Below are positions 1 through 64,000 of a DNA stretch of 64,000 bases, piece after piece; the first letter of the stretch is position 1; each line of letters starts with the position of its first letter. Both the position numbers and the translations under genes were made by a program. The notes under the pieces were generated by a model that was not told the origin of the DNA, did not search any database, and was given only the letters and a program-made list of their open reading frames with translations. Source of the stretch: Scytonema tolypothrichoides VB-61278 (GTDB lineage: Bacteria; Cyanobacteriota; Cyanobacteriia; Cyanobacteriales; Nostocaceae); the NCBI RefSeq assembly GCF_000828085.3, contig NZ_JXCA02000016.1, positions 205,659-269,658 of the forward strand. The letters are read 5' to 3'.

Positions 1-2
1 CA

Positions 3-1014
3 GTTGCACCAGGCGAGGGTTATAGTACAATTGTTTGGGTTCCGGAAGATTCTGGTAGTTGGGCAATACCATTACGACATGAAAGAATAACTAGGCAGGG
101 ATTGTCCAATATCAAAGGCGGTATGGCAACTCAAGCAAGTATGTAAGTATTTGCCCTCACGCCCAATCAGCCTGTGGGACAGTGAATATGGATGCGCTCC
201 TTTTGTATTAAAAACTGCTGATGTTCCTGCAGATAAATTGATGAGATTACGCTCCAACCTTTGTTTGTGGACTTCTCCACCTCCCTATTCCGGTAGGGGT
301 AGACCTCGTATTCACGGTAGTAAGTTTAAGATCTCGGATACAGATACTTGGGCAACCCCTGCCCAAATTTTAGAAGAAAATGACCAAAAACTTGGGCGCA
401 TACAAATTCGTGTTTGGCACGATCTACATTTTAGAGCAGCAGCTAAACACTCAATATCCTTAATACTAGTTGAACGACTGAATAATGATGGTTCGTTACG
501 TGTAACAAAACCGTTATGGTTAGCCTGGGTTGGAAACGAAATGCCTCCCCTATCAGAAATTTGGCGGTTCTACCTAAGACGTTTTGCAGTTGAGCACTGG
601 TACCGGTTTATCAAACAGCGTCTTCATTGGACTTTACCTAAGCTGAGCACACCAAAACAGTGTGAGAGATGGAGCGAACTCATGCCCATCATAACTTGGG
701 AATTGTGGTTAGCTCGTGATATCGTGAGACCAGCGCGCATGAGGCGTTTTCCCGCCGTAGGCGACTGGCGAACCCGAAGGGTTGCAGACAATCCCTTACC
801 TTGGCAAAAGTCAATTGATAAATTAACCCCTGGAAGAGTTGCCCAAGCTATGGGAGGAGTTTTAGCAGGTATTGCCACACCAGCACTTTCTCCAAAAACT
901 CGTGGAAAATCTCCTGGTTGGGAAACGGGAAAAACACGTAAACGTAGAATTCCTTACCCTATAGTTAAAAAAAGGACTTATAAGCCACGCAAATCCATTC
1001 CAGAATCAGCCTAA
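3..1014 (+). pseudogene. Frameshifted, left-truncated transposase of an insertion sequence
   Basis: This is the remains of a DNA transposase whose beginning lies off the left edge. An open frame runs from base 3 to a stop at 144-146. The downstream part (151-1014, 287 aa) continues in another frame, so the gene has at least one frameshift. The second part contains SEYGCAPFVLKTADVPADK, PPPYSGRGRPRIHG and FAVEHWYRFIKQRLHWT, the last being the conserved region carrying the final catalytic acidic residue in DDE-type transposases. A GC-rich stretch of about 55 bases at 731-790 is inserted in frame and adds roughly 20 residues (starting RPARMRRFPAVGDWRTRR) that look foreign to the family. No terminal inverted repeats were identified. 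The class (DDE transposase) is fairly sure; the IS family name is not assigned. Confidence 0.75.
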
Positions 1015-1250
1015 ATATCTAGTTTTTGTCACTCTCCAATTGAAACCTTACTAACCCACCAGCACTGGGTCGTTTTTCATGTTCTAGTCTAAACCCCAGT
1101 TCATTATTTACGCACACGAAATCTGGTCAACCGTATCAAAAATCTCTGCATCTAAGAATTCAGTCCGGGTGCATAGTGACGGTTGAGTGTAAACGTGTAA
1201 AAGTCCAGCAACATATAGTTATTAGCGCTTGAATATTCGCCTTGTCACCT

Positions 1251-2474
1251 TTAACGTGCCTTAGTCTGTGTATTGACACTGCGTATAATCTTGGCAAAAA
1301 TGGCGTTGTCACTAAAAAACTTTTTCTGAATCACAGCCCAACCGCCATAATCGTTAGTTGTCGCCAAAGTTTTGATCTGAGGGTATTTATCAACGAACTC
1401 TTTTGCTTGCGCTACACCCGGATCAATTGGTCGGTAACCAGTTTGGGCAAATATTTGTTGAGCTTCTGGGGTGTACAAATATTGAATAAACGCTTTTGCC
1501 ACTTCCCGGGTGCCGTGCTTGTCCACATTTTTATCGACAATCGCAACTGGGTTATCAATCGAGAAATTGAGATCCGGAACAACGTATACAGGTTTTTCAC
1601 CATTTAGGGCTTTGAGCTGAACTTCATTTTCGTAACTGATGAGAACATCCCCTTTGCCTCCCTTGAAAAAAGCATCAGTTGCCTCACGGGCGCTTTCAGG
1701 CAAGATGGGAACATTTTTATAGACATTAGTGACAAACTCTATTGCCTTAGACTCGTCGCCAGAGGCTTTCGTTGCTGCATTCCATAATGCGAGGAAGTTC
1801 CAGCGTCCGCTACCAGAGGTTATGGGGTTCGGCGTCATCACACTGACTCCATTTTTTGCTAAGTCTGTCCATGTTTTGATCCCTTTGGGATTGTCCTTAC
1901 GGGTCACAATTGCAGCTACAGATTTGCTGACAATACTGTTGTTAGGAAATTCTTTTTCCCAACCTGGTTGAATCAATCCTGCTGTCTCAATCTTTAGAAT
2001 ATCTGGAGCGAGGGATAAATGTACCACATCAGCTTCTTGTCCTCCTTGAATCACCGCAAGAGCTTGAGGACTAGAAGCGCCATAACTCTGCTTAAAGGTG
2101 ACATTTTGATTATGCTCTTTTTTCCACTTTTCTACAAATTTGGGAATAATCTTGTCATGGGCAGCTTTTGTGACAGAAAAAGAAACGAGGTTAAGTTCAA
2201 TATTCTTCTGTTGAGCAACAAGACTGGTATTCTTTCCAGAATGAGTCTGTGTTGAAGTATTGCTACTACTTGCTGCATAAGCAGTCATCGCCAAACTCAA
2301 GCTGATCCCTACCAAAAAAAGGCAGACAAAGCCTTGCAAAGAATGCCCGTTCAACCAACTTTTTACAGATCTATGACTCCACTGTTTAATCGCTTGCCAG
2401 ACTTGAACAACGTGAGTCTCAATGTTCTCAATCCAGTACGTTCCTGATTTTTTTGTATATTGCCACTTGCTCAT
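1251..2474 (-). CDS. sbpA: Sulfate ABC transporter periplasmic binding protein
   Basis: This is the periplasmic sulfate (or thiosulfate) binding component of a CysTWA-type ABC importer. Of 407 aa, residues 1-48 form a charged N-terminal extension, followed by a hydrophobic export segment at about 49-67. The mature protein shows the sulfate-binding family hallmarks SYGASSPQALAVIQGGQEAD, TSGSGRWNFLALW and KGDVLISYENEVQLKA. The extension before the signal core is unusually long, but no internal Met offers a better start, and the ATG is kept. The permease and ATPase genes are not in this window, so this is an orphan copy. An inverted repeat lies about 20 bases upstream of the start and may be an operator. 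The family assignment is solid; sulfate as the exact substrate is inferred from the family. Confidence 0.88.
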   Translation of the reverse strand: MSKWQYTKKSGTYWIENIETHVVQVWQAIKQWSHRSVKSWLNGHSLQGFVCLFLVGISLSLAMTAYAASSSNTSTQTHSGKNTSLVAQQKNIELNLVSFSVTKAAHDKIIPKFVEKWKKEHNQNVTFKQSYGASSPQALAVIQGGQEADVVHLSLAPDILKIETAGLIQPGWEKEFPNNSIVSKSVAAIVTRKDNPKGIKTWTDLAKNGVSVMTPNPITSGSGRWNFLALWNAATKASGDESKAIEFVTNVYKNVPILPESAREATDAFFKGGKGDVLISYENEVQLKALNGEKPVYVVPDLNFSIDNPVAIVDKNVDKHGTREVAKAFIQYLYTPEAQQIFAQTGYRPIDPGVAQAKEFVDKYPQIKTLATTNDYGGWAVIQKKFFSDNAIFAKIIRSVNTQTKAR

Positions 2475-2493
2475 TAAAGTTCTCCGACATGAT

Positions 2494-2519
2494 TACGGAA
2501 TCTTTAAAGATTTACCGTA
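2494..2519. promoter_or_regulatory. Inverted repeat upstream of sbpA
   Basis: A perfect 14-base palindrome AATCTTTAAAGATT (2499-2512) is flanked by TACGG (2494-2498) and its complement CCGTA (2515-2519), offset by two bases. It sits about 20 bases before the sbpA start codon on the minus strand. This is a plausible operator or mRNA leader hairpin; the binding protein is unknown. Confidence 0.35.
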
Positions 2520-2580
2520 TTTTAGCGGCATTATACATCAGTTAAGCACTGGTTTTACCGGACATTCATCTTTCTTTAGG

Positions 2581-2623
2581 TGAACTACTCCGCCCTGTTT
2601 TGAAATCAAGGCGGGAGAGTTCA
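2581..2623. repeat. Long hairpin, possible IS200/IS605-type end or bidirectional terminator
   Basis: TGAACTACTCCGCC (2581-2594) pairs, with one mismatch, with GGCGGGAGAGTTCA (2610-2623), and the loop-proximal bases CTGTTTTGAAATCAAG extend the symmetry. It lies between carB (which ends at 2691 on the minus strand) and the start of sbpA. No transposase is adjacent. It could be a leftover IS end or a transcription stop. Confidence 0.4.
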
Positions 2624-2690
2624 TCAGATGGGGTCAAAATAATGTTAGATAAGGGTTTGAACATTCAGCCCTCTATCCCCAATGGTGCTA

Positions 2691-5600
2691 TTAACTCACC
2701 GTTGTGTATTCTTGGATGATCCTCACATCTAAGGTTGTATTTTGTAAAGAACGGATAGCAGCTACAATGGCTTTTGCTCCAGCAATTGTGGTGGTGATGG
2801 GAATTTTGTAAGCCAAGGCTGTGCGACGAATGAGTCTACCATCACTTTGCGCTTCTTCTCCAGAGGGCGTGTTGATAATCAATTGAATTCTATGGTTCTT
2901 AATTGCATCTAAGACGTGAGGACGACCTTCATGGAGTTTGAGCACCAACTCTACATCTAAGCCATGTTCTTGGAGAACGCGACGTGTACCATCCGTCGCC
3001 ATCACAGCAAAGCCCAAATTGATAAATTCCTTAACCACAGGAATTGCGGCCGTTTTATCGCGATCGTTCATCGAGAAGAATACTGTACCACTTAAGGGAA
3101 AACGCTCTCCAGCGCCCAATGCTGCTTTCGCAAAGGCGCGTCCAAAATCATTGTCAATACCCATCACCTCACCAGTAGACCGCATTTCTGGTCCTAAAAT
3201 GATATCAGTACCAGGAAATTTGTTAAATGGTAAAACTGCTTCTTTAACGGCAATGTGGTCTGGAATAACTTCTTGGGTAAAGTTTAACTCCTCTAATGTT
3301 TTACCCGACATAATTAAAGATGCAAGTTTTGCCAGTGGCACACCAGTTGCTTTAGACACAAATGGTACTGTCCGGGAAGCACGAGGGTTGGCTTCTAGAA
3401 TGTAAACCTGGGGTGAATAACCTTGGGTGCCAACAACAGCAAACTGAATATTCATCAACCCGATAACATTGAGTGCCCTTGCCAACTCTACAGTCCAATT
3501 ACGGATTTTTTCTAAAACTATTGGTGGTAGAGAAATCGAAGGTATGGTACAGGCAGAGTCTCCAGAGTGAATTCCCGCTTGTTCAATGTGTTCCATAATA
3601 CCACCAATCACGACGCGTCCGGTGTGGTCGGCGATCGCATCCACATCAACTTCAATCGCATTTTCTAAAAACTTATCAATCAGAATTGGATGTTCCGGTT
3701 CCACCTGCACGGCATAAGTCATGTAACGTTCTAGTTCAGCATCGGAGTAAACAATTTCCATCGCCCTTCCCCCTAACACGTAACTAGGACGCACCACCAC
3801 TGGATAACCAATACGTTGGGCAACAACCAAAGCATCTTCGTAGGTACGGGCAATACCATTCGGCGGTTGGGTAATATTCAACTCTTGAAGAATTTTCTCA
3901 AACCGTTCCCGGTCTTCTGCTATGTCGATAGAATCTGGTGAAGTCCCCCAAATTTGAGTGCGAGTGCTGATAGCTTTTTGTAGAGGAACGGCAAGCTTTA
4001 AGGGAGTTTGCCCACCAAACTGGACAATCACCCCAACTGGGTTTTCGGCTTCGATAATATTTAGGACATCTTCTTTTGTCAGGGGCTCAAAGTAGAGGCG
4101 ATCGCTCGTATCATAGTCAGTCGAAACTGTCTCCGGATTCGAGTTGACCATAATTGTCTCATACCCTGCGTCTTTTAAAGCAAAAGCAGCGTGACAACAA
4201 CAGTAATCAAACTCGATACCTTGCCCAATACGGTTGGGACCACCTCCCAAAATCATCACCTTGGGTTTATCCGTGGGCAGAATTTCCGTTTCTTCTTCGT
4301 AAGTCGAATAGTGATAAGGAGTAAATGCCTCAAATTCCGCAGCACAAGTATCTACCGTTTTGTACACTGGAATCACACCCAGTTGTTTGCGATATTGCCG
4401 GACTTCGTCTTCGGTGGTTTTGGTGGCGTAGGCAATTTGGCGATCGCTATATCCCTGCCGTTTAATACCATACATCTGCTCTTTTGTCAACTGCTGCAAT
4501 GGTGTCCGCTTCAAAAACTTCTCCACTTCCAGCAGTTCGTGCATCTTATCCAAGAACCACGGGTCAATACCCGTTAACTCGTAGATTTCCTCAGTCGTCA
4601 TCCCTGTAAGTAAGGCATGACGCACAGCAAATATACGGTCAGGATTTGGTGTGCGTAGTTGGGCGCGAATTTGATCCCCGCTGGGTAATTTTTCCTTTTT
4701 GTCACAACCCCAGCCAGCGCGTCCGGTTTCCAAAGAACGCAACGCCTTTTGGAAAGACTCATTGAAAGTCCGTCCAATCGCCATCGCCTCTCCGACCGAC
4801 TTCATTTGTGTTGTCAGAACTTCTTCCGCACCGGGGAACTTTTCAAAAGCGAAGCGGGGAATTTTTGTGACAACATAATCAATCGTCGGTTCAAAAGAAG
4901 CTGGAGTTTGCTTTGTGATATCATTTTTAATCTCATCCAGCGTGTAGCCAACGGCAAGCTTCGCCGCCATTTTGGCTATAGGGAAACCTGTGGCTTTGGA
5001 AGCTAAAGCCGAAGAACGAGAGACACGGGGATTCATTTCAATGACAATCACATCTCCATCGACGGGATTCACAGCAAACTGGATATTAGAACCTCCAGTT
5101 TCCACGCCAATCTCGCGGATAATTTTAATTGCCATATCCCGCAGTCGTTGATATTCTTTATCGGTGAGGGTTTGAGCTGGGGCAACGGTGATAGAGTCTC
5201 CGGTGTGGATACCCATTGGGTCAAGGTTTTCGATGGAACAGATAATCACAACGTTATCTGCTAAGTCGCGCATCACCTCTAATTCAAATTCTTTCCAGCC
5301 GAGGAGAGATTGGTCGATGAGAATTTGTGAAACGGGACTGGCGTCTATACCTGCTTGCGCCATTTCGGCAAATTCTTCTTCGTTGTAAGCAATACCGCCT
5401 CCGGTACCACCCATTGTGAAAGCGGGACGGATGATCAGGGGGTAGGTGCCAATTTTTTTGGCGATCGCCTTAGCTTCTTCCAGAGATGAAGCTGTCCCAC
5501 TCGGACACATCTTCACCCCGATCTTTGTCATCGCTTCGTTAAAAAGTTTCCTGTCTTCTGCTTTCTCAATTGCTGGTAGTTTAGCGCCAATTAACTCAAC

Positions 5601-5936
5601 ATTGTATTCCTCTAGGACTCCACTTTTCGCCAAACTCACAGCAATGTTCAGGGCAGTTTGCCCGCCCATCGTCGGTAGCAAGGCGTCAGGACGTTCTTTA
5701 GCGATGACTTTTTCAACCAATTCCGGTGTCAGCGGTTCGATGTAGGTACGATTAGCTGTTTCCGGGTCAGTCATAATTGTGGCAGGATTCGAGTTCACCA
5801 GCACCACTTCATAACCTTCTTCTCGCAACGCTTTACAAGCTTGGGTGCCAGAATAGTCAAACTCGCAGGCTTGTCCAATCACGATTGGACCAGACCCGAG
5901 TAGCAAAATCTTCCTGATATCGTCACGACGGGGCAT
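2691..5936 (-). CDS. carB: Carbamoyl-phosphate synthase large subunit
   Basis: This cytosolic enzyme makes carbamoyl phosphate from ammonia (delivered by the CarA subunit), bicarbonate and two ATP, feeding pyrimidine and arginine synthesis. The 1081 aa have the normal family length. The N-terminal half starts with [19 protein letters not shown] and carries an ATP-grasp domain with [16 protein letters not shown]. The duplicated second half starts with [19 protein letters not shown] and has its own ATP-grasp domain ([18 protein letters not shown]). The last 140 residues are the MGS-like allosteric domain ([17 protein letters not shown]). The start codon lies directly before the conserved [16 protein letters not shown]. 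carA is not in the window, so the subunits are not in one operon here. Confidence 0.97.
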
Positions 5937-6359
5937 AGTTGTTGGTTCGGAGTAAAAAAATATAAATCTTGATTATTTTAAGGGTCTTCACCCATTAGTT
6001 ACTTTGTTTATTATCAACTTTTCTTAGTGTACTTGTAGACAGGAGGATAGAGGACAGGTTATGGGTTACAGGTTTTTCTCTATACCATTACGCTGTCCAG
6101 TGTTCTTTTATCCCCTTGTTTTAGCAGTTTTATTTTATTCATTGATCATGAGATCTATCTATTTTTTTGCAACTCTTTTCTATTTGGAATCGGGATTTTT
6201 CTCAATAAGGAGAGAATCGGTTTTGACAAATATCTGAATTTCAACGTTTAATCTTTTCTTAATGTTGAAATCTGGTTAACTAAAAAAAGTTACTAATTAT
6301 CTTTGATAACAACCCTAAAAATTAAAGATTATATTTTTTTGTTGACTTACATTAAAAAT
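5937..6359. other. Non-coding gap upstream of carB
   Basis: This AT-rich stretch contains no convincing gene. It should hold the carB promoter on the minus strand. A short imperfect tract of AGGACAG/TTACAGG-like tandem sequence at about 6040-6115 resembles the heptamer repeats seen elsewhere in the window. Confidence 0.5.
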
Positions 6360-6397
6360 GGCAGAGAGATAAATAATCTTTCTCTCTGCCATTTTTT
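6360..6397. terminator. Rho-independent terminator downstream of dps
   Basis: The stem GGCAGAGAGA (6360-6369) pairs with TCTCTCTGCC (6381-6390) around a short AT-rich loop. T-rich tracts follow on the plus strand (ATTTTTT) and, read on the minus strand, after the stem (CATTTTTAAT). It is well placed to end the dps transcript, which is read on the minus strand. Confidence 0.8.
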
Positions 6398-6482
6398 ATA
6401 GTTGTTTAAGAACTCGTGCTTACAACTTTTGTTCTAGTCTAGTTAAACCACTCTCTCTTTATGAGTATATGAGTTGAGTATG

Positions 6483-7037
6483 TTAGTTTGAAGCAGGTTG
6501 AACAAATCCCAAAGTTAAGCTATCCTTGGCAAGGAAGTGAGACAAGTGATAAGCTCTTTCTTCTGTTTTTAACAGGATTTTTTCGTATAAATAGCGGGTA
6601 GCGCGGTCGCCCAAACTCTCTGCCTGTGCGGCTTGGCGGCGAATGACGCCAAGAATTGCTTGCTCTGCCTTCAGGTCATTTTCTACCATTTGACGGGAAG
6701 AATAGACACCATCCGGTTCTTGCTCAAAGCAGCATAATTCTGCTAATTTGCGTAAGTTAGCAACAGGTACTCCACCCAATCCATCCAAGCGTTCTCCAAT
6801 GTCATGAACATGTTCTTGGACTTCATCATAACTTTCGTTAAAAAACTCATGCAAAGAGTAGAACTCTGCACCTTCAACAACAAAATGATGCTTTTGGTAC
6901 TGTAAGTACAGTGCTTGGAAACTAGCTAATACAACATTAAATCCTTCACAGACTGGCTCGGTTACACTTTTGTCCAAAAGGATAGGGTTGTCATATACTT
7001 GACCAAAATTTCGTAACAAAGTTTGCGTTTCAGACAT
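6483..7037 (-). CDS. dps: Dps-family DNA-binding ferritin
   Basis: This is a starvation and oxidative-stress protein of the Dps family, a 12-subunit shell that oxidises and stores Fe(II), and in some members binds DNA. The 184-aa sequence contains the family core at about residues 45-90: [19 protein letters not shown], then [19 protein letters not shown] and LGG. The His, Glu and Asp residues in this block match the intersubunit ferroxidase site. The N-terminal 25 residues are acidic/polar rather than Lys-rich, so DNA binding cannot be assumed. It is monocistronic, with a strong terminator downstream and a 396-base AT-rich region upstream. Cyanobacteria usually have several Dps paralogues; which one this is cannot be told. 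Confidence 0.9.
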
Positions 7038-7433
7038 TGTGGTTCTCCTAGCTTCTGGTAGATATAGTTCCTAACTTCTTAGTCTCTACATCTTAACATC
7101 GAAAAAATGATAACTAGATCGATCTCTATCACGAATTTTTGACCTTTTTATGAAAAAAAAGCGATAACTTTCATTCCTTTTGAGAGATTTTCACATAAAT
7201 CTTGCAAAATGTTATAAACATTATTGACAGCAATTAGTAAATATGTATTTATAATTTTTGAACATAAGATAGTTTAAAAATCTTTATAGCTTTTATTTTT
7301 TTTCAAAAATTACTGAGAAAACTTTGCACTTAAGTTATTCTTATGGAAGAAGCTAAGTTCTCATTGAAGAAAACATCATGGGAGCCAAGGGGCACACTTA
7401 CTGCAAGAGTATTGCACTTTTAGGGGGATTGTC
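7038..7433. other. AT-rich divergent intergenic region
   Basis: This is the promoter region between dps (minus) and the small gene at 7434 (plus). It is very AT-rich. A short palindrome AGATCGATCT lies at about 7115-7124, near the dps start. No gene or clear named operator was recognised. Confidence 0.5.
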
Positions 7434-7682
7434 TTGAAACCGTCAACTATAAAACCGCAAGTAAAATACACTGTTGAGCTAAACTGGGCAGACAGGTGGC
7501 AAATATATCGACGCTTACAGGAACTAGACATTCCTTGTTGGTGTCAGACGAACCAGCCATTAACAGTTGAAATTAGCAATCCTACAGCAGCCATACAACT
7601 TTGGAGTGTTGTGCAGCAATTTACGACTTCTCGCGAAGACTTGATTAGGAATCTCAAGAAATGTTGGCAGTATCGCACTTAA
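7434..7682 (+). CDS. Small conserved-looking cytosolic protein of unknown function
   Basis: This 82-residue protein is not recognised by name. It starts at a TTG (7434) placed 6 bases after a good ribosome site (AGGGGG, 7422-7427), which supports the otherwise rare start codon. The sequence is soluble, with ELNWADRWQIYRRLQELDIPCWC near the start and two Cys residues in PCWCQ. Its end overlaps the longest possible frame of the next gene and lies only 44 bases before that gene's preferred ATG (7727), so the two are probably co-transcribed. Confidence 0.6.
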   Translation: MKPSTIKPQVKYTVELNWADRWQIYRRLQELDIPCWCQTNQPLTVEISNPTAAIQLWSVVQQFTTSREDLIRNLKKCWQYRT

Positions 7683-7726
7683 AGCTTAGTGTTGCCACAA
7701 CGCAAGTCAATAAATTGGTCAAAAAA

Positions 7727-8401
7727 ATGAGTAAATCCTACATAACTGAAGTTTCAGAATTCTGCCTTGAGGGAAAGTTTATCGATTTCGTCATCAAGGA
7801 TGGTTATAAGCTCAAAGGCTTACGACTGGAAACTGCTGAGGGTGAATGCTACATCAAACTGGCGAAACACTTACGTGCTGCTTTTGACTTACGGTTACCA
7901 CCAGGTACATGGTTGCAAGTTATCGGCGAGAAAAAGTCTGACTTCAAAACAGGAGAAGTGAAATTAAAAGCACACCAAGTAATGGCGACGAGTATTCTTG
8001 ATAAAGATAAGGAGATTGGGAGATTGGCAGATGCGGACAAAGCAGTCACCGCGTCACCCAATCACCCCATCACCCCAGCAATTAATAACGCCAAGCCCAA
8101 AAAAGCTACTATATTGATCTGTCAAAAATCCGATTGCATCAAACGTGGTGGCAAAGAGGTTTGTCAAGCTTTGGAAGCTGCTTTGAGTGCGAGTGGCTTG
8201 GAATCAGAAGTCACAATAAAAGGAACTGGCTGCATGAAAGACTGCAAAGCAGGACCAAACTTAGTGATGCCAGATAAAACTCGCTACAGTCGCATGAAAG
8301 CTACACAAGTTCCTGCACTTATGGATAAACATTTTGCTGATAACAGCAACAATGGCAGGCGGGATAAGGGAAATGAAGTCACTATATCTCTAGGAGACTG
8401 A
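7727..8401 (+). CDS. 2Fe-2S thioredoxin-like ferredoxin domain protein
   Basis: This protein of about 224 aa ends in a thioredoxin-like [2Fe-2S] ferredoxin domain: ILICQKSDCIKRGGKEVCQ, then KGTGCMKDCKAGPNLVM and DKTRYSRM. The four Cys of the CxxxxC...C(x3)C arrangement are present and would hold the cluster. The N-terminal half (residues 1-80) is a separate conserved domain (VSEFCLEGKFIDFVIKDGY). The linker contains a repeat-derived stretch (bases about 8000-8085; SPNHPITP) that is probably dispensable. The ATG at 7727 is chosen because family similarity begins there; the frame is open from 7661. It is likely an electron carrier; the partner is unknown. Confidence 0.8.
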   Translation: MSKSYITEVSEFCLEGKFIDFVIKDGYKLKGLRLETAEGECYIKLAKHLRAAFDLRLPPGTWLQVIGEKKSDFKTGEVKLKAHQVMATSILDKDKEIGRLADADKAVTASPNHPITPAINNAKPKKATILICQKSDCIKRGGKEVCQALEAALSASGLESEVTIKGTGCMKDCKAGPNLVMPDKTRYSRMKATQVPALMDKHFADNSNNGRRDKGNEVTISLGD

Positions 8402-8947
8402 GGTCTAATAGCAGTTCTGCCACTACTATTTAATGGGAAGATCTACTAAGAATTTTATTACCGTTGTTGTTCAAATTCTGACTCGTTATTTTTTGCGAAT
8501 TTTTTGCACGATTTTTTATTAACCCGGTTTTTTTAAGAAACCGGGTTTCTCATTTGTAAGAGACAGAGAAGTCTTAACAGGGAACGCTTAACTCTTAAGA
8601 AGCAATAAAAGTGTACCTAGCTTCGTCAAAAATTAAATACGAGTCTTATATAACTAAATGCATATAGAATCCTCGGTTGATTATTGAAGACGATATTGTT
8701 TTAGCTTTTCATGAACCTTTTGTCAGGCAATATACAGGGTTTACATTTGCGTAAGTCCTGTTGTGGAGGCTGCGCGTCTCAAGTGAGAATTTTTTTGTAT
8801 GATATATTGCTAATTTCAGCAATATCACTATTGTGGATATTACTAAACTGTAAGTAACATAAAATACGTAAAAGTTCTCTTGTTACCCGTCAAAACAATC
8901 CTTGTCTACGTAAGACGTTTAATTACACAACAAAGGACATAAAGCTG
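8402..8947. other. Intergenic region with a terminator and no gene
   Basis: A strong hairpin (8521-8550) follows the 2Fe-2S gene. The rest is AT-rich, with a short repeat-like piece GTGGAGGCTGCGCGTCTC at about 8763-8780. No coding region was seen. The promoter of the secreted protein at 8948 should lie in the last 200 bases. Confidence 0.5.
8521..8550. terminator. Rho-independent terminator / common hairpin repeat
   Basis: AACCCGGTTT pairs with AAACCGGGTT across a short TTTTAAG loop, followed by TCTCATTTG. A run of T precedes it on the plus strand. It probably stops transcription of the 7434-8401 gene pair. Confidence 0.65.
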
Positions 8948-9394
8948 ATGAAGAAAAAACATTTGATTGCATCTACTTTAAGCCTGTTTACTGCAATAGC
9001 AACATTAAATATTACACTAGGACAATCGGTTATAGCTCAGACAAGTAGTGCCGTTACCGTTGGTCACACAAAAATTGCTAGTGGTTCTACAACTCCTGGC
9101 GCTACAAATTGGCAACCTTATACAAATCCAGCATATCCAGGGTGGATTTATGTAGATATAGATACGAGTGAAGCAAAATTTACTACTACTCCACAATATA
9201 CTATATCTATAGGTGATCCAAATGACTACGGTGCTGCCGCGTGGACTCTTGGAACATCAACAGTTTATTTGGCTACACCAACAGGTTTCCGTGTTTATCT
9301 TCGTCTCACTAACGAAAGTGGGGAAAAGGATTTAACTCCAGAGAAGGCTAACCAATACAAATGGCAAGTTAACTGGATAGGTATTGGAAAGTAA
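8948..9394 (+). CDS. Secreted protein of unknown function, possible beta-sandwich domain
   Basis: This 148-aa protein has a clear Sec signal peptide: KKK at the start, a hydrophobic core to about residue 27, and cleavage probably after VIA-Q. The mature part of about 118 residues is Thr/Tyr-rich and has no Cys. The pattern KFTTTPQYTISIGDPND followed by TVYLATPTGFRVYLRL alternates polar and hydrophobic residues and recalls small beta-sandwich binding domains such as the H-type lectin family. That similarity is only by eye. It is a single gene, with a ribosome site (AAAGGA) 12 bases before the ATG and a strong terminator after it. Confidence 0.65.
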   Translation: MKKKHLIASTLSLFTAIATLNITLGQSVIAQTSSAVTVGHTKIASGSTTPGATNWQPYTNPAYPGWIYVDIDTSEAKFTTTPQYTISIGDPNDYGAAAWTLGTSTVYLATPTGFRVYLRLTNESGEKDLTPEKANQYKWQVNWIGIGK

Positions 9395-9435
9395 ATGATC
9401 TACACCCGTCCTGAGGAACTGGGTGTAGGTCATTT
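9393..9435. terminator. Terminator between the secreted-protein gene and phnE
   Basis: AAATGATCTACACCC (9393-9407) pairs with GGGTGTAGGTCATTT (9421-9435) with a single mismatch. This long stem lies between two convergent genes and can stop both. Confidence 0.75.
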
Positions 9436-9461
9436 ACTCTTTCGCAACTGTGAACAGATAA

Positions 9462-10256
9462 CTACATTGATTCCAGACGCTGACGTAATTTGCTACTCAG
9501 GGCATCAATCACAGTCACAACTACCGACAATATCAGAATCATAGTCGTTGCCTTAGTGTACTCAAAGCCATCTATATAACTTTTGAGTTCAAAACCAAAA
9601 CCACCAGCACCCACAGCACCAAGAACTGAAGCAGCACGGATATTGTACTCAAACATCCACAAGGTGTACCCTAAGACTAAAGGTAAGACTTGAGGCAGAA
9701 TACCATATTGAGCAATTTGTATTCGAGATGCACCTGCGACTTGCAAAGATTCAATAGAACGAGGGTCAACCGCTTCAATAGCTTGCTGATAGAATTTTCC
9801 TAGGTAGCCAATTGTGTAAATACTTAAAGCTAATGTACCTGCTAACGGACCGAGTCCAGTTGCAGCGACAAATAATAATCCAAGAATAATCGAAGGGACG
9901 GAACGGACAGCATTTTGTAGGAAATTCGCTAACCATTGCAGCCAAACAGGGGCGACATTACGGGCGCTTGCGATCGCAATCGGTAGAGAAAGCATTGCCC
10001 CAAGAGTCGTTCCAATCACAGACATCTGCACGGTTTCTACAAGTGCTTTGACTGTTTTGTTGAAAATATCCCAACTTGTATTTGGGGGAAACAAGCGTGA
10101 CACAAAATCAATGATGTTGAAGAAACTCTGCTTTAAGAGTCCAAAATCAACTTTCAAACCTTGCAACGCCCAACCATAAACCAAAACAACAACGCACAGG
10201 ATGAGTAGGCGACTCACCCAAGAAAAGCGTTTCCAAACATGAGAAAAATTTTTCAT
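9462..10256 (-). CDS. phnE: Phosphonate/phosphite ABC transporter permease
   Basis: This is the inner-membrane channel of a phosphonate- or phosphite-type ABC importer, working with PhnC and PhnD encoded just upstream. The 264 aa contain about six hydrophobic segments and the permease coupling loop VAGASRIQIAQYGILPQVLP, which contacts the ATPase. It follows phnC by 40 bases on the same strand, so the two are one transcription unit. Whether the natural substrate is phosphonate, phosphite or phosphate cannot be read from the permease. Confidence 0.92.
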   Translation of the reverse strand: MKNFSHVWKRFSWVSRLLILCVVVLVYGWALQGLKVDFGLLKQSFFNIIDFVSRLFPPNTSWDIFNKTVKALVETVQMSVIGTTLGAMLSLPIAIASARNVAPVWLQWLANFLQNAVRSVPSIILGLLFVAATGLGPLAGTLALSIYTIGYLGKFYQQAIEAVDPRSIESLQVAGASRIQIAQYGILPQVLPLVLGYTLWMFEYNIRAASVLGAVGAGGFGFELKSYIDGFEYTKATTMILILSVVVTVIDALSSKLRQRLESM

Positions 10257-10296
10257 TACTAAAACAGAATTCGCCTACTATGTGCGATAAACTCGA

Positions 10297-11025
10297 CTAT
10301 ACCTGAGCAAATTGAGCTTGCAAGTTATCACAACACCCATCGTAAACAACACGTCCAGCATTCAAGACAATCGCGCGCTGGGCGTACTCTGTTGCGATAC
10401 TCAAATCGTGTAAAACTGTGACTATTGTCATACCTTGCTGTGAGTGCAGCATTGACAAAGTTTCCATTACCTGCTTAGATGCTTTGATATCCAATCCTGT
10501 AATGGGTTCATCCGCAAGCAGAATTTGAGGAGATTGGATTAAAGCGCGGGCGATCGCCACCCGTTGTTGCTGTCCACCGCTAAGTAGACCTGTTTTTTGA
10601 TAAGCTTGCTCTCTTAAACCCAACTGTTCCAACAGTTCCAATCCTTGACGACGGTCATTTTTAGGAAACCCAAACAGCGTTTGCCAAGTTGTCCTAGTAC
10701 CCAAACGTCCACAAAGCACATTTTCAATTGCTGATAACTGACGAATCAATCCGCCACCCTGAAATAACATAGCAACATCTCGTCGAATACTAGGCAGCGT
10801 ACGTGGAGTTAATGGTGTATCGTTGATGTGAATTGCTCCCCGCAAGATTGGTACTACCCCAACTAAAGAACGTAAAAGCGTAGACTTCCCCGCGCCATTG
10901 AGTCCCAGCAATACAACGAACTCACCACGAGAAATCTGGCAATTAATCTGGTTAAGGATAGGACGATTCAAAGCTGCGGAATAAGCAGTTTCTACGTCCT
11001 GACACAAAATCACTGGCTGAGTCAT
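10297..11025 (-). CDS. phnC: Phosphonate/phosphite ABC transporter ATPase
   Basis: This is the cytosolic ATP-binding subunit powering the PhnE channel. The 242 aa have all the ABC motifs: Walker A GLNGAGKSTLL (about residues 43-53), the Q-loop at MLFQGGG, the signature LSGGQQQRVAIARAL, Walker B ILLADEPITGLD, and the switch His in VTVLHDL. It is separated from phnD upstream by 346 bases of repeat-rich DNA but lies in the same orientation as phnD and phnE. Confidence 0.92.
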   Translation of the reverse strand: MTQPVILCQDVETAYSAALNRPILNQINCQISRGEFVVLLGLNGAGKSTLLRSLVGVVPILRGAIHINDTPLTPRTLPSIRRDVAMLFQGGGLIRQLSAIENVLCGRLGTRTTWQTLFGFPKNDRRQGLELLEQLGLREQAYQKTGLLSGGQQQRVAIARALIQSPQILLADEPITGLDIKASKQVMETLSMLHSQQGMTIVTVLHDLSIATEYAQRAIVLNAGRVVYDGCCDNLQAQFAQV

Positions 11026-11099
11026 ATGTTGCTGAGTATTTGTATTACCTGTTTGGGGAGATGAGGAAAATAAGGAAGAGTAATAATTGTAGATTTATA

Positions 11100-11300
11100 C
11101 GCGCGTTGCATTCATACGTGTCACCCTCCGGGTATCTCCTTCGGAGACGCTTCGCGAACGCAGTCGCCTGGCTGTCGGGAAACAAGGACCGCAGCGCTGG
11201 TCTCACCTCACCCCGCCCTGACGGGCACCCCTCTCCGCGATTTCGGAGAGGGGAACTCACCACTCCCCAGGGAGTGGGGATTAGGGGCGCGGGTCAGGTC
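11100..11300. repeat. Mosaic of palindromic repeats between phnD and phnC
   Basis: A GC-rich insertion with several recognisable repeat modules fills most of the gap. One is CGGGTATCTCCTTCGGAGACGC. Another is CCTCACCCCGCCCTGACGGGC followed by CCCCTCTCCG and CGGAGAGGGG. The second module is the reverse form of the repeat found twice at 20589-20822. Short reading frames in this block are repeat-derived. It separates phnD from phnC and may uncouple or attenuate their transcription. Confidence 0.7.
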
Positions 11301-11371
11301 ATTGTTATGCTCAATAGTATATAAAAATACATATTACTCTCCCCTATCTCCCTCACTGCCTCACCCCTTTA

Positions 11372-12346
11372 TTACGGTTCAATTCCTGCATTCTTCAGGG
11401 CTTCACGAATTGATCCTAAGTGTTTGTTATGGTCAACTTTCACCAATTCTGTGGAATTATACAAGCCGCGCAGTATCTCGTTGTTTTGTGGCTCATTTAA
11501 TTTCAGCAAAGCATTGATAATTCGTTCACGTTCAGCAGCAGGAACGTCATCATCAATAGCTACACCGTGTGCTGGAACACCAGGAATTTTATACAGAACT
11601 CGTAACTGACTTTTTTCCGCGTCGGAAATATACGGACTAGCGAAAGCATATTCTGATACAGCAGCCGCATCTGCTTGACCTTGCACCACTGCTTTTAGGG
11701 CTTTACTGTAATCGCCACCGTAGACAACTTGACTGAAGAAGCCGTCTAGGCGATCGCGATTTTCCACAAGTTTCTGTTTAACCATCTCACCCACAGGGAA
11801 GATAAATCCAGAACCAGAAGTTGGCGAAGTAAATGCCATTTTTTTACCCCGCAACTGTTCCAATGTCGCTTTAGATGTGCCTAGAGTTTTGAGCGAGCTA
11901 TCTTTGGGGACAACAATGATTGAATTGTAAGTGTATTTTCCAGAGTAATTCGCACGAACTTCAGCTAAGTACAAGCGTGCGCCTGCGAGTTCCTCAGCTT
12001 TCAAAGCTGGACGACTACTCAAGAAAGCGACATCAGCGCTATTTGCTCTCAAGGCTTCTACCGCAGCTGTATCATCACCGACTTTTGCCTGAACTGGCAT
12101 TTTGAGTTCTTTTGACAAAAACTCTGCAACTTTATCTGCTTTACTTTGCAAGTCTGGTGCATCTTTGCGAGTAGGAAACACAACTGTTAAAGTTTTTTGC
12201 TGTCCTTGAGCAACTAAAGTTGAATCTTTTTGATTTCGCGTTGAGTTAGCAACTGCTTGCATGCCTCCAAAGCTACCAGCAACCAAACCTGTAAGCACCA
12301 CAAATGCAGCACCAGCACTCAATACACCCTGTTTTCTTACACTCAT
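11372..12346 (-). CDS. phnD: Phosphate/phosphite/phosphonate ABC transporter binding protein
   Basis: This periplasmic substrate-binding protein feeds the PhnC-PhnE importer. The frame is open to 12388, but the ATG at 12346 is preferred because GGAGG sits 7-8 bases before it. That start gives 324 aa with a Sec signal peptide (hydrophobic to about residue 30, VLTGLVAGSFGGMQAVA). The mature protein has PhnD-family features: VVFPTRKDAPDLQSKADKV, SADVAFLSSRPAL, the substrate-loop region TSPTSGSGFIFPVGEM, and GQADAAAVSEYAF. It is the first gene of the phnDCE set and is followed by a repeat block. The region upstream (12389-12699) has no gene. Confidence 0.9.
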   Translation of the reverse strand: MSVRKQGVLSAGAAFVVLTGLVAGSFGGMQAVANSTRNQKDSTLVAQGQQKTLTVVFPTRKDAPDLQSKADKVAEFLSKELKMPVQAKVGDDTAAVEALRANSADVAFLSSRPALKAEELAGARLYLAEVRANYSGKYTYNSIIVVPKDSSLKTLGTSKATLEQLRGKKMAFTSPTSGSGFIFPVGEMVKQKLVENRDRLDGFFSQVVYGGDYSKALKAVVQGQADAAAVSEYAFASPYISDAEKSQLRVLYKIPGVPAHGVAIDDDVPAAERERIINALLKLNEPQNNEILRGLYNSTELVKVDHNKHLGSIREALKNAGIEP

Positions 12347-12388
12347 TTGCCTTCCTCCATTAGAAATCTTTCTTAATAATTTTGCCAA

Positions 12389-12699
12389 AGTGTTTTAACA
12401 AGCTTGTTTTTAAAAAAGAATATTATTAAGATTCCAGCTTTTTGGGGAAAAAGTCAATCAGTGGTGAGTGCTTTGATTGTAAAAAAACTTGAAAAATAAT
12501 AACTCTTTAAGCGGACATGATATTGGGGGCACCTAGTGAAATCAAGCAGATATGATCCGTAAATCGGAAACTATTTTATCATAAGTTGGTTGCCAAATTG
12601 CCAATATTTTGACAAAAAAGGCGTCAGATGCTGAAAAGCCCGTACCACATCTGTTCAGGATGTAATACAGGCTATTTTCAACGAAAAGCAACTCTTTTT
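12389..12699. other. Non-coding region upstream of phnD
   Basis: This stretch lies between phnD and the phoD-tail remnant. It contains the short palindrome ACAAGCTTGT (about 12398-12407) close to the phnD start. No convincing set of three spaced Pho-box octamers was seen by eye. Confidence 0.45.
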
Positions 12700-12840
12700 C
12701 TAAACTTTTTGTATTGCTGGACGACCGTTTTCAACTACAAATGAAGCACGGTTGCTGATGGTGCCAGATTGGGTTGTCACGTCTAACAAGACTAGAAAAT
12801 CTGTCTGCCACGTTGCAGGAGTCAGTATACAGATGATATC
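12700..12840 (-). pseudogene. Fragment: C-terminal end of a second PhoD-like phosphatase
   Basis: Read on the minus strand, this encodes about 45 residues including TPATWQTDFLVLLDVTTQSG and SNRASFVVENGRP, ending at a stop (12700-12702). It is nearly identical to the last 40 residues of the intact phoD at 13406-14992 (TPETWQTDFLVLSDVTTQSG). The rest of this second copy is gone. It therefore marks a former phoD paralogue or a partial duplication. Confidence 0.8.
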
Positions 12841-12855
12841 AGTTCTTTTTTGACC

Positions 12856-13303
12856 TCAAGTACTCCGGTTGAGAAAGCGATCCATGCTGCGTTCTGCTAA
12901 AGCAGCGATGGTGAATGAGGGATTAGTACAAGCTGTCGAGCCTGGGATGAGCGAACCATCAACAACAAATAAGTTACGATAACCTTGGACTTGTCCGTAA
13001 GTGTTGCATACTTCCCCAATTATTGCACCGCCAAGTGGGTGTGCTGTGAAACTGGAGTTCGGAGGGGCAGCCAGAGTTGTACCATTGGCAGAGTTGAGCA
13101 GTTGGTAAGTATACTCTAGGGCTTGAGCATTTTTCTGATTATTAGCTGAGTTGCTAGGCCAGAACAGAAGCTTTATAAGCGGACGCTCGAAGGCTGGATA
13201 CACCTATGCTCGCGGCAGCTGCAAGCGAACTTTGAAGAAACCGACGACGATTTAGCACTCGGTACACACCCAATCTCCTGCAATTTTCAGAAATCTTGCT
13301 CAC
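12856..13303 (-). pseudogene. Internally deleted GMC-type oxidoreductase with Tat signal
   Basis: The C-terminal part (12856-about 13200) has the hallmark end of GMC/cholesterol-oxidase-type flavoenzymes: FTAHPLGGAIIGEVCNTYG, then LFVVDGSLIPGSTACTNPSF and TIAALAERSMDRFL. Just upstream, in another frame (about 13180-13303), lies a twin-arginine leader, NRRRFLQSSLAAAASIGVSS. The whole FAD-binding N-terminal two thirds, several hundred residues, is missing between them and the frames do not match. This is therefore a deletion derivative and not functional. It lies between the intact phoD and a second phoD tail. Confidence 0.82.
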
Positions 13304-13405
13304 AGGTAATAAGTGTAACTGAAATCTACTTATACTGGAATCAGGTGAGGGTTGGCTAAAAATTTATACACTTTCATCTCAACTCTCACCAATGTCCCAG
13401 AACGA

Positions 13406-14992
13406 CTAAGCTTTCTGTACTCCTGGACGACCGTTTTCAACTACAAATGAAGCACGGTTACTGATTGTGCCCGATTGAGTTGTCACATCTGACAAGACTA
13501 GAAAATCTGTCTGCCAGGTTTCCGGAGTTATCACACAACGGACATATCCGCGTTGACTGTTATAAAATTTAATGTGCGGATTGTCTGGCAAGTAAGCTTC
13601 CACTGTAGGACTTGAGTCTGCCCCATCTCCACCGGAAGTAATCGAGGTACAAACAAATTCACTGCCAACCGTAGCGGATTCTGGTTTATCAAAATCTGCT
13701 TTGAGATCCATTGCCCAGTTGGAATGTACATCGCCTGTCAAGACAACTGGATTGGAGGGTTTGCGCTGTTCTAGGAAACTCAACAGTCGTTTTTGGGAAG
13801 CCAAATACCCATCCCACTTATCCATACTGAAGGTTGCGCCTTCCCCAGGTGTGAAGTCTCTCTGAGCAACGATAACCTGCTGTGCCAGTATATTCCAACG
13901 AGCTTTCGAGCGATCTAAACCTTTGTATAGCCATTCTTCTTGACGTTTACCAGTAATCGTTGCGTTGGGGTCGAAATTCTCTGGACAACGTTCTTTAGTC
14001 CCATCTCCACAGGGTTGATCTGTGCGATATTGACGGGTATCTAGCACATGAAAGGTCGCCAAATTTCCGAAGGAAAGCCGACGGAAAAGTTGCATATCTG
14101 GTCCTTCTGGCTTTGATTCGGGTCGTAACGGCATATGCTCATAATAAGCCTGATAAGCAGCCGCCCGCCGTTGTAAGAAAACTTGGGGGTCTTGATCCGG
14201 TTCATTATCAACTTCTGAGGTAGCATTGGCGTAGTTGTTTTCCACTTCGTGGTCATCCCAAGTGACAATCCAGGGAAATGCTGCATGAGTTGCTTGCAGA
14301 TTTGGATCGGTTTTGTAAAGGGCGTGACGGTTGCGATAATCTTCCAGAGTCACAATTTCCGGACCATTGTGCTGTCTGACACGACCTGGTGTGATTCCTC
14401 CCTCATAGATGTAGTCGCCTGTATGCACGACGAGGCTTATATCTTCCTGTGCTAAGTATTTGTACGCTGTGTAATACCCTTGTTCATAGTGCTGACAGGA
14501 AACAAATGCAAAGGCAAATTTACTTAGGTCGCTACCTGGTTGAGGAGCCGTACGAGTGCGACCAATTGGACTTTCTTCCGTACCTGACGTGAAGCGATAC
14601 CAGTACCAGGTATTTGGTTTGAGTTTATTTACAACCACTCTAACTGAGTGAGCTAATTCTGGAATGGCAATTTCAGTGCCTTTTGCTACTACATTTTTTA
14701 GGTTGGGGTCAGTTGCCACTTCCCAGCGAATTGGCACATTGACAGACGGCATCCCACCACCTTGTAAAGGATTCGGAGCCAGACGAGTCCATAGTACCAC
14801 GCTATTTGGTAATGGTTCACCTGACGCCACACCAAGCGTAAAGGGATAACTGGAAAATGGGACTTGGGCGATCGCCCGTTGATGGAATTGGTTGGCGAAC
14901 GCCAAACCAGACAATACCCCTGCCCCAAGAATTAAATTCCGTCGCTTGATTCGGCTGTAGAAAAACCGCTCAAAATTCTGGTAATCTACCAT
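13406..14992 (-). CDS. phoD: PhoD-family alkaline phosphatase/phosphodiesterase
   Basis: This secreted metal-dependent phosphatase releases phosphate from organic esters. The 528 aa start with a Tat signal (KRRNLILGAGVLSGLAFANQ, residues 16-35), as usual for PhoD, which is exported folded with its metal and iron cofactors. Next come the N-terminal Fn3-like domain (FTLGVASGEPLPNSVVLWTR) and the metallophosphatase core, with VHTGDYIYEGG, VTWDDHEVENNYA and VLTGDVHSNWA carrying the metal ligands. The ATG has a ribosome site (GGGGAGAAC) just before it. It sits next to the phn transporter and the remains of other phosphatase genes, pointing to use under phosphate limitation. Confidence 0.92.
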   Translation of the reverse strand: MVDYQNFERFFYSRIKRRNLILGAGVLSGLAFANQFHQRAIAQVPFSSYPFTLGVASGEPLPNSVVLWTRLAPNPLQGGGMPSVNVPIRWEVATDPNLKNVVAKGTEIAIPELAHSVRVVVNKLKPNTWYWYRFTSGTEESPIGRTRTAPQPGSDLSKFAFAFVSCQHYEQGYYTAYKYLAQEDISLVVHTGDYIYEGGITPGRVRQHNGPEIVTLEDYRNRHALYKTDPNLQATHAAFPWIVTWDDHEVENNYANATSEVDNEPDQDPQVFLQRRAAAYQAYYEHMPLRPESKPEGPDMQLFRRLSFGNLATFHVLDTRQYRTDQPCGDGTKERCPENFDPNATITGKRQEEWLYKGLDRSKARWNILAQQVIVAQRDFTPGEGATFSMDKWDGYLASQKRLLSFLEQRKPSNPVVLTGDVHSNWAMDLKADFDKPESATVGSEFVCTSITSGGDGADSSPTVEAYLPDNPHIKFYNSQRGYVRCVITPETWQTDFLVLSDVTTQSGTISNRASFVVENGRPGVQKA

Positions 14993-15343
14993 TGTTCTCC
15001 CCCTGACTAACTCACAAATGAACGCAGAGGAACAGCTGACACAAGGCAGGCAGGATGAGAATTGACAAACTACTAAACCAATATCTCAATCGTTGAACTC
15101 GGGCTTAAATTATCTCGCGTTACATAAATCACTAAACCTTGTCATTCAATACCAGAGTTAGGCAACGCCTGTTATAGTTTTATGAAGTATGTCTATCCTT
15201 TTATTTAAAGAACACCAAATTATTAAATTTTCCTGCTGCAAAGTGTCAACTGTTGCTTTGCCGAATTTAACTTACCACTCAGACGTTAATTCTTAGCAAA
15301 GAAACAGTTAAAACAGGGAACAGGGAACAGGGAACAGTGAACA
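14993..15343. other. Region upstream of phoD, ending in a heptamer repeat
   Basis: No gene was seen. It should contain the phoD promoter (minus strand). The right end, 15311-15350, is a short tandem repeat of AACAGGG/AACAGTG units that runs into the next reading frame. Confidence 0.5.
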
Positions 15344-15595
15344 GTGAACAGCGATAATCAAAGCGAATTCTTACAACTACGTCTAGCTGTAGAAGGAAAA
15401 GTTATTGGTTTTTACCGTTTGGATAATGGACAGAAATTGTTGGTTCCTGATGAGTTAGCCCAGGCGCTGAAAGAGGAAACGCGAAAACGTCTGGAAGCAG
15501 AGAAACAAGCAGAACAAGAACACCAACGCGCTGTCAAACTCGAATCCTTGTTAGCTGGTTATAAAGAGCAATTTGGAGAATTACCAGAAGAATAA
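15344..15595 (+). pseudogene. C-terminal fragment resembling Uma2-type endonuclease tails
   Basis: This 83-residue frame begins at a GTG inside a heptamer repeat, so the start is probably artificial. The sequence (LRLAVEGKVIGFYRLDNGQK, then an acidic/basic coiled-coil ending in a Glu-rich tail) resembles the C-terminal tail often found after the nuclease domain of cyanobacterial Uma2-family proteins. The nuclease core itself is absent. It is probably a remnant left after repeat-mediated rearrangement, although a small expressed coiled-coil protein cannot be excluded. Confidence 0.5.
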
Positions 15596-15631
15596 TGAAA
15601 ATAAAATTTTTGTATCTCTATTTCTTAACCA

Positions 15632-15967
15632 CTACAACAGACGAAAAATAAACGGGTAGCGGTAGGGTAAATCAGGATTATCAACAATGCGAAGAATCGC
15701 AAAAATTGGCATTATAAAACTCACAATTGTTAATACAGCCAGCAGTGGAATACCAATTGCTACAAGAACGAGTAATACAAAAACAATTGCATAGATGTAG
15801 AGATTGATGTGGAAATTTAGGGATTCTTTAGCATTTGCTTTGACAACTGGGTCGTTGGTAGTCAACATAATGGCAATCGGTATGCCAATAGACACAATTG
15901 TCGAGCTAAAAAAGATTGCTCCGTGACATATGGCTGATAAAAGCTTGCGTTGGTTTACCTGTTGCAT
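15632..15967 (-). CDS. DUF4870-type small membrane protein
   Basis: This protein of about 111 aa has the DUF4870 pattern: a polar start, a first helix around CHGAIFFSSTIVSIGIPIAI, the conserved loop DPVVKANAKESLNFHINLYI, two further membrane segments, and the end PYRYPFIFRLL. The ATG at 15967 is preferred over 16009 because a CAGGGG site precedes it and it matches the start of the paralogue at 63541-63882. Function is unknown for the family. Confidence 0.82.
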   Translation of the reverse strand: MQQVNQRKLLSAICHGAIFFSSTIVSIGIPIAIMLTTNDPVVKANAKESLNFHINLYIYAIVFVLLVLVAIGIPLLAVLTIVSFIMPIFAILRIVDNPDLPYRYPFIFRLL

Positions 15968-16083
15968 ACCATAGCCCCTGTTATCTAGACGTGATGAATC
16001 GCGTCTCATGTTGACGATAAGTCAATTCTAATTTTCTTGTGCCACAGGTGTCATCTGCTGTCTTGTAGACTCCTAAGAAACAC

Positions 16084-16110
16084 CTGTTCCCTGTTCCCTG
16101 TTCCCTGTGT
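16084..16110. repeat. Heptamer tandem repeat (TTCCCTG)n
   Basis: About four head-to-tail copies of the heptamer TTCCCTG. It belongs to the short tandemly repeated family typical of filamentous cyanobacteria and found at many intergenic sites in this window. Confidence 0.85.
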
Positions 16111-16229
16111 TTCTTAAGAGTAGATTAAAGTCAGCAAAATGCCCACCCTACAAGAGCCATATGTTACTCCTTTTCCGCCAGAAGAATACCTATTTAAAAA
16201 ACCGCGTTCGACGAAGTCGTTGCTGAAGG

Positions 16230-16427
16230 CTAGACGCGAAAAACGCGAAGAAAGAAGAGAAGAAGGTTCGGTAATCTTGTAGCGGGAAGGGAGTAGTACA
16301 ACTTAGAATGATTCACCCAGAGATAGCCATCGTTGAGACTGCGCTGATCAATGGGCACAAAGCCAGTGTAGTAGCAGTTGTAGCCGAAATAATCTTGGGG
16401 GTTTGGGAAGACGCGATCGCTTAGCAC
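16230..16427 (-). pseudogene. Fragment of a PhoX-like (DUF839) phosphatase
   Basis: The minus-strand frame of 65 residues contains QDYFGYNCYYTGFVPIDQRS followed by LNDGYLWVNHS. This matches the conserved N-terminal region of PhoX-type calcium-dependent alkaline phosphatases (FGYN...D/YxxF.P.D....GxLWVNHEY). Nothing recognisable of the remaining several hundred residues follows. The 3' end runs into sequence resembling a mobile repeat (16200-16260). This is a dead fragment, and another sign of phosphatase gene loss here. Confidence 0.68.
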
Positions 16428-16929
16428 GTCCTACTGCTCAATGTCGCGAAGCAACTTTGCCTCGAATCGGAATAACATGAGCATAGACAAGAATATATAA
16501 TGTCTAAGTTAAGAAAAGGTAATGTATTAGTTAATAGTACTTTTTCTGATTTGTCATGAAAAAGCTAATAATAATAGTTTTGATTGTTGGAAATTATAAT
16601 CAATATTATTTGAGGAATTTACTTGTGATTGAATAAAAGTTTTGGGTAGTTTTCTATTATGTATTTAAACTCTATTTGTTACTTTCTATTAGCTTGACAA
16701 GCCGAATTCGTATCCATCAACACTAGATTATTCTTAGGTGTGTTATATTATCCATTGATCATTTGCTCGATTCAAGTGTATAATACGACACTTAAACAGA
16801 GAATAATGGAATGAAGAATGGCAAGACCAAGATATTTATGAGATTGTAATGATACATTATCAACAAAGAGTTATAGATGAATTACTATGTGTAAGTCGTT
16901 TTTGTTAAAGAAGTAAGGAACGTTAGTCC
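16428..16929. other. AT-rich region upstream of the type IV secretion genes
   Basis: No coding region was recognised in about 500 bases. It is the likely promoter region for the cluster starting at 16930. The area before the first gene (16800-16900) has only very short open frames. Confidence 0.45.
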
Positions 16930-17487
16930 ATGTCTCTAAAATCTAAGCAGGAAGTACGGTATCAACTAAAATACCGATTCACTCATGTGTTGGCATCTGT
17001 ACCACTGTTGCTTGCTTTTGCTGTCTTTTTAAGTGTGATTTGCTCTCAAAGCCCGAGTCTGCTACTTTGCTTGATTCTGGGTACCATAGCAGTAGCAGTT
17101 ATTCAGCAAATAGGACAAGTGATCGCTCTACCGAAACCTTGGCTCATATTACTGCAAACTCTCGTATTTTCAGCAATACTCAGTTTCTTTTGGATAGACT
17201 ACTTTAGCGATCCAGCAGCAGCTCAATTTTTCGGAAAAGCAGAAACCTTTTTTAAAAACAATTTAACTTCAGGTAACCAACAAAGCGGTGCCGGTGCAGC
17301 AGTGAGTTTGGTGTTTAATGTTTTAAGAGCACTTTACTTACTCTACATCGCTGTTGCTCTGATTGGTGTGATTAACGCCGTTCGCAAAGACGAAGATTGG
17401 CAAGTCGTCGCCAGAACACCGTTGTTAGTTGTCATTGCTGTGACTGTTGCTGATGTGTTGACCAGCTTTATCGTTGGTAATGGTTAA
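16930..17487 (+). CDS. Small multi-pass membrane protein, first gene of VirB-like cluster (possible VirB2-type)
   Basis: This 185-aa protein has four to five hydrophobic segments, a Gly/Ala-rich stretch (NQQSGAGAAVSLVFNVLRAL), and a short C-terminal tail ending SFIVGNG. A ribosome site (AAGGAA) precedes the ATG. It is not recognised by sequence alone. As the first of seven same-strand genes leading into a VirB4-type ATPase, it may be a VirB2-like pilin precursor or an extra membrane component. Its end is only 14 bases from the next gene, so the two are co-transcribed. Confidence 0.7.
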   Translation: MSLKSKQEVRYQLKYRFTHVLASVPLLLAFAVFLSVICSQSPSLLLCLILGTIAVAVIQQIGQVIALPKPWLILLQTLVFSAILSFFWIDYFSDPAAAQFFGKAETFFKNNLTSGNQQSGAGAAVSLVFNVLRALYLLYIAVALIGVINAVRKDEDWQVVARTPLLVVIAVTVADVLTSFIVGNG

Positions 17488-17501
17488 GTCAGGAATTTGT
17501 T

Positions 17502-17879
17502 ATGACTGATGAGAGAGACAAGGAATTTCGACCTGTCAACCAAATTTTAGGAACCCAACCTTCCTTGGGACCAATTCCTGCTGACCAAATTTTTCCTTGG
17601 ACGATTATAGCTCTCGTTTCGTACATGATTGTGAATGGCATCTTTGGAGGTGTCTTCTCAGATGAATGGCAAAAATGGTTGTGGACAGTCTTAATTGCTG
17701 GCTGGGGAATAGCTACTTGGTGGATACTAACAGGTGGTAGAAGTTGGCGATTTTTGAGCAAATTTATTGGTGTTCCGACCTGGACAAGAGGTACTGCTCG
17801 TTATAAAAGTTTTCTAGAATTCCACTATGAAAGAAAAAATCGGAAAACAAAGCGTAGGCATCGCAGGTCAAGAAAATAG
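17502..17879 (+). CDS. VirB3-like small membrane protein
   Basis: This 125-aa protein has two neighbouring membrane helices (about residues 30-50 and 60-80: TIIALVSYMIVNGIFGGVF and LWTVLIAGWGIATWWIL). A cytosolic tail follows that is extremely basic at the end (KNRKTKRRHRRSRK). The small, two-helix design directly before a VirB4-type ATPase, with a 53-base overlap into it, is the usual place and shape of VirB3/PrgI-type proteins, which bind VirB4. A ribosome site (AGGA) lies 9 bases before the ATG. Confidence 0.65.
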   Translation: MTDERDKEFRPVNQILGTQPSLGPIPADQIFPWTIIALVSYMIVNGIFGGVFSDEWQKWLWTVLIAGWGIATWWILTGGRSWRFLSKFIGVPTWTRGTARYKSFLEFHYERKNRKTKRRHRRSRK

Positions 17880-20574
17880 ACTAACACCTTTTGAAGATGC
17901 TTTGAATCTTGCCACCATGCTGCGTATTGCAGTTGATGGCAGAGATATTGGTGCTTACATTTTGACCAAAGGTAGCCAAAGAGATAGATTTTGCTTTGTT
18001 TTTGGATTTGAATGCAAAGGCATTCATACCACTTTAAGATCAGAGCAAATAGATACAATTTGTAACAATATAGAAGCTGGTTTAAAAGACCTTCCACCAG
18101 AAGAAAGAGTGACTTTTCATTTGGGATCTTTTTCTACAGATAAAAAACGCCAACAAGAACTTGCATCTCTTGTACAGAAAACCTCGTCACCTAGTATACA
18201 GTACTTGCTCACCTCTGAAAGAGCCAGAACCCAACAACTCACCCGCGCTGGTATCCGAAAACCAAAATTTCTGCGGGTGTATGTGACATATACTGTAGAA
18301 CCAGATGCTTCGGCTGCTGATGACTGGATTGAGAAGTTTTTGGCAAGGGCTGAGTCTTGGTGGTTATCATTTAAAGGTGAAGCAGCAGAAAGGGAAAACC
18401 AACGATTAGAAACTCTGATTTATAATGCTTACACTGAAGGATTTCGACGTTGGGAACAAATTTTATCTAATAAATGGGGTTTAGATATTAAAGCTTTGAC
18501 TGCAAAAGATTTATGGCAGGAAGCTTGGCGACGATTTAATAGTACTGAACCGATAGACATTCCCCAATTATTGGTTTTAGATGAACAGGGACTACACGAA
18601 GAAATTTATTCGGATTTATCTAGCAGCAAATTACTATTAGAAAATATCCATAGTACCACATTATTGATGGAGTCAGATGTACCTGTAGCTGACCGGAAAT
18701 GGGTGAATATAAAAAATCGCTATGTTGGCGTGATGACATTTTTAGAAAAACCAGGAGGTTGGCAGAATAAAGCATCACAACTGCGTTATTTATGGGAACT
18801 AGTTGCTAGGGATACAATTGTAGATACAGAGATTTTTTGTGAGTTAACTGCAGCGAATCCAGCGATAGTCAAAACGACATTACAACGGGTGCTGAAGCAG
18901 TCGAATGTAACGTCAAAAGTAGCACAAGAAAAAGGAAATACGATTGATGTCGGCGCACAATTAAAATTGAGGAAGTCTGTGGCGGCGCAAGAACAAATTT
19001 ATGAAGGTGCGTTGCCAATCTATACAGGAATTGCGATTCTCGTTCATCGCCAAAGCCCAGAAAAATTGGATGAGGCGTGCAGGTATATAGAAAACTGTTT
19101 TCAACGTCCGGCACAAGTGATTCGGGAAACAGAATATGCCTGGAAGATTTGGTTGCAGACTCTGCCAATTGTTTGGGAAATGTTGTTAGCGAAACCCTTT
19201 AACCGTCGTCAATTGTATCTCACGAATGAAGTGTGGGGGTTGATACCTTTGGTGACAACGAGGGCGGGCGATCGCAAAGGCTTTGAATTAATCGCTGATG
19301 AAGGCGGAACACCACTTCATCTAGATTTATTTAACCAGCACAAAAATTTAGCGTTATTTGCGACAACTCGCGCGGGGAAATCAGTTTTGGTGTCAGGGAT
19401 TTTAACCCAGGCTTTGGCACACAATATGCCTGTGGTAGCCTTGGACTTTCCGAAACCAGATGGTACGTCTACCTTTACCGACTATACAGAATTTGTAGGA
19501 GAGAAAGGAGCTTATTTCGATATTTCCAAACAATCCAATAATTTGTTTGAACAGCCAGACTTGCGATTTTTGAGTGAAGAAGAACAGCGAGAACGCTTTC
19601 AAGACTACGCCGCGTTTCTTGAGTCGGCGTTGATGACGATGGTACTGGGTTCATCTACTGGGAATCAATTGCTGGCGCAAACGGTGCGATCGCTTATAAA
19701 CCTAGCCCTAAACACCTTCTTCGCCGACGAAGGAATTCAAAAGCGATACCATTCAGCGATATTGGAAGGTTTTGGTACTGAAGCTTGGCAAAAAACTCCA
19801 ACTTTAAGAGACTTTATCATCTTCTGTTCGCGGGAACATCTTAACCTACATGGTATAGGTGGCAGAATTGATGATGCACTCGAAGTTATCAATCTGCGTC
19901 TACGCTTCTGGGTGGAAAGTCGAGTCGGACAAGCTGTTTCTGCACCTTCTAGCTTTCCAACGGATGCTCAACTTTTAGTTTTTGCATTGAGAAACTTATC
20001 AGATAACGAAGATGCAGCATTGCTGTCCTTGAGTGCGTATTCAGCAGCACTGCGACGTGCTTTGAGTAGTCCCGCCTCGATATTCTTTATCGATGAAGCA
20101 CCAATTCTGTTTGAATTCGACCAAATTTCTGATTTGGTGGGTAGACTGTGCGCGAACGGAGCAAAAGCAGGGGTAAGAGTTATATTATCAGGACAAGACC
20201 CTGACACAATCGCCAAATCTAAAGCTGCATCTAAGATTCTGCAAAACTTATCAACAAGATTAATTGGTCGGATTCAACCCGTTGCTGTTGATAGTTTCGT
20301 ACAGATTTTAAAATATCCTCGCGAAATTATCGCTCGCAATGCGTCAGAAGGCTTCTTTCCCCGTAAAGAAGACATTTATAGTCAGTGGCTGCTTGATGAT
20401 AATGGCGTTTATACTTACTGTCGTTATTACCCAGGCTACGAACAGTTAGCTGTCGTGGCGAATAATCCTGATGAACAAGCTGCACGTAATCAAGCAATGC
20501 AACGATATGGGGATAAGTTTGAGGCGGTTTCTCATTTTGCGCGTCAATTGATTGGGTCAATTCGTGGTTATTGA
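17827..20574 (+). CDS. VirB4/TraC-type secretion ATPase
   Basis: This is a large (915 aa) ATPase of the VirB4/TraC/TrbE class that energises assembly of a type IV secretion channel at the inner membrane. The C-terminal motor has Walker A ATTRAGKS (residues 512-519), followed by a strand ending VVALDFPKPDG. Walker B is FFIDEAP with D756-E757, and the sensor region is GVRVILSGQDPDTIAKS. The N-terminal 450 residues form the VirB4-specific domain. The start at 17827 lies inside the preceding gene; a weak ribosome site suggests translational coupling. The family is clear. It is the best marker that this cluster is a type IV secretion system rather than random membrane proteins. Confidence 0.88.
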   Translation: MKEKIGKQSVGIAGQENRLTPFEDALNLATMLRIAVDGRDIGAYILTKGSQRDRFCFVFGFECKGIHTTLRSEQIDTICNNIEAGLKDLPPEERVTFHLGSFSTDKKRQQELASLVQKTSSPSIQYLLTSERARTQQLTRAGIRKPKFLRVYVTYTVEPDASAADDWIEKFLARAESWWLSFKGEAAERENQRLETLIYNAYTEGFRRWEQILSNKWGLDIKALTAKDLWQEAWRRFNSTEPIDIPQLLVLDEQGLHEEIYSDLSSSKLLLENIHSTTLLMESDVPVADRKWVNIKNRYVGVMTFLEKPGGWQNKASQLRYLWELVARDTIVDTEIFCELTAANPAIVKTTLQRVLKQSNVTSKVAQEKGNTIDVGAQLKLRKSVAAQEQIYEGALPIYTGIAILVHRQSPEKLDEACRYIENCFQRPAQVIRETEYAWKIWLQTLPIVWEMLLAKPFNRRQLYLTNEVWGLIPLVTTRAGDRKGFELIADEGGTPLHLDLFNQHKNLALFATTRAGKSVLVSGILTQALAHNMPVVALDFPKPDGTSTFTDYTEFVGEKGAYFDISKQSNNLFEQPDLRFLSEEEQRERFQDYAAFLESALMTMVLGSSTGNQLLAQTVRSLINLALNTFFADEGIQKRYHSAILEGFGTEAWQKTPTLRDFIIFCSREHLNLHGIGGRIDDALEVINLRLRFWVESRVGQAVSAPSSFPTDAQLLVFALRNLSDNEDAALLSLSAYSAALRRALSSPASIFFIDEAPILFEFDQISDLVGRLCANGAKAGVRVILSGQDPDTIAKSKAASKILQNLSTRLIGRIQPVAVDSFVQILKYPREIIARNASEGFFPRKEDIYSQWLLDDNGVYTYCRYYPGYEQLAVVANNPDEQAARNQAMQRYGDKFEAVSHFARQLIGSIRGY

Positions 20575-20588
20575 GGTGACGCTGAAAA

Positions 20589-20822
20589 CCTCACCCTAAC
20601 CCTCTCCTTGATAAGGAGAGGGATGCCCGACAGGGCAGGGTGAGGTAAAACTAACGTCGGATAAACCTTTGAACCTTAAATTCACACCAATGTCTTCCAC
20701 ACTCTACCGGCTGCGCTAAAATCTTTCCCTCTCCGGAATTCGGAGAGGGATGCCCGACAGGGCAGGGTGAGGTAAAACCAACGCGGCATAAAAAATTCAA
20801 CGTTAAATTAACACCAATACGT
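20589..20822. repeat. Two copies of a ~95-base palindromic repeat
   Basis: Copy 1 (20589 to about 20692) and copy 2 (about 20727-20822) share the block CTCTCCG/T...GGAGAGGGATGCCCGACAGGGCAGGGTGAGGTAAAA, given here only in outline. Both are followed by diverged versions of AAATT(C/A)ACACCAAT. Each copy has two nested stems. They fill the gap between the VirB4-like and VirB5-like genes. A related block lies at 11190-11270. Confidence 0.85.
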
Positions 20823-20906
20823 TCCCCTTCCCTCCCTCATAATCACAAAAAATACTTCTCAAACATCTTCCAAAGCAATAGCAAGTCATTAACCTAACCT
20901 GATATT

Positions 20907-21890
20907 ATGCTCAAAATTGGTAAACCTCAAATCATCATGACTTCTTTTTTTGCTGTGGCATTTTTAGGAACCTTACCAGCCATAGCAGAATTGGGAACTG
21001 TTTGGACTGATTTTCAATTTTACGCAGACGATTTAATAAAATATCTTACGGACAGCTACAATATTTCTGAGACTTTAAAAGCTGTAGAACTTCAGACACA
21101 ATCAGCAATCACAAGTTCATCAGGTGATCTCAATATTCCTAATCCTAATGAAGCTGGTCAGTCTACTCGTGACCAGATTACTCAGTACTCAGTCTCGGAT
21201 AAGTTTGAGAATAATCCAGCAGTATATGGTAGAGAAGTGAGTAGTGAAATTAATCGATATATCACCCGTGGTGCAGTTGAAGGTGTTTTTGGGAGAGATG
21301 GACAAACTCGGTTAAAAGCTAAGTTAGAGGATACTGAGAAAGCTGTTCAGGATAGCAAGGAATTTGCTCAAAAGGCTGAAACAAAGAAGCAGGAAATACA
21401 AAGAGAAATTGAAGAGTTTGCTTCTGACAATTTGTTTCAAGATTTAATAAGCAAATTACCTGCAGGAACAGCACAAAGCACTATATCTACGTTAGAAGGT
21501 CAACAGCAGCTAGCCAGAATAATGAAGAAAAATTGGGAGGGTTTATCAGAGTTGGAATTACAAAATATAAATGTTCAAAGAGAGCAATCCAGAATAATGG
21601 GGGAAACCCTAGGAAATACAATCCAATTGCGTAATGACATCCAATATTCCAACTTGAATTTAGCAGACATGTCCCAGCAAATGAATGAGGCGAATCGTGC
21701 TAGAAGAGTGGGTACATCAGCCGAAGTCGCACGACTTTTGCGAGTCACTTCTCAAACTGATTTGTTTAGGAAAAGCAGTAACCCTCTTCCTTTACAAACG
21801 AATCCTCCTGCTTCAGAAAATAATCCTTCTCCTACAGAAACAAATCCTCCTTCCTCAGAAAATATTCCTTCTCCCTTGGAAACACCATAG
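20907..21890 (+). CDS. VirB5/TrbJ-like secreted coiled-coil protein
   Basis: This 327-aa protein has an N-terminal signal (TSFFAVAFLGTLPAIAEL). Next come a long helical region rich in Glu, Lys and Gln (about residues 140-280, e.g. LEDTEKAVQDSKEFAQKAET) and a Pro/Asn/Ser/Thr tail with a repeated NPPxSE-like unit (NPPASENNPSPTETNPPSSE). A periplasmic helical protein placed between the VirB4 ATPase and the VirB6-like protein fits the VirB5/TrbJ minor-pilus role, but sequence similarity is too weak by eye to prove it. The start could also be the second Met (MTSFF). Confidence 0.65.
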   Translation: MLKIGKPQIIMTSFFAVAFLGTLPAIAELGTVWTDFQFYADDLIKYLTDSYNISETLKAVELQTQSAITSSSGDLNIPNPNEAGQSTRDQITQYSVSDKFENNPAVYGREVSSEINRYITRGAVEGVFGRDGQTRLKAKLEDTEKAVQDSKEFAQKAETKKQEIQREIEEFASDNLFQDLISKLPAGTAQSTISTLEGQQQLARIMKKNWEGLSELELQNINVQREQSRIMGETLGNTIQLRNDIQYSNLNLADMSQQMNEANRARRVGTSAEVARLLRVTSQTDLFRKSSNPLPLQTNPPASENNPSPTETNPPSSENIPSPLETP

Positions 21891-21917
21891 AAGGAATCAA
21901 GATAAAGTGATGGTAAA

Positions 21918-22145
21918 AAAAATGTGGCTTTCTAATCTCTATATTTTCTCATTCTCGTTCCCATGCTCTGCGTGGGAACGCATTCTCAAAGGCTCTGCCT
22001 TTTGTGTTGAGGCAGAGCCTCCATTGTAGCATTCCCTGGCTGAGCCAGGGAACGAGGAAGAAAGCTGAGCGAGGGAACGAGGAAGAAAGCTGAGTGAGGG
22101 AACGAGGAAGAAAGCTGAGCGAGGGAACGAAGAAGAAAAATGTGG
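21918..22145. repeat. 218-base REP/MITE-like insertion flanked by 10-base direct repeats, with 4 x 25-base tandem repeats
   Basis: The 10-mer AAAAATGTGG occurs at 21918-21927 and again at 22136-22145. Between them lie the palindrome CGTTCCCATGCTC/GCGTGGGAACG, the pair GGCTCTGCC/GGCAGAGCC, and CCCTGGCTGAGCCAGGG. Four tandem 25-base units (22041-22065, 22066-22090, 22091-22115, 22116-22140) end exactly at the start codon of the next gene. A related element lies at 34170-34280. The direct repeats look like a target-site duplication. Confidence 0.75.
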
Positions 22146-23192
22146 ATTTATAATGTAAAATTTTTTTTGGCTCAACTTGACACCAGTAATGTTTTGACAA
22201 ATGGTGTCGTGACTGCACAAAGTATTGCTGAAGGTTGGGATAAGCAATGGATTGATTTATTACAAAATAACACGAACAATAACTTATATGGTGCGCTGAC
22301 AAACTTGGGTATTTTCTTTGCAGTCGGAACTTTACTTTTTTTCATGGCACAGTGGATAAAAGATGTGCTGGATAATGAATATTCTCGTCCTCTATCTGCT
22401 TTGATTTGGCCTTTCATAGTAGTATTGTTACTCGCTAATCCGGGCAATGGCACTGCACTCTCTAATTTGACACTGGGATTAAGAGATTTTCTCAACACAA
22501 TCAATCAGCAAGTTGTAGAAGCAGCCGATGTCAATCAAACTTATCAGCAAGCACTGAATATGAGTGTTGCTGAAGAAGTTGTTGGTGGTTTATTGCGTCC
22601 TTGTCAGTCTCTCACAGGTCAACAACAAATTAATTGTTTCACTAAAGCAAAGGAAAAAATAGATGTCCTCTTGGGACAGTACAGAAATACATACGGTATC
22701 CAGCCTTGGATAGACAGACTTGAACTGAAAGTTAATCAGATAGTGATCACCACTGGGAATGTAGCAGAATTCAGTTTTAACTCTCTGCTGGGTTCCACAA
22801 CTCAAACGATTATCAAAAATCTTTTAGTTTCCTTACAATCTGCTTTTCAAAACTTGATAGAAGTGACGATGTTACTTATAGCAGCTTTAGGACCCCTAGC
22901 AGTAGGAGGGTCTTTGCTACCAGTCGCTGGTAAACCTATTTTCGCATGGCTCACGGGGTTATTTTCTATTGGTATTGCTAAAATTTCTTTCAATATTATT
23001 GCTGTGATATCAGCAGCAGTGATTGTGAATGGTCCAGCGCAAAATCTCGATGCAGATCCAGACTTGATGTGGTTTATGATCCTGTTAGGAGTTTTGGCAC
23101 CGATTATATCTTTAGGTTTGGCTGCTGCTGGGGGATTTGCCGTTTTCAACGCCATCAGCAACACTTCTGTGTGGATACAGCAAAGAGTCTAA
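22140..23192 (+). CDS. VirB6/TrbL-like polytopic membrane protein
   Basis: This 350-aa protein has at least six hydrophobic segments: one at about residues 55-72, one at about 80-98, and a C-terminal block of four from about 230 (VTMLLIAALGPLAVGGSLLP, KISFNIIAVISAAVIV, FMILLGVLAPIISLGLAAAG). This is the layout of VirB6/TrbL inner-membrane channel proteins. The ATG abuts the last copy of a 25-base tandem repeat. The original start may have been ATG at 21910 or 21922 before a repeat element inserted, since ATGTGG is duplicated on both sides. Two Cys (QSLTGQQQINC region) may form a periplasmic disulfide. Confidence 0.75.
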   Translation: MWIYNVKFFLAQLDTSNVLTNGVVTAQSIAEGWDKQWIDLLQNNTNNNLYGALTNLGIFFAVGTLLFFMAQWIKDVLDNEYSRPLSALIWPFIVVLLLANPGNGTALSNLTLGLRDFLNTINQQVVEAADVNQTYQQALNMSVAEEVVGGLLRPCQSLTGQQQINCFTKAKEKIDVLLGQYRNTYGIQPWIDRLELKVNQIVITTGNVAEFSFNSLLGSTTQTIIKNLLVSLQSAFQNLIEVTMLLIAALGPLAVGGSLLPVAGKPIFAWLTGLFSIGIAKISFNIIAVISAAVIVNGPAQNLDADPDLMWFMILLGVLAPIISLGLAAAGGFAVFNAISNTSVWIQQRV

Positions 23193-23201
23193 AATATAAG
23201 A

Positions 23202-23222
23202 GGGAACAGGGAACAGGGAACA
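23202..23222. repeat. Heptamer tandem repeat (GGGAACA)n
   Basis: Three tandem copies of GGGAACA directly after the VirB6-like gene. They are followed by a MITE-like element at 23234. Confidence 0.8.
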
Positions 23223-23233
23223 GCTAGTAGTTA

Positions 23234-23309
23234 GTAGGTTGGGTTGAGGAACAAAACCCAACGGTTATCTTGGGTTGTGTTGGGTTGCGCTTTGCTTAAC
23301 CCAACCTGC
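23234..23309. repeat. MITE-like element with GTAGGTTGGGTT / AACCCAACCT ends
   Basis: A 76-base element starts GTAGGTTGGGTT and ends AACCCAACCTGC, with internal GGGTT/AACCC pairs. The same ends bound a longer copy at 26992-27147, and partial copies lie at 43262-43350. No coding capacity. Confidence 0.8.
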
Positions 23310-23384
23310 AATTATTCTACAATGATTCTTAACTGACTCCTGAATTATTATCATAGTCAGAAATATGAGGAGGTGAATGGCATT

Positions 23385-24209
23385 ATGACCAAGTTATTAC
23401 AAGAAAAAAAGTCCTCTATTAATCTTTTAACGCTCTTTACTATTTTTACCTTCAGTCTACATTTATTGGCAGCCATTTTCTTATTATTTGAAGGTTTACG
23501 TATCTACGGTCTCATTCATAAAAAACCTCTCACGTTTGTCCAACTTGTTGATGGTAAAAGAGTCTCTCAAGTTGACACTCTTGAACGAGAACCAGAAGTC
23601 ATTCGCCAATTTGTTGCTAAAACAATGGCGGCTATGTTCAACTGGTCTGGAACACTTCCACTAGCAAGCGTTGAAGACGCAACTAACCCGAAACCTGATC
23701 AAGGGATACCTATTAATACTCTACAAAATTTGACGAAAAAAGTTTCTACTAGTAGTTGGGTGGGGAGTTTCGCACTTTCAGAAGATTTTCGCCAAGGTTT
23801 TTTGGGACAAATTGCGGAGATGACGCCGCCAGAGATTTTTTCTAAAAACAATAACCAAGCGTTGACAGGACAGTTAGTTATCCAACGAGTTTATCCTCCT
23901 GAAAAAATCGCGCCGGGTCGATGGCGCGTTGGTATGGTTGCTAATATTGTCCAGATTAGACGTAGTGACAATAAAAAGCTATTAATTCCTTTTAATAAGG
24001 ATTTTTTCGTACGTTCAGTAGATTCTTTTGGACATCCCCTATCAAACAATTTGACCCCATTACAGAAAGCTGTCTATAGTGTCCGCGCCCAAAATTTAGA
24101 AATTTACGAAGTGAGTGATTTCTGTCTCACAAATGGCTATGATTCTTCGCCAAAAAGTCAGTCGCAACGCTGTGGAGATATTCCTAATTCTGGTAGCTTT
24201 ACACGATAG
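23385..24209 (+). CDS. VirB8-like bitopic membrane protein, copy 1
   Basis: This protein of about 274 aa has a short cytosolic N-terminus, one membrane helix (about residues 15-38) and a large periplasmic domain, as in VirB8/TraE-type bridging proteins. The ATG at 23385 is chosen because GGAGGT (23369-23374) lies 10 bases before it. The frame could also start at a GTG inside that ribosome site, which is unlikely. The motif FVQLVDGKRV and the block REPEVIRQFVAKTMAAMFNW recur in the next gene, as do PEKIAPGRWRV and IPFNKDF, so the two are paralogues. The VirB8 assignment rests on topology, length and position. Confidence 0.7.
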   Translation: MTKLLQEKKSSINLLTLFTIFTFSLHLLAAIFLLFEGLRIYGLIHKKPLTFVQLVDGKRVSQVDTLEREPEVIRQFVAKTMAAMFNWSGTLPLASVEDATNPKPDQGIPINTLQNLTKKVSTSSWVGSFALSEDFRQGFLGQIAEMTPPEIFSKNNNQALTGQLVIQRVYPPEKIAPGRWRVGMVANIVQIRRSDNKKLLIPFNKDFFVRSVDSFGHPLSNNLTPLQKAVYSVRAQNLEIYEVSDFCLTNGYDSSPKSQSQRCGDIPNSGSFTR

Positions 24210-24265
24210 GTATAACAAGATATAGGACTCATATTTGATTTTTACTCAGCTAGGTACATTTGATG

Positions 24266-24350
24266 TTCCCTATTCCCTATTCCCTATTCCCTATTCCCTA
24301 TTTCCTATTCCCTATTCCCTGTTCCCTATTCCCTGTTCCCTGTTCCCTAC
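24266..24350. repeat. Heptamer tandem repeat (TTCCCTA/TTCCCTG)~12
   Basis: About twelve tandem heptamers, mostly TTCCCTA with TTCCCTG towards the right, form the longest such array within the secretion cluster. It lies between the two VirB8-like paralogues and 40 bases before the second start codon. Confidence 0.92.
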
Positions 24351-24389
24351 TTCAACGAGTTCGTTCATAAACCAAACCGGATTCCTATA

Positions 24390-25067
24390 ATGCTATTTAA
24401 CCAAAAAAAGAATAATACTAGTATTCTTCCTGTGTTCGTTGTCGCAACTTTTGTGTTGAATGTGTTAACTATATTATTGCTGATGTATCACCAGTCTATG
24501 CTAAAAAGGCTGAGTGGTCAATTACCACAAAGTTTAGTGCAACTTGTTGATGGTCGTGCCATAACAATAGACTCTCAAGAAAATTTAGAACGCAATCCAG
24601 AAACGATTCGGCGTTTTGTTGGTGAAACAATGACCATGATGTTTACTTGGTCAGACAAACAACCACAGCAAATAGTTTGGCAAGCAACTTCTGAACTTTT
24701 ATCTGGTGATGTGAGGCGAAAATTTGAAGTAGAAACGACACAGGGAATTCCTAAAAGTGTGTTAGCCAATCCTGGAGGAAATGCAGAAAGCTTATTGTTA
24801 ATCCGCAGAATCTCTCAACCTGAAAAAATAGCTGATGGTGAATGGCAAGTAGAAATCGTTGCCAATCGCTTGATTTTCGCCGGTTATAATAACAAAATGG
24901 GGGAGGCAATACCTTTTAATAAGAAAATATTGATTCGGGCGTTGGAGACACAAGCAATTTCTATCCCAAATGTAGAAAATCCTTTATACTCAGCAATATA
25001 CCGCCTTAATGAAGCGAGATTAGAAATTGCCAATATTTGTGACATTAAACAAAAAAAATGCCCCTAG
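24390..25067 (+). CDS. VirB8-like bitopic membrane protein, copy 2
   Basis: This 225-aa protein has a single helix at about residues 14-34 (FVVATFVLNVLTILLLMY) and a periplasmic domain. It shares with the preceding protein LVQLVDGRAI, RNPETIRRFVGETMTMMFTW, QPEKIADGEWQVEIVAN and IPFNKKILIRA, so it arose by duplication. It is shorter because a region in the middle of copy 1 is missing here. The ATG has only a weak ribosome site. Its stop overlaps the longest frame of the following VirB10-like gene. Confidence 0.7.
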   Translation: MLFNQKKNNTSILPVFVVATFVLNVLTILLLMYHQSMLKRLSGQLPQSLVQLVDGRAITIDSQENLERNPETIRRFVGETMTMMFTWSDKQPQQIVWQATSELLSGDVRRKFEVETTQGIPKSVLANPGGNAESLLLIRRISQPEKIADGEWQVEIVANRLIFAGYNNKMGEAIPFNKKILIRALETQAISIPNVENPLYSAIYRLNEARLEIANICDIKQKKCP

Positions 25068-25084
25068 CTAAAGGAAAAACACCC

Positions 25085-26947
25085 ATGAAGAACCTACCAA
25101 ACTCTCATAATTCAAATAATTCTAACAATAATAACAATCATTATAATAATAACAATAATAACAATCATAACAATCATAATAATTCACACTCCTCATCTAA
25201 CAATCATCATTCGCATGAAGTACAACCATCAGATTGGCATCAACGGATGGCAAATTTAGTTGGTTTAGAAGAACAAATTCCCCCATCTCATCCAGAAAGC
25301 AGTCCTTCAGAGACTTCTAGTGGAAATCCTGACGAAGCACCTCCTTCTCATCCATCCTCACAGAAAACAAAACAAGCATTGTCATCTAACCCTTTTGCGA
25401 AGGTAGGTGTGGTGGGTGCTGCTACTCTGAGTGTGGCTTTGGTAGCAGGTGCGTTTCTGACTCAACTTATGAGTGGAACAAATAAACAAGCGCCGAAGAA
25501 TTTTCCACAGATAACTCGTAACGATAATGAATCGAATAAAATAGAGCAATTAAAACCAGAAGAAGAAATTGAGATTTTAAAAACAAAACTAGCATTAGCT
25601 GAACAAGCAAAGGCTGTGAAATTAGCACAGCTTCAGTTAAAAAGTGTAAGACCGACAACTCAGCCAAAACCAACTCCAGCACAACCAAGAATTAAACCAC
25701 AAACTATCACACGCGTGGTGGTTCAAAGAGTACCCACACCAGCACAAACTGTTTACGTACCTCGTGTTGTTGAACGAATTGTCAGAGTTCCTCAACGTGT
25801 TGTAGTCCAGCAGGCAAAACCAATTTCAACTGTGCCTCCTCAGCCTCCTGTGCGTCCTCAGCCTCCTCAGCAGACTCCTCAATCAACACCATTACCTTCA
25901 ATATCTCCATCCTTTGAGTTATCAATCCCAGGATTAAAGCCATCGGAGTTAGCACAAATTCCCTTCGCTTTATCAGTACCCACTCCCACTCCCACTCCCA
26001 CTCCTACCCCCACTCCAACACCAAGTTTACCAAGAGTCGCAAATTCCCCTCCATCTACTTTGGGTTCTGAATTAAATTCCAGGGGTAGAGACAATGTACA
26101 AACCTTACCTGTTCCAAATAGGAGAAATACAACAGCGAATCCTGAGGACACACCAGCAGAAGCAACAACAAACGAAACCACTCAGTATACTGGTAAATCT
26201 GTTGCGGTGGGAACTCGTGCCAAAGCTGTATTAGGAACTGCTGTATTTGGAGAAGCAAATAGAATAGGGAATAATAGTAGTAGTAATAACAATAATAATA
26301 ATAAGAATGACAGTCAATTTGTCGTGCGTCTGCGCGAACCATTGAAGTCTATAGATGGGGCGATCGCACTACCCGCAAATACCGAATTATTAGCTCAACT
26401 TGACCAAGTTTCTGAAGGCGGAATGTTAAACCTAACAGTCGTTTCAGTTGTTTCTCAAAATAAAAGTAGTCTCACCGCAACTCGCCTACGTCAAAGTGCA
26501 ATGAAAGTTCGCGCACCTGGCGGAAGACCTTTACTTGCCAAGAAATATCCCGACAAATCTGGAAAGATATCAGGTATGGACACATTCATATTCGCCTTGG
26601 GGGGTGCTGGGAAAATAGGGGAGGTACTTAACCGTCCTGAGACAAAAACTGAGGTCTACTGTACTACGAGTAGGCGTCTTAACAATAGAAATGGCAGTAA
26701 TAGTACGAATAACGATAGTAGTAGTACGAATAACGATGACTATGAATTCTGTACCCCAACTACCCGAACCGAACAACAAAGAAACATCCCTGCTGCAGTT
26801 TTAGAAGGCGGTATGAATGCCCTTGTACCCCAACTGAACCAGCGTAACCAACAAGCAATCAACGAGATGATTCAAAAAAGTAACATTTGGTATTTGCCAG
26901 CGGGTACAGAGGTTGAAGTGGTTGCTAATCAAATAACGCGGTTTTAG
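25085..26947 (+). CDS. TrbI/VirB10-like envelope-spanning protein
   Basis: This protein of about 620 aa (the frame is open from 25058; the ATG at 25085 is preferred) has the TrbI/VirB10 layout. A cytosolic N-terminus with a very Asn/His-rich tract comes first, then one membrane helix (about residues 106-128, GVVGAATLSVALVAGAFLTQ). A short coiled coil, a long Pro/Gln region with a run of Thr-Pro pairs, and a C-terminal beta-barrel domain follow. The C-terminal domain carries GTRAKAVLGTAVFGEA, ALPANTELLAQLDQV and WYLPAGTEVEVVANQ, typical of TrbI. Three Asn-rich stretches are encoded by AAT/AAC triplet repeats. It closes the cluster; the next genes are housekeeping and on the other strand. Confidence 0.82.
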   Translation: MKNLPNSHNSNNSNNNNNHYNNNNNNNHNNHNNSHSSSNNHHSHEVQPSDWHQRMANLVGLEEQIPPSHPESSPSETSSGNPDEAPPSHPSSQKTKQALSSNPFAKVGVVGAATLSVALVAGAFLTQLMSGTNKQAPKNFPQITRNDNESNKIEQLKPEEEIEILKTKLALAEQAKAVKLAQLQLKSVRPTTQPKPTPAQPRIKPQTITRVVVQRVPTPAQTVYVPRVVERIVRVPQRVVVQQAKPISTVPPQPPVRPQPPQQTPQSTPLPSISPSFELSIPGLKPSELAQIPFALSVPTPTPTPTPTPTPTPSLPRVANSPPSTLGSELNSRGRDNVQTLPVPNRRNTTANPEDTPAEATTNETTQYTGKSVAVGTRAKAVLGTAVFGEANRIGNNSSSNNNNNNKNDSQFVVRLREPLKSIDGAIALPANTELLAQLDQVSEGGMLNLTVVSVVSQNKSSLTATRLRQSAMKVRAPGGRPLLAKKYPDKSGKISGMDTFIFALGGAGKIGEVLNRPETKTEVYCTTSRRLNNRNGSNSTNNDSSSTNNDDYEFCTPTTRTEQQRNIPAAVLEGGMNALVPQLNQRNQQAINEMIQKSNIWYLPAGTEVEVVANQITRF

Positions 26948-26991
26948 GTTATTGGTTACTTGCTGTCAATTCACTTAGATACTTAAGAATT

Positions 26992-27147
26992 GTAGGTTGG
27001 GTTAAGCGAAGCGCAACCCAACGAAATCAGCTAGGTGTTGGGTTTCGTTCCTGATGTTGTTGGCGAAATATTTCAAAACACATTGGAATATTTGAGAAAT
27101 CGTTTGTTTTGGAAAATGTTGGGTTTCCTTGCGTCAACCCAACCTAC
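26992..27147. repeat. MITE-like element, 12-base terminal inverted repeats
   Basis: The ends GTAGGTTGGGTT (26992-27003) and AACCCAACCTAC (27136-27147) are perfect inverted repeats bounding 156 bases. The interior has more GGGTT/AACCC pairs and no coding capacity. It lies at the right border of the secretion cluster, and a shorter sibling is at 23234. Confidence 0.85.
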
Positions 27148-27305
27148 TCGCTTCCATAATTTTCTTTGACATAAGTTGCTCTTTATGCTAATGACTTAAA
27201 CTTTCTATTAGTCCTCGGTAGTCATAGTCTCCTCATCCTGAGAATAGGGCATAGTTAGCTTTTGAACCGTGGAAAGCTGAGAGATCAAAAAACTAGAATT
27301 AACAA

Positions 27306-27998
27306 TTATTTTTTTTTAGAAAATTGAGAATTATCCTCATTAGAAGCTTCTGGTAATAGTTGTTGACGTCCGTTACGAATGATTCGCAACATATCCTGAA
27401 GATTCTGCTCAATATTTTCTAGCACGCCGTCAGCATAGTCATCAGCCCCTTGTTCAATTGCTTCTGCTTCTGCGACAGCTTGACGCTGTATTTCCTCTAT
27501 TTCTTGCTGACAAGCGCGTCGTTTGCGGTCAATTTCTTCAAGAGTGTCTTGCATCATCTGCTCACATTCTTCTTGAACTTGTCGGCGCAGTTCAGCGGCT
27601 TCGCGTTGTGCTTGTCTGAGGATATCGCTTTCATCCAAGATTTGCGATCGCTTAGCTTGCGCTGCATCAACAATTTGTTGCCCATATTCTTCTGCTTCCA
27701 GGAGAATTTCGTCCTTTTGTTGGATGATTGTAGCTGCTTCCTGAAAAACTTCAGGTAAAGAAAGCCGTATTTCATCAAGCTGATCAAGCAGCTTGTCTTC
27801 ATCTACTATCGTGCGTCGCGTCAGTGGAATGTTGAAACCAGCAAGAATCATCTCCTCCAAGCGGTTGAGTTCCATCTGTATGTCTACACTTGTTGTTCGC
27901 GTAGCATCTGGGTTGTCGGTTCCTGCAGGATACTCTTGCGGGGGAGGACTGCTTCCGTTGTGATTTAGTTCGATACGGGATGGTTTTGGGCGTAGCAT
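27306..27998 (-). CDS. DivIVA-like coiled-coil protein
   Basis: This 230-aa, almost wholly helical protein has a Pro-rich N-terminus and a block at about residues 45-80 ([20 protein letters not shown]). A long charged coiled coil follows, with a repeated [20 protein letters not shown]-type pattern like DivIVA or ATP-synthase b-type stalks. It begins 34 bases inside the end of coaD, so the two are translationally coupled. The role is probably structural, in cell division or envelope organisation, but it is not established from sequence. Confidence 0.72.
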
Positions 27999-28459
27999 TG
28001 GTAAATATCTAAAGCAACGTGCGGGGGGACAAGATGATCAACAGAGCCACCAAACTTAGCAATCTCTTTCACCACACTACTACTTAAAAAACTATATTCA
28101 TTTGACGTTGCGAAGAAAACAGTTTCAATATCATAAGAAAGGGTTTTATTTGTGTGAGCCATCTGAAGTTCTACTTCAAAGTCAGAAATTGCTCGTAAAC
28201 CGCGCAATAGCACTTGTGCACCATGCATTTGGGCATAGTTTACGGTCAAACCGGCAAAAGCGTCTACCTCCACATTGGTGAGATGTTTTGTACTTAGACG
28301 AATTTGTTCTAGTCGTCTTTCCACTGTAAACAGCGGAGTTTTGTTAGGATTCCGCAATACGGCGACAATCACTTGACCAAACAAACGACTGCCGCGTTGG
28401 ATAATGTCAAGGTGTCCTAAAGTCACAGGATCGAAACTTCCTGGATAAATGGCAATCAT
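27965..28459 (-). CDS. coaD: Pantetheine-phosphate adenylyltransferase
   Basis: This enzyme transfers AMP from ATP to 4'-phosphopantetheine, the penultimate step of coenzyme A synthesis. The 164-aa protein starts with [18 protein letters not shown], which includes the nucleotidyltransferase TxGH motif, and has [12 protein letters not shown] near the end, corresponding to the second ATP-binding motif. The frame is open to 28504, but the ATG at 28459 fits the family start exactly and has GAGG upstream. The stop lies inside the next gene, the DivIVA-like protein. Confidence 0.95.
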
Positions 28460-28504
28460 AATTACAGGTGCCTCACAGTTGTTTAGGTGATTATATCTAA
28501 CCAA

Positions 28505-28853
28505 TCGTGATTTGTAACAAAGTACAAGTTCTCAGTTAGAAATTCAAGATGTTAGTCTTTGTAAGCTTTAACGCATTTGCTGCCATAGTTTTATTTATCT
28601 ACTTTCAAAATAAAAATTTGGATAAATACACTACCCATACTCCCTTCTCTACTCACAGCGATCTAAAATCAATAGTTTGGCTTTTGCAACAATTTTTGAC
28701 TGTCGTTCCCCTAAGCCCTGTTCCCCGTTCCCTGTTCCCTATTAAGAGTGTTTCTTTCATTTATAACCGGTTACAATCACTACCCGTAAAGCGCTGTTAA
28801 CAAGCACAACTTAAATCTACACTACCTTTTTTTAGTCTTCTAGGTACTTTTAC
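28505..28853. other. Divergent promoter region between coaD and lgt
   Basis: No believable gene was seen. A short heptamer tract (TTCCC-type) lies at about 28710-28742. A reading frame of 83 codons here runs through that repeat and was rejected. Confidence 0.5.
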
Positions 28854-29723
28854 ATGCTGGATATTTCCACCTTGCCCTTGGCATTTGAATTTTCTTCTCC
28901 AGGACCGATTCTGGTGAAGATAGGACCCTTAACTATCCGTTGGTATGGGTTTTTGATTGCTTCAGCAGTATTGATTGGCGTTACACTTTCTCAGTTCTTG
29001 GCAAAGCGCCGTAACGTTAATCCAGAGTTAATTAGCGATTTGTCAATTTGGCTGGTGATTGGGGCAATTCCAGCAGCACGGATATATTACGTTTTGTTTC
29101 AATGGTCAGAATATGTCCAGCACCCAGAACGCATTATTGCTATTTGGCAAGGAGGCATAGCAATTCATGGTGCAATTATCGGTGGTGTCACCGCAGCATT
29201 AATATTCGCCAGAATAAAGCAGATTTCTTTCTGGCAATTGGCTGACTTAGTGTCTCCTTCGCTGATTTTAGGTCAGGCAATAGGACGCTGGGGCAACTTC
29301 TTCAACTCTGAGGCATTTGGCAGTCCGACAAATGTACCTTGGAAGTTACATATTCCACCAGAAAACCGTCCCCCAGAACTGGCGAATTTTGAGTTTTTCC
29401 ATCCCACTTTTCTTTATGAATCTGTATGGAATGTTATGGTATTCGCCTTGCTGCTGACTTTATTTTTTAGAAGTTTGTCAGGTAAACCGGCTTTGAAAAC
29501 AGGTACACTGTCTCTAGTTTATTTGGCAGCTTACAGCTTAGGACGCCTGTGGATAGAAGGTCTTCGGACAGATAGTTTGATGCTTGGACCTTTACGAATA
29601 GCACAAGTTGTCAGTTTATTGGGCATAATCTTTGGTTTAGCTGGGTTAGCTTGGCTTTATATAGCTAAACGTCCTTTACCAGATGTTATTTCTACCCCTC
29701 AAGAAGATAAACAGAGGCGGTAA
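28854..29723 (+). CDS. lgt: Prolipoprotein diacylglyceryl transferase
   Basis: This inner-membrane enzyme attaches diacylglycerol from phosphatidylglycerol to the lipobox Cys of prelipoproteins, the first step of lipoprotein maturation. The 289 aa have seven hydrophobic segments, the essential His in GGIAIHG (about residue 105), and the family signature [13 protein letters not shown] at 144-156. The [10 protein letters not shown] helix with its preceding IRWYG motif is also present. It is monocistronic, with a good terminator 6 bases after the stop region. Confidence 0.95.
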
Positions 29724-29726
29724 AGG

Positions 29727-29757
29727 AATGGGGAAGCCACTCTTCCCCAGGTTTTTT
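29727..29757 (+). terminator. Rho-independent terminator of lgt
   Basis: TGGGGAAG (29729-29736) pairs with CTTCCCCA (29742-29749) around CCACT, followed by GGTTTTTTG. Confidence 0.88.
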
Positions 29758-29942
29758 GTCCGGGATTGGTGGCTTCGGGGCGGTAAGTAGCTCAACTTCA
29801 TTAAACGTGAAATGTCATTATGAGCGGAACGAAGAGCGAAGTAATCGCAAAGATTCTATATTTTCGGTTCCAGATTCGGTATACTCAAAGTCTGGAATTT
29901 GCAGTATGGGGAAGAAAAGTTCACTACCAGTGGTTATTTTGA

Positions 29943-30659
29943 CTCGATCAATGCAGTCACCGTCACTATAGAGTTTATTTTCTTCTCACTCGCCGTCCCT
30001 TCAAAAGAGAAAAATCTGGTTTATTGATTGAAGCACCTTCACAAATACTTGATTTATCGGAGTATCCAGAAGAAAACCGGGAAGATGTGCGTTCCTACAT
30101 TCGAGAATACCTAACCTCCCTATCCCACAACGGGGAATGTAGAGACGTTGCATGCAACGTCTCTACAAATCACAACATCAACGAACAGGAATTAGGCATA
30201 GACGCGCAGCTGCTTGACGTTATGCATCGCCTCACCACAGCAAGCGAAAATAATTTCATGTACCTGCACCATATTTTGAATGCCATTGCCGAGGGTTTTT
30301 ACTCCCAACCCTACCAATTTGATTCCATTCCCCCAGGTTTAGAGGCATATTACCAGCAGCATTGGCAGAAAATGAAAAGTGAGGGTTTATCGGATTTGGT
30401 TTTGAAAGTGCTGAGTGTCCTCACTTGTGCGGAAACTGGAGAAATTTCAGCAAAAGGGATTAGTCAGGCGATAAGCCAGAGGCTTGACGCTACGCGTACC
30501 GCCGAAGATGAATATGATGTAGAAGAAATTCTTGAAAATTGGCTTGAGTTCCTACAGCAGAACCGCATCGGTAAAGAAACCCGTTACAGTTTCTACCATT
30601 CCCACTTCCGGCTTTGGTTGGCAAAGGAAATTAGTAATATATATGGAAATCCTATTTGA
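29943..30659 (+). pseudogene. C-terminal fragment of a STAND/NACHT-type ATPase, with repeats inserted in frame
   Basis: The open frame runs from 29943, with the best start-like codon a TTG at 30024. It reads FLLTRRPFKREKSGLLIEAP, then LDLSEYPEENREDVRSYIREYL and FMYLHHILNAIAEGFYS, then GLEAYYQQHWQKM, and ends with YSFYHSHFRLWLAKEI. These are the post-ATPase helical parts of large cyanobacterial STAND proteins (NACHT-like, often before WD40 repeats). The P-loop and any sensor domain are missing. A perfect 28-base palindrome (30139-30166) and a second repeat (about 30482-30506) are inserted without breaking the frame. It is most likely a dead fragment. Confidence 0.62.
30139..30166. repeat. Perfect 28-base palindrome
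   Basis: GTAGAGACGTTGCA is followed directly by its exact complement TGCAACGTCTCTAC. It lies inside the open frame of the STAND fragment, where it encodes CRDVACNVST-like residues. Confidence 0.92.
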
Positions 30660-30826
30660 TTTTTAAAACACACCTAGGGGAGGCAATACTTGATGAGGGA
30701 AATCCTGGCGTAGGGCACTGCCAGTCAGATCCTGCACACTCTATGAAGGTTTTAGTGGCAGTGCCTACCCTACAATACTCTCTACCAGCTGAGCTAATTT
30801 CCCGCTTTCACTAACCCTATATCATA

Positions 30827-31552
30827 TCATGCGCTTATAGTACCTTGCAATTCTTTTTGAGAATAAACTTCCTGTACTCGTTCTAATTCCAAATCAGTGA
30901 GATCATCTACCGTCCAGTTGCAGCAACGCTGAAGCATATGGAAAGGGTAAGTATTCGCCACACCAACCACTTGCATACCTGCTCGTTTTGCAGCTTGGAT
31001 ACCAGCAGGAGTATCTTCTATCGCTAAACACTCTTGTGGTTGAAGATTCAAATCAGGATATTCCTGGTTCAGGCGTTCCACAGCCAACAAATAACCATCT
31101 GGTTCTGGTTTACTGGTGGTAATGTCATCACTTGCGACAATAACTTGAAAATGTTCAGCCAGTTTAGTACGCTTAAGTACCACTTGTATTTCTTGACGGA
31201 CAGCACCACTCACTAGCCCAAGTTTGAGATTGCGAGAACACACCTGAAGGATAAAGTCATCTAAACCAGGATATAAAGGCAGTTCTTCTATTTTTTCTAG
31301 TTCCAAAGCGTAGTTTTGTGCTTTGCGATTGAGTAACTGAGTTAACTCAGCATCATTCAGTATACGACCACGAGTTGCAAGTAAATCTATTAAACAGGGG
31401 CGATCGCATTTCCCCAAGCAAACTTTCCGGTACTCACGTCGCTTGAGAATCAGATTCTCCTCAAGCATAATTTGCTCTATCAGTCGTTCTTGGATTGACT
31501 CATCGTTAATGATGACACCATTAAAATCAAATAAAACTGCCTTTAAACTCAT
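30827..31552 (-). CDS. HAD-superfamily hydrolase (beta-phosphoglucomutase/phosphatase-like)
   Basis: This 241-aa HAD hydrolase has the nucleophile motif near the N-terminus as LFDFNGVIINDE (D9; position +2 is N11 instead of Asp), motif II GLVSGAVRQE, and the motif III/IV region VIVASDDITTSKPEPDGYLLA followed by CLAIEDTPAGIQAAKRAGM. The cap is helical, as in subfamily I enzymes of the beta-phosphoglucomutase/CbbY type. The Asp-to-Asn change at the acid/base position may alter or reduce activity. Its ATG overlaps the end of the upstream methyltransferase by 4 bases, so the two are co-translated. The substrate is unknown. Confidence 0.82.
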   Translation of the reverse strand: MSLKAVLFDFNGVIINDESIQERLIEQIMLEENLILKRREYRKVCLGKCDRPCLIDLLATRGRILNDAELTQLLNRKAQNYALELEKIEELPLYPGLDDFILQVCSRNLKLGLVSGAVRQEIQVVLKRTKLAEHFQVIVASDDITTSKPEPDGYLLAVERLNQEYPDLNLQPQECLAIEDTPAGIQAAKRAGMQVVGVANTYPFHMLQRCCNWTVDDLTDLELERVQEVYSQKELQGTISA

Positions 31553-32466
31553 GGAATTGTATCAAAAGCTGGAGATGGAAAACCTTGTAAATCTTCATTA
31601 TCCACTGTGTCGTCTCTCTGGACAGAAGTGTAACGTCGTACATCTGTTCGCGCGGTACCATCTTCAGATAAAATTGGCTTCACGCCACTTGTCACTTGAT
31701 TGATCCACCATAAATCCTGAGTTTGTACCGCACCAAATCCTGCTGTACCCATCCACGCATCCACACTTCCAGCAGCATATTCACGAATATACGGCTCTTC
31801 AAACACATTATTAAGCCAATCTAATTGACGCAAAGTGTTTTGATTTCCATCCAAAATCAGCACTTGTCCACCAGCCACCAGCAAGCGGAAGCATTCTTGT
31901 AAAATTGCCACAGATACTGCTGTTGGTGTTTCGTGTAATAACAAAGAAGCTGTAACCAAGTCAAAAGAAGCATCAGGGAAACCCGTCTTCTGTGCATCCC
32001 CATGTCGCCAGTGAATTTCTAAACCAGTCTTTTCAGCTTTATGAGAAGCACGCACCAACATGTAAGGCGATAAGTCCAAGCCAATGACTTCTGCTTGAGG
32101 GAAAGCCTGCTTTAACATCAAAGTTGTGGAACCTGTTCCACAGCCCAAGTCAAGAATACGTCGCGGCTGTACTTTGATGGAATCTATTAAAGCCTGACGT
32201 ACTAAAGTTTCATTAGGTGGGAGAACATACTGCGTAATAGGATCATAGCTTACCGCTGCACCGGGCTTGAGATATCCATCCTTAATTCCATGAACATTTT
32301 GGCTGCTGTAGTATGCCGGAATTGTCACATCAGCGCGTCGAAAGCGGCTGCTTTCTTTTTCCCAATCAACGCTTTCAAAGTAACGCCGTAACCCCTCTTC
32401 ATCAATAAACAAACGCACAACAGGGGACAGAAAACGTTCCCAAATTGTATCTTGAGGAACTGTCAT
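31549..32466 (-). CDS. Class I SAM-dependent methyltransferase
   Basis: This 305-aa methyltransferase has motif I ILDLGCGTGSTTLM at about residues 122-135, the acidic loop VIGLDLSPYMLVRA, motif III-like HWRHGDAQKTGFPDASFDLV, and then LVAGGQVLILDGNQ. The first 110 residues are a family-specific N-terminal region with YYSSQNVHGIKDGYL. It is the first gene of a two-gene unit with the HAD hydrolase, whose start overlaps its stop. Similar cyanobacterial proteins are annotated only as methyltransferases; the substrate cannot be inferred. Confidence 0.85.
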   Translation of the reverse strand: MTVPQDTIWERFLSPVVRLFIDEEGLRRYFESVDWEKESSRFRRADVTIPAYYSSQNVHGIKDGYLKPGAAVSYDPITQYVLPPNETLVRQALIDSIKVQPRRILDLGCGTGSTTLMLKQAFPQAEVIGLDLSPYMLVRASHKAEKTGLEIHWRHGDAQKTGFPDASFDLVTASLLLHETPTAVSVAILQECFRLLVAGGQVLILDGNQNTLRQLDWLNNVFEEPYIREYAAGSVDAWMGTAGFGAVQTQDLWWINQVTSGVKPILSEDGTARTDVRRYTSVQRDDTVDNEDLQGFPSPAFDTIP

Positions 32467-32777
32467 AAGATTGTGTTTAAGCCGTCGGTTTTTTTAAGTT
32501 ACTGTCATTTTATTTACAAATTTTAATATATTTTTTACAAGAAGTACTCGTCATATTGTTAATACATAATGTATTATAAAATAATACAAAATCAGCTACT
32601 TGCTGGGAGTGGCACTTAGGTAATGCCCATCGTTATCTGGTTGTAGTGGGCATTATCCATTTAACTAACAGATGTCTATTTGTAAGTAGGAAATAAAATG
32701 AAATACTGTGCAAAATTAAAATTGCGATGAAACTGCCCTTATAGTCCTAAATCTTACATTCAAAATTATAAAGAATT
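32467..32777. other. Divergent intergenic region upstream of rtcB
   Basis: This AT-rich spacer contains a hairpin: AATGCCCA (about 32617-32624) pairs with TGGGCATT (about 32648-32655). No gene was seen. The spacer holds the promoters for the methyltransferase (minus) and rtcB (plus). Confidence 0.5.
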
Positions 32778-33959
32778 ATGGCTTACGAAGAGTTAAAACT
32801 TTCAACACCATCGCCCATTCTTTCTTGGGCAAATCATCCCTTGGGTTCAGAAGAAACCAAGATGGCAAAGAATGTAGCATCACTGCCATTTGTGTATAAG
32901 CACGTCGCATTGATGCCAGATGTTCACTTGGGTAAAGGTGCCTTAGTTGGTTCTGTCATTGCAACAAAAGAAGCAATTATTCCTGCGGCTGTCGGCGTGG
33001 ATATTGGTTGCGGTATGTGCGCCATTAAAACACCATTTAACGGTGATCAACTGGAAGGCAAGCTAAAGAAAATTCGCTTGGATATTGAAGCAGAAATTCC
33101 TACAGGTTTCAACGAAAATAAAGACGTTGAAAAAAGTGTCACCAATTGGCAACGCTGGCATGATTTCCAAGACTTGCATCAAGGGGTGCAAGATTTGCAA
33201 GGTAAAGCGATGAAACAAATGGGTTCTCTAGGAGGGGGTAATCACTTCATAGAAGTTTGCCTCGATACAGAGAACCAAGTTTGGCTGATGTTGCATTCCG
33301 GTTCCCGTCATATTGGGAATAATCTAGCCCAGTGCCACATTAATACAGCTAAAGAATTAGCAAAAATGGCAGGTAATAAATTACCTGACCCTGATTTAGC
33401 TCATTTTGTCGCTGGTACGCCAGAATTTCAAGCATACTGGCATGATTTGCAATGGGCACAGAATTATGCGCGTTTCAATCGTGAAGTGATGATGACGCGT
33501 TTTAAGCGCATCGTCGAAAAGCATTTAGTGGGTGGTAAAGCGACTAAGCCTTTATTAGAAGTGAACTGCCATCACAATTATGCTGAAAAAGAAGTGCATT
33601 TTGGCGAGGATGTCTATGTGACTCGCAAAGGTGCAGTCCGTGCAACAGAAGAAGACTATGGCATTATCCCCGGTTCAATGGGGACTAAATCTTACATCGT
33701 TAAGGGTAAAGGTTGTGCCAACAGTTTTTGCAGTTGTTCCCACGGTGCAGGACGTTTGCTATCAAGAAATAAGGCTAAAAATACTTACACCTTAGATGAT
33801 TTGATTGAGCAAACAAAAGGTGTGGAGTGTCGTAAAGATACAGGTGTTTTGGATGAAATTCCTAGTGCTTATAAGCCGATAGATGAGGTGATGAATAATC
33901 AAGCAGATTTGGTTGAGGTTGTAGCAACACTCAAGCAAGTCCTTTGTGTGAAGGGTTGA
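32778..33959 (+). CDS. rtcB: RtcB-family RNA ligase
   Basis: This GTP- and Mn-dependent ligase joins RNA 3'-phosphate or 2',3'-cyclic phosphate to 5'-OH ends in RNA repair. The 393 aa are of family length and contain MPDVHLGKGALVGSVIAT, VGVDIGCGMCAIKT (metal ligands), SLGGGNHFIEV, HSGSRHIGNNLA, NCHHNYAEKE, and CANSFCSCSHGAGRLLSR with the guanylylated His. No archease or rtcA gene is next to it. A small palindrome follows the stop. Confidence 0.95.
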   Translation: MAYEELKLSTPSPILSWANHPLGSEETKMAKNVASLPFVYKHVALMPDVHLGKGALVGSVIATKEAIIPAAVGVDIGCGMCAIKTPFNGDQLEGKLKKIRLDIEAEIPTGFNENKDVEKSVTNWQRWHDFQDLHQGVQDLQGKAMKQMGSLGGGNHFIEVCLDTENQVWLMLHSGSRHIGNNLAQCHINTAKELAKMAGNKLPDPDLAHFVAGTPEFQAYWHDLQWAQNYARFNREVMMTRFKRIVEKHLVGGKATKPLLEVNCHHNYAEKEVHFGEDVYVTRKGAVRATEEDYGIIPGSMGTKSYIVKGKGCANSFCSCSHGAGRLLSRNKAKNTYTLDDLIEQTKGVECRKDTGVLDEIPSAYKPIDEVMNNQADLVEVVATLKQVLCVKG

Positions 33960-34537
33960 ATTTCGGGTGGGCAATGCCCACCTTACTTTTTCAGAGATTT
34001 GAACTTAGCCTATGCCAAACCAAAAAATGTCGCCATTGTCGGCAATACCTTGCCGCAAACCTCAACAAGTTGGACTGTTGTAGGTAAGTCCGCAACTGTT
34101 CCTTTCAGAAAAAGATTCATGGGACAGTTAAATTTGCCAGACTCTGCCAAAATTTACGGTGATAAGCTCGTTTCCGGCCTCAGGCTGGAAATGCAGGCGA
34201 CGAGAGGCTCTGCCTCAACTCAAATACCGGAGGCGGAGCCTCTTAGCAGTGCATTCCCTGGCTGAGCCAGGGAACGAGAAACTTAGGGGGTGTAATCCCA
34301 AATTTATTCGCCAACAGCATCATTTATTTATGGGGATGTATTCTGAGTTCTGCGTTCTGACTACTGAGTTCTTCTTAATTATGACAAACTGCGCTTTCAA
34401 ATCGAGTTCAATTTTCCTGATGCTAACATGTTTAGATTCCCGACTTCTTTAAGAAGTCAGGAATCTTGTTGTTCACGTATTCTTTAGGAATTAGGTAGAA
34501 AGCAGAAGAAAAAAGCAAAACAAAAGTGTGTATTTGC
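33960..34537. other. Repeat-bearing gap between rtcB and the secreted protein
   Basis: The gap holds three repeats. The palindrome GGTGGGCAATGCCCACC lies at 33966-33982 just after rtcB and may act as a terminator. A MITE-like block at about 34170-34280 includes GAGGCTCTGCCTC and CCCTGGCTGAGCCAGGG and is related to the element at 21918-22145. A hairpin lies at 34434-34466. The reading frames through this region have no recognisable protein similarity. Confidence 0.6.
34434..34466. terminator. Hairpin, possible terminator of the 34538-37742 unit
   Basis: AGATTCCCGACTTCT pairs, with one mismatch, with AGAAGTCAGGAATCT around TTA. It lies about 70 bases downstream of the minus-strand secreted-protein gene. 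T-tracts are weak, so it may instead be a dispersed repeat. Confidence 0.5.
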
Positions 34538-35710
34538 TTAAGACTCTGCGCCATCAACAACTGCAAACGGAGGAGCTAGTGGACGACGAGGTGTCCCGCC
34601 ACCACCAACACGCTCTGAACCATTGTTCGCTACCACCAGAAGGTACTTTGGCAGTACTTGCAGACCTTCCCATGAGAGCTGACTCACCTCTTCGTCTGCT
34701 GAGGGTTCAGCGTACAGGTTAAGGTGACCGCGATCTACTACATAGGCACCATAGTCTTGGAGGGCGCGAGCGAGCTCGTAGATGGGTGTGCCCGGTGGTC
34801 CCACAATAGCCTCGATGTTTACGTCTGTTGGGATTGCCAGCAACGAACCCATGTACACATTCCCCGTCCCAGTATAGCTGCTGCCCTTGCCGTCGTCGTC
34901 AGCCCAGTTCGCAGGCCATACGTAAGGTTTTCCACTAGGGGTGTTCTTATTTAAGACGGCAGGTGTGATCGAGATTCGCAGTGCGTGTCGAATCCCGTTC
35001 TGGAGTTCCCCCTTGCGGATCAGCCCAGCTGTACACGAGCCGCCGTAGGCACACGATCCGTGGTAGGTGTCAAAGACTCCAAGACCCTTCAAGTCAATTT
35101 TGTTGGGGTACGGTGCTTCAAGGTCGTAGTCAGCCCGCCTTTTTGCCCAGAGCATCTCGATGACGTAATTGTGGGTTTCGTCGATGATGTGCAAATGACC
35201 GTCCTCGCTAGAATCCGGTACAGCTACGTCTGGCACATGCTCCTCGAAAGCAAGTTTGTTGTAGTCTGTGCTATATATGTTGCGCATCGGATCAGATGGT
35301 TTGGCCATAAAGATCGGGATAGACCAGTTTGTTGTATTGATTTGGAGACCGTATTTCAACGCTTGGGTCGTCCACTCGGGCGAACTCACCGGCTCGAACT
35401 GCGCCTCAGAGCCGATTGGCATGTTCCAGGGGCTGTGTGCATCAAATGGCCAATAGGCGGGGTCGCGTGTCTCGCTCGTCGTATTGCTACCCAACATAAC
35501 GGGCGAGAAATCGGCTTCTGAGGTCGGCTTGCTCTCAGTCGCCATCATTGGGGGCACGCCGGACAGGACAAAAGTAATTAGCCCCAGCAGGACAAGCCGT
35601 GCAAGCCTATAACGTGTGACGCGGTGTGGGCGTTGCACTGATATGCGTTGTTGGAGGTTGGAATGCATCATCGGTGTTTTAGGCTTCATAGACAGTGATT
35701 CACCCACCAT
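34538..35710 (-). CDS. Secreted protein of unknown function, probably acquired horizontally
   Basis: This protein of up to 390 aa is not recognised. After a basic start it has a hydrophobic export signal (about residues 36-57, ARLVLLGLITFVLSGVPPMM), and several Met codons (1, 8, 14, 15) could be the start. The mature part contains DAHSPWNMPIGSEAQFEP near its start, then a Cys pair in YHGSCAYGGSCTAGLIRKGE and GHLNLYAEPSADEE. The DNA is visibly richer in G+C than its neighbours, with many GCC, GTC, CGC and TCG codons, which suggests transfer. It starts 19 bases after the end of the beta-helix gene on the same strand, so the two are probably co-transcribed. Confidence 0.7.
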   Translation of the reverse strand: MVGESLSMKPKTPMMHSNLQQRISVQRPHRVTRYRLARLVLLGLITFVLSGVPPMMATESKPTSEADFSPVMLGSNTTSETRDPAYWPFDAHSPWNMPIGSEAQFEPVSSPEWTTQALKYGLQINTTNWSIPIFMAKPSDPMRNIYSTDYNKLAFEEHVPDVAVPDSSEDGHLHIIDETHNYVIEMLWAKRRADYDLEAPYPNKIDLKGLGVFDTYHGSCAYGGSCTAGLIRKGELQNGIRHALRISITPAVLNKNTPSGKPYVWPANWADDDGKGSSYTGTGNVYMGSLLAIPTDVNIEAIVGPPGTPIYELARALQDYGAYVVDRGHLNLYAEPSADEEVSQLSWEGLQVLPKYLLVVANNGSERVGGGGTPRRPLAPPFAVVDGAES

Positions 35711-35729
35711 GTTTTGTCATGCGATAACC

Positions 35730-37742
35730 TTACAGAGTTGAACCAGAGTAACTTTGTCCAGATAAAGACTGGGGATTACTGGTAAGCGTTGGAGTATTGA
35801 CTTTGTCCAAGTTTGCCAGTGACTGAGGCTGAATGTTGTCCCCATTCGAGCTATCTTGACCAGGCTGGCTGGTTGAAAACTGACTCGGAGTCAGAGTGTC
35901 CAATAAGCTGACATAGTCTTGTCCAGAGTTCAACTGAGAATTTAATTCAGAGCCTTGACCAGGAGTGAGCGCAAAGTTGTTAATTCCCTCGCCCTGTGTG
36001 AGAGTTTCCTGGCTAAGACCACTGTAGAGATGATCTCCCTGAGTAATATTACCACACAGTAGGCGATCACCACTGACAGTGAATATAGGGGTACTGTTGC
36101 TGGAGCGATCATTACTGGGTACTTGAGTAAGACTACCATCTGAACCATTGCTAGAGCTATTTGCATCAAGAGCGACAGGGGTGAGGCTATCATTAGCACT
36201 GTTGCTAGAAGTATTGCTTATGGGATCTGGTGAAGTACCGTTATTTAAGCTATTGTCACTGACAGATACTGGGGTGAGGTTACTTGCAGCCAGATTAGAG
36301 CCATTCTCAGTCACAGAATTTTCTACGCTCTGGGTAGTGTTTTGCAAATGACTTAAATCAGGCTGTGCAATATTAATAGATGCTGTTACATTGATATCAG
36401 TAGGGTCATTCGAGTTTTTAGCTGGCCATTGGGTATTTCCCCCACCATCGCTGAGTTGATCAGTCGCTTGGTTCTTGATGTTCCAACCGTTGCCGCCATT
36501 GTAGGCAACGTTATCTGCAAAATTTGAGTTTTTGATAGTGGTGGACAAGCCTCCTCCGGAAATGCCTCCACCTTGCCACCCAGCGTAGTTGTTAGCAACA
36601 GTTGTACCATCGATAGTGACGGGATTAGAGCCATTAGCCAAAGTGATTGCTCCACCTAGACCATCTTTGCCGTCCAGACTCTCGGCTCGATTACCAAAGA
36701 ACGTACTCTTAGTGATGGTACCTGGCGATTGTTCTCCTACCCACAAACCACCACCTTGGTCGAGTGCCTTATTATCTGTGAAAGTGGTGTTGTTGATCGT
36801 AAACTCACCATTACCAATTCGTAGACCACCGCCAAATGCATTGCCTTGACTATCCTCAACCACTTCATTTTTGGTAATTGTGGAATTGTCAACGATGATC
36901 TGGTCTGGGGGATAAGCATACAGAAAGAGTCCTCCCCCTTCTCCGGCAGCTTTGTTACCCTCAAACTGGCTGTTGCGAATGGTAATTGTGCCCCCTACAG
37001 GACCATAATCGAAATTTGGTCCAGAAGCATTCGCTCCATCAGTGTAGATGGCACCACCATAACCTATAGTATGGGGACCTATCGGACCTCCTGCTGTTGA
37101 ATCGTTATTACGGAAAGTAGAGTCTTCTACTGTAAGTGTGCTCAACACAGTGTTGATCGCACCGCCATTAGTTCCTTTGTTATTATTGAACTCGCTATTT
37201 TTCACTGTGAGAGTACTGTTAGTATTGACTGCGATCGCCCCGCCACCGCGTTCGTTTTTACCAGCAGTACTGTCATTTCCCTCAAACACACTGTTAGTAA
37301 CGGTGTTCGCAGTATTAAACCCTGCCCAAATTGCACCTCCTCCTAGTCCAGAAGAGGCGTTATTTATAAATCTGCTGTTCTCTACGTTGAGTGTGGTGAG
37401 CTGATCACTACTGATTGTCCGAATTGCGCCTCCAGCACCATCCTCACCTGTACCGTTGGATTTTCCATTGGCAAGGGTCAAATTTTGCAAACTAAAATTT
37501 GAGCCAGGTGCTACATCAAAAATCCGGCTAGCATTATTGCCACTAATCGTTAGACCATTTGCACCTGCACCATTAATAGTCAGCTTTTCATCAACTGTGA
37601 GCTGACCTGAGGTGAGGGTAATAGTTTGATTGGCAAGGCTAGAGTCAAATTGAATCGTATCACCTGATTGGGCTTGAGCGATCGCCTCTCTAAGAGAACC
37701 AGCACCATTGTCAGCATTAGACGTTACGTTAATAGTACTCAT
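35730..37742 (-). CDS. Large right-handed beta-helix repeat protein
   Basis: This 670-aa protein begins with INVTSNADNGAGSLREAIAQ, the N-terminal motif seen before many parallel beta-helix (pectate-lyase-like/CSLREA-type) domains. About 400 residues of short repeats follow, patterned as GGAI....(V)xNSxFxxN, e.g. GGAIWAGFNTANTVTNSVFE and GGGLRIGNGEFTINNTTF. The C-terminal 220 residues are low-complexity, rich in Ser, Asn, Thr and Gln, with one Cys. No signal peptide is visible at the start, so export may use a C-terminal or non-classical signal. It is likely a cell-surface or polysaccharide-binding protein; enzymatic activity cannot be claimed. Confidence 0.8.
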   Translation of the reverse strand: MSTINVTSNADNGAGSLREAIAQAQSGDTIQFDSSLANQTITLTSGQLTVDEKLTINGAGANGLTISGNNASRIFDVAPGSNFSLQNLTLANGKSNGTGEDGAGGAIRTISSDQLTTLNVENSRFINNASSGLGGGAIWAGFNTANTVTNSVFEGNDSTAGKNERGGGAIAVNTNSTLTVKNSEFNNNKGTNGGAINTVLSTLTVEDSTFRNNDSTAGGPIGPHTIGYGGAIYTDGANASGPNFDYGPVGGTITIRNSQFEGNKAAGEGGGLFLYAYPPDQIIVDNSTITKNEVVEDSQGNAFGGGLRIGNGEFTINNTTFTDNKALDQGGGLWVGEQSPGTITKSTFFGNRAESLDGKDGLGGAITLANGSNPVTIDGTTVANNYAGWQGGGISGGGLSTTIKNSNFADNVAYNGGNGWNIKNQATDQLSDGGGNTQWPAKNSNDPTDINVTASINIAQPDLSHLQNTTQSVENSVTENGSNLAASNLTPVSVSDNSLNNGTSPDPISNTSSNSANDSLTPVALDANSSSNGSDGSLTQVPSNDRSSNSTPIFTVSGDRLLCGNITQGDHLYSGLSQETLTQGEGINNFALTPGQGSELNSQLNSGQDYVSLLDTLTPSQFSTSQPGQDSSNGDNIQPQSLANLDKVNTPTLTSNPQSLSGQSYSGSTL

Positions 37743-39313
37743 GTTCTATGAATCCTCGTTTGTTGTTTGTTTTGACCAAATAACTCATGAACCATGACCA
37801 ACCAACTGGTCTAGATCTACGATCAGCACCTATGAGTGAGATAAAGCTCAATAGGCAATAACTTTCTGACCATGACCTGATAGGCATGATCATATGAGTC
37901 GCACCTCATATAGACGCGCTGATGATCTCATCACCGATAGTTGCACTCTTAACTCTCATTAACTCAAGCAAGAGTGTTGCTCAAGGGCGGATTTAGTCAC
38001 CCTTAGCACAAACAGAGCTACCATAGAGTCTGGTACTTGCCTAGTTATGTTGATGCTCTTGCCTACTCTTGTTATCAAGTACCAGCCGCAGTTATCAGTT
38101 ATCAGTTATCAGTTATCAGGTAGGAAACGGACTCGTCCACCCCTTCTTTACTGTTCACTGTTCACTGTTCACTGGTTTAAGAGGCAGAGTTGTTTTTGTT
38201 TCAGATTTGTTTATTGAGTTGCACTGTCCCTGATTCCTGAGTTTCTAGTTGTTGGTGGGAGATCGGGACACCAGAGATATAAATATGTGGAATGAACACT
38301 TTGGCAATTTTTGCCTTTTTGTTCTGTGTAGTGTTCAAGACAATCACCTTAGCTTTTGGTGTCACGCCTTTAATCAGCAAAGGGACTTTTACTAGTGGAG
38401 ACTCAGTCAATATTGGGCTATATAGAGTGAAAGCCCGAAGCATTTGGCTATACATAGTAAATTCTTGTGATTACGGGTTTGCTGTAGATACTTTACTTAC
38501 GCAACTGTAAGCACCTGTACGTTGCATTGGTATTCCAGCGATCAAGAAGCTTGAAAAGCTTAGCTTTTGGTAGACACCCGCTATTCAGTCGATTTACTCT
38601 GGGCAAGCAAGTTTTTTAATTTTCTCGCTTGATACTGTCAAAGAACTTTTAACACTCTTTGCTCTTACTCTGATGAAGCTTTAAAAGCTGAAGTTGTTTT
38701 TTGAAAGTATGCACCTTAGATATTATTTGCACCTTTTTCTAGCGAAAATGTCAATTTATTTCTAACTTCATGAAGCTTTTATCTTTTTGCTCAAAAATCT
38801 TTATAATAAATTTTTAACTGACTTCCCCATTTTGGTTGACTAAAAGAACAAAATATGCATTTGGTGACAAACATCTATCGTATAGAATTCCCCGAAAGAT
38901 TTTTGCGAAGCTTCGTACAGTTTATGTTAACCAGTTATCAGTTACCAGTTACCAGTTACCAGTTATCAGTTATCAGGTATTTACTGTTCACTGTTCACTG
39001 TTCACTGTTAAGAGTTCCCTGTTTCCTATTCCGTACTTAGCTGTATCAGTGAAAATTTTTTATTTTCTTTATTTTTCTTGTTCCGAAAGTGTCATAAGCA
39101 TTTATACTTAAAAATAACTTGTTATTTGATTGGACTTTTTTTAAATTTTGAATGAGTGTTTGCTTAGCTTGCTCATAGGGCATATGTTTGAGCCGCGAGT
39201 GTTCACCAAGTGTTTGTTGCAATCAACCATAACAATATAATTTTCCCTTGCAGTGTACCGTCGAAGAGGACGGTTCTGTTTGTGTCATTCATCTACATAC
39301 AGGAATATCAACC
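37743..39313. other. 1.5-kb non-coding region with short tandem repeats
   Basis: No protein is recognised. CAGTTATCAGTTATCAG-type tandem repeats lie at about 38094-38117 and 38932-38977. TTCACTG-type repeats lie at about 38151-38173 and 38983-39008. Two overlapping opposite reading frames at 38201-38510 have no recognisable similarity. The last 200 bases contain the transketolase-like gene's leader. The length is unusual for this otherwise compact region. Confidence 0.55.
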
Positions 39314-41227
39314 ATGACTGTTGCTACAGCTAGCTTTCCTATAAATCTTGGTGCGTACAAGCAAATAGCACTAAACCCTGTTAATCCAACTCTAACCAAT
39401 GAGCAACGGGAGACACTCAAAGCCAATATTCAACTCTGTCGCGATGCAATTGTTTTCTTCACAGCCACAGGTGCTGCTAGGGGTGTAGGCGGTCACACTG
39501 GTGGTGCTTATGATACAGTACCAGAGGTCGTTATCCTCGATGCCTTGTTCCGGGGAGCACCAGATAAATTCGTGCCAATTTTCTTTGATGAAGCTGGACA
39601 TCGCGTTGCGACCCAATACCTCATGGCTGTGTTGCATGGTGAGTTAAGCGCTGATCAACTTGTTCATTACCGCGAAGCTGATTCAAAACTACCTGGACAC
39701 CCCGAACTCGGCTTGACACCCGGAGTGAAGTTCAGTTCTGGACGCTTGGGACACATTTGGCCTTACATTAATGGTGTCGCACTGGCAAATCCTAATAAGG
39801 TGGTTTTTAGTCTGGGTTCTGACGGTTCCCAGCAGGAAGGTAACGATGCAGAAGCAGCACGTTTAGCAGTTGCCAAGAATCTTAATGTCAAGCTCATTAT
39901 CGATGATAATGATGTTACCATTGCCGGACATCCTTCAGAATACCTACCAGGATTCAGTGTTGGTAAGACACTGGCTGGTCACGGACTCAGCGTGAATGAA
40001 GGAGACGGCGAAGACTTGGATGATCTCTATCGTCGCATCTGTGAAGCAGTGACGACCGATGGACCAGTTGCTTTGGTCAACAAGCGCAAGATGGCTGTGG
40101 GAATTGAAGGTATCGAAGGTTCAACTCATGGTCACGATGTGATTCCTGTGGATAAGGCGATCGCCTACTTAGAAAAGCGCGGACTCACTGAAGCCGTTAG
40201 ATTCCTCAAAAGCATTGAAAAACCCAAGAATACCTATAGCTTCATCGGTTCTGGCGACAAATGGGGTTCTAACCGCAACGTGTTTGGCGAAGCTGTGGTG
40301 TCCGTCCTCAGTCGCTTGAGTGAAACCGAGCGTAAAGAAAAGGTCATGTGTATCGATAGTGACCTCGAAGGTTCCTGCGGACTGAAGAAGATTCACGACA
40401 CTTACCCAGAAATCTTTGTAAGTTCCGGCATCATGGAACGGGGAAACTTCTCCGCAGCTGCTGGTTTTGGTATGGAAAAAGGTAAGCAGGGTATCTTTGG
40501 CACCTTCAGCGCATTCTTGGAGATGTGCGTTTCAGAAATCACAATGGCGCGGCTGAACTACTCCAACGTTTTGTGTCACTTTTCTCACTCAGGCGTAGAT
40601 GATATGGCGGATAATACCTGTCACTTCGGTATAAACAATTTCTTTGCTGACAATGGCTTAGATGACGGCTACGAAACACAGCTATACTTCCCCGCTGACG
40701 CTGCTCAAATGAAAGCTTGTGTTGAAGCAGTATTCTTTGATCCGGGACTAAGATTTATCTTTTCCACCCGATCCAAAACTCCGAATATTCTCGATGCTAA
40801 TGGTAAAGACTTATACGGTCAAGGCTACACCTTTACTCCTGGAAAAGATGAAGTTGTGCGTGAAGGAACTGCTGGTTATATTATCAGCTTTGGTGAAGCA
40901 TTGTACCGCGCAGTCGATGCGGTGGAACGTCTCAAACAGCAAGGAATTGATGTCGGCTTAATTAATAAGTCAACACTCAACGTTATTGATGAAGAAACCC
41001 TTGCGAAAGTTGGTAAAGCACCGTTTGTATTGGTTGTTGAATCTTTCAACCGCCGCACAGGATTGGGTAGCCGTTTTGGTACTTGGTTACTTGAACGAGG
41101 ACTGACTCCAAAGTTTGCCCACTTGGGAACTCACAAAGAAGGTTGTGGTGGTTTATGGGAACAGTTCCCGCATCAAGGAATTGACCCTGAAGGCATTATC
41201 AATAAAGTCAAGGAACTTATTGGTTAA
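39314..41227 (+). CDS. Transketolase-family thiamine-diphosphate enzyme
   Basis: This 637-aa protein has the transketolase domain order. The N-terminal ThDP-binding domain shows GVGGHTGGAYDTVPEV, SGRLGHIWPYINGVAL and the cofactor motif GSDGSQQEGNDAEAARL...IIDDND. A central pyrimidine-binding domain (SGIMERGNFSAAAGFGMEKG) and a C-terminal domain (GLINKSTLNVIDEETLAKVG) follow. The frame is open from a TTG at 39248, but the ATG at 39314 with AGGA upstream fits better. It differs from the canonical Calvin-cycle transketolase in its start and active-site neighbourhoods, so it may be a second, specialised member. Confidence 0.82.
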   Translation: MTVATASFPINLGAYKQIALNPVNPTLTNEQRETLKANIQLCRDAIVFFTATGAARGVGGHTGGAYDTVPEVVILDALFRGAPDKFVPIFFDEAGHRVATQYLMAVLHGELSADQLVHYREADSKLPGHPELGLTPGVKFSSGRLGHIWPYINGVALANPNKVVFSLGSDGSQQEGNDAEAARLAVAKNLNVKLIIDDNDVTIAGHPSEYLPGFSVGKTLAGHGLSVNEGDGEDLDDLYRRICEAVTTDGPVALVNKRKMAVGIEGIEGSTHGHDVIPVDKAIAYLEKRGLTEAVRFLKSIEKPKNTYSFIGSGDKWGSNRNVFGEAVVSVLSRLSETERKEKVMCIDSDLEGSCGLKKIHDTYPEIFVSSGIMERGNFSAAAGFGMEKGKQGIFGTFSAFLEMCVSEITMARLNYSNVLCHFSHSGVDDMADNTCHFGINNFFADNGLDDGYETQLYFPADAAQMKACVEAVFFDPGLRFIFSTRSKTPNILDANGKDLYGQGYTFTPGKDEVVREGTAGYIISFGEALYRAVDAVERLKQQGIDVGLINKSTLNVIDEETLAKVGKAPFVLVVESFNRRTGLGSRFGTWLLERGLTPKFAHLGTHKEGCGGLWEQFPHQGIDPEGIINKVKELIG

Positions 41228-42193
41228 TCGCATTATTTCCATTGTTACAAATAACGTGTCGTTTTTCCTCCGTTTGGTTTTAGCCTGCGGGGGATTTTTG
41301 TAACCCAAACGAAGAGTATTGTTTTATAACCTGATGGAGGAGAATCATCTGATTAGTGCGCTCTTGAATTGATCCTAACTTTTGTTATCATTTATACTTG
41401 TTTATTCTATGGTAAAAAACTAATAATTTATATTGATGCATTGATATTAGGGTGTCATTTACAAATGATACCCGTTTACTTGTCATCGCCGTGTTACTTA
41501 AATAACTTTGTATCAGAAAACTATTTGCTTGCTCTTACCCTCCCTATTCAAGAATAAAATCAATACACTAACGGACAAATCGTGAAAGCACCTTATAGAA
41601 ATATGGTGATGAAAATATTCAAGTTAACACCTGCTTTACTGGTGCTAAAAGCAGTGATGCACAGTCAAAATACTTGTGTCAATAAATCAGATGCTGGTAC
41701 TTTACTACTGATAACTATAGGACTCTCATCGCGGAAAGAGTATCAAAAAAATCTCTGCTCAACTTTACTCTACAACACTTTCACTGGGTACTCTAACAGG
41801 ATAAAGAGGGGTGTCCAGGTTATTTAATTCTCTAGACAAAAGCATCAGGATTCACTTCCTTAAAAGCTATGACTGAAAACGGTAGACAAGTGGAAGTCTT
41901 ATCGAGTTTATATGGAATGTCTTGATAAGAATACTGATAAAGTCATGCGTTGATCTATCACAAGCTAAACCGCGTCTACCTTGAAAACCGTAGTTTTTTG
42001 TAATGGGAGTAAAGCTCATAACTCAAGCTACGACAGAACAATATACTGTTTTGAAAAACTTCATTTTTCAAAATGGACGGGGTTTTCCAATTAGGATTGA
42101 GGAAGCGCAGTAGCTTTTATTGATTCAAAGAAAATATTCAAATTTGACACAAATTATTCATTTTTTCACCCCAAAGATTGAGGGCAAAAAAAC
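41228..42193. other. Almost 1-kb gap without recognised genes
   Basis: Directly after the transketolase-like gene lies an imperfect stem, CGTTTGGTTTTA pairing with GTAACCCAAACG (about 41268-41311), that may be its terminator. Two short plus-strand frames (41369-41557 and 41582-41827) have no ribosome site or recognisable similarity and were not called. The right part should carry the promoter of the secreted protein at 42194. Confidence 0.45.
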
Positions 42194-42850
42194 ATGAAAA
42201 AACTTAACTTGGCAGGCACTTTCCTGCTCGCAGTAACAGTTGTAAGTATTCAGGCTTTCGCCAATCAAACCTTGGCGACTGTAAAGCTCAAGCAGCATCT
42301 TGATGACCCATATTCTAACATGATGACAAGGCACTCGCCCTCTACTGATCAACAGATAACCACAAGGCTGAATCCTTCTACTGCTAAAACGTATCAAGCT
42401 AATTCAGTTATCGCAAAATTTCAAACTTATGTAGAGAACAAACTATATTCAATTTCTTATCCACTGGAGTGGTTTATCACAAGAAGCCATAGAGAATTAG
42501 CTTATATTACAAATCATAAAATGACAACAACAGGTGAAGGAGGTTTCCCAGCAGATTTTATTAAAACTGATGTTCAAATTATTTCCGAAAACTTTCAAAC
42601 AAGTTTCACTCAACACCTCACCTTCTCTAAAGAAGATGGAGAGAGGCTGGTCAAAAAAGAGAATATAAAAATTGATGGGAAAAATGCTGTTAGGCTGTGG
42701 TATTCTGGTGGAGAGACAGAAACAGTAATGACTTTATTACCTTATAAAGATAACAATACCGTTTGTATTGCTACTTTTTACACTACGAATTATTCAAACT
42801 ATATACCTATTATTGAAAAGATGCACTCCTCCTTCAAAGTATTAGATTGA
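42194..42850 (+). CDS. Secreted protein, possible PsbP/Mog1-like fold
   Basis: This 218-aa protein has a Sec signal peptide: KK at the start and a hydrophobic core to about residue 23 (AGTFLLAVTVVSIQAFANQ). The mature part includes YSISYPLEWFITRSHREL and GKNAVRLWYSGGETETVMTLL, then PYKDNNTVCIATFYTT and IPIIEKMHSSFKVL. The YSISYPxxW motif followed by a final I..M..SFK segment resembles PsbP-like/Mog1-type small secreted domains of cyanobacteria. That call is by pattern only. It is a single gene with no obvious partner. Confidence 0.62.
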   Translation: MKKLNLAGTFLLAVTVVSIQAFANQTLATVKLKQHLDDPYSNMMTRHSPSTDQQITTRLNPSTAKTYQANSVIAKFQTYVENKLYSISYPLEWFITRSHRELAYITNHKMTTTGEGGFPADFIKTDVQIISENFQTSFTQHLTFSKEDGERLVKKENIKIDGKNAVRLWYSGGETETVMTLLPYKDNNTVCIATFYTTNYSNYIPIIEKMHSSFKVLD

Positions 42851-43556
42851 TGAACTGAACACTAAAAAATTGTTTCTGTCTTTTTAATTTCAAGTCGTAC
42901 TGCAGTGGCAATACCTGGTAAAGATTTTCTTTTCATTTTAGAAATGATTCCTAAATGCGTAGATACATATAGCAATCCTAAATCATTTGTAAAATTCTCT
43001 TTTCTCTCTTCTCTCTTTTCTTGGCGTTCTAGCCTACGGCACGCCCAGAGGGTATCTCCTGCACCAGACGCACTCGCGTTCGGGGTAACTCCTTTGGAGA
43101 GGCTGCGCGTTAGCCCTCGCTTGCGTGCGCAAAGCGCATACGCTATCGACGAGAACCTTAAGAACTGCGACCCCCGAACCGCTGCGCGTCTAAGGCGTCT
43201 ATGTCCTGCGGACACGCTGTGCTAAGGCGGTTGATAAATTTTACAACTCAAATACGACTGCTATAGATTGGCGAGGGCAAAGCAAAACTCAACCCAACAT
43301 TTACAAGCGTTGTAGGGGTTGGGTTGACGCATTCTACCCAACATACATGTGTAGCAATCATTTTTTAAATTGGATGAGCCTATTCCTTTAGGTAGATTTT
43401 TAGGTTCTTTGGCTCAGAAATAGCTAAAAAAGGGATTCATTAACTTAAAAACGAAGACTTACGTGAGTATAAGCGTTGTAACTGCTATTTTTTGTGGATA
43501 ACATGGAGAATAGTTCTTTGAAAGCTTTTCTCACCACGTTTAGCGTCAGTTTTTTT
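42851..43556. repeat. Mosaic repeat region upstream of remA
   Basis: About 42990-43230 is a GC-rich mosaic of small mobile repeats, including GGCGTTCTAGCCTACGGC, GGGGTAACTCC/GGAGAGGC and GACACGCTGTGC. About 43262-43350 is a partial copy of the GGGTTGGGTT/CCCAAC element seen at 23234 and 26992. Reading frames of about 100 codons on both strands run through these repeats and are not genes. The last 150 bases precede remA-gmk. Confidence 0.7.
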
Positions 43557-43826
43557 ATGGACATTCAGTTAATCAACATCGGCTTTGGCAACATTGTGTC
43601 TGCCAACCGAGTAGTTGCCATTGTCAGTCCAGAGTCTGCCCCGATTAAGCGGATCATCACCGATGCGCGCGATCGGGGTCAGCTGATCGACGCAACTTAC
43701 GGTCGCCGTACTAGGGCTGTTATTATCACTGATTCCAGTCATGTTATTCTTTCGGCGATTCAACCGGAAACGGTAGCGAATCGCTTTGTGATCACCCGTG
43801 ATCACCATCAAGCTGTAGATAATTGA
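43557..43826 (+). CDS. RemA-like (DUF370) regulatory protein
   Basis: This 89-aa protein of the RemA/DUF370 family is small and DNA-binding; it regulates extracellular matrix genes in Bacillus. Its family core is nearly complete: [40 protein letters not shown] and [20 protein letters not shown]. The frame is open from 43494, but family length and the conserved start [12 protein letters not shown] favour the ATG at 43557. It lies just before gmk, the linkage known from many bacteria, which supports the identification. The role in cyanobacteria is not established by this sequence. Confidence 0.88.
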
Positions 43827-43990
43827 GCAAAGGTTAAATCTATAGTCCCACGCCTATTTGCGCCATACCAGCAGTAACATGTGAATAACAGTGGGTTTAT
43901 GTCACCCAGGCTACAAAATTTCGTTAGTCAGGAGTTGTCCGACTCATGACCAATGAATAGTATCTACTGATCAATTCACAGGTTAAACGG

Positions 43991-44617
43991 ATGATGCAAG
44001 TTATAAGCACTAAAAGTGGTGCTACTACTAAGGAATGCCCGCCAACAGGCAAGCTAATTATCTTGACAGGTCCAAGTGGAGTTGGCAAAGGCACTTTAAT
44101 GCGATCGCTCTTACAGCGTCATCCGGATCTCCATTATTCTGTATCCGTGACGACTCGTTCTCCTCGTGCAGGGGAAACGAACGGCAAAGATTATTATTTC
44201 GTTAGCCGTGGAGAGTTTGAAGAATTGGTTGCTGCTGGCGAATTACTGGAGTGGGCACAATTTGCTGGTAATTATTACGGTACTCCCCGAGAAGCCGTAA
44301 TCAACCAAATTCGCTCTGGCAAAAGGGTTGTGCTAGAAATTGAGCTAAAAGGAGCACGACAAATTCGCGCTTCTTATCCTAACGCCCTCAGCATTTTCAT
44401 TTTGCCGCCTTCTATGAGTGAATTAGAAAAACGAATACGTGGTCGGGCACAGGATTCAGACGAGGCGATCGCCCGTCGCCTGCGCCATGCTCAAGAAGAA
44501 ATAACTGCTGCTGATGAGTTTGATCTTAAAATCGTTAATGACGATTTTGAAAGCGCTCTCAATTTTATAGAAGCAGCCATACTGAGTGAACACTCCTTGG
44601 CAAGACGCCCAGGATAA
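43991..44617 (+). CDS. gmk: Guanylate kinase
   Basis: This enzyme phosphorylates GMP to GDP with ATP in purine nucleotide metabolism. The 208-aa protein has the P-loop GPSGVGKG at residues 27-34 and the GMP-binding block [29 protein letters not shown] and the lid region RLRHAQEEI follow. The N-terminal 18 residues are an extra, poorly conserved stretch; the second Met gives an almost equal start. It follows the remA-like gene on the same strand and is ended by a good terminator. Confidence 0.95.
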
Positions 44618-44666
44618 TTATTTGGTTAAACCCTCCTATGACGCTGCTGGAGGTAAACTCACAAGT

Positions 44667-44718
44667 AAAGGACGCAAGAAAAAGGTTTACATAACTTTTT
44701 CCTGGCGTCCTTTATTTT
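44667..44718. terminator. Bidirectional terminator between gmk and psaL
   Basis: AAAGGACGC (44667-44675) pairs with GCGTCCTTT (44705-44713); the loop itself can fold through AAAAAGGTT and AACTTTTT. It is followed by ATTTTTG. It lies between the convergent gmk and psaL. Confidence 0.82.
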
Positions 44719-44779
44719 TGATCATCTGTGTAGCGGCTTTTTGATAGAAGTCTTATGACCCCATGCCTCAGATGACTGA

Positions 44780-45298
44780 TTAACCAAACAGACCTTGAAT
44801 TAAACCTAGATTACTAGTCAAAAGGTATGCAACTATTGCACCACCAATACCACCGATTAAGAAAGCACTGCCAAAGCCATTCCAACCTTCACCAGATTTA
44901 AAAGCATCTGGAGGATTGGGTGTAGTGACAGTGACGTTTGGTTGAGGAGGGTTGCTGTTGCCATACAAAGATATAGCCCCAGTCAGAAGGACTATCAAGC
45001 CCAAAGTTGACAGTAATCCCGCTAAGTTGGCATTAGGCGTATCGCGCAGAGGACCGAGTTTGGAGAAGGGGCCAAAAATCCAGTAACCATGAGCCATCCC
45101 AACTTCTAGCCCTCTTCTGAAGGGAGTTAGCCCTGGGCGATAGGCGGGCAAGTTATTGATGAACCACTTGACTAAAGGAGAAGCATTAATCGGTGTTTCC
45201 AGATTGCCCCGTTGTGGATCGCGCCATTCAGGAAAAACGACTTCGCGATTTCTAGGATCGCTGGGAAGATTTTTTGATGCATCTACTGCTTGCGCCAT
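44780..45298 (-). CDS. psaL: Photosystem I subunit XI
   Basis: PsaL is the thylakoid membrane subunit that holds PSI monomers together in cyanobacterial trimers or tetramers. The 172-aa sequence has the conserved start region NREVVFPEWRDPQRGNLETP, INASPLVKWFINNLPAYRPG, and RGLEVGMAHGYWIFGPFSKL. The membrane helices are NLAGLLSTLGLIVLLTGAIS and AFLIGGIGGAIVAYLL. The loop between them is Pro/Asn-rich and slightly long. It lies downstream of psaJ and psaF on the same strand but with a 313-base gap, so it may have its own promoter. Confidence 0.97.
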   Translation of the reverse strand: MAQAVDASKNLPSDPRNREVVFPEWRDPQRGNLETPINASPLVKWFINNLPAYRPGLTPFRRGLEVGMAHGYWIFGPFSKLGPLRDTPNANLAGLLSTLGLIVLLTGAISLYGNSNPPQPNVTVTTPNPPDAFKSGEGWNGFGSAFLIGGIGGAIVAYLLTSNLGLIQGLFG

Positions 45299-45611
45299 AT
45301 TTTCTGTGTGCCTCTAAAGAAAATTCTTGTGGCATGATTTTACATTCATAATAATTCTTAATTGTCACTAAATTTCATTTTTGCAAGTCTAGTTTAGAAA
45401 AATTAATTTAGCTGTTTTAATTTTTTTAAATTCAGATGAAAACTCACACACTATCTATATAATTACCAGTTTCAATGAACTGTGTTTACTCTATTGTTGT
45501 TAATCTAGGCGAACCTATAAGTTAGGAGTTTGAAACTATGAACTATTAACTATGAATTATGAATTCACAATTCACAATTCATAATTTCTCACTCCTAACT
45601 TTTCTTAAAAC
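45299..45611. other. Spacer between psaL and psaJ
   Basis: This AT-rich spacer contains an imperfect direct/inverted repeat of GAATTATGAATT and AATTCACAATTC units at about 45535-45590. No gene was seen. It is the probable psaL promoter region. Confidence 0.5.
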
Positions 45612-45755
45612 CTACGGTAATGGATGGAAAAGTAGGTCTGGGAACCAATTGTTAAAGAGAATCAAAATAACTGCAGTCACAATCAAATTGACAAACAACA
45701 GAACTGGTGCCAGAGAAAGATATTGAACGAAATAATTTGGCTGTTTTTCCGCCAT
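45612..45755 (-). CDS. psaJ: Photosystem I subunit IX
   Basis: This 47-residue single-helix thylakoid protein stabilises PsaF in photosystem I. The minus-strand frame starts at ATG 45755 with GAGGAGA upstream. It reads [20 protein letters not shown], then a hydrophobic helix ([15 protein letters not shown]), and ends [11 protein letters not shown], the typical PsaJ C-terminus. It directly follows psaF, as in most cyanobacteria. Confidence 0.95.
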
Positions 45756-45887
45756 GAACCATTCTCCTCAATAAGTCAGTTAAATGAGTGATTTTTGGAT
45801 GGGCTGAGAATTGTTATGTGAGTTGTTAGTTGTTAGTTGTCAAAAAAGACTACTAACTCCTAAACCACTGCAAATCTAAAATTCTCA

Positions 45888-46385
45888 CTAGCGTGGCGAG
45901 ATGGGAATTTCCTCATCTTTCGCTGTCAGTTGACCCGAAAGCAATTCCTTTATGGATGCGATCGGCCAAGTAAAGCCTGACAGCATAATTGGCAGTGCCT
46001 TTGGTACCTCAATTTTGATTTCTTTCCATTCCACATCACCGCCTTCTTTCTTGATTGTTTGTAAGTAGGCGCGGCCTACCCAACCAATCCAGCCAGCAAT
46101 GTAGAGGAAGAGAATGCTAGGAATTAAGAAATCACCAGCGTGGTCAAGACTACCATCCACTATCAGGTGAGGTAAACCTTCAGGACCACACAGCGCTTGA
46201 GAGTAGCGCTCAAATCTTTTTTCCCCTGAATTGGGGTCACTGGTGGTATTGCGGGCAGTTTGTACCCGCTCTTGGAAGGTAGGAGATTCACTGCATGGCA
46301 CAAGATCTGCCCCAATGGCAAATGCCTTTGGGGTGAAGTTGAACCAAATACAAATCGCTAGAACCAGAGCAAACAAGCAACGCAT
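45888..46385 (-). CDS. psaF: Photosystem I subunit III
   Basis: PsaF is the PSI subunit with a lumenal domain that can bind soluble electron donors. The frame is open to 46448, but ATG 46385 with AAAGGA upstream gives the usual 165 aa: a signal peptide to about residue 23 (ending PKAFA), then the lumenal domain with [17 protein letters not shown] and [18 protein letters not shown] (the Cys pair), and the membrane helix [18 protein letters not shown]. It is the first gene of the psaF-psaJ pair and is divergent from tsaD. Confidence 0.97.
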
Positions 46386-46560
46386 GGAATTGTTTCCTTT
46401 TATGACGAAACAAAAAGTTTTTTGTACAAAACGAGGCGGCTTGTACAATCTTGATATGCAGAACTAGCAAGTCATGATACTCTTGCGCGTGAACCGAGTA
46501 AAGTTAAAGTAAATAAAAGTTAAAGCTTCTCAAACAAGTTCTTAGAGGCAAAATTCTTGA

Positions 46561-47619
46561 ATGGCAACCGTTTTAGCAATAGAAACTAGCTGTGATGAAA
46601 CAGCTGTGGCGATTGTGAACAATCGTGAAGTTTTTAGTAGTATTATTGCCTCACAAATTCCAGTCCATCAGCAGTATGGTGGAGTTGTGCCGGAAGTGGC
46701 ATCCCGGCAGCATTTAGAAACAATAAATGGGGCGATAGCCCAAGCCTTGGAACAAGCACAAGTAGATTGGGGCGAAATTGACGGCATTGCAGCGACTTGT
46801 GCACCTGGACTAGTAGGGGCGCTCTTAGTCGGATTAACTGCCGCCAAAACCTTAGCAATGGTACATAATAAACCATTTTTAGGTGTTCATCATCTCGAAG
46901 GTCACATTTACGCGACTTATTTGAGTGAGCCAACTTTAGAGCCTCCTTTTCTTAGCTTACTAGTTTCTGGTGGTCACACGAGCTTAATTCACGTCAAAGA
47001 TTGTGGTGTGTACCAGACCCTAGGAGAAACTCGTGATGATGCTGCGGGTGAAGCGTTTGATAAAGTAGCACGTCTGTTGCATTTGGGATATCCCGGCGGA
47101 CCAGCCATTGACAAGCTAGCATTGCAGGGAAATCCACAAGCGTTCAGACTACCAGAGGGGAAAGTTTCTCTACCAGATGGTGGATATCATCGGTATGATG
47201 CGAGTTTTAGCGGGTTAAAGACAGCAGTACTGCGGTTGGTACAGCAATTTGAGAAAGATGGACAGTCTTTACCAACAGAAGATGTGGCGGCTAGTTTTCA
47301 GGAAACCATAGCACGCTCCCTCACCAAAAGGGCAATAACCTGTGCTCTTGACTATGGTCTTTCCACCATTGCCATTGGTGGAGGGGTAGCGGCCAACAGT
47401 GGGTTAAGACAACATTTACAACAGGCAGCACAAACTCATAACCTACGCGTGCTATTCCCTCCCCTAAAATTTTGTACCGATAATGCCGCTATGATTGGTT
47501 GTACTGCTGCTGATCATCTCAACAGAGGTCATACCTCCCCTCTGACCTTAGGCGTTCACTCTAGGTTAGCGCTAAGCCAAGTTATGGAGTTGTATCAAAC
47601 TGGTACACACAATCTTTAA
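46561..47619 (+). CDS. tsaD: tRNA N6-threonylcarbamoyltransferase
   Basis: This enzyme transfers the threonylcarbamoyl group to A37 of ANN-decoding tRNAs (t6A), working with TsaB and TsaE on the product of the TsaC-type enzyme at 52400. The 352 aa are of family length. They start [16 protein letters not shown], have the metal-binding HxxxH as HHLEGHIYA (H111 and H115), and show [21 protein letters not shown] and [25 protein letters not shown] and [10 protein letters not shown] follow. It is divergent from psaF. Confidence 0.96.
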
Positions 47620-47629
47620 CTTGACTTTA

Positions 47630-48559
47630 TTAACAATTAACAACTGACGATTGATTCTTGACAAGAGAGCGAATGTGAGTCGCAACTGCATCCGGTTGTT
47701 CCAACATTGCTAAATGTCCACAATCAGGAATTTCGATCACATTGTCACCACAGTAAGAAAAAAGAGGGTGAAAGCTAGCTAAATGACGGACATACTTAGG
47801 TTCCATAACCTTATCTTCCGCACCAGCTAAGAAATAAATTGGTTGCTTAAGTTGAGCAACCAGCCCAGGCAAACAGTTAATTTCTTCCTCTGTAGTAGAA
47901 TCTAGTAACGCTCCCAAAGCAGCTTCTGGATCGGCAACAACAAAATCAATCACTCGCTGCCGTGCCCAATTACGCTCCAAAGGACGTGCTACACTCGCTC
48001 TAGTAAACAGTAAATCAATCAGAGGCAATTGCCCAAGCCATTTAGGGCGAACTTGTAAAAACCGCTGACCCGCTGAACGAAACTGCTCAAAAGCTTCTTT
48101 GAGATAAATTCCACCGCCTGAGTTAATACAAATAACTCCTTTGACACATTCTGGCATTTGGGCAGCACCCCAAAGGGCGATCGTCCCTCCCAAAGAGTGA
48201 CCAATCAACCAAGCACTCTTAACGTTTAGCTGTTGTAGAAGAGCTGCTAAATCTTGAGTATAGGCAGCCGGAGTGTACACAGAATCAAAGGGATCAACAA
48301 CTGCACGACTAGATTTAGTACTTAGACTGAAATAATTTTGTTCTTGACTAAAATCCGTTTTTAATTTAGACTGCGACTCCCCAAAACCTCTTAAATCATA
48401 AGAGAGACACTGAAAATCATCTGACAACCGAGAAATTACAGGCTGCCAGTATCCACGGCTATTGAGCCATCCGTGGATAAAAACTAAAGTGTCGGGGTAG
48501 GAGGTTGGAGCTGTGAGCTCGTATGCGTGTGGAACGCCCAAAATTTCGATGGTTGCCAT
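47630..48559 (-). CDS. Alpha/beta-fold hydrolase
   Basis: This 309-aa serine hydrolase has the oxyanion-hole region VFIHGWLNSRGYWQ and YDLRGFGESQSK. The nucleophile elbow is GHSLGG in AWLIGHSLGGTIALWG. The acid residue lies in IYFLAGAEDKVMEPKY, and the final His in IPDCGHLAMLEQP, completing the Ser-Asp-His triad. No signal peptide is seen, so it is cytosolic. Its 3' end lies 10 bases from the end of tsaD (convergent). The substrate is unknown. Confidence 0.87.
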   Translation of the reverse strand: MATIEILGVPHAYELTAPTSYPDTLVFIHGWLNSRGYWQPVISRLSDDFQCLSYDLRGFGESQSKLKTDFSQEQNYFSLSTKSSRAVVDPFDSVYTPAAYTQDLAALLQQLNVKSAWLIGHSLGGTIALWGAAQMPECVKGVICINSGGGIYLKEAFEQFRSAGQRFLQVRPKWLGQLPLIDLLFTRASVARPLERNWARQRVIDFVVADPEAALGALLDSTTEEEINCLPGLVAQLKQPIYFLAGAEDKVMEPKYVRHLASFHPLFSYCGDNVIEIPDCGHLAMLEQPDAVATHIRSLVKNQSSVVNC

Positions 48560-49435
<876 letters not shown>

Positions 49436-49606
49436 TTTTTAAGAGACATCACTCTTATAACTTTTGCATAGGGAACGAAGCTGTTTACAACAATCGACCA
49501 AGTATGGTATAGTGTTGATGCAAGTTTGGCAACATATAAAGTTATCTAAAAAAAAGCTTTTGAGTGTCGTCAAAAACCACCAACTGAGTTAAGATGGTAA
49601 ATTAGT

Positions 49607-49680
49607 CGGGATGTAGCGCAGCTTGGTAGCGCGCCTGCTTTGGGAGCAGGATGCCGCAGGTTCAAATCCTGTCATCCCGA
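49607..49680 (+). tRNA. tRNA-Pro (anticodon TGG)
   Basis: A 74-base cloverleaf: acceptor CGGGATG pairs with CATCCCG, with discriminator A at 49680. The D arm is GCGCAGCTTGGTAGCGC, and the anticodon stem-loop CCTGCTTTGGGAGCAGG carries TGG. The T arm is CAGGTTCAAATCCTG. CCA is not encoded. Confidence 0.97.
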
Positions 49681-49700
49681 TATCATAAGTAATAAGCAAA

Positions 49701-49735
49701 AAACCTATACCTGAACACAGGTATAGGTTTTTTTA
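49701..49735 (+). terminator. Rho-independent terminator after tRNA-Pro
   Basis: AAACCTATACCTG (49701-49713) pairs with CAGGTATAGGTTT (49718-49730) around AACA, followed by TTTTTATA. A strong, perfect stem. Confidence 0.92.
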
Positions 49736-50444
49736 TATAGTACAACCACTAATCAGCGCAAGCAAACAAGATATCATACCAAATTGCGTTCTGTTGTATA
49801 AAACTCCTATTTGAGTTTTGCGAAGCTTGCTACACCTTTATTCCTTCTTCAGAGTTAAGCGTTCTTGTTCAGAGTTCCCTGTTCCCACCTTGAGCGTGCA
49901 AATGACTCAAGTATACATAAATGAATTTCGTTCTTTCTTATATATACCATCAAAAAAATAAATCAAAAAGTCAAAACTGGACTGTGCTGCAACTATTTGT
50001 TTGATTTGTCAGACAATGTACACTGAAATTGCATATTTTCCCGGAAGCAGTAATCATGTTGCTTTGCTATTTTCTTTTTTCTATTAGGCAAAACAATTTC
50101 CAAGTATTAAGTGAGCGCACAAGAGAGGAAATATGTAAACCTTGAAACATTTTCAGCAGATGTAGAAGGAACGATCTCATATTTCTTGTCGTCAACGATA
50201 ACTGAAAAAGCCAATAGAATGGCAAAAGACACCCTTGAAGTGAACAGTACACTTTTCGCCGCTTTTGTTAAGCTACAGCAATCATCTACCATCCGAGTGC
50301 AATTCTTAGTAGGGCGAAATTAAAATACCAAAAACAGCACAGTCAATGAGCAAAAAAGGTAGTATATCTAGAACTGGTTAAAACTGTGCAAATCCAACTA
50401 TATTGTCAGACTTGATTTTAGAGGTATTGATGCGGGGAGAAATT
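49736..50444. other. AT-rich gap between tRNA-Pro and tic22
   Basis: About 700 bases without a recognised gene. A short GTTCCCTG-type repeat lies at about 49860-49885. A plus-strand frame of 70 codons from GTG 50111 (ending QSSTIRVQFLVGRN) has a polar composition and weak start signals. It could be a small protein but is not called with confidence. Confidence 0.4.
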
Positions 50445-51266
50445 ATGAATTTATTAGTTCGCTGGGGCACAACATTGACTTTAGTTGGGAGTACTCTGCT
50501 AACAACAGTTTTTAGCGGAAGTGCTCCAGTGTTGGCATTGACAGAACAACAAATTAAAGAAAAATTAGATCCAGTACCTGTGTTTTTGATTACTAACAAC
50601 CAGGGTGTACCTCTGACTCGTACTGTGGCTAACAATGGGCAAAATGGTCAAAACGCTCAAAACGCTCAAAAGAAACAAGCTACTGTCACAGACGTTTTTA
50701 TGAGCGGACAAGAAGCCCAGGCTTTTATTAACGAACTGCGGAATGCCAAAAGTAAAGATCCAAAAATGGCAGAAATGTTAAAAAGCCTGCAAGTGACGCC
50801 AGTACCATTGGGGATGATTTATCAAAAACTTCAAGAAAATGCTAAAAAACCAGACAGCTTAGTGTTTGCTTTTAATCCTGGAAGACAGGATTTAGAAGGA
50901 GCAGTAACACTGCTGCGCCAAAATGGTAAAGAAGTTAAGCAGTTTCCAAGTGTGCCTGTTTTTATTGTTAGATCTCCCGATAAGGGATATGTATCTGTCA
51001 AACGGAAGACTGACAACAAGGAAGTCATTCCTCTATTCTTGAGTCAAAAAGACGCCCAAAATCTATTGAACCAGGTAAAGCAACAAGTTCCCAAGGCTGA
51101 TATTCAAGTTGTAGACATAGATGGAGTCATTAAAACTTTGAAAGAGAAAAATGACACTTGGCTGAGCCAAGTCGCCATAGTACCATCTACCGAGAGTATG
51201 CAGTATGTCGTTAGTAAGCGAAATAATGCTCCAAATCAAAACCCCTCTGCCAAACCCAAGAAATAA
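50445..51266 (+). CDS. Tic22-family protein
   Basis: This protein of about 273 aa belongs to the Tic22 family, the cyanobacterial ancestors of the chloroplast import component, located in the periplasm/thylakoid lumen and implicated in outer-membrane biogenesis. A signal sequence (NLLVRWGTTLTLVGSTLLTT, cleavage near VLA-L) precedes KLDPVPVFLITNNQGVPL. Two similar lobes follow: DVFMSGQEAQAFINELR and SVPVFIVRSPDKGYVSV with PLFLSQKDAQNLL. ATG 50445 is preferred over 50403 because GGGGAG precedes it. An Asn/Gln/Ala-rich insert (NGQNGQNAQNAQKKQ) interrupts lobe 1. Confidence 0.9.
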   Translation: MNLLVRWGTTLTLVGSTLLTTVFSGSAPVLALTEQQIKEKLDPVPVFLITNNQGVPLTRTVANNGQNGQNAQNAQKKQATVTDVFMSGQEAQAFINELRNAKSKDPKMAEMLKSLQVTPVPLGMIYQKLQENAKKPDSLVFAFNPGRQDLEGAVTLLRQNGKEVKQFPSVPVFIVRSPDKGYVSVKRKTDNKEVIPLFLSQKDAQNLLNQVKQQVPKADIQVVDIDGVIKTLKEKNDTWLSQVAIVPSTESMQYVVSKRNNAPNQNPSAKPKK

Positions 51267-51290
51267 ACTTATGCCTGTATAGATAGAGGC

Positions 51291-52238
51291 ATGGCAGATA
51301 AACAGTTATCAGTAACTGGTTTACAACTTTGGCAGTGGCGTAACGTGGCAATTCAAGCTGCGATGGCACAGAGTGCCCGCCCCGCAGGGGCGAACGCCAC
51401 TGGTATTTTACCTGCGGAAGTCGATTGGTTACTACAAGAAGTCGCTGGATTAGACCGCTTGGCATTGCGTTTGGAATCATACAAAAACCAGGCTGAGATT
51501 CCTTTAAAGTTATCTTTAGAGGATTTAGATAAACTCTGGCAGCAGCGATTAAATGAACACTTGCCAGTACAATATATTGCAGGAGCGACTCCTTGGCGAA
51601 AGTATAAAATCGCTGTGTCAAACGCGGTTTTGATTCCCAGACCAGAAACAGAGTACTTGATAGATTTAGCTGTCGTTGCTGCTAGAAAAAGTACGGTGAC
51701 ACCGTCTTTAGAGCAAGGACACTGGGCTGACTTAGGAACTGGTAGTGGGGCGATCGCCATTGGATTAGCAGACGTTTTCACCACAGCAAACATTCACGCT
51801 GTTGACTACAGTCATGAGGCGCTAGTGGTTGCAAAAGCAAACGCCCAAAATCTAGGTTTTGGGGAACGTATTCAATTTTATCAAGGTTCTTGGTGGCAAC
51901 CTCTGGCATCGCTCAAAGGTCAATTCAGCGGAATGGTATCTAACCCGCCCTATATCCCCACCAACATCATACCTACCTTACAGCTTGAAGTCCTTAAGCA
52001 TGAACCACATCTAGCTTTAGACGGTGGAATTGATGGCTTAGATTGCATCCGCCATTTGGTAGAAATTTCTCCCATTTATTTACGTTCAGGTGGGGTTTGG
52101 CTGATTGAGATGATGAAAGGACAGGCGGATACTGTGCGAGAAATGTTGCACAATCAAGGAAGTTACTGTAATATTCAGATTCATAAAGATTTAGCTGGCA
52201 TTGAGCGCTTTGCTCTGGCATATAGAAAGAGCAGCTAA
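51291..52238 (+). CDS. prmC: Release factor glutamine methyltransferase
   Basis: This enzyme methylates the Gln of the GGQ motif in release factors RF1 and RF2. The 315-aa protein has the helical N-terminal substrate domain, QYIAGATPWRKYKIAVS, PRPETEYLIDLA, the SAM motif WADLGTGSGAIAIGLAD, and the catalytic NPPY at residues 218-221. An in-frame insertion of about ten residues near position 30 (ARPAGANATG) is encoded by a GC-rich palindrome (51378-51392) and looks repeat-derived. It starts 24 bases after the Tic22 gene, so the two are probably co-transcribed. Confidence 0.93.
   Translation: MADKQLSVTGLQLWQWRNVAIQAAMAQSARPAGANATGILPAEVDWLLQEVAGLDRLALRLESYKNQAEIPLKLSLEDLDKLWQQRLNEHLPVQYIAGATPWRKYKIAVSNAVLIPRPETEYLIDLAVVAARKSTVTPSLEQGHWADLGTGSGAIAIGLADVFTTANIHAVDYSHEALVVAKANAQNLGFGERIQFYQGSWWQPLASLKGQFSGMVSNPPYIPTNIIPTLQLEVLKHEPHLALDGGIDGLDCIRHLVEISPIYLRSGGVWLIEMMKGQADTVREMLHNQGSYCNIQIHKDLAGIERFALAYRKSS
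51378..51392. repeat. GC-rich palindrome inserted within prmC
   Basis: CGCCCC (51378-51383), GCA, GGGGCG (51387-51392) form a perfect short hairpin embedded in coding sequence. They specify residues out of place in the family. Confidence 0.6.
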
Positions 52239-52399
52239 TATAACTAACAAAGAACTCAGAACTCACAAGCCAGAATTCACAATATTAGGAAAATGCTGAA
52301 TATTCGTTCTAAATTCGGAATTTAGATTCAAAGTTTTTTTTCGTTTCACTCATTATTCGGTATTCTGAGTTCTAAGTTCAGAATTGGCGAGTTCTCTTG

Positions 52400-53032
52400 A
52401 TGCTAGTTTCCCTAGACACCCTTGTATCTGGCGCACGTGCTGGAAAATTAGTCAGCTTTCCTACAGATACTGTTCCTGCGTTGGCAGCTTTACCAGAACA
52501 AGCAGGGTTAATTTACGCAGCGAAGCAGCGTAGTCGAGAAAAACCCTTAATATTAATGGCAGCGAGTGCTGAAGAAATTTGGTCTTTCACCATGGGTAGT
52601 GACCAAGAGTATGAAGTTTGGCACAGAGTTGCCAAGAAATATTGGCCAGGAACAGTGACTTTGGTGTTGCCTGCTTCAGCTAGCGTACCACAAGAAATGA
52701 TTTCTATTTTTGATGGAGATTCAACTCCTCAGAAGGATAAGCTTACTCCTGACAGGACAATTGGAATTCGAGTGCCTAATTGTAGAATCGCCCAGATTAT
52801 CTTAGCGCAAACAGGTCCTCTTGCAACCACCAGCGCTAATTTATCAGGTCAACCTCCCTTACAAACAATGGCAGAGATTTCGGTACAGTTTCCTGATGTT
52901 TTGACTCTGGCGGCGACGGAATTTCAAAACGAGGTGCACCCAGATGGTGTTCCTTCGACTGTCGTGAAATGGACTGGAAAGAATTGGGAAGTTTTACGAC
53001 AAGGTGCTACGAAGATAGATTTTAAGCCTTGA
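52400..53032 (+). CDS. tsaC: L-threonylcarbamoyladenylate synthase (Sua5/YrdC/TsaC family)
   Basis: This enzyme makes threonylcarbamoyl-AMP from threonine, bicarbonate and ATP, the first step of t6A tRNA modification completed by TsaD. The 210-aa YrdC-like domain has KLVSFPTDTVPALAALP, IYAAKQRSREKPLILMA, KKYWPGTVTLVLPAS, RTIGIRVPNCRIA, and the PLATTSANLSGQPPL signature. Two starts are adjacent (TTG 52397, ATG 52400); the ATG is taken. The gene is separate from tsaD, 5 kb away. Confidence 0.92.
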   Translation: MLVSLDTLVSGARAGKLVSFPTDTVPALAALPEQAGLIYAAKQRSREKPLILMAASAEEIWSFTMGSDQEYEVWHRVAKKYWPGTVTLVLPASASVPQEMISIFDGDSTPQKDKLTPDRTIGIRVPNCRIAQIILAQTGPLATTSANLSGQPPLQTMAEISVQFPDVLTLAATEFQNEVHPDGVPSTVVKWTGKNWEVLRQGATKIDFKP

Positions 53033-53102
53033 AGTCGATAAGTCTTATGTAATACCAAATCCGTTTGTATCAATATGATTTTTTTGTCATATTCTGTTCC
53101 CT

Positions 53103-53345
53103 TTGGGTCTAGAGCGGTTTTTTTATGACTTCGATACTGCCGAATTTAATATCAATTGTGAAATTAAGGCAAGGGTGCATCTGAAGACAAAAGCAAGTTG
53201 GGAAGAATTAAAACGAGAAGTACATAGGCAGAAAGTTGGCGATTTTTTAAAAAGCAGCCAGCACAATTCTGGTCGGTTAAACCCAAAAATCCTTATCCGA
53301 ACAGTATTGGAAGCCGGCATATTTCCGGGGTTACGGGAAATATAG
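53103..53345 (+). CDS. Small hypothetical protein
   Basis: This 80-residue frame has a basic, helical-looking middle (ASWEELKREVHRQKVGDFL) and no recognised family. Start signals are weak. It may be a remnant or a small real gene between tsaC and the exonuclease fusion. Confidence 0.25.
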   Translation: MGLERFFYDFDTAEFNINCEIKARVHLKTKASWEELKREVHRQKVGDFLKSSQHNSGRLNPKILIRTVLEAGIFPGLREI

Positions 53346-53524
53346 AAATACTTTATGCAAGGGATAGAGAGCGTTGATGACTTCTTTATACTCTCCAAAT
53401 AGTTGATTTGTACTAATTAATAATTGTGTAGATACAATGAAGTACGTACAAATAGAGAGAGAAAATTCAGATAATAAAATAAGCAAGCTGCTTGCTGTAT
53501 TTGAGCGAAAATCATCAAAAAGCT

Positions 53525-53728
53525 ATGCCAGATGCTTCAGAACTTCTCAAGAGCACAAGTCATTTTCTTGATGCTTCTCTCTACGAAGTATACAAAGAGA
53601 TTGAGACATCAGAAAAATCTGGTGGTGCAACAGTCGAATCAAATCACCAAGCAATTCAGGATGGGTTAGTTCAATGGCGTAGCTTGCTTCCGTGTGATGA
53701 AAGAGGAAGTCAACTGATAATTAAGTAG
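53525..53728 (+). CDS. Small acidic protein of unknown function upstream of the exonuclease fusion
   Basis: This protein of 67 residues starts from ATG 53525 (the frame is open from TTG 53492). It includes SELLKSTSHFLDASLYEVYK and ETSEKSGGATVESNHQAIQD. No known family was recognised. Its stop is 9 bases before the start of the next gene, so the two are probably co-transcribed and possibly related in function. Confidence 0.4.
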   Translation: MPDASELLKSTSHFLDASLYEVYKEIETSEKSGGATVESNHQAIQDGLVQWRSLLPCDERGSQLIIK

Positions 53729-53737
53729 TTCAAATCA

Positions 53738-55207
53738 ATGTTTTACGTAACTCAAGCTTCGGAAATCCAAGCAGTTATAACCCGACTAGCTTCGCGTCAA
53801 ATTCTCTGGTTAGATACAGAAGTTGCTGACTATGATACACCCTTTCCAAAACTATCTCTGATTCAGGTTTCGGTAGAACCATTAGATTTAGCTGGCGATA
53901 ATGTTTATATATTAGATGTCTTTCAAAAGCCTGATGTTGTAAAATACTTTATCAATCAAATCATGGCAAATGCCAAGATTGAAAAGGTATTTCACAACTC
54001 CAGCTATGACCTCCAGTATCTAGGTAAGATTCAGGCGCAGAATATTACCTGTACCTTAAAAATAGCAAGAAAGATATCACGCGATCGCCTAGGAACATCA
54101 AATTTAAAACTTAAAACCTTAGCCAAAGAACTTTGCAATTTTACTGATGTAGATGAAGAGGAAGGAACAAGTGACTGGGGAAGACGACCTCTGAGCCAAA
54201 AACAGCTAAACTATGCCAAAATGGACACTGTTTATCTAGCTCAAGTACATCTGCATTTAAATAGTTGGACACAATCAAACGGACATTCTACTTCAAAGTC
54301 TAAAACGCCACATGGATTAGATAATAGCCACAATCTTTATTCTGAACAGGCGCAAGACTGGACAATTGAAGCAATGAAGTTTTTATCTTGTGTGGCGCGT
54401 TGTAAAGAAAGATTTGGAATGCTTCACATTATAGATGTGTTGCGGGGAGGGAAAACCCAAAAAATTACCCAACACGAACACGACAAACTTTCTACTTATG
54501 GTATTGGTAAAGATAAAACTCTTGATGAGTGGCGAATGCTGGGGCGTTCTCTATTGGAGCAAGGATTGTTAGAACAAAACGGCGATGATTACCCAGTTTT
54601 GAAACTGAATGCCTTTAGTTGGGAAGTCATGCAGAAAAAGCGATCTGTGTCAATAACTGTTCGTGTCGTTCAAAAGATAACTTTGGAAGATGATAATGAA
54701 AAAGCAGCAGAAGTGGAAGTGCTGATGCAGAGGTTGCGATCGCTCCGCAAACAACTTGCTGAGGAACAATCTCTTCCACCTCACTTTATCTTTCAGAATT
54801 CTACCCTAGAATTAATGGCGCAGGTGCAACCGCAAACTAAAGAGGAATTTAGTAAACTATCTGGCGTAGGTAGTTACAAACTTGCTCAATATGGTGACAA
54901 GTTCCTAGGTGAAATTTGCGCTCACCGCACTGAACAAGGTTTACCAGAGCGAGCCAATTTAGATAGACAAATACAAAAAGTTGAAATTCCTAAGAACAGC
55001 GAAGATTTTGACAGAGTTGATAAATTAATTGAGCAATTGAGGCAATCTTTAGAGAGTCTGAGTTCTGACAAAATACCTGAGGATGTACAAAAATTTCTCA
55101 AAGCTGCTGCAAAGAGTGGGGCAACTATTGACCTCTTAACTCTGGAGGTGAAAGAATGGCTCATTCAGCATAGACTCGCTGAATCTTTACGAATTCGCTT
55201 GACTTAA
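53738..55207 (+). CDS. DEDDy 3'-5' exonuclease fused to RecQ-type RQC and HRDC domains
   Basis: This 489-aa protein has three recognisable parts. Residues 1-175 are an RNase D-like exonuclease with all DEDDy motifs: WLDTEVAD (D26, E28), FHNSSYDLQYL (D91), and YAKMDTVYLA (Y159, D163). Residues 207-300 are a RecQ C-terminal winged-helix (RQC) domain very close to bacterial RecQ: FLSCVARCKERFGMLHIIDV, then LRGGKTQKI, HDKLSTYGIGKDKTLDEW and LLEQGLL. Residues 330-398 are an HRDC domain (LRKQLAEEQSLPPHFIFQNS). A final helical wing (430-489) resembles the C-terminal module of some RecQ proteins. The RecA-like helicase motor and Zn-binding Cys are absent. It probably processes structured DNA or RNA ends. 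Confidence 0.9.
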   Translation: MFYVTQASEIQAVITRLASRQILWLDTEVADYDTPFPKLSLIQVSVEPLDLAGDNVYILDVFQKPDVVKYFINQIMANAKIEKVFHNSSYDLQYLGKIQAQNITCTLKIARKISRDRLGTSNLKLKTLAKELCNFTDVDEEEGTSDWGRRPLSQKQLNYAKMDTVYLAQVHLHLNSWTQSNGHSTSKSKTPHGLDNSHNLYSEQAQDWTIEAMKFLSCVARCKERFGMLHIIDVLRGGKTQKITQHEHDKLSTYGIGKDKTLDEWRMLGRSLLEQGLLEQNGDDYPVLKLNAFSWEVMQKKRSVSITVRVVQKITLEDDNEKAAEVEVLMQRLRSLRKQLAEEQSLPPHFIFQNSTLELMAQVQPQTKEEFSKLSGVGSYKLAQYGDKFLGEICAHRTEQGLPERANLDRQIQKVEIPKNSEDFDRVDKLIEQLRQSLESLSSDKIPEDVQKFLKAAAKSGATIDLLTLEVKEWLIQHRLAESLRIRLT

Positions 55208-55733
55208 TAATATAGGAATGCGGTTTGATTTATCAACTTACTCGTAAAGACAAGTCCTGTTCCCTATTCCCTGTTCCCTATTCCCTGTTCCCTGCGATGC
55301 ACTGAGCGTGGTCGTTGTGTTCCCTGTTCCCTGCGATGCACTGAGCGTGGTCGTTGTGTTCCCTGTTCCCTGTATAAGTATATTTGCTGGGGCAACTTCA
55401 GCGCAAAAGACGCTATAACTTGATTTCTAACAAAAATCAGGTTATTACTAGTGACCTTTGATGCATCAAGTCATGTTTTTAAGCTTGGTTTGTCGGATTG
55501 TCCCGATCAACTCAGTATTGAGAATAAGGAACCGCAGTGTTCCGAACAAAGTGCTGTGTCTAAACAATTCCAAGTTTTCTGTTCAACCTCAAACTGGGTG
55601 AGAAACAGATGAACTTTCATCTGTACCTAGAAATTCAGTTTTTGAGGACTCTGTTGGAAACGGGTGTTATGGAAACTCCGGAACTTTGTTTTATGTCTGT
55701 ATGGTCAATGAAAAAGGTCATTATTGCTAAATT
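55208..55733. repeat. Heptamer array with a duplicated 40-base unit
   Basis: From about 55257 to 55378, TTCCCTG/TTCCCTA heptamers are interleaved with two identical copies of GCGATGCACTGAGCGTGGTCG plus flanks. This makes a compound direct repeat with a period of about 43 bases. The remaining 350 bases before the histidine-kinase gene contain no recognised gene. Confidence 0.8.
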
Positions 55734-56663
55734 ATGAATGTTGGAAACTGGGTCTATCTAGGAGTTGGACTAGCAATAGGGATTGGTGTTCGTGGGTTAT
55801 TGGCACGACCAGAGGTGACTTCTAGCTCATCAATAGTGTTATCGCAAGATAAACAACAGGCTACGCCAATACTTCTGCAACAGATGAAGCAAACGCAGCT
55901 AGCGTACCATATGGCACGGGAAATCAGCCAGTTTAAGGCGGGGTTTTTAGCGCGAACGACTCATGTGTTGCGATCGCCCCTAAATGGTCTGATTGGCTTG
56001 CATCAGCTCATCTTATCCAACTTATGTGAAAATCCAGAGGAAGAACGAGAATTTATCGCTCAAGCCCACGAGAGAGCGCTAAAGTTGCTTAAGCTGATTG
56101 ATGAAATTCTTAGCGTTGCTAGAGTCGAACATGGTACGAACAAATTACACATTCAGCCTTTAAACTTATCCGAATTGTTGCAAGAAGTTCATGATTTGAC
56201 TTATATGCTGGCGGAAAATCGCAATTTTCCCTTTCAAGTTCTACCGCCAGATCCAGAGACGTATATACTGGCAGATCCCTACTGGCTGCGACAAGTCTTA
56301 ATCACTTTGGTGGAGAATTGCATTGCGAGAATGGAGGAAGGCAGCATCTGTATTTCTACTCATGTTGCACACACAAGTGGTTGCATTGATATTTGGTTGG
56401 ATGTACCAACTCATGCAACTCCCCTTAGTGAACCGATAGATTTGATGATGTCGAAAAACAACTCACTAGCTGAGGACAAAAACGATATTCTCTTGCCAGG
56501 AATGAAGCTTCTACTCAATCAAACTCTTTTGGAAGTTATGGCGGGAAAATTACAAATCGTTCCCTTTCCCGCCCCTCAGGAACAAGCCTCGGATATGACG
56601 AGGCTACAAGTCTCTATCCCCCTAGTGATTCCTGAAGTTGAACCTCTACAGGAAGAGAATTAA
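55734..56663 (+). CDS. Degenerate sensor histidine kinase-like protein
   Basis: This 309-aa protein has an N-terminal membrane segment (VYLGVGLAIGIGVRGLLA), then a HisKA-type dimerisation helix pair with the H-box FLARTTHVLRSPLNGLIG (H77). The residue after His is Val rather than the usual acidic residue. The N-box LVENCIARMEE is recognisable, but no DxGxG or GxGxG ATP-lid motif follows; instead the chain reads IDIWLDVPTHATPLSEP. It has no sensor domain beyond the helix and no neighbouring response regulator. It may be a pseudokinase or scaffold. Its end overlaps the convergent GNAT gene by 50 bases. Confidence 0.75.
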   Translation: MNVGNWVYLGVGLAIGIGVRGLLARPEVTSSSSIVLSQDKQQATPILLQQMKQTQLAYHMAREISQFKAGFLARTTHVLRSPLNGLIGLHQLILSNLCENPEEEREFIAQAHERALKLLKLIDEILSVARVEHGTNKLHIQPLNLSELLQEVHDLTYMLAENRNFPFQVLPPDPETYILADPYWLRQVLITLVENCIARMEEGSICISTHVAHTSGCIDIWLDVPTHATPLSEPIDLMMSKNNSLAEDKNDILLPGMKLLLNQTLLEVMAGKLQIVPFPAPQEQASDMTRLQVSIPLVIPEVEPLQEEN

Positions 56664-57087
56664 ATTTAGGTTGGTTATACAGCACCATTGTAGTGGTAGA
56701 ATTGTGTTGGAAACCAATCCTTTCGTAGAATCGCTGCTTGTGAGTTGTCATCAAATAGACACGCTCAACACGATTCATGCGCGGGTGGCTCAAAACAGTT
56801 TCCACCAACTTACTTCCTAGTCCAACACCACGGTACTCTGGATGAATGGCAACATCCGAAATGGTAGCGCGATAGACACAGTCAGAAGTTGCTCTGGCAA
56901 AGCCTATTAATCGTTCTCCATCCCAAACGGTAATCACAGGGTCGCTGTTTGCAATAGCTATGCCTAAATCTTCAATGGTGCGACCTTTTGCCCAGAAAGC
57001 AGAAACGTTTAAGAACTGTTGGAGTTGATAAAGGTCGATTTTAGACTTGCGATCGCTAAATCGAATCTGATTGTGACTAGAGTTCAT
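56614..57087 (-). CDS. GNAT-family N-acetyltransferase, second copy
   Basis: This 157-aa acetyltransferase resembles the protein at 48884-49435. It has [40 protein letters not shown], and the acetyl-CoA loop IHPEYRGVGLGSKLVETVL. LMTTHKQRFYERIGFQ follows. The last 16 codons lie on the opposite strand of the histidine-kinase-like gene's end. The substrate is unknown. Confidence 0.85.
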   Translation of the reverse strand: MNSSHNQIRFSDRKSKIDLYQLQQFLNVSAFWAKGRTIEDLGIAIANSDPVITVWDGERLIGFARATSDCVYRATISDVAIHPEYRGVGLGSKLVETVLSHPRMNRVERVYLMTTHKQRFYERIGFQHNSTTTMVLYNQPKFNSLPVEVQLQESLGG

Positions 57088-57194
57088 GGATGTTACCGAA
57101 TTGTTGCAATATATTCGCTACCTTTTTATCCGATTTTGTAAGATAGTGCTATACCTGTATCAATTATAAGCTTAAAAAAAGTTAATACTTTAAT

Positions 57195-57608
57195 TCAACT
57201 GCAAACCCATTTCCAGAAAGGATGACTTGGGCCTTGCTGACGTATCCGAAAAACCTGTTGTTCTAGGCGTTGCTTTTCCTGCTGTGGTAGTCCGAATAGA
57301 ATATTGCGGCTTTGCCAAATCAGAACAGCAAGGGTTATACCGAGACAAAAAAATAAACCAAGGCTAGCCAAGGGATGATAGTATAGCCCGTATCGTACAG
57401 CCACCCAGGTAAAGTATTGTCGCCACAGTGCAATTTCGCCTCGTAAATTCAATACACAAAGAGGCGTAATAGTCAACCACAAAAAACCGACAAACAACCA
57501 TCTGCTGTAAACTTCTAATTGGTGTAGCTTTTGTACTTGTTTTGTCAAACACAGATCGCTGTTGTCTTTGTACCAGCTAGTTTTTGGTGGTTCTTCCGGT
57601 TGATCCAT
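57195..57608 (-). CDS. Membrane protein of unknown function downstream of secF
   Basis: This 137-aa protein has two membrane segments (WLFVGFLWLTITPLCVL at about 37-53 and ASLGLFFCLGITLAVLIW at about 81-98) and polar, basic ends. It is not recognised beyond that. It lies 50 bases after secF on the same strand, so it may belong to the secD-secF unit. Confidence 0.65.
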   Translation of the reverse strand: MDQPEEPPKTSWYKDNSDLCLTKQVQKLHQLEVYSRWLFVGFLWLTITPLCVLNLRGEIALWRQYFTWVAVRYGLYYHPLASLGLFFCLGITLAVLIWQSRNILFGLPQQEKQRLEQQVFRIRQQGPSHPFWKWVCS

Positions 57609-57658
57609 AGGTGAATGGGAAATGGGGAGATAGTGCGGGGAGAGTCACAGATGACTAA

Positions 57659-58645
57659 TTATTTTTCTGGTGCTGGTGCGTCAATCGATTCAGTTGCGCC
57701 TTGGCTCGGTGTTGATTTACCTGTGCGTTCTCGCCACCAAATTAGAAGAGTACTGGCGATGAAGATACTAGAATAAGCCCCAGCAGCAAACCCAATAATC
57801 AATGCCAAAGCAAAATTTTTCAGTGTTTCTCCCCCGAAAAAGAAGATAGCAAATAATGACAATAACACAGTTAAAGTTGTGTTTATTGACCGTGCGAGAG
57901 TTTGATTAACTGCGTCATCTACAATATCGGCAATAGGGCGATTGGGAGTTGTTTTGAGGGTTTCACGAATGCGATCATAAATGACAACAGTGTCGTTAAC
58001 TGAAAAACCTGTAATCGTCAGCAGCGCGACGATGAAAAGGCTATCGACTTCCGTACGTAGTGTTAAGCCTAGAATCGAGAACATCCCTACTGTGATTAAT
58101 ACATCGTGAAATAGGGCGACGATGGCAAACACAGCGTAGTCCAATTGGAAGCGGACAGCCATGTAGATCACGATACCAACAAAGGAAATGAGCAGAGCAA
58201 GTAAACCAGACCTTAACAGTTCTTGCCCAAGGGTAGGACCAACCGTGTCAATTTGGTTTTTTTGCTGGTCGAAAGCGCCTATTTTTTCGCTTAAGGCATT
58301 TTGAAGTTCGGTTCGTTGCTCTGGTGTTAAGTTTTTTGTCCGAAGTAATATGCCGTTTTCTTTACGCGTGTCTTTATCGGTGACAACTTGGATACTGCTA
58401 TCACCCAGCCCTCGTGCTTGCGCGACTTCCCGCACGACGTTGATATCTATTGGTTTGTCGCAGTTGTTTGGCTTGGTACAATCCCGTTCAAACTGCAACC
58501 GCGTACCACCAACAAAATCTAGACCAGGACGCAGGGGAGAACCAATTTGTTGCCAAGATATCACCATTGAGATGATACCAGCAAGAATAATGATGGCAGA
58601 CACAGTCCACCATAGTGATCGCGATTTGCTAATACTCAGTTTCAT
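57659..58645 (-). CDS. secF: Protein translocase subunit SecF
   Basis: This is the inner/thylakoid membrane partner of SecD that uses the proton gradient to help pull exported proteins across after SecYEG. The 328 aa contain [18 protein letters not shown] near the start, a periplasmic domain, then five C-terminal helices. The conserved [19 protein letters not shown] and [18 protein letters not shown] are present. The start overlaps the stop of secD by 4 bases (translational coupling). Confidence 0.95.
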
Positions 58646-60054
58646 CTTGCCACCTCTGCCTTATTTGTCACTGGCAGGTTCGGACAGAAAAGTTCGCCTT
58701 TACGCAGCGCAGGGAAAGTGATAGCGAAAAACATGAATGTGCGACTACAAGTTACTGCTGTAAACATACTGACGCCAACACCTAATGCTAAGGTTAGAGC
58801 AAAGCCTTTTACCAAACCAGACCCCAACCAGAACAATGCAGCACAAGCAATCCATGTTGTGACGTTACTATCTAAAATACTAGAAAACGCTCGGTAAAAA
58901 CCAGATTCAACAGAACGATATAAAGATTTGCCTGCTCGCAACTCTTCCCGTGTACGTTCAAAGATGAGTACGTTAGCATCAACCGCCATACCAATACTAA
59001 GAATAAAACCGGCAATTCCTGGCAATGTCAGGGTAACGCCTAACAAAGCAAAGCTTGCCCAAGTGAGGAGAGAATAAATCACAAGAGCTATGTCCGCAAT
59101 CAGTCCTGGTAGTCGATAGTAAACCACCATAAAGATTAATACCAAAACCAAACCACCGATTCCGGCATAAATACTGCTTTGAATACTGTCTTTACCTAAG
59201 GTAGCTCCGACTGTACGATTCTCTACGATTTCCACTGGTACAGGTAGTGCACCACCGCGTAGCTGCACACCTAAGTCATTGGCTTCTTGTGAAGTAAATC
59301 GACCTGTAATGACAGCAGCCCCTCCACTGATACCAGATGCGGCAAATTCTGGACCGACGGTAGGAAAGCTAATAAGTTCGTTATCTAGAAAAATACCTAT
59401 ACTGCGTCCGGTACCAGCAAGTTGTTTTGTCAGATCGGCAAATAGTTGACCACCCTGATCATCGAAGCGAATGGCTACATTCCAGTTGTTGCTTTGGGTT
59501 GGTTCACCATAAGCGTCCTTGAGGTACTTACCAATGAGTGGTGGGTTTGTGCTTTCAAATAATTCAGCGATCGCCTCGTTACTCTTTTTGAGGTCTTGCT
59601 GATTTTTCTCTATAGCAGCTTTATCGTTCGTCTTTCGTAGTTCTTCCTGCTTTGCTTTCAATTGTGTTTTTGATGCGTAAAATGTATTCAGTTGAATTTC
59701 TGTATTTGGCTTTTGCTTTTTGAACTCTAACTGCGCCGTACCTCCCAGTACCCGTTCTGCTTGCTGTGGGTCGTTTACCCCTGGTAACTGTACTAAAATC
59801 TTGTCTTGACCTACAGTTTGGATAACTGGTTCAGAAACGCCTAAACCGTTAATCCGACCTTCGACGACTTTTTTAACAGCGTCTAATTCTCGGTCGGTGA
59901 TTTGTGTAATTTCCGGTGTGGTTTTTACCTGAATTGTTAGCTGTGAGCCTCCCCGTAAGTCTAACCCCAGAGATAAAGGAATTGTAGCAATCACCGTGAT
60001 AGCGGCGATTACCAAAACTAAAATCAAAGCTAATAGCGATCGCTGTCTTTGCAT
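58642..60054 (-). CDS. secD: Protein translocase subunit SecD
   Basis: This is the larger translocase helper subunit, 470 aa, working with SecF. It starts with one helix and the family motif [19 protein letters not shown]. Periplasmic domains follow ([40 protein letters not shown]). The transmembrane block carries [20 protein letters not shown], with the conserved Asp involved in proton transfer. The periplasmic part contains a cyanobacteria-type insertion rich in Lys, Gln and Asn (about residues 120-165). Confidence 0.95.
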
Positions 60055-60234
60055 ACCCTTACTTGCTGCGACAAAGGCTATGATAGCGCTCTTTGGATAG
60101 AGTTGTGACCTCTCAGTTCAGAGTTTTGAGTGACAACTTTTACAAAGAATTGGGGATTGTTGATTGTTAGTCTTTCGCTGCTGATATTTTACATCATCAA
60201 CCACTCACTTCTAACCAGTCCCCAATTCCACCTC

Positions 60235-61218
60235 CTAAACGCGCAAAGCTACCATCTTTTCCACAGCTTCAACGATTTGTTCTGGTTGAACGATAGTTAA
60301 TCTTTCTAAAGTTCCATTGTAAGGCGTGGGAATATCTTGGGAAGAAAGTCGCAATACAGGTGCATCCAATTCATCAAATAAGCGTTCATTAATAGAGGCA
60401 GTTAATTCCGCTCCAATGCCTCCTGTTCTCATGCACTCTTCCACAATAATCACTCGATGTGTTTTTCTTACAGATGCACCAATAGTATCAAAATCTAGCG
60501 GTTTGAGTGATATCAGGTCAATCACTTCTGGGTCATAACCTTCTTTTTCCAAAGTTTTGACCGCTTGCATGACATGATGTCGCATGCGTGAGTAAGTCAG
60601 GATTGTGACATCTTTCCCGGTTCGTACAACTTCTGCTTTATCCAAAGGCAGCAGATATTCTTTTTCTGGTAAATCTTCTTTCAAGTTGTAAAGCAGAACG
60701 TGTTCAAAGAACAACACTGGGTTATCATCACGAATCGCTGATTTCAGCAATCCTTTGGCGTTGTAAGCTGTAGAACAGGCAACAATCTTCAAACCTGGTA
60801 CAGCTTGGAAGTATGCCTCTAAGCGCTGGGAATGTTCTGCACCAAGCTGCTTACCCACACCTCCAGGACCACGAATCACCATTGGAATTTTAAAGTTACC
60901 GCCGGAGGTATAGCGCAGCATTCCAGCGTTATTGGATATTTGGTTGAAAGCAAGAAGCAAAAAACCCATGTTCATACCTTCAACAATTGGTCGCAACCCA
61001 GTCATTGCTGCACCAACGGCTAAACCCATAAAGCTATTTTCGGCGATTGGGGTATCTAGAAGCCGGAGATCGCCATATTTTTTGTATAAGTCTTTAGTCA
61101 CTTTGTAGGAACCGCCATAATGTCCTACGTCTTCACCAAGAACAAATACAGTGGGATCATGCGCCATTTCTTCATCAATCGCTTCCCGCAAAGCATTGAA
61201 GAACAGTGTTTCTGCCAT
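60235..61218 (-). CDS. pdhB: Pyruvate dehydrogenase E1 component, beta subunit
   Basis: This is the beta subunit of the thiamine-diphosphate E1 enzyme of the pyruvate dehydrogenase complex (pyruvate to acetyl-CoA). The 327 aa are of family length and have [59 protein letters not shown], and [16 protein letters not shown]. The alpha subunit and E2/E3 genes are not in the window, as is common in cyanobacteria, where pdh genes are scattered. Confidence 0.94.
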
Positions 61219-61373
61219 TAGACTTTTATCTTGCGACTATTGTTCTAGAATCTTAACGCGCATCTGCTGCCAAATATGGTGAGCGATGCTGCAAAGCATG
61301 CACTACGCGAACCCACGAGTTGCTTGTATTGCGTTTCAAATTATAAGCTATCTGGCCGCAAGTCCTTGAACAG

Positions 61374-61500
61374 TTAGCAGTTACCAGTTACCAGTTACCA
61401 GTGTTTGTTCTCCATAACCTTGAGCACTGTTAACTGTTCCCTGCTCCCCTGCTCCCCTGCTCCCCTGCTCCCCTGCTCCCCTGTGCTCCCTGTTCCCTGA
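61374..61500. repeat. Compound tandem repeats: CAGTTAC and CCCCTGCT units
   Basis: CAGTTACCAGTTACCAG-type repeats lie at about 61376-61403. Five tandem CTCCCCTG octamers follow at about 61440-61483, ending in TTCCCTG. The array abuts the stop of the HTH gene. Confidence 0.88.
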
Positions 61501-61845
61501 TTAATATCCAACCTCTTTTAAGTGGAAACTCGGTGAATCATTGACTTGATTTACCTGACTCACCTGATTCACCCCAGAAGACGGATTCACCGAACTATCG
61601 GGAAATCTTCTGGGTCTTCCTGGTTTACGCTTATGTCGTTGATTGATAGATTTTTCGCTAGCAGCAGCCAATTCTTCTGGTGTGCATTTAAATAGCCGCA
61701 ATGCATCTAAATATTTTTTGGGTGTCATGGTTGGTTCTGTACGCCCTGCTTCCCAGTTGCGAACACTAGTTTCACTTATTGCAAGCCTGAAGGCAACCTC
61801 TGCGCGGCTGAGTCCCGCACGTTCTCTCAGGACTTGCATATCCAT
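61501..61845 (-). CDS. Helix-turn-helix (XRE-type) regulator
   Basis: This protein of about 114 aa has an XRE/Cro-type HTH in residues 3-60: VLRERAGLSRAEVAFRLAIS, then ETSVRNWEAGRTEPTM. A basic AT-hook-like stretch (RHKRKPGRPRRFP) and a tail with a repeated VNQVSQVNQVN follow. ATG 61845 is chosen because GGGAG lies 8 bases before it; the frame extends to a TTG at 61851. It is a DNA-binding regulator with unknown targets. Confidence 0.82.
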   Translation of the reverse strand: MDMQVLRERAGLSRAEVAFRLAISETSVRNWEAGRTEPTMTPKKYLDALRLFKCTPEELAAASEKSINQRHKRKPGRPRRFPDSSVNPSSGVNQVSQVNQVNDSPSFHLKEVGY

Positions 61846-62208
61846 AGCCAATGCTCCCTTTGCAAAACTATAGTACTTATTTATTAAATCAATTGACGTA
61901 AAAAAGCCAACTGAGCATTATTTGTTAACTATATTATTTTATAGTCTATTAGTTAGGTATTTGGCAAACGGGCGATCGCCCTCACCCCCCTAAACTTTCC
62001 GTATAACAACGTTTGCTCTACTAACACTGTAAGTCTATTTGTCATCAAAAAAGTTTTGGCATGCAAATTTATCTTCCAATTAAAGGATAATCTCACACCC
62101 AGCCACAAAGACACCGAGATTGGCTCTACGCCCTTGCAGTTTGGTGTGAGATTATCAAGCAAAGTTATTAAAACTTCACGTTCTAGCACTTGAGGCAAAA
62201 GTCACTAC
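61846..62208. other. Gap between hemB and the HTH gene with a long stem-loop
   Basis: GATAATCTCACACC (62086-62099) and its exact complement GGTGTGAGATTATC (62143-62156) form a 14-base perfect stem with a 43-base loop, about 50 bases downstream of the hemB stop. No U-tract follows it. An 81-codon minus-strand frame across this region has no recognisable similarity and was rejected. Confidence 0.6.
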
Positions 62209-63189
62209 CTATCGCAACCACCGCGCTGCATCTTTGGCATGGTAGGTTAAAATCAAGTCTGCTCCAGCGCGCTTAAAGCCAATGAGAGTTTCCATCACCA
62301 CACGCTGTTCATCAATCCAGCCATTTAAAGCTGCAGCTTTCACCATAGAATACTCACCAGAGACGTTATAAGCCGCAACAGGCAGGTTGCAAGCTTCCTT
62401 AACGCGCCAGATAACATCCATGTATGCCAAAGCTGGCTTCACCATGAGCATATCGGCACCTTCGGCAATATCCAGCTCAATTTCTTTTAAAGCTTCGCGA
62501 GAGTTACCGGGATCCATTTGGTATGTGCGGCGATCGCCAAACTGTGGGGCAGAATCTGCTGCATCCCGAAAAGGACCATAGTAAGCCGAAGCATATTTAG
62601 CAGCATACGACAAAATCGGGGTATCATGAAATCCCGCTTCATCCAACGCGCTACGAATTGCCTGTACAAATCCATCCATCATCCCGGAAGGAGCAATGAT
62701 ATCTGCCCCAGCTTGTGCTTGAGAAACTGCTGTTTTCCCAAGTAAATCCAGTGTTGGATCATTCAAAACTCGTCCGGTTAAATCACCCACTTGTAGATAA
62801 CCGCAGTGTCCGTGACTTGTGTACTCACACAAACAAGTATCAGCAATCACAATCAAATCTGGTACTGCTTCTTTAACAGCAGTCGCTGCTTTTTGAACAA
62901 TACCGCAATCATGCCATGCGCCAGTGGCATCAACATCTTTATCTGTAGGAATACCAAACAAAATAATTGCAGGAATTCCTAAGTCATAAACTTCCTTTGC
63001 CTCTTCGACTATTTTGTCTATCGAAAGTTGATAGACTCCAGGCATCGATCTGACTTCATTCGCTATTCCCTTACCTGGTACAGCAAACAGAGGGTAAATT
63101 AAATCATTCGTGGTTAAAACAGTTTCGCGTACCATGCGGCGTAGTTGTGGATGGGTACGCAGACGACGAGGGCGATGGGTAGGAAACAT
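62209..63189 (-). CDS. hemB: Delta-aminolevulinic acid dehydratase (porphobilinogen synthase)
   Basis: This enzyme condenses two 5-aminolevulinate molecules into porphobilinogen for heme, chlorophyll and bilin synthesis. The frame is open to 63252, but ATG 63189 begins the conserved [20 protein letters not shown] and gives 326 aa. It has the metal-binding segment [43 protein letters not shown], and the Schiff-base Lys region [17 protein letters not shown]. The three Cys suggest a zinc-type site. Confidence 0.96.
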
Positions 63190-63540
63190 AAATTTTTGTG
63201 AACTTACTAATACAAAATGGACACAAAACAAAGCGTCACAAATAATGTACACAAACGCTCTGTAGTCAAATATACAAAAAGCGTCTAAATGTCACGACAT
63301 TTGCACCAAGTCGGGGCAAACCTCCGGTGGCTCCTCTGCCCTACGGCTTGTAACGCTGTGGGTAATTTTGTATTTTACAGCTATATCGTCAAACAAAAAT
63401 CTTAAAAATTCCCTCTATTTCTTCCTCTGGACGTAATTAAAAATTAATGGTGATGTGCGCGTAATTAGTCCAAAATGAAAGACTCACTCGTCTACAGTTT
63501 TTTGCTCAATGACTAACGGGGAATCGGTGATGAAAAATAA
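63190..63540. other. Region upstream of hemB
   Basis: No gene was seen. A short GC-rich repeat-like piece (GGGCAAACCTCCGGTGGCTCC, one base over the motif core) lies at about 63315-63335. The hemB promoter is expected here on the minus strand. Confidence 0.4.
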
Positions 63541-63882
63541 CTAAAAAACCCTGATAATGAAGGGATAGCGGAAGGGTTTATCCGGATCGGTAAGAACATG
63601 AAAAACCGCCCAAATTGTTAGTCCCCAATGAATGAGAAACCATAAACCCGCCAGTGGTAACAGTAAACCAAAGGTGATCCAGGTTAATCCTGTCACAATT
63701 GCTCCATAAACCCATACATTAAAATGGAAGTTGATGGATTCTTTCGCATTTTCCCTGACAACTGGGTCTTCAGACACAAAGAGTATAGCAATGGGTAGAC
63801 CTACAGACACTAAGGTAGCGCTCAAGAAGATTGCACCGTGACTCAGTGCTGATAAAATCTTTCGCTTGTCTGGATCGTACAT
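63541..63882 (-). CDS. DUF4870-type small membrane protein, second copy
   Basis: This 113-aa paralogue of the protein at 15632-15967 shares LSHGAIFLSATLVSVGLPIA, the loop EDPVVRENAKESINFHFNVW, and the ending PDKPFRYPFIIRVF. Three hydrophobic segments are visible. The ATG is preceded by GGGAGA. The family has no assigned function. Confidence 0.85.
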   Translation of the reverse strand: MYDPDKRKILSALSHGAIFLSATLVSVGLPIAILFVSEDPVVRENAKESINFHFNVWVYGAIVTGLTWITFGLLLPLAGLWFLIHWGLTIWAVFHVLTDPDKPFRYPFIIRVF

Positions 63883-64000
63883 TCTTTTCTCTCCCTCAGA
63901 GATTTAGTAATTCTATAACGACCCTATCATGGGTGTTGTTGTCTTAAGATTAAAAGACTTACTAAAGTTGGAAAAAATTAAGTTAAGTTAAGTTACAAGT

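Follow-up and report, generated by a model that had tools for sequence, protein, structure and literature searches.

How did a DEDDy-type 3′-5′ exonuclease come to carry the RQC and HRDC domains of a RecQ helicase without the helicase itself? The question is raised by a gene at positions 53738 to 55207 (forward strand) of a 64,000 nucleotide stretch of the Scytonema tolypothrichoides VB-61278 genome, hereafter called the window. Proteins of the WRN type have the order exonuclease-helicase-RQC-HRDC, and an earlier note on this DNA had compared the gene to these. The comparison was misleading: nothing was deleted. Instead, an exonuclease-DpdI gene from a dpd defence locus received the RQC-HRDC part of a RecQ, which makes the clean absence of the helicase the mark of an insertion. 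From its sequence, the gene is almost certainly a chimera of three parts, an exonuclease-DpdI gene with its middle replaced by the RQC-HRDC of a Rhizonema/Scytonema-type RecQ.

The gene was delimited by its open frame and domain matches and encodes 489 amino acids plus stop. In Pfam, DNA_pol_A_exo1 matched residues 3-175 (E = 2.6e-29), RQC residues 204-312 (E = 6.1e-35; 54347 to 54673, forward strand) and HRDC residues 328-393 (E = 1.8e-20; 54719 to 54916, forward strand), all above the gathering score. The RQC and HRDC domains claimed earlier at residues 207-300 and 330-398 thus survived the profile search. The five catalytic residues named for the exonuclease (D26, E28, D91, Y159 and D163) were invariant in 25 of 25 aligned exonuclease rows; this alignment takes in three of the four chimeras described below, and the fourth, in genome G092, has all five residues too. 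Exonuclease and linker span residues 1-199 (53738 to 54334, forward strand) and were assigned to a Dpd-associated exonuclease-DpdI gene by Pfam, the exonuclease tree and DNA homology to the relative L028 through position 54334. The RQC domain was assigned to a RecQ helicase by Pfam, the RecQ-tail tree and the junction alignment, and the HRDC domain to the same source by Pfam, a count of conserved columns and alignment to structure 1wud. What had been described as a helical C-terminal wing (about residues 406-489) is the C-terminal end of DpdI at residues 408-489 (54959 to 55204, forward strand). The DpdI profile NF041066 matched residues 411-483 with its positions 164-236 of 239 (E = 7e-7; 29.5 bits against a cut-off of 150), the last 82 residues were 87% (86.6%) identical to residues 372-453 of the L028 protein, and the DNA was 89% identical over 54958-55212.

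Pfam detected no helicase domain, and hence no RecA-like helicase core, in the protein, and none was present in the adjoining frames, which encode Sua5 upstream and a HisKA protein downstream; on this point the earlier note was right. Nor did Pfam match a zinc-binding module before the RQC domain. In NCBIfam, the recQ profile matched residues 202-393 below its cut-off and only with its C-terminal end (395-588 of 591). Among the named exonuclease families rnd scored best (residues 4-184; 90.4 bits against a cut-off of 298.95), and assignment to RQC-minor-1 (NF041107) failed with 18.5 bits against a cut-off of 115. The wider neighbourhood is cyanobacterial in character and encodes Tic22, a methyltransferase that is presumably PrmC-like, a GNAT protein and a SecD/SecF-family protein. 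Two acetyltransferase-like frames that look alike by eye (48884-49435 and 56614-57087, the second being the GNAT) flank this neighbourhood. Directly 3′ of the gene, repeated units of the type TTCCCTGTTCCCTG and a duplicated stretch occupy 55250-55370, and similar copies lie at about 24264-24348 and 15312-15351. Scans for promoters (11 against 7.0 expected, sd 2.6) and terminators (2 against 1.9) were not clearly above chance.

The likeness to known proteins is in each case partial. The RQC-HRDC part is common to the chimera and the RecQ of Nostocales (frames of 700-799 amino acids), but the chimera is without the RecA-like motor, the zinc-binding module and the C-terminal extension after HRDC, and the residue that is probably equivalent to Tyr555 is a histidine. 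As in WRN, an exonuclease stands N-terminal to RQC and HRDC in one chain, whereas the helicase is absent; the protein is thus not of WRN type, and the likeness would reflect convergent assembly from unrelated parts. RNase D also combines a DEDDy exonuclease with HRDC further on; in the chimera, however, an RQC domain lies between, the HRDC is of RecQ type and single instead of double, and a DpdI tail follows. Also related is a host protein of 865 amino acids (L086:4469-7066, reverse strand; G000 C3, about 488 kb) whose exonuclease is 62% identical over residues 1-185 and is fused to a PD-(D/E)XK nuclease and an FtsK translocase where the chimera has RQC-HRDC. Its gene adjoins genes for a 712-aa AAA/NACHT-type protein and a 283-aa protein without Pfam match, and a gene that looks ParA-like by eye. 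Across cyanobacteria, related exonucleases recur in frames of about 850-925 amino acids, and the locus is perhaps a HerA/FtsK-type capture system.

The closest relatives are the exonuclease-DpdI proteins of two dpd islands (L028:6001-7362 and L136:13227-14621), whose exonucleases are 76-79% identical to that of the chimera over 185 amino acids and whose C-terminal 82 amino acids are 80-87% identical. A dpdH end lies upstream of chimera and relatives alike. They differ in that the relatives have the N-terminal helical coil of DpdI where the chimera has RQC-HRDC, and in that no dpd operon surrounds the chimera. The L028 protein (453 amino acids) consists of the exonuclease and a complete DpdI (NF041066 positions 2-238 of 239 at residues 220-449; 57.7 bits, below the cut-off of 150). 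Its exonuclease is 72% identical to that of the window over residues 1-217, of which about 1-199 show homology at the DNA level. The L028 gene (genome G037) sits in a dpd operon with DpdF, DpdG, DpdH, DpdJ and DpdK, each above the NCBIfam cut-off; the arrangement in genome G066 is alike, with DpdE, F, G, H and DpdJ above cut-off, and in both the uninterrupted gene stands in the order DpdH, exonuclease-DpdI, DpdJ. The dpd region of G037 includes a second DpdJ-like open frame of 1665 amino acids (G037:C65:30680-34936), located downstream of the other at a distance of about 7 kb. In an exonuclease tree of 34 rows, the chimeras fell within the exonuclease-DpdI clade (100/98) as sister to L028 (98/84). 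Twenty-seven of these rows were labelled exoFtsK from search hits, with domains checked for the host copy only; most are open frames of about 850-925 amino acids, and at least L193 (430), L178 (197) and L177 (701) are shorter.

The exonuclease-DpdI fusion was present in two genomes, G037 and G066. It is rare, since the L028 protein as query (E 1e-60) gave no full-length match in 386 genomes of the phylum, with at most four candidates scored per genome. In other genomes of the family, DpdI mostly stands alone, with a length of about 235 amino acids; in the two loci read out, it directly follows a frame that was recognised by eye as the end of DpdH. DpdI matches were found in 17 of 99 family genomes at 21-60 bits, and no cyanobacterial DpdI seen passed the cut-off of 150. 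The predicted DpdI structure is all helical with a mean pLDDT of 77.7, and a fold search with it returned nothing from the PDB up to a threshold of E 0.001. In genome G055 a 277-aa open frame (L213; G055:C57:5523-6341) is 63% identical to residues 180-452 of exonuclease-DpdI and is perhaps such a protein minus the exonuclease.

At the DNA level, 515 bp of L028 (6598-7112) were replaced in frame by 623 bp of RecQ sequence (54335-54957) in the window. The ends of this graft are the ends of the DNA matches and are precise to a few codons. The graft starts just past the RecQ cysteine cluster and ends just past HRDC, and the part that it replaced is the N-terminal two thirds of DpdI, the predicted helical coil; the swap thus took place almost exactly at domain borders. 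The donor was traced with a tree of RQC-HRDC sequences, for which 141 fetched loci were reduced to 110 sequences by removing matches below 185 amino acids and identical sequences; 106 of these lie in open frames of RecQ size (700-799 amino acids) and the other four are the chimeras. With the root drawn at the midpoint, the four chimeras formed one clade (100/99) on a long stem (0.29), inside a group (99/88) with the RecQs of G044, Rhizonema, Scytonema, G007 and G037; G037 is the genome that contains L028 and its dpd operon. The chimera RQC-HRDC was up to 84% identical to the RecQ of Rhizonema. Over chimera residues 200-405 it was 74% identical to the intact host RecQ (717 amino acids), which is encoded on the contig of the chimera at a distance of about 56 kb. 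The genus's own RecQ was considered as donor and rejected, as a constrained union with its four RecQs gave a p-AU of 1.7e-6. The PADLOC model PDLC02861, labelled DpdF, also matched the RQC-HRDC part (5.5e-50; profile 411-609 of 611) and was not counted as evidence for Dpd because the profile part covered is its RecQ-type end.

Upstream of the gene, window positions 53361-53737 are homologous at the DNA level to the 3′ end of dpdH, and identity to L028 is 80% across 53361-54334. The degenerate dpdH end itself (53361 to 53700, forward strand) is a pseudogene fragment, delimited by tblastn and DNA homology to L028 and interrupted by stops and frame breaks; DpdH residues 977-1042 matched 53492-53689 at 66.7% (tblastn). 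This fragment was the only trace of a dpd operon found around the chimera, with DpdH and DpdJ as the proteins searched for in the genus: no DpdJ above cut-off was present in the four genus genomes tested (G000, G011, G061 and G092), and no DpdH above cut-off in any of the seven. The chimera is thus, in all likelihood and as judged from sequence comparison, a derivative of exonuclease-DpdI from a lost Dpd (7-deazaguanine) anti-phage island. The most parsimonious course of events would be a single swap in a related lineage and subsequent transfer into Brasilonema.

In a scan of genome contigs from 84,980 species, 101 relatives came up and 80 of them were retained; the nearest named records were from Brasilonema. 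Among these 80, the whole protein was found only in L001 (B. bromeliae, 94%) and L002 (Brasilonema sp. CT11, 89%); L028 matched at both ends and not in the middle, and the remaining 77 matched only within residues 189-424, the RQC-HRDC region. Among the matches listed, the complete chimera was present in 3 of 99 family genomes and, with at most four candidates scored per genome, in one of the 386 phylum genomes, which is that of the window itself. Within the genus it was complete in four of seven genomes and missing from three. These sets overlap, G061 being L002, G546 being L001 and G037 being L028. Tracing the phylogenetic spread, as the earlier note had proposed, thus placed the architecture in four genomes of one genus, with none seen outside the genus in the genomes searched. 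Plasmid and phage records that covered at least 80% of the query numbered 0 of 93 and 0 of 15 matching records, respectively, and three pattern matches in viral contigs contained no relative. Misassembly or chance origin was ruled out because the same three-part open frame recurs in the four genomes, which also bears out the claim that the gene is intact. Both donor families are known; their combination did not turn up in the literature searched, nor beyond the genus in the genomes searched.

The chimera occupies two sites. The window and L001 share the HisKA gene that it precedes, and its upstream neighbour in the window is sua5. In G061 and G092 it is likewise intact and lies at another site, where 205 bp from the end of a truncated sua5 are kept upstream (sua5 3′ fragments at L138:8245-8481 in G061 and L137:11304-11543 in G092). 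Genome G548 is without the chimera, but two short remnants of the chimera's 3′ end separate sua5 from the HisKA gene there. Because of the sua5 remnant at the other site and the scar in G548, the position next to sua5 was probably occupied first, and the gene has probably been lost from G548. The scar (L212:4532-4638) could come from the chimera or from exonuclease-DpdI, and unrelated bases lie between its two pieces.

All four chimeras are open, and any differences in coding length between them are multiples of three. Whole-gene dN/dS was 0.26-0.42 (NG86, six non-independent pairs). Seven Fisher tests on the NG86 counts, uncorrected, gave p = 4.6e-7 (window-G061) and 2.3e-11 (L001-G061) for the whole gene, 9e-4 for the exonuclease (window-G061), 2.3e-4 (L001-G061) and a non-significant 0.07 (window-G061) for RQC, 0.04 for HRDC (L001-G061) and 8e-5 for the tail (window-G092). 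In the exonuclease segment, dN/dS was 0.06-0.32 in five of six pairs and 1.07 on about seven changes in the sixth (G061-G092). When the window was compared with G061 and G092, dN/dS was 0.42-0.46 for RQC and 0.43-0.55 for the HRDC segment, against 0.10 for the RQC-HRDC of RecQ in the same genomes; the graft is thus four to five times less constrained and is held more loosely than its RecQ counterpart. RQC dN/dS was 0.22-0.24 for L001 against G061 and G092, with no RecQ of L001 to set beside it. Ninety-one of the 109 columns conserved in at least 95% of the 106 RecQ tails were unchanged in all four chimeras. The dpdH remnant differed by 8.5% with 23 gap columns between window and G061. Part of the apparent constraint may be recency, since the remnant diverges about as little as the gene, and the case for selection is moderate, as this divergence falls below the synonymous divergence of 0.147. 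We consider it likely that the protein is made and under selection.

Structure prediction, also proposed in the earlier note, gave a divided result: AlphaFold modelled the exonuclease with confidence (blocks of pLDDT 80-98) but not RQC-HRDC (30-73), with an alignment that contained only close RecQs. Because the model is poor elsewhere, the fold search speaks only for the exonuclease. It returned Rrp6, Nibbler and RNase D as top PDB matches, and also NrnC, diDNase and the WRN exonuclease; these model-based matches do not decide between DNA and RNA as substrate. In RecQ, the RQC domain is a winged helix binding duplex and junctions. Residue 349 in the HRDC domain is histidine in all four chimeras, whereas tyrosine has a frequency of 1.0 at this position in the 106 RecQs, and the E. 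coli HRDC structure 1wud likewise has a tyrosine in the aligned place. Judged by the offset of residue numbers where the RecQ profile match ends, the replaced residue is probably E. coli Tyr555. The Y555A change is reported to abolish ssDNA binding by HRDC and the winged helix to mediate protein-DNA interactions and substrate recognition (PMC4464074).

On balance we favour, with some reservation, a chimera derived from a Dpd island that would act as a motor-less, DNA-anchored 3′-5′ exonuclease, and the protein is probably functional as predicted from its sequence. It would be made as a stand-alone enzyme removing nucleotides from 3′ ends, with the RQC winged helix holding it on duplex or branched DNA and HRDC holding DNA more weakly and contributing less than in RecQ. 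By analogy with RecQ, we infer that RQC-HRDC may guide the nuclease to structured DNA, in part weakened by loss of the probable ssDNA-binding tyrosine. Acting on repair intermediates or on invading DNA, such an enzyme might shorten 3′ ends with no need for ATP-driven unwinding and, as there is no motor, could trim only exposed or fraying ends. DNA is favoured over RNA because the closest kin of the exonuclease sit in DNA-directed systems, although the chances that DNA is the main substrate are put at about even. Only tentatively do we extend this to a domesticated, structure-guided DNA exonuclease that survived the loss of its defence island and now works alone in repair or against phages, a motor-less counterpart of WRN reached by convergence.

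The substrate bears on a different reading, an RNase D-type RNA exonuclease in which RQC-HRDC replaced the two HRDC domains as a grip on RNA. The rnd family as best named match (90 bits, below cut-off) and the top PDB folds agree with it, and RNase D relatives act on RNA, the E. coli enzyme degrading RNA and having almost no activity on DNA (PMC6330322). Yet the nearest homologs are fused to DpdI in a DNA-restriction operon or, in the host copy, to PD-(D/E)XK and FtsK, and the host has a separate RNase D-like protein (316 amino acids; 44% identity over chimera residues 2-225); we regard an RNA enzyme as rather unlikely. Slightly less probable still is a dying relic, a functionless open frame left by dpd decay. 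That no DpdJ or DpdH above cut-off remains in the four and seven genus genomes, that three of the seven are without the gene and G548 retains only a 3′-end scar beside sua5, and that constraint is weaker than in RecQ would all fit a relic, but the frame is open in four of four genomes with dN/dS about 0.3, length differences in multiples of three and catalytic residues kept, and the genes at the other site, in G061 and G092, are also intact.

The remaining two readings take the RecQ part as the clue to function or origin. With 74% identity to the host's own RQC-HRDC, the protein might be a decoy that competes with RecQ for junctions or partners, the exonuclease being incidental; this is improbable, given the kept active site and an exonuclease segment constrained in five of six pairs. 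The WRN-type exonuclease-RecQ protein that lost its motor has the domain order, equal to WRN apart from the motor, in its favour. It is nevertheless largely refuted by the RecQ-tail tree, the AU test and the exonuclease tree, and we give it the least credence: exonuclease and C-terminal end belong to exonuclease-DpdI and RQC-HRDC to the RecQ of another lineage, the host retains its intact RecQ, and no exonuclease-helicase-RQC-HRDC protein was among the matches listed for the 99 family and 386 phylum genomes.

In the Dpd-derived chimera, a defence gene is seen to have swapped domains; the families of both donors are identified, and the breakpoints are fixed within a few codons. The recQ profile matched the RecQ-like helicase DpdF of G066 only at 17-348 of 591, and on the tentative reading of a domesticated exonuclease, DpdF, which seemingly lacks RQC-HRDC, may have been provided with it in trans by the graft in the ancestral dpd setting. 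The exonuclease fused to DpdI in two cyanobacterial dpd islands points to one effector of Dpd restriction, which is testable, and the fusion may thus reveal a nuclease that serves the Dpd restriction module. An active chimera would be a natural test of whether RQC-HRDC alone aims a nuclease.
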